Notes under the pieces: generated by a model
Database searches by the model: none
What the model was told of the DNA's origin: nothing
What the model saw: only the letters and a program-made list of their open reading frames with translations
Position numbers and translations under genes: made by a program
Shown: one piece after another, positions 1 to 9,719 of the stretch
Layout: each line of letters opens with the position of its first letter
How positions within the stretch are numbered: the stretch's first letter is position 1
NCBI GenBank assembly: GCA_021785095.1
Contig: JAJYGM010000074.1
Location: 1-9,719 of the forward strand
From: Actinomycetes bacterium
Lineage (GTDB): Bacteria; Actinomycetota; Acidimicrobiia; Acidimicrobiales; Bog-793
Reading direction: 5' to 3'
DNA: 9,719 nucleotides

Positions 1-437
1 GGCCGAACAGGTGACCAGAGAGGTTCGGGCAGCTCACGTTGACCTCGACGGCAACGAACCCGGGCGTCACCTCCCCACCACTTGCCGGGAGCGCCGCCGC
101 CGCGGCGGCGAACTCCGCGGCCGTGCCGCCCCAGACGCTCGCGACCACCGTCGCGCCGTGGGCGAGCAGCCCGGGGAGGTCCCGCGCGCGCCAGGCCGCG
201 ACGCCGGGTCCCTGGAGCCCGACACGGTTCAGCATCGAGCCGCCCGCGGCGCCGTGGACACGCATGCCGTCGTTCCCCGGCCAGGGGTGCGCCGCCAGCG
301 ACTTCACCACGACCGCCCCGAGGTCGGCGAGCGGGCCGTAGGCGGCGAGCTCGGCCCCGTGGCCCGACGTCCCCGACGCGGTCATCACGGCGGAGCGGAG
401 CCGCAACCCGCCGACCCTCGTCTCGAGCACTTGCCGC

Positions 438-457
<20 letters not shown>
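1..457 (-). CDS. pyrD: Dihydroorotate dehydrogenase, class 1 (5' part; runs off the window)
   Basis: This is the N-terminal 152 residues of an FMN-dependent enzyme that oxidises dihydroorotate to orotate, the fourth step of UMP synthesis. I translated it by hand from ATG at 457-455, which has an AGGAG seven bases upstream. Visible family landmarks are [13 protein letters not shown] near the N-terminus (FMN phosphate-binding region), [14 protein letters not shown], the [14 protein letters not shown] block, and [13 protein letters not shown] near the visible end. In class 1 enzymes the Cys of the SCPN motif (here Cys143) is the catalytic base. Class 2 quinone-linked enzymes have Ser there and a long N-terminal extension, which is absent here. 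So class 1 is well supported, but 1A versus 1B cannot be decided without neighbours. The start lies inside the carB end (20-bp overlap), so the gene belongs to the pyr operon. The C-terminal half is outside the window. Confidence 0.93.
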
Positions 458-3743
<3,286 letters not shown>

Positions 3744-3775
3744 TTCCCGCTCCCTTCCGTCCGTCTCGAACCGGG

Positions 3776-4843
3776 CTAGCCGAGCATCTCGGCGAACGCG
3801 CGGAACAGGTACCTGGCGTCGTGCGGCCCGGGACCTGCCTCTGGGTGGTACTGGACCGAGAACGCGTTCGCCCTCGGAATGCGCACGCCCTCGACGACCC
3901 CGTCGTTCAGGTTCACGTGCGTCACCTCGGCGCCGGGGACGCCGGTCACCGCGTAGTTGTGGTTCTGGCTCGTGATCTCGACGGCCCCGTCGAGAAGCCG
4001 CTGGACGGGATGGTTCGTCCCGTGGTGGCCGAACAACAGCTTGTACGTCGAGCCGCCGAGCGCTGCGCAGAGGAGCTGGTGGCCGAGGCAGATCCCGAAG
4101 ATGGGCACCTTGCCGACCAGGTCGGCGATCGCCGACGTCGGACCGGCGAGCGCGCCCGGGTCGCCGGGGCCGTTCGACAGGAGCACGCCGTCGGGCTCCA
4201 TGGCGAGGACGTCGGAGGCCGGCGTCGACGCGGGGACCACCGTCACCGTCCCGACCTTTTCGAGCTGCCGGAGCATCGTCTGCTTCACGCCGAAGTCGTA
4301 CGCGACGACCCGGCGAGGGCCGCTCCCTCGTACGTACGGGGCCAGCGTCGTGACGTCCGACACGAGGTCGCGGCCGTCGGTCGGGAGCGCCTGCGCGGCC
4401 GCTTCGCGAAGCGCCGCTTCGCCGGCGGTGCCGAACGCGCAGGGCATGGCGCCCTTGTCGCGCAAGTGGCGCGTCAGGCGGCGCGTGTCGACGCCGCTCA
4501 CCGCGGGGACGCCCCGGCGCGTCAGCCAGCCGTCGAGGCCCTCCGTCGCGCGCCAGCTCGAAGGCTCCGGCGTGAGGTCGCGGACGACGACGCCGCGGCA
4601 GTGGACCCGGCCCGACTCGTCGTCCTCGCCGTTCGTGCCGTAGTTCCCGATGTGCGGGTACGTGAAGGCAACCACCTGGCCGGCGTACGACGGGTCGGTG
4701 AGCACCTCTTGATAACCGCAGAGCGCAGTGTTGAAGACGAGCTCGCCCGTCGCGACCGGTGCCGGCGCTCCGGCGGCCTCACCGTCGAACACCTCGCCGT
4801 CCGCGAGCACGAGCAGCGCAGCGGCACGCGGGGCCCCGCTCAC
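3776..4843 (-). CDS. carA: Carbamoyl phosphate synthase small (glutaminase) subunit
   Basis: This 355-residue subunit hydrolyses glutamine and passes ammonia to CarB. The N-terminal CarA-specific domain (about 8-135) has [21 protein letters not shown] and the NYGTN turn. The class I glutamine amidotransferase domain starts near 178 ([14 protein letters not shown]). It contains LLSNGPGDP (221-229), the nucleophile elbow GICLGHQ with Cys252, the [10 protein letters not shown] block (290-299) and [12 protein letters not shown] (331-342) with His333 and Glu335. The catalytic triad is therefore intact. I chose GTG at 4843 because it sits in a GTGA overlap with the pyrC stop, has GGAGG seven bases upstream, and leads straight into the family N-terminus. 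The open frame continues far upstream inside pyrC, but that part is a GC-rich extension without family similarity. The stop is TAG. Confidence 0.97.
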
Positions 4844-6126
4844 CGCTGCGCCTCCGCGTCGACGACGACCGCCTCGCCGGCCGCGATCGTGTGGCGGTTC
4901 CTGCCCGTGAACGTCCACCCGGAAAAGGGGGTGTTCCGGCTCCGGCTCGCAAGGCGCGCCGGGTCGACCGTCCAGGTGGCCGCGGGATCGATCACGCAGA
5001 GGTTGGCGCAGGCGCCCTCCACCACCGGGCCGCCCTGGCGCGGGGCCAGGCCGGCGATCTGCGCGGGCCGCCAGCTCATGCAGGCGAGCGCGAGCTCGAG
5101 GCCGAGGAACGAGAGCGCGACCGACAGCGCCGTCTCCAGCCCGAGCATGCCGGGAGGCGCCTCGTCGAAGGGGAGGTCCTTCGCCTCGGGCGCGTGCGGG
5201 GCGTGGTCGGTCGCGATCGCGTCGAGCACCCCGTCGGCCAGCCCGGCACGAAGTCGCTCCACGTCCTCTTGCCTGCGCAGCGGCGGGCTCACCTTGAACA
5301 CGGGGTCGTACCCGGCGCACGCGGCGTCCGTGAGCACGAGGTGGTGCGGGGTCACCTCTGCGGTGACGCACAGCCCCTCGGCCTTGGCCCGCCGGACCAG
5401 CTCGACGGAGCCCTCGGTCGACAGGTGGAGGAAGTGCAGCCGGGCACCCGTGAGACGCGCGAGCGCGATGTCGCGGGCGACCATCGTCTCCTCGGCCGCC
5501 GCCGGAGCCCCCGGCAGCCCGAGCCGGCTCGACCACGCCCCCTCGTGCATGGTGCCCCCCGCCGCCAGGGCGGCGTCCTCGCAGTGCTGGGCGAGGGTCA
5601 CGCCGAGCCCGCGCGCGTAGTCGAGCGCCCGGCGCATCAGCGCGCCGTCCTGGACGCCCGCGCCGTCGTCGGTGAAGATCCGGACACCGAGCGCGGCGAG
5701 CTCGCCCATCGGTGCCAGCCGCTCCCCTCTCCTGCCGACCGTGATCGCCCCTGCGACCGCCACCTCGACGGGCGCGCGTGCCCCGAGCGCGAGCACCTCG
5801 GTCGCGACTGCGGCGCAGTCGACCGGCGGCTCGGTGTTCGGCATGGCGACCACCGCCGTGTACCCGCCGAGCGCCGCCGACCGGGCGCCCGTCTCCACGG
5901 TCTCGGCCTCCTCCCTCCCGGGTTCGCGCAGGTGGGCGTGGAGGTCCACGAGGCCCGGCGCCACCACGCACCCGCCTGCGTCGAGCACCAGCGCGCGGCC
6001 GGGCGCCTCGCGCGCGACGTCGGGCCCCACGGCACGGACGACACCGTCGGCGACCACCACATCGGCCCGGCGGCGGCCGGCCGCGTCCAGGACCTCGCCG
6101 CCTCGAAGCACGAGCGGCCGGCTCAC
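4840..6126 (-). CDS. pyrC: Dihydroorotase (class I)
   Basis: The 428-residue zinc amidohydrolase cyclises N-carbamoyl-aspartate to dihydroorotate. The order of motifs is complete: [17 protein letters not shown] (54-70) with metal ligands His63 and His65, followed by the substrate-binding Arg67; [10 protein letters not shown] (94-103); [10 protein letters not shown] (151-160) with Asp153; AQHCED (179-184) with His181; HFLHLST (231-237) with His234; VTPHHL (258-263); and ATDHAPH (305-311) with the catalytic Asp307. C-terminal signatures GMLGLET (326-332) and [13 protein letters not shown] (397-409) are present. The length and the HAHLREPG form match the longer class I bacterial type. The start is GTG at 6126, overlapping the pyrB stop by four bases (GTGA). 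No strong ribosome binding site is visible, so translation is probably coupled to pyrB. The frame is open upstream to about 6690, but that part overlaps pyrB and shows no homology. Confidence 0.97.
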
Positions 6127-7037
6127 ATCGCACCGCCGAGCACCAAGAAGAGGACGGCCATCCGGACCGCGACCCCGTTGGTCACCTGGCGCGTGACCAC
6201 CGCCTGGGGCAGGTCGGCGACGTCGCTCGCGATCTCGACGCCGCGAACCATGGGACCGGGGTGGGTGACGACCGCGTCGGGGTCCAGGAGCTGAGCCCGC
6301 CGGGCGGTCAGGCCGAAGCGGGCCGTGTACTCGCGCAGCGTCGGGACGAACGCGCCGGCGCCGCGTTCGGCCTGGAGCCTGAGCAGGGACACGACGTCGG
6401 CCTTCGGCAGCGCCGCGTCGAGGTCGTCGGTCACCTCGGCCGGCCATCCTTCGAGGGAAGCGGGCAGCAGGCTCCCCGGCGCGACGAGGGTCACCGACGC
6501 GCCGAGCGCGTCGTAGGCGAGGACCTGGGACCGGGCCACCCGGCTGTGGAGGACGTCTCCGACCACGAGGACCCTCAGCCCCTCGATCTCGCCGCGTACC
6601 TGGCGCACCGTGAAGCAGTCCAGCAACGCCTGGGTCGGGTGCTCGTGCCACCCGTCGCCCCCGTTCACCACCTTGCAGCGCCGCACCCACCTGCTCACCT
6701 GCACCGGCACGCCCGCCGACGGGTGCCGGACGACGAGCGCGTCCATCCCCATCGCCTCGATGGTCTCGACGGTGTCGCGGACCGACTCGCCCTTCTTCAC
6801 CGAGGAGGCGCCGACCGAGAACGAGAGCACGTCGGCGGACAAGCGCTTGGCCGCCGTCTCGAAGGAGAGGCGGGTACGGGTCGAGTCCTCGAAGAACAAC
6901 GTCGCGATCGCCTTGCCGCGCAGCGTCGGGACCTTCCGGATCGGGCGCGTCCCGACCTCGGCGAAGGCCTCCGCGACGCGCAGGACCTCCTCGATCCCGT
7001 CGCGCCCGAGGTCCGACACCGAGAGCAGGTGTGTCAC
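6123..7037 (-). CDS. pyrB: Aspartate carbamoyltransferase catalytic subunit
   Basis: The 304-residue transferase joins carbamoyl phosphate and aspartate, the committed step of the pathway. The carbamoyl-phosphate-binding loop [13 protein letters not shown] (48-60) and the lysine-bearing loop SVKKGES (79-85) are intact. [10 protein letters not shown] (131-140), [11 protein letters not shown] (160-170), the aspartate-binding LLRLQ (218-222, Arg220) and [11 protein letters not shown] (259-269) follow in the expected order. The size and the SRVARS form resemble the trimeric, Bacillus-like class, which works without a PyrI regulatory chain. No pyrI is visible beside it. The GTG start overlaps the pyrR stop as GTGA, with only a weak GGA upstream, so translational coupling to pyrR is likely. 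This would put pyrB under whatever controls the pyrR ribosome binding site. Confidence 0.98.
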
Positions 7038-7591
7038 TGCAGGGTTCCGATCGTGACGCCGTCCTCGGAGACGTCCACCATCTCGTCCCGCCGGGTCGGG
7101 AGGTTTTTCCCGACGTAGTCCGGCCTGATCGGAAGCTCTCGGTGGCCGCGGTCGACCATCACCGCCAGCTGCACCGTGCGCGCCCGCCCGAAGTCGCTCA
7201 GCGCGTGGAGCGCGGCCCGCACGGTGCGCCCGGTGAACAGCACGTCGTCGACCAGCACCACGGCCTTGCCTGTGAGCTCGCAGGGGATCTCGGTCACCGC
7301 CTCGGGCAGCACGGGCCGCAGCCCGATGTCGTCGCGGTAGAAGGCGACGTCGAGGGTCCCCACCAAGACGTCTGCGTCCTCGGCTTGGCGCAGCGTCTCG
7401 GCGATGCCACGCGCCAGCGGCACGCCGCCGGTCTGCAAGCCGACGAGCACGACGCCGTCGAGGCCGCCGTTGCGCTCGGCGATCTCGTGCGCCATCCGGA
7501 CGAGCGCGCGGTGGAGGTCCGCTGCGGAGAGGACCTGGGTCCGTGGCACGAAGACGCGGCCGCGGGTGTGACTGCGCTCGCGCTCGGCCAA
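7034..7591 (-). CDS. pyrR: PyrR: bifunctional pyr RNA-binding regulator / uracil phosphoribosyltransferase
   Basis: PyrR binds pyr leader RNA when UMP or UTP is abundant and has a phosphoribosyltransferase fold, often with uracil phosphoribosyltransferase activity. Numbering is from the TTG start at 7591 (185 residues, normal family size). The PRPP-binding motif [13 protein letters not shown] is at 111-123. The substrate loop [12 protein letters not shown] is near 50-61, with Gly where many family members have Arg. VAFYRDDIG is at 82-90. The basic face used for RNA contact is kept: VDRGHRELP (146-154, Arg148 and Arg151) and YVGKNLPT (159-166, Lys162). TTG is chosen because AGGAGG lies four bases upstream, and because the alternative in-frame GTG at 7618 sits inside the loop of the PyrR-binding hairpin and lacks a Shine-Dalgarno sequence. 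It is the first gene of the operon. The stop overlaps the pyrB start. Confidence 0.93.
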
Positions 7592-7595
7592 CGGT

Positions 7596-7601
7596 CCTCC
7601 T
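7596..7601 (-). promoter_or_regulatory. Ribosome binding site of pyrR (AGGAGG)
   Basis: A full AGGAGG lies four bases before TTG 7591-7589 and two bases after the base of the PyrR-binding loop. It decides the start of pyrR in favour of TTG. A protein-stabilised hairpin directly upstream would crowd the ribosome footprint. The short spacing is at the low end of normal. Confidence 0.75.
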
Positions 7602-7603
7602 GT

Positions 7604-7634
7604 CCGTACGGGCCTCACGGGACCCGCTTCACGG
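7604..7634 (-). promoter_or_regulatory. PyrR-binding RNA loop in the pyr operon leader
   Basis: The minus-strand RNA folds into the PyrR-binding architecture. The lower stem is CCGU (7634-7631) with ACGG (7607-7604). A purine bulge GAA (7630-7628) sits on the 5' side only. The upper stem is GCGGGUC (7627-7621) with GGCCCGU (7614-7608), including two G-U pairs. The terminal hexaloop is CCGUGA (7620-7615). The known PyrR consensus ARUCCNGNGAGGYU is matched at 12 of 14 positions, and the two differences (first A to G, last U to C) keep the base pair. The loop ends two bases before the AGGAGG of pyrR, and I see no following terminator. This suggests translational repression as known in Mycobacterium smegmatis, not Bacillus-type attenuation. 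The fold and match are read from the sequence; the mechanism is inferred. Confidence 0.88.
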
Positions 7635-7644
7635 TCGAAGGGGA

Positions 7645-7650
7645 ACCTTA
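7645..7650 (-). promoter_or_regulatory. Possible -10 box (TAAGGT) for the pyr operon
   Basis: TAAGGT fits the actinobacterial TANNNT pattern, and transcription from about 7638-7635 would begin just before the PyrR loop, giving a leader of about 45-50 nt. No good -35 hexamer lies 16-18 bases upstream (the sequence there is GGCGCT). TTGATG at 7679-7674 is 23 bases away, which is too far. A -35-independent promoter, a promoter damaged by the upstream insertion, or read-through from the element are all possible. Confidence 0.25.
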
Positions 7651-7708
7651 CCGTTCCTCAGAACGTCAGCGCCCATCAATCCGGCCCTGACGGCCCGGCC
7701 CGAACGGT
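7650..7708. repeat. Nested inverted repeats at the tnpB 3' end
   Basis: The outer arms are ACCGTTC (7650-7656) and GAACGGT (7702-7708), seven perfect pairs. The inner arms are CGTCAGCGCC (7664-7673) and GGCCCTGACG (7683-7692), nine of ten pairs with a nine-base loop. The tnpB stop (7678-7676) lies in the inner loop. This could be a terminator without a U-tract, the structured right end of the IS element, or the 3' part of a TnpB guide RNA. The outer arm also touches the possible -10 box. Confidence 0.5.
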
Positions 7709-9418
7709 CTTGGCTGGACTGGTCCCGCTCCCTGCCACGTCGCCACGCCGGGTCTGATGGGCGCCCGGGTGCCTCCGTGGTGGTCGGGGGACGTGGTGGC
7801 GAGCGTTCGGTGCCCGGTTGCCGTCTGCGTGGTAGCTCGCCGCACCGGCAGCACTGCGCACGGGCTCCCCCGTGGCTGCGGCTTCGGTCCTCTGGCCGGG
7901 TGCGGTCACACCTGGGACTGCTGCTTGCAGATGGCGCCGTCGGGCCGAGTGCCCGAGGGCTCGCCTCCCGAGCACGACCGCTGCTGCGGTGTGCCTCGAG
8001 ACCTTGTGCTGCTTGTTGGAGAGGGGTGCCTGCCAGTGCTCGGCACCCCAGAGGGAGCTGTAGGCGGCGGGGACCCCGACGACGGCGATGCCCCGGCGAG
8101 AGGCCATGACCACCAAGCGGTCTCGGAACTGGGCGGTCGGGATGCCCGAGACCGTCCTTCGGAACCGCTTGTTGGACCCGTAGCGCTCCCTGCCGGTGGT
8201 GCGCATGTCGGAGAAGCCGAGGTTCTCGACTGCGACGAGCCTGCAGCGGTGGGCTCCTGCCATGTCGAGCAGCTCGGTGACGGCGTGGCGGAGGTGGCCG
8301 TCCCTGGTCGTGGCGGGGAGGTCCTCGGTCAGAAGGGGGATGTGGGGGAGCCTCCCGATCATGTTGCCGGCGGCGTCCACGACCGCCGGGGCGAGGAAGC
8401 CGTGGTTGAGGTCGACGGAGAAGACCCGGAGGTTCGGGTCCGCCTTCAGCTCCTCGAGGCTCGGCACTTCGGGCGTCTCAGCCGGCGTGAAGCTCGCGTC
8501 GAGGTAGACCCGGCCGGACTCGGAGAGCACCACGTCGTAGGCGACAGCTCGGTTGGCTTCGACCTGCGCGAGCCACTCGGCCCTGCGGTAGGAGAAGGCG
8601 ACGGGAGCCGAGAGGCGATACCGGGTGGTGCCGCGGGCGGTCACGTTCGCGAGGTGGGCCAACTGGGCCGGGAGGTCGACTTCCAAGGTGCTGTCGGGAG
8701 ACAGCCGGATGGTCTCGTTGCCGAAGGTCTTCTGCGCCTCGCCGTTGGCGCCGAAGGAGAGGCGGGCTGCTCGCCAGCTGCTGCGCCACTCCTCCTCACC
8801 CAGCCCGGCCTCGTCGAGGTGCAGCCGGCTGCGCAGGAGCTTCTTGCCCCCACGGGTGACATGCACCGTGCCGGCGGCGAGGTCCTGGGCCAGGCGGGCA
8901 CACTCGGCCCGGAGCACCCCGAGCCGCCGGCGCTTCATCGCGTGCTCGTGCCCCGAGCGGTAGCCGAAGTCGAGGTGCCTGGGACTGCGGCCCTCGGCCC
9001 TGGCCAGCTGGCGCTCGGCTCGCACGGCCTCCTTGCGCTCGGCGACGCTCGAGATGGGGAGCACGAGCCTCTTTGCGATGGCGGCCGCCGCCTGTGCCTT
9101 GTCGTCGAGCGCACGGCGCTGGTTGCGCCGGGCGGTGGCGTAGGCGTCGTTCGACGACTTGGTCACCCACCCCGCCCACCGGGACGAACAGTCCTTCGTG
9201 AGGGCCTGCTTCCTCTGGCGCCAGTCCTCCTTGTCGTGGGCGCTGCCGGCTCGACAGCGTGCGGCGAGGTCCTTGCCAAGGAGGACGGAGAGGTGCTCCC
9301 CCAGGGCCGTGAGCACCGCCCGGTCGTCGTCGCTGGCGTGGACGCGGGCCCGGATGCGCAGGGTGGTCGTGGTGGGCGCCTGCTCTGCCCCGTGGACCGG
9401 GTAGCGGGTCTTCTTCAC
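7676..9418 (-). CDS. tnpB: TnpB-family protein of an IS607-type element (RuvC-like, atypical active site)
   Basis: The 580-residue TnpB-like protein belongs to the family of RNA-guided nucleases that accompany IS200/IS605 and IS607 transposases and help retain the element; transposition itself does not need it. The N-terminal half is basic and helical (for example SSRWAGWVTKSSNDAYATA near 78-96). The RuvC-like part begins with VFSVDLNHG (332-340, Asp336) and continues with LVAVENLGFSD (394-404, Glu398). The third motif reads VSRHTAAAVVLGRR (473-486), with Thr477 where an Asp is usual. The region that normally holds the zinc ribbon reads AYSSLWGAEHW (452-462) and has no cysteines. The last 85 residues are Gly/Pro/Ala/Arg-rich and may exist mainly because a guide RNA is encoded there. 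The GTG start overlaps the tnpA stop (GTGA), with GAGGG upstream. The frame is open throughout with no sign of decay. Whether it still cuts DNA is uncertain. Confidence 0.9.
   Translation of the reverse strand: MKKTRYPVHGAEQAPTTTTLRIRARVHASDDDRAVLTALGEHLSVLLGKDLAARCRAGSAHDKEDWRQRKQALTKDCSSRWAGWVTKSSNDAYATARRNQRRALDDKAQAAAAIAKRLVLPISSVAERKEAVRAERQLARAEGRSPRHLDFGYRSGHEHAMKRRRLGVLRAECARLAQDLAAGTVHVTRGGKKLLRSRLHLDEAGLGEEEWRSSWRAARLSFGANGEAQKTFGNETIRLSPDSTLEVDLPAQLAHLANVTARGTTRYRLSAPVAFSYRRAEWLAQVEANRAVAYDVVLSESGRVYLDASFTPAETPEVPSLEELKADPNLRVFSVDLNHGFLAPAVVDAAGNMIGRLPHIPLLTEDLPATTRDGHLRHAVTELLDMAGAHRCRLVAVENLGFSDMRTTGRERYGSNKRFRRTVSGIPTAQFRDRLVVMASRRGIAVVGVPAAYSSLWGAEHWQAPLSNKQHKVSRHTAAAVVLGRRALGHSARRRHLQAAVPGVTAPGQRTEAAATGEPVRSAAGAASYHADGNRAPNARHHVPRPPRRHPGAHQTRRGDVAGSGTSPAKTVRAGPSGPD
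7735..7796. repeat. Three-tier nested inverted repeat within the tnpB 3' coding region
   Basis: Three sets of arms nest without crossing: CCACGT (7735-7740) with ACGTGG (7791-7796), CCACG (7743-7747) with CGTGG (7776-7780), and CCGGG (7748-7752) with CCCGG (7764-7768) around an 11-base loop. TnpB omega RNAs are known to overlap the tnpB 3' end and the element's right end, so structured RNA is expected here. GC-rich DNA produces short arms by chance, so this is suggestive only. Confidence 0.4.
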
Positions 9419-9719
9419 GACAGGTCCCTCGGTCCGATGTCGCGTTGTGCACAGCGCAAGGCCTTCTCTGCGCGGTTCCTGGCAGAGCGTCGCCCGTAGA
9501 GGCGCGCGCAGAAGCTGGTCAGCACCCCGACCATGTCACGTACCAAGTCGTCGTCGACTTCGCCCTCGTCGAGCACGACCAGGCGGCGGCCGTGTGCCGA
9601 CAACGCGGCCTCGACGAGCTCGGTGTTCAACCTCCCCAGCCGGTCTCGGTGCTCGACGACGACGGTCGTCACCTTGGGGTCGGCGAGGAGCCTGCGGACT
9701 TTCGAGCGGGCGCCGTTCA
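9415..9719 (-). CDS. tnpA: IS607-type serine recombinase/transposase TnpA (3' part; 5' end outside window)
   Basis: About 100 C-terminal residues are visible, reading in frame from the window edge (first full codon at 9717). IS607 TnpA proteins have an N-terminal MerR-like DNA-binding domain followed by a serine-recombinase domain, about 200 residues in total. Here only the later part of the catalytic domain is present: SKVRRLLADPKV, then VVVEHRDRLGRL with the conserved Arg-Asp-Arg-Leu helix start, HGRRLVVLDEGEVDDDLVRDM, and the C-terminal LTSFCARLYGRRSARNRA. The catalytic Ser lies outside the window. A start at GTG 9672 would drop conserved residues, so the frame is treated as open past the edge. 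The stop overlaps the tnpB start by four bases, the usual tnpA-tnpB order of this family. Confidence 0.92.
   Translation of the reverse strand, partial: NGARSKVRRLLADPKVTTVVVEHRDRLGRLNTELVEAALSAHGRRLVVLDEGEVDDDLVRDMVGVLTSFCARLYGRRSARNRAEKALRCAQRDIGPRDLS

Follow-up and report, generated by a model that had tools for sequence, protein, structure and literature searches.

A predicted PyrR-binding loop at the pyrR ribosome-binding site of an Acidimicrobiia pyr operon, and a putative terminator within pyrR of its relatives

Results

Organization of the pyr locus

The window (the whole 9,719-nt stretch analysed) carries a pyr operon on its minus strand. The operon starts with pyrR and continues through pyrB, a pyrC-like gene, carA and carB into the start of a dihydroorotate dehydrogenase gene, while a tnpB gene and a truncated tnpA gene lie upstream of pyrR (Table 1). 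Solved PyrR structures align with the window protein only from residue 18–21 on, leaving 17 extra residues before the core. Bacillus- and Thermus-type chains begin where the alignment begins. Chains 1w30 and 5iao, which we take to be mycobacterial PyrR, have 13 residues before the alignable point, so an N-terminal extension as such is not unique.

Table 1. Features of the window, and loops before carA in three other loci
Feature	Coordinates	Strand	Basis or remark
Dihydroorotate dehydrogenase, start of gene	457-2	minus	Pfam/NCBIfam annotation
carB, carbamoyl-phosphate synthase large subunit	438..3743	minus	Pfam matches
carA, carbamoyl-phosphate synthase small subunit	3776..4827	minus	PF00988, PF00117; start approximate
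pyrC-like dihydroorotase	4840..6133	minus	PF01979, PF12890; frame open further upstream of given start
pyrB, aspartate carbamoyltransferase	6123..7037	minus	PF02729, PF00185; overlaps pyrR end
pyrR, 185 aa, regulator and first operon gene	7034..7591	minus	NF003549, 211.2 bits (cut-off 138); PDB PyrR matches
PyrR N-terminal extension, 17 codons	7541..7591	minus	precedes part aligning with solved PyrR structures
Site of relatives' intragenic terminator	7545..7570	minus	no hairpin with U-tract, score 0; probable vestige
pyrR TTG start codon	7589..7591	minus	12 nt 3' of loop; 20 aligned homologues share start residue
Shine-Dalgarno AGGAGG	7596..7601	minus	sequence; begins 2 nt 3' of loop
PyrR-binding loop (predicted)	7604..7634	minus	sequence, RNAfold, 31-mer scan, R1 covariance model
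Putative guide-copied DNA	7630..7649	minus	rest of -10 box, predicted start, 5' arm of PyrR loop; from element end and IS607 rules
-10 hexamer TAAGGT	7645..7650	minus	3' end 10 nt before loop, the commonest spacing
TnpB element 3' scaffold (right end)	7650..7711	minus	common to relatives; fold z -3.33
TnpB-family protein, 580 aa	7676..9418	minus	NF040570, 31.7 bits, below cut-off 100; no Pfam match
IS607-type serine recombinase TnpA, cut by window end	9415..9717	minus	PF00239; NF033518, 95.6 bits, below cut-off 110, partial gene
Second PyrR loop before carA, L229	2259-2309
Second PyrR loop before carA, L230	919-969
Second PyrR loop before carA, L231	4049-4099

Structure of the loop in the window

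Read directly, the minus strand from 7634 to 7604 is CCGU-GAA-GCGGGUC-CCGUGA-GGCCCGU-ACGG. Specifically, it contains a 4-bp lower stem, a 5' GAA bulge, a 7-bp upper stem with G-U as its outermost pair, and a CCGUGA hexaloop. RNAfold predicts exactly this bulged structure, and the loop that an earlier note had proposed from the letters is confirmed. The PyrR-binding consensus is ARUCCNGNGAGGYU. As that note had also stated, 12 of the 14 letters agree with it and the two mismatches pair with each other, replacing A-U with G-C. The same pair is G-C in 95 of 150 relatives, A-U in 41 and G-U in 13; thus G-C is the ordinary form in relatives. No other 31-mer on either strand of the window forms 11 of 11 pairs and also matches 6 of 6 loop letters; the runner-up has 9 pairs and 6 letters. 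A covariance model, R1, built from 150 relatives with the window left out, finds the loop with 65.9 bits (E 5.9e-17), and its next match in the window scores 10.9 bits. The stability of the loop is within chance (z -0.99 over 41 nt, RNAfold against shuffles), and folding energy was rejected as evidence for it.

The loop lies directly before the Shine-Dalgarno sequence and TTG start codon of pyrR, in agreement with the earlier description of a loop at the ribosome-binding site. In the predicted fold, GGAG of the Shine-Dalgarno sequence (7600-7597) pairs with CUUC (7640-7637). The window loop is a sound further member of the known kind of PyrR loop.

A search with the Rfam PyrR model, suggested as a check, failed to return the loop: nothing in the window reached an Rfam gathering score, and RF00515 was silent at E up to 10 in 7500-7750. 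None of 20 relatives matched the model at gathering score either. Its cut-off is passed by 0 of 40 genomes of the class and by 2 of 14 named control genomes, with matches below the cut-off (E ≤ 1) in 13 of the 40 (best E 5.0e-4). Because no class genome passes, the missing match decides nothing; moreover, RF00515 spans 115 positions and is therefore no test of the loop alone. Rfam was dropped as an arbiter of loop identity as uninformative.

Conservation and covariation of the loop in relatives

PyrR is present in 336 of the 395 genomes of the class to which the nearest genome (L065) belongs. The set examined comprises 190 sequences, namely the window and 189 loci, with some genomes represented twice. 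Eighty loci came from named records; counted by title, 65 are actinobacterial, most with Acidimicrobi- or Actino- in the name, and the remaining 15 have other names. The class search supplied the best 30 loci plus all but one (79) of the 80 matches ranked next, the exception being already in the set.

A loop with at least 9 pairs and 6 loop letters lies upstream of the PyrR core, at a distance of up to 260 nt, in 180 of the 190 sequences, including L021, which was scored in the wrong register though the loop is visible in its sequence. Because the 9-pair cut favours pairing, the choice was repeated by letters alone. Loop letters were then found upstream of pyrR in 186 of 190, and the occurrence nearest to the core forms 9–11 of 11 pairs in 172, while 7 of 11 is the most that identical letters reach at the 43 places within pyrR. 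The start codon of pyrR lies 7–20 nt downstream of the loop in 148 of 170 loci.

Covariation among relatives, the other check that had been named, is present. The 11 loop pairs have 122 double-change cells versus 26.2 ± 3.8 after shuffling (0 of 500 shuffles as high; slid controls at most 32). These figures come from 150 of 156 distinct sequences; their preselection by loop letters and a minimum of 9 paired positions out of 11 favours pairing, and their relatedness inflates counts. The rows had passed the loop-letter cut, so the invariant loop letters of the alignment partly reflect selection. The outer helix, which overlaps the Shine-Dalgarno sequence, is paired in 65.7% of cells and has 120 double-change cells versus 60.7 (0 of 500; slid controls at most 65); loop and outer helix together have 242 versus 87.4 in shuffles. 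This alignment (A2) excluded the window, L021, repeats and ten loci (L061, L066, L067, L068, L070, L071, L073, L075, L076 and L080), nine of which have other phyla in their titles, the tenth being L071; limiting it to 150 rows dropped L059, L060, L062, L063, L064 and L069.

A scan of the phylum with R1, using strict filters and scoring at most 15 candidates per genome, matched at least 71 of 396 genomes, many of them weakly, and was set aside as evidence on how far the loop has spread in other Actinomycetota. Further PyrR loops stand before a Pfam-confirmed carA in three of 72 genomes with R1 matches (Table 1). The hairpin might be kept for general structure of the initiation region, with PyrR not binding it; its stability is ordinary, and PyrR binding is predicted from sequence comparison. 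This is very improbable, since the loop letters and bulged architecture agree with those of pyr leaders from Bacillota and Nitrospirota in the locus set, the loop adjoins pyrR, and it recurs before carA in three genomes.

Some single loci have additional features. In L230, a 35-residue leader frame at the carA loop spans a long hairpin. In L231, the carA loop is followed by a short frame, VSNTPDALCRPAGGAFVPGPGGPS, much like the RPLGGVFVP of PyrR N-terminal extensions. Upstream of pyrR in L046, loop-like CCNGNGA motifs occur twice, at -76 and -32, a possible tandem of PyrR loops; the 31-mer scan accepted neither.

A predicted terminator within the first codons of pyrR in relatives

Many relatives carry a predicted intrinsic terminator inside pyrR itself, one example being ACGCCCCC-NNNN-GGGGGCGTTTTTGTT. 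Among 153 distinct pyrR starts, the window counted, 83 have a terminator with a score of at least 25 within the first codons; counted from the first start-codon base, the U-tract begins at a distance of 43 nt in 59 of the 83. With a first detector, 90 of 180 loci had a terminator between the loop and the PyrR core, which fell within the open pyrR frame in 86; as a control, the detector found one in 2 of 190 pyrR bodies of 400 nt. Likewise, in 63 loci from named records, 37 leader segments score at least 25, versus 9 of 1463 downstream 100-nt windows.

These terminators are kept beyond what the encoded peptide needs. Shuffling of synonymous codons (200 times each) gave p ≤ 0.01 in 71 and p ≤ 0.05 in 86 of the 153 distinct starts. 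Codon use in the G-G/R-x-F motif, pooled from three groups over all 91 motif-bearing loci whether or not they have a terminator, differs from that elsewhere in pyrR: the Val codon is GTT in 65 of 79 versus 321 of 3467, the first Gly is GGG in 68 of 91 versus 485 of 2271, and Phe is TTT in 39 of 91 versus 82 of 447. The terminator stem has 14 compensatory cells versus 1.4 (0 of 500) in an alignment (A3) of 70 terminators, each selected for forming no fewer than 7 of 8 pairs, with some rows shifted. Synonymous shuffles, codon use and compensatory stem changes rule out the terminator as a by-product of the peptide.

When 170 distinct loci including the window are sorted, the terminator is in pyrR in 83, before pyrR in 12, weak in 18 and absent in 57. 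Nine of the 12 terminators before pyrR are traversed by a short frame with its own stop, and five of these frames, from actinobacteria, encode stretches such as HARPSRGAFFLP and LRPAVGAFLLP; no short frame through the terminator was found in L066, L067 and L075. In our reading, the PyrR extension corresponds to a fused leader peptide, and PyrR at the ribosome-binding site would work the attenuator. In these relatives, PyrR probably gates a translation-coupled attenuator.

Outside Actinomycetota, the Nitrospirota-type loci L068, L073, L076 and L080 have a PyrR loop, a Shine-Dalgarno sequence and a short frame running through a terminator, an arrangement of a coupled attenuator.

Absence of the terminator in the window

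In the window, no intrinsic terminator was found in frame after the loop. The region 7530-7580 has a fold z of -0.07, versus -3.80 and -3.11 for the terminators of two relatives. The extension comes in two lengths, that of the window being two residues shorter than the other; in the 120 nearest proteins listed, the shorter form occurs 57 times and the longer 61 times. The two-residue shortening sits within the codons of the hairpin.

In a quick unrooted tree of the PyrR core, the window groups with L081 and then with L082 (SH-aLRT 85 and 94, neither starred). L081 has no terminator (score 0) and L082 a weak one (about 22). Because the state of these neighbours is absent or weak and the peptide is kept, we infer that the window lineage probably lost the terminator, keeping only the encoded peptide; across the unrooted tree as a whole, the 22–25 changes of terminator state leave gain and loss undistinguished. 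With the terminator lost, the lineage would rely on translational repression.

The window could still attenuate once PyrR blocks translation, through a weak hairpin in codons 8–14 (CCCGCGGCCGCG then TCTTCG) or through Rho acting on the untranslated RNA. The hairpin corresponds in position to the terminator of relatives, and long U-tracts are often dispensed with in high-GC bacteria. We consider such residual attenuation unlikely, given the terminator score of 0 and the contrast in fold z with the two relatives.

The earlier note had proposed that PyrR blocks initiation at the TTG start with no attenuator. For the window this proposal stands: because the loop, the placement of the Shine-Dalgarno sequence, the TTG start and the absence of a recognisable terminator hold up, translational repression of the Mycobacterium smegmatis type is the best reading. 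It does not extend to the relatives, about half of which carry a terminator in pyrR, so "no attenuator" describes the window lineage and not the kind.

The pyr promoter and the TnpB element abutting it

Of 178 loci, 153 have a TANNNT box whose end lies 7–12 nt upstream of the loop, and in 90 the distance is exactly 10 nt. When 152 loci are aligned on this box, G occupies -2 in 82% and T occupies -3 in 53%, with no -35 element evident. The pyr promoters of relatives would thus be of the extended -10 type, with transcription predicted to start a few bases upstream of the loop. Position -3 in the window is C instead of the commoner T, and the end of the TnpB element supplies its G at -2. No sigma-70-type promoter was found in 7000-7900, nor any terminator on the operon strand of that region, which has one terminator pattern on the opposite strand. 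An antiterminator upstream of the loop was also considered and rejected, there being no room for one if the -10 box is used.

Relatives of the TnpB protein occur in 8 of 390 class genomes, at nine places. The window and eight of the nine relatives fetched share the stretch AAGACCGTTC...GGAACGGT and diverge afterwards, with single changes in L191, L194 and L195; no shared 3' scaffold was found in L198, the sole exception. Within the scaffold, ACCGUUC pairs with GAACGGU. We interpret the shared 3' stretch as the terminal part of the guide-RNA scaffold. According to PMC10711439, crossover in IS607 elements takes place at GG, and the scaffold includes the fixed base that follows. From the scaffold end and this crossover rule, the end of the element would fall in 7652-7650, on the first T of the -10 box; because it ends there, the guide RNA would copy the pyr leader, about 7649-7630. 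The DNA upstream of the -10 box has evidently been replaced by an IS607-type TnpB element whose tnpB gene reads towards pyrR.

Inspected by eye, the TnpB of the window lacks the usual RuvC-III Asp motif (it has SRHTAAA), as do eight aligned relatives (SGHHAAA and similar), and no zinc finger was seen in any of the nine proteins. This suggests that the active site of this putative nuclease is divergent or differently built.

The junction between element and pyr leader could be an assembly chimaera, as the contig may be metagenomic and repeat ends favour false joins. A chimaera is improbable, since few genomes (8 of 390) have the element family, the -10 box has the commonest spacing, and the position of the join is that expected for an IS607 insertion. 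Somewhat less doubtful, and still the minority reading, is that the operon is no longer controlled by its own promoter: read-through from tnpB would drive pyrR, and the loop would act in a long transcript. The end of the element at the -10 box, the shared direction of tnpB and the lack of a sigma-70-type promoter in 7000-7900 speak for read-through. On the other hand, the pyr promoters of relatives also have no conserved -35 element and have G at -2 in 82% of 152 loci, and the window box may still work because the element end supplies that G. With transposon DNA upstream of the -10 box and no sigma-70-type promoter found, expression in this organism is uncertain.

Discussion

We regard it as highly probable that the loop is an autoregulatory PyrR site that blocks initiation of pyrR, to which many relatives would add an intragenic terminator that the window lineage is without and probably lost. 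Judging from the -10 box, transcription would start at or a few bases before the loop, so the leader would consist of the loop, the Shine-Dalgarno sequence and the TTG start. With abundant uridine nucleotides, PyrR would bind the hairpin, as expected from the family. Bound PyrR would hold the helix that reaches into the Shine-Dalgarno sequence, blocking initiation of pyrR, and the genes behind pyrR would be silenced through translational coupling and polarity. If transcription starts 3–4 nt before the loop, part of the 5' strand of the outer helix is untranscribed, and it is PyrR, not the helix, that must block. In many relatives, the initiation block would also uncover the terminator in the first pyrR codons, and translational repression would become transcription termination.

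Taken as a whole, the following scenario is favoured with rather less confidence: PyrR of Acidimicrobiia would gate an attenuator whose terminator lies in the first 20 codons of the regulator, giving two-level silencing; the window lineage would have dropped the terminator and kept a fossil of the peptide, and a TnpB element, its guide directed at the pyr leader, would adjoin the promoter of that lineage.

On comparative sequence evidence, the predicted terminator inside pyrR adds a new variant among the relatives. In a literature search that lay mostly outside subscription journals, none of the matches listed, including passages of PMC3766115 and PMC2965389, describes a terminator of this kind in pyrR. 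PyrR control, known from a few model species, would extend across a largely uncultured class overlooked by the Rfam model. The comparison suggests a fixed loop combined with a changing control layer, either a block of translation or translation-coupled termination, in an apparent series from separate leader peptide to fused extension to vestige. The terminator in pyrR codons offers a clean, testable case of RNA function shaping a coding stretch.

Fields and Switzer reportedly described in 2007 a PyrR-dependent translational repression of pyr in M. smegmatis. Like that operon, the window has one PyrR loop at the pyrR ribosome-binding site and a leader without an attenuator. Unlike it, the window belongs to the class Acidimicrobiia, its transcript is predicted to begin at the loop, a TnpB element abuts its promoter, and its PyrR carries a peptide extension, the DNA of which contains a terminator in many relatives. 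For the pyr operon of Thermus strain ZO5, Van de Casteele is said to have proposed in 1997 a translation-coupled attenuation via a leader peptide. Similarly, the relatives have a PyrR site at the ribosome-binding site, a terminator inside the following frame and no antiterminator. In contrast to ZO5, the terminator-bearing frame is pyrR itself in most terminator-bearing Acidimicrobiia examined, and the window has no terminator.

PyrR of Bacillus subtilis acts by anti-antiterminator attenuation, as stated in PMC4347634 and represented by Rfam RF00515. The window shares the loop architecture and protein family, whereas its leader has no antiterminator, no terminator and no RF00515 match. As in the IS607 elements with TnpB and reRNA treated in PMC10711439, the element has a serine recombinase, a TnpB, a 3' scaffold ending in a fixed GG-containing motif and a predicted guide copied from the flank. 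It differs from the elements covered there in that the window and eight relatives are without the usual RuvC-III Asp motif, and in that the flank in the window is the promoter and leader of a pyr operon.
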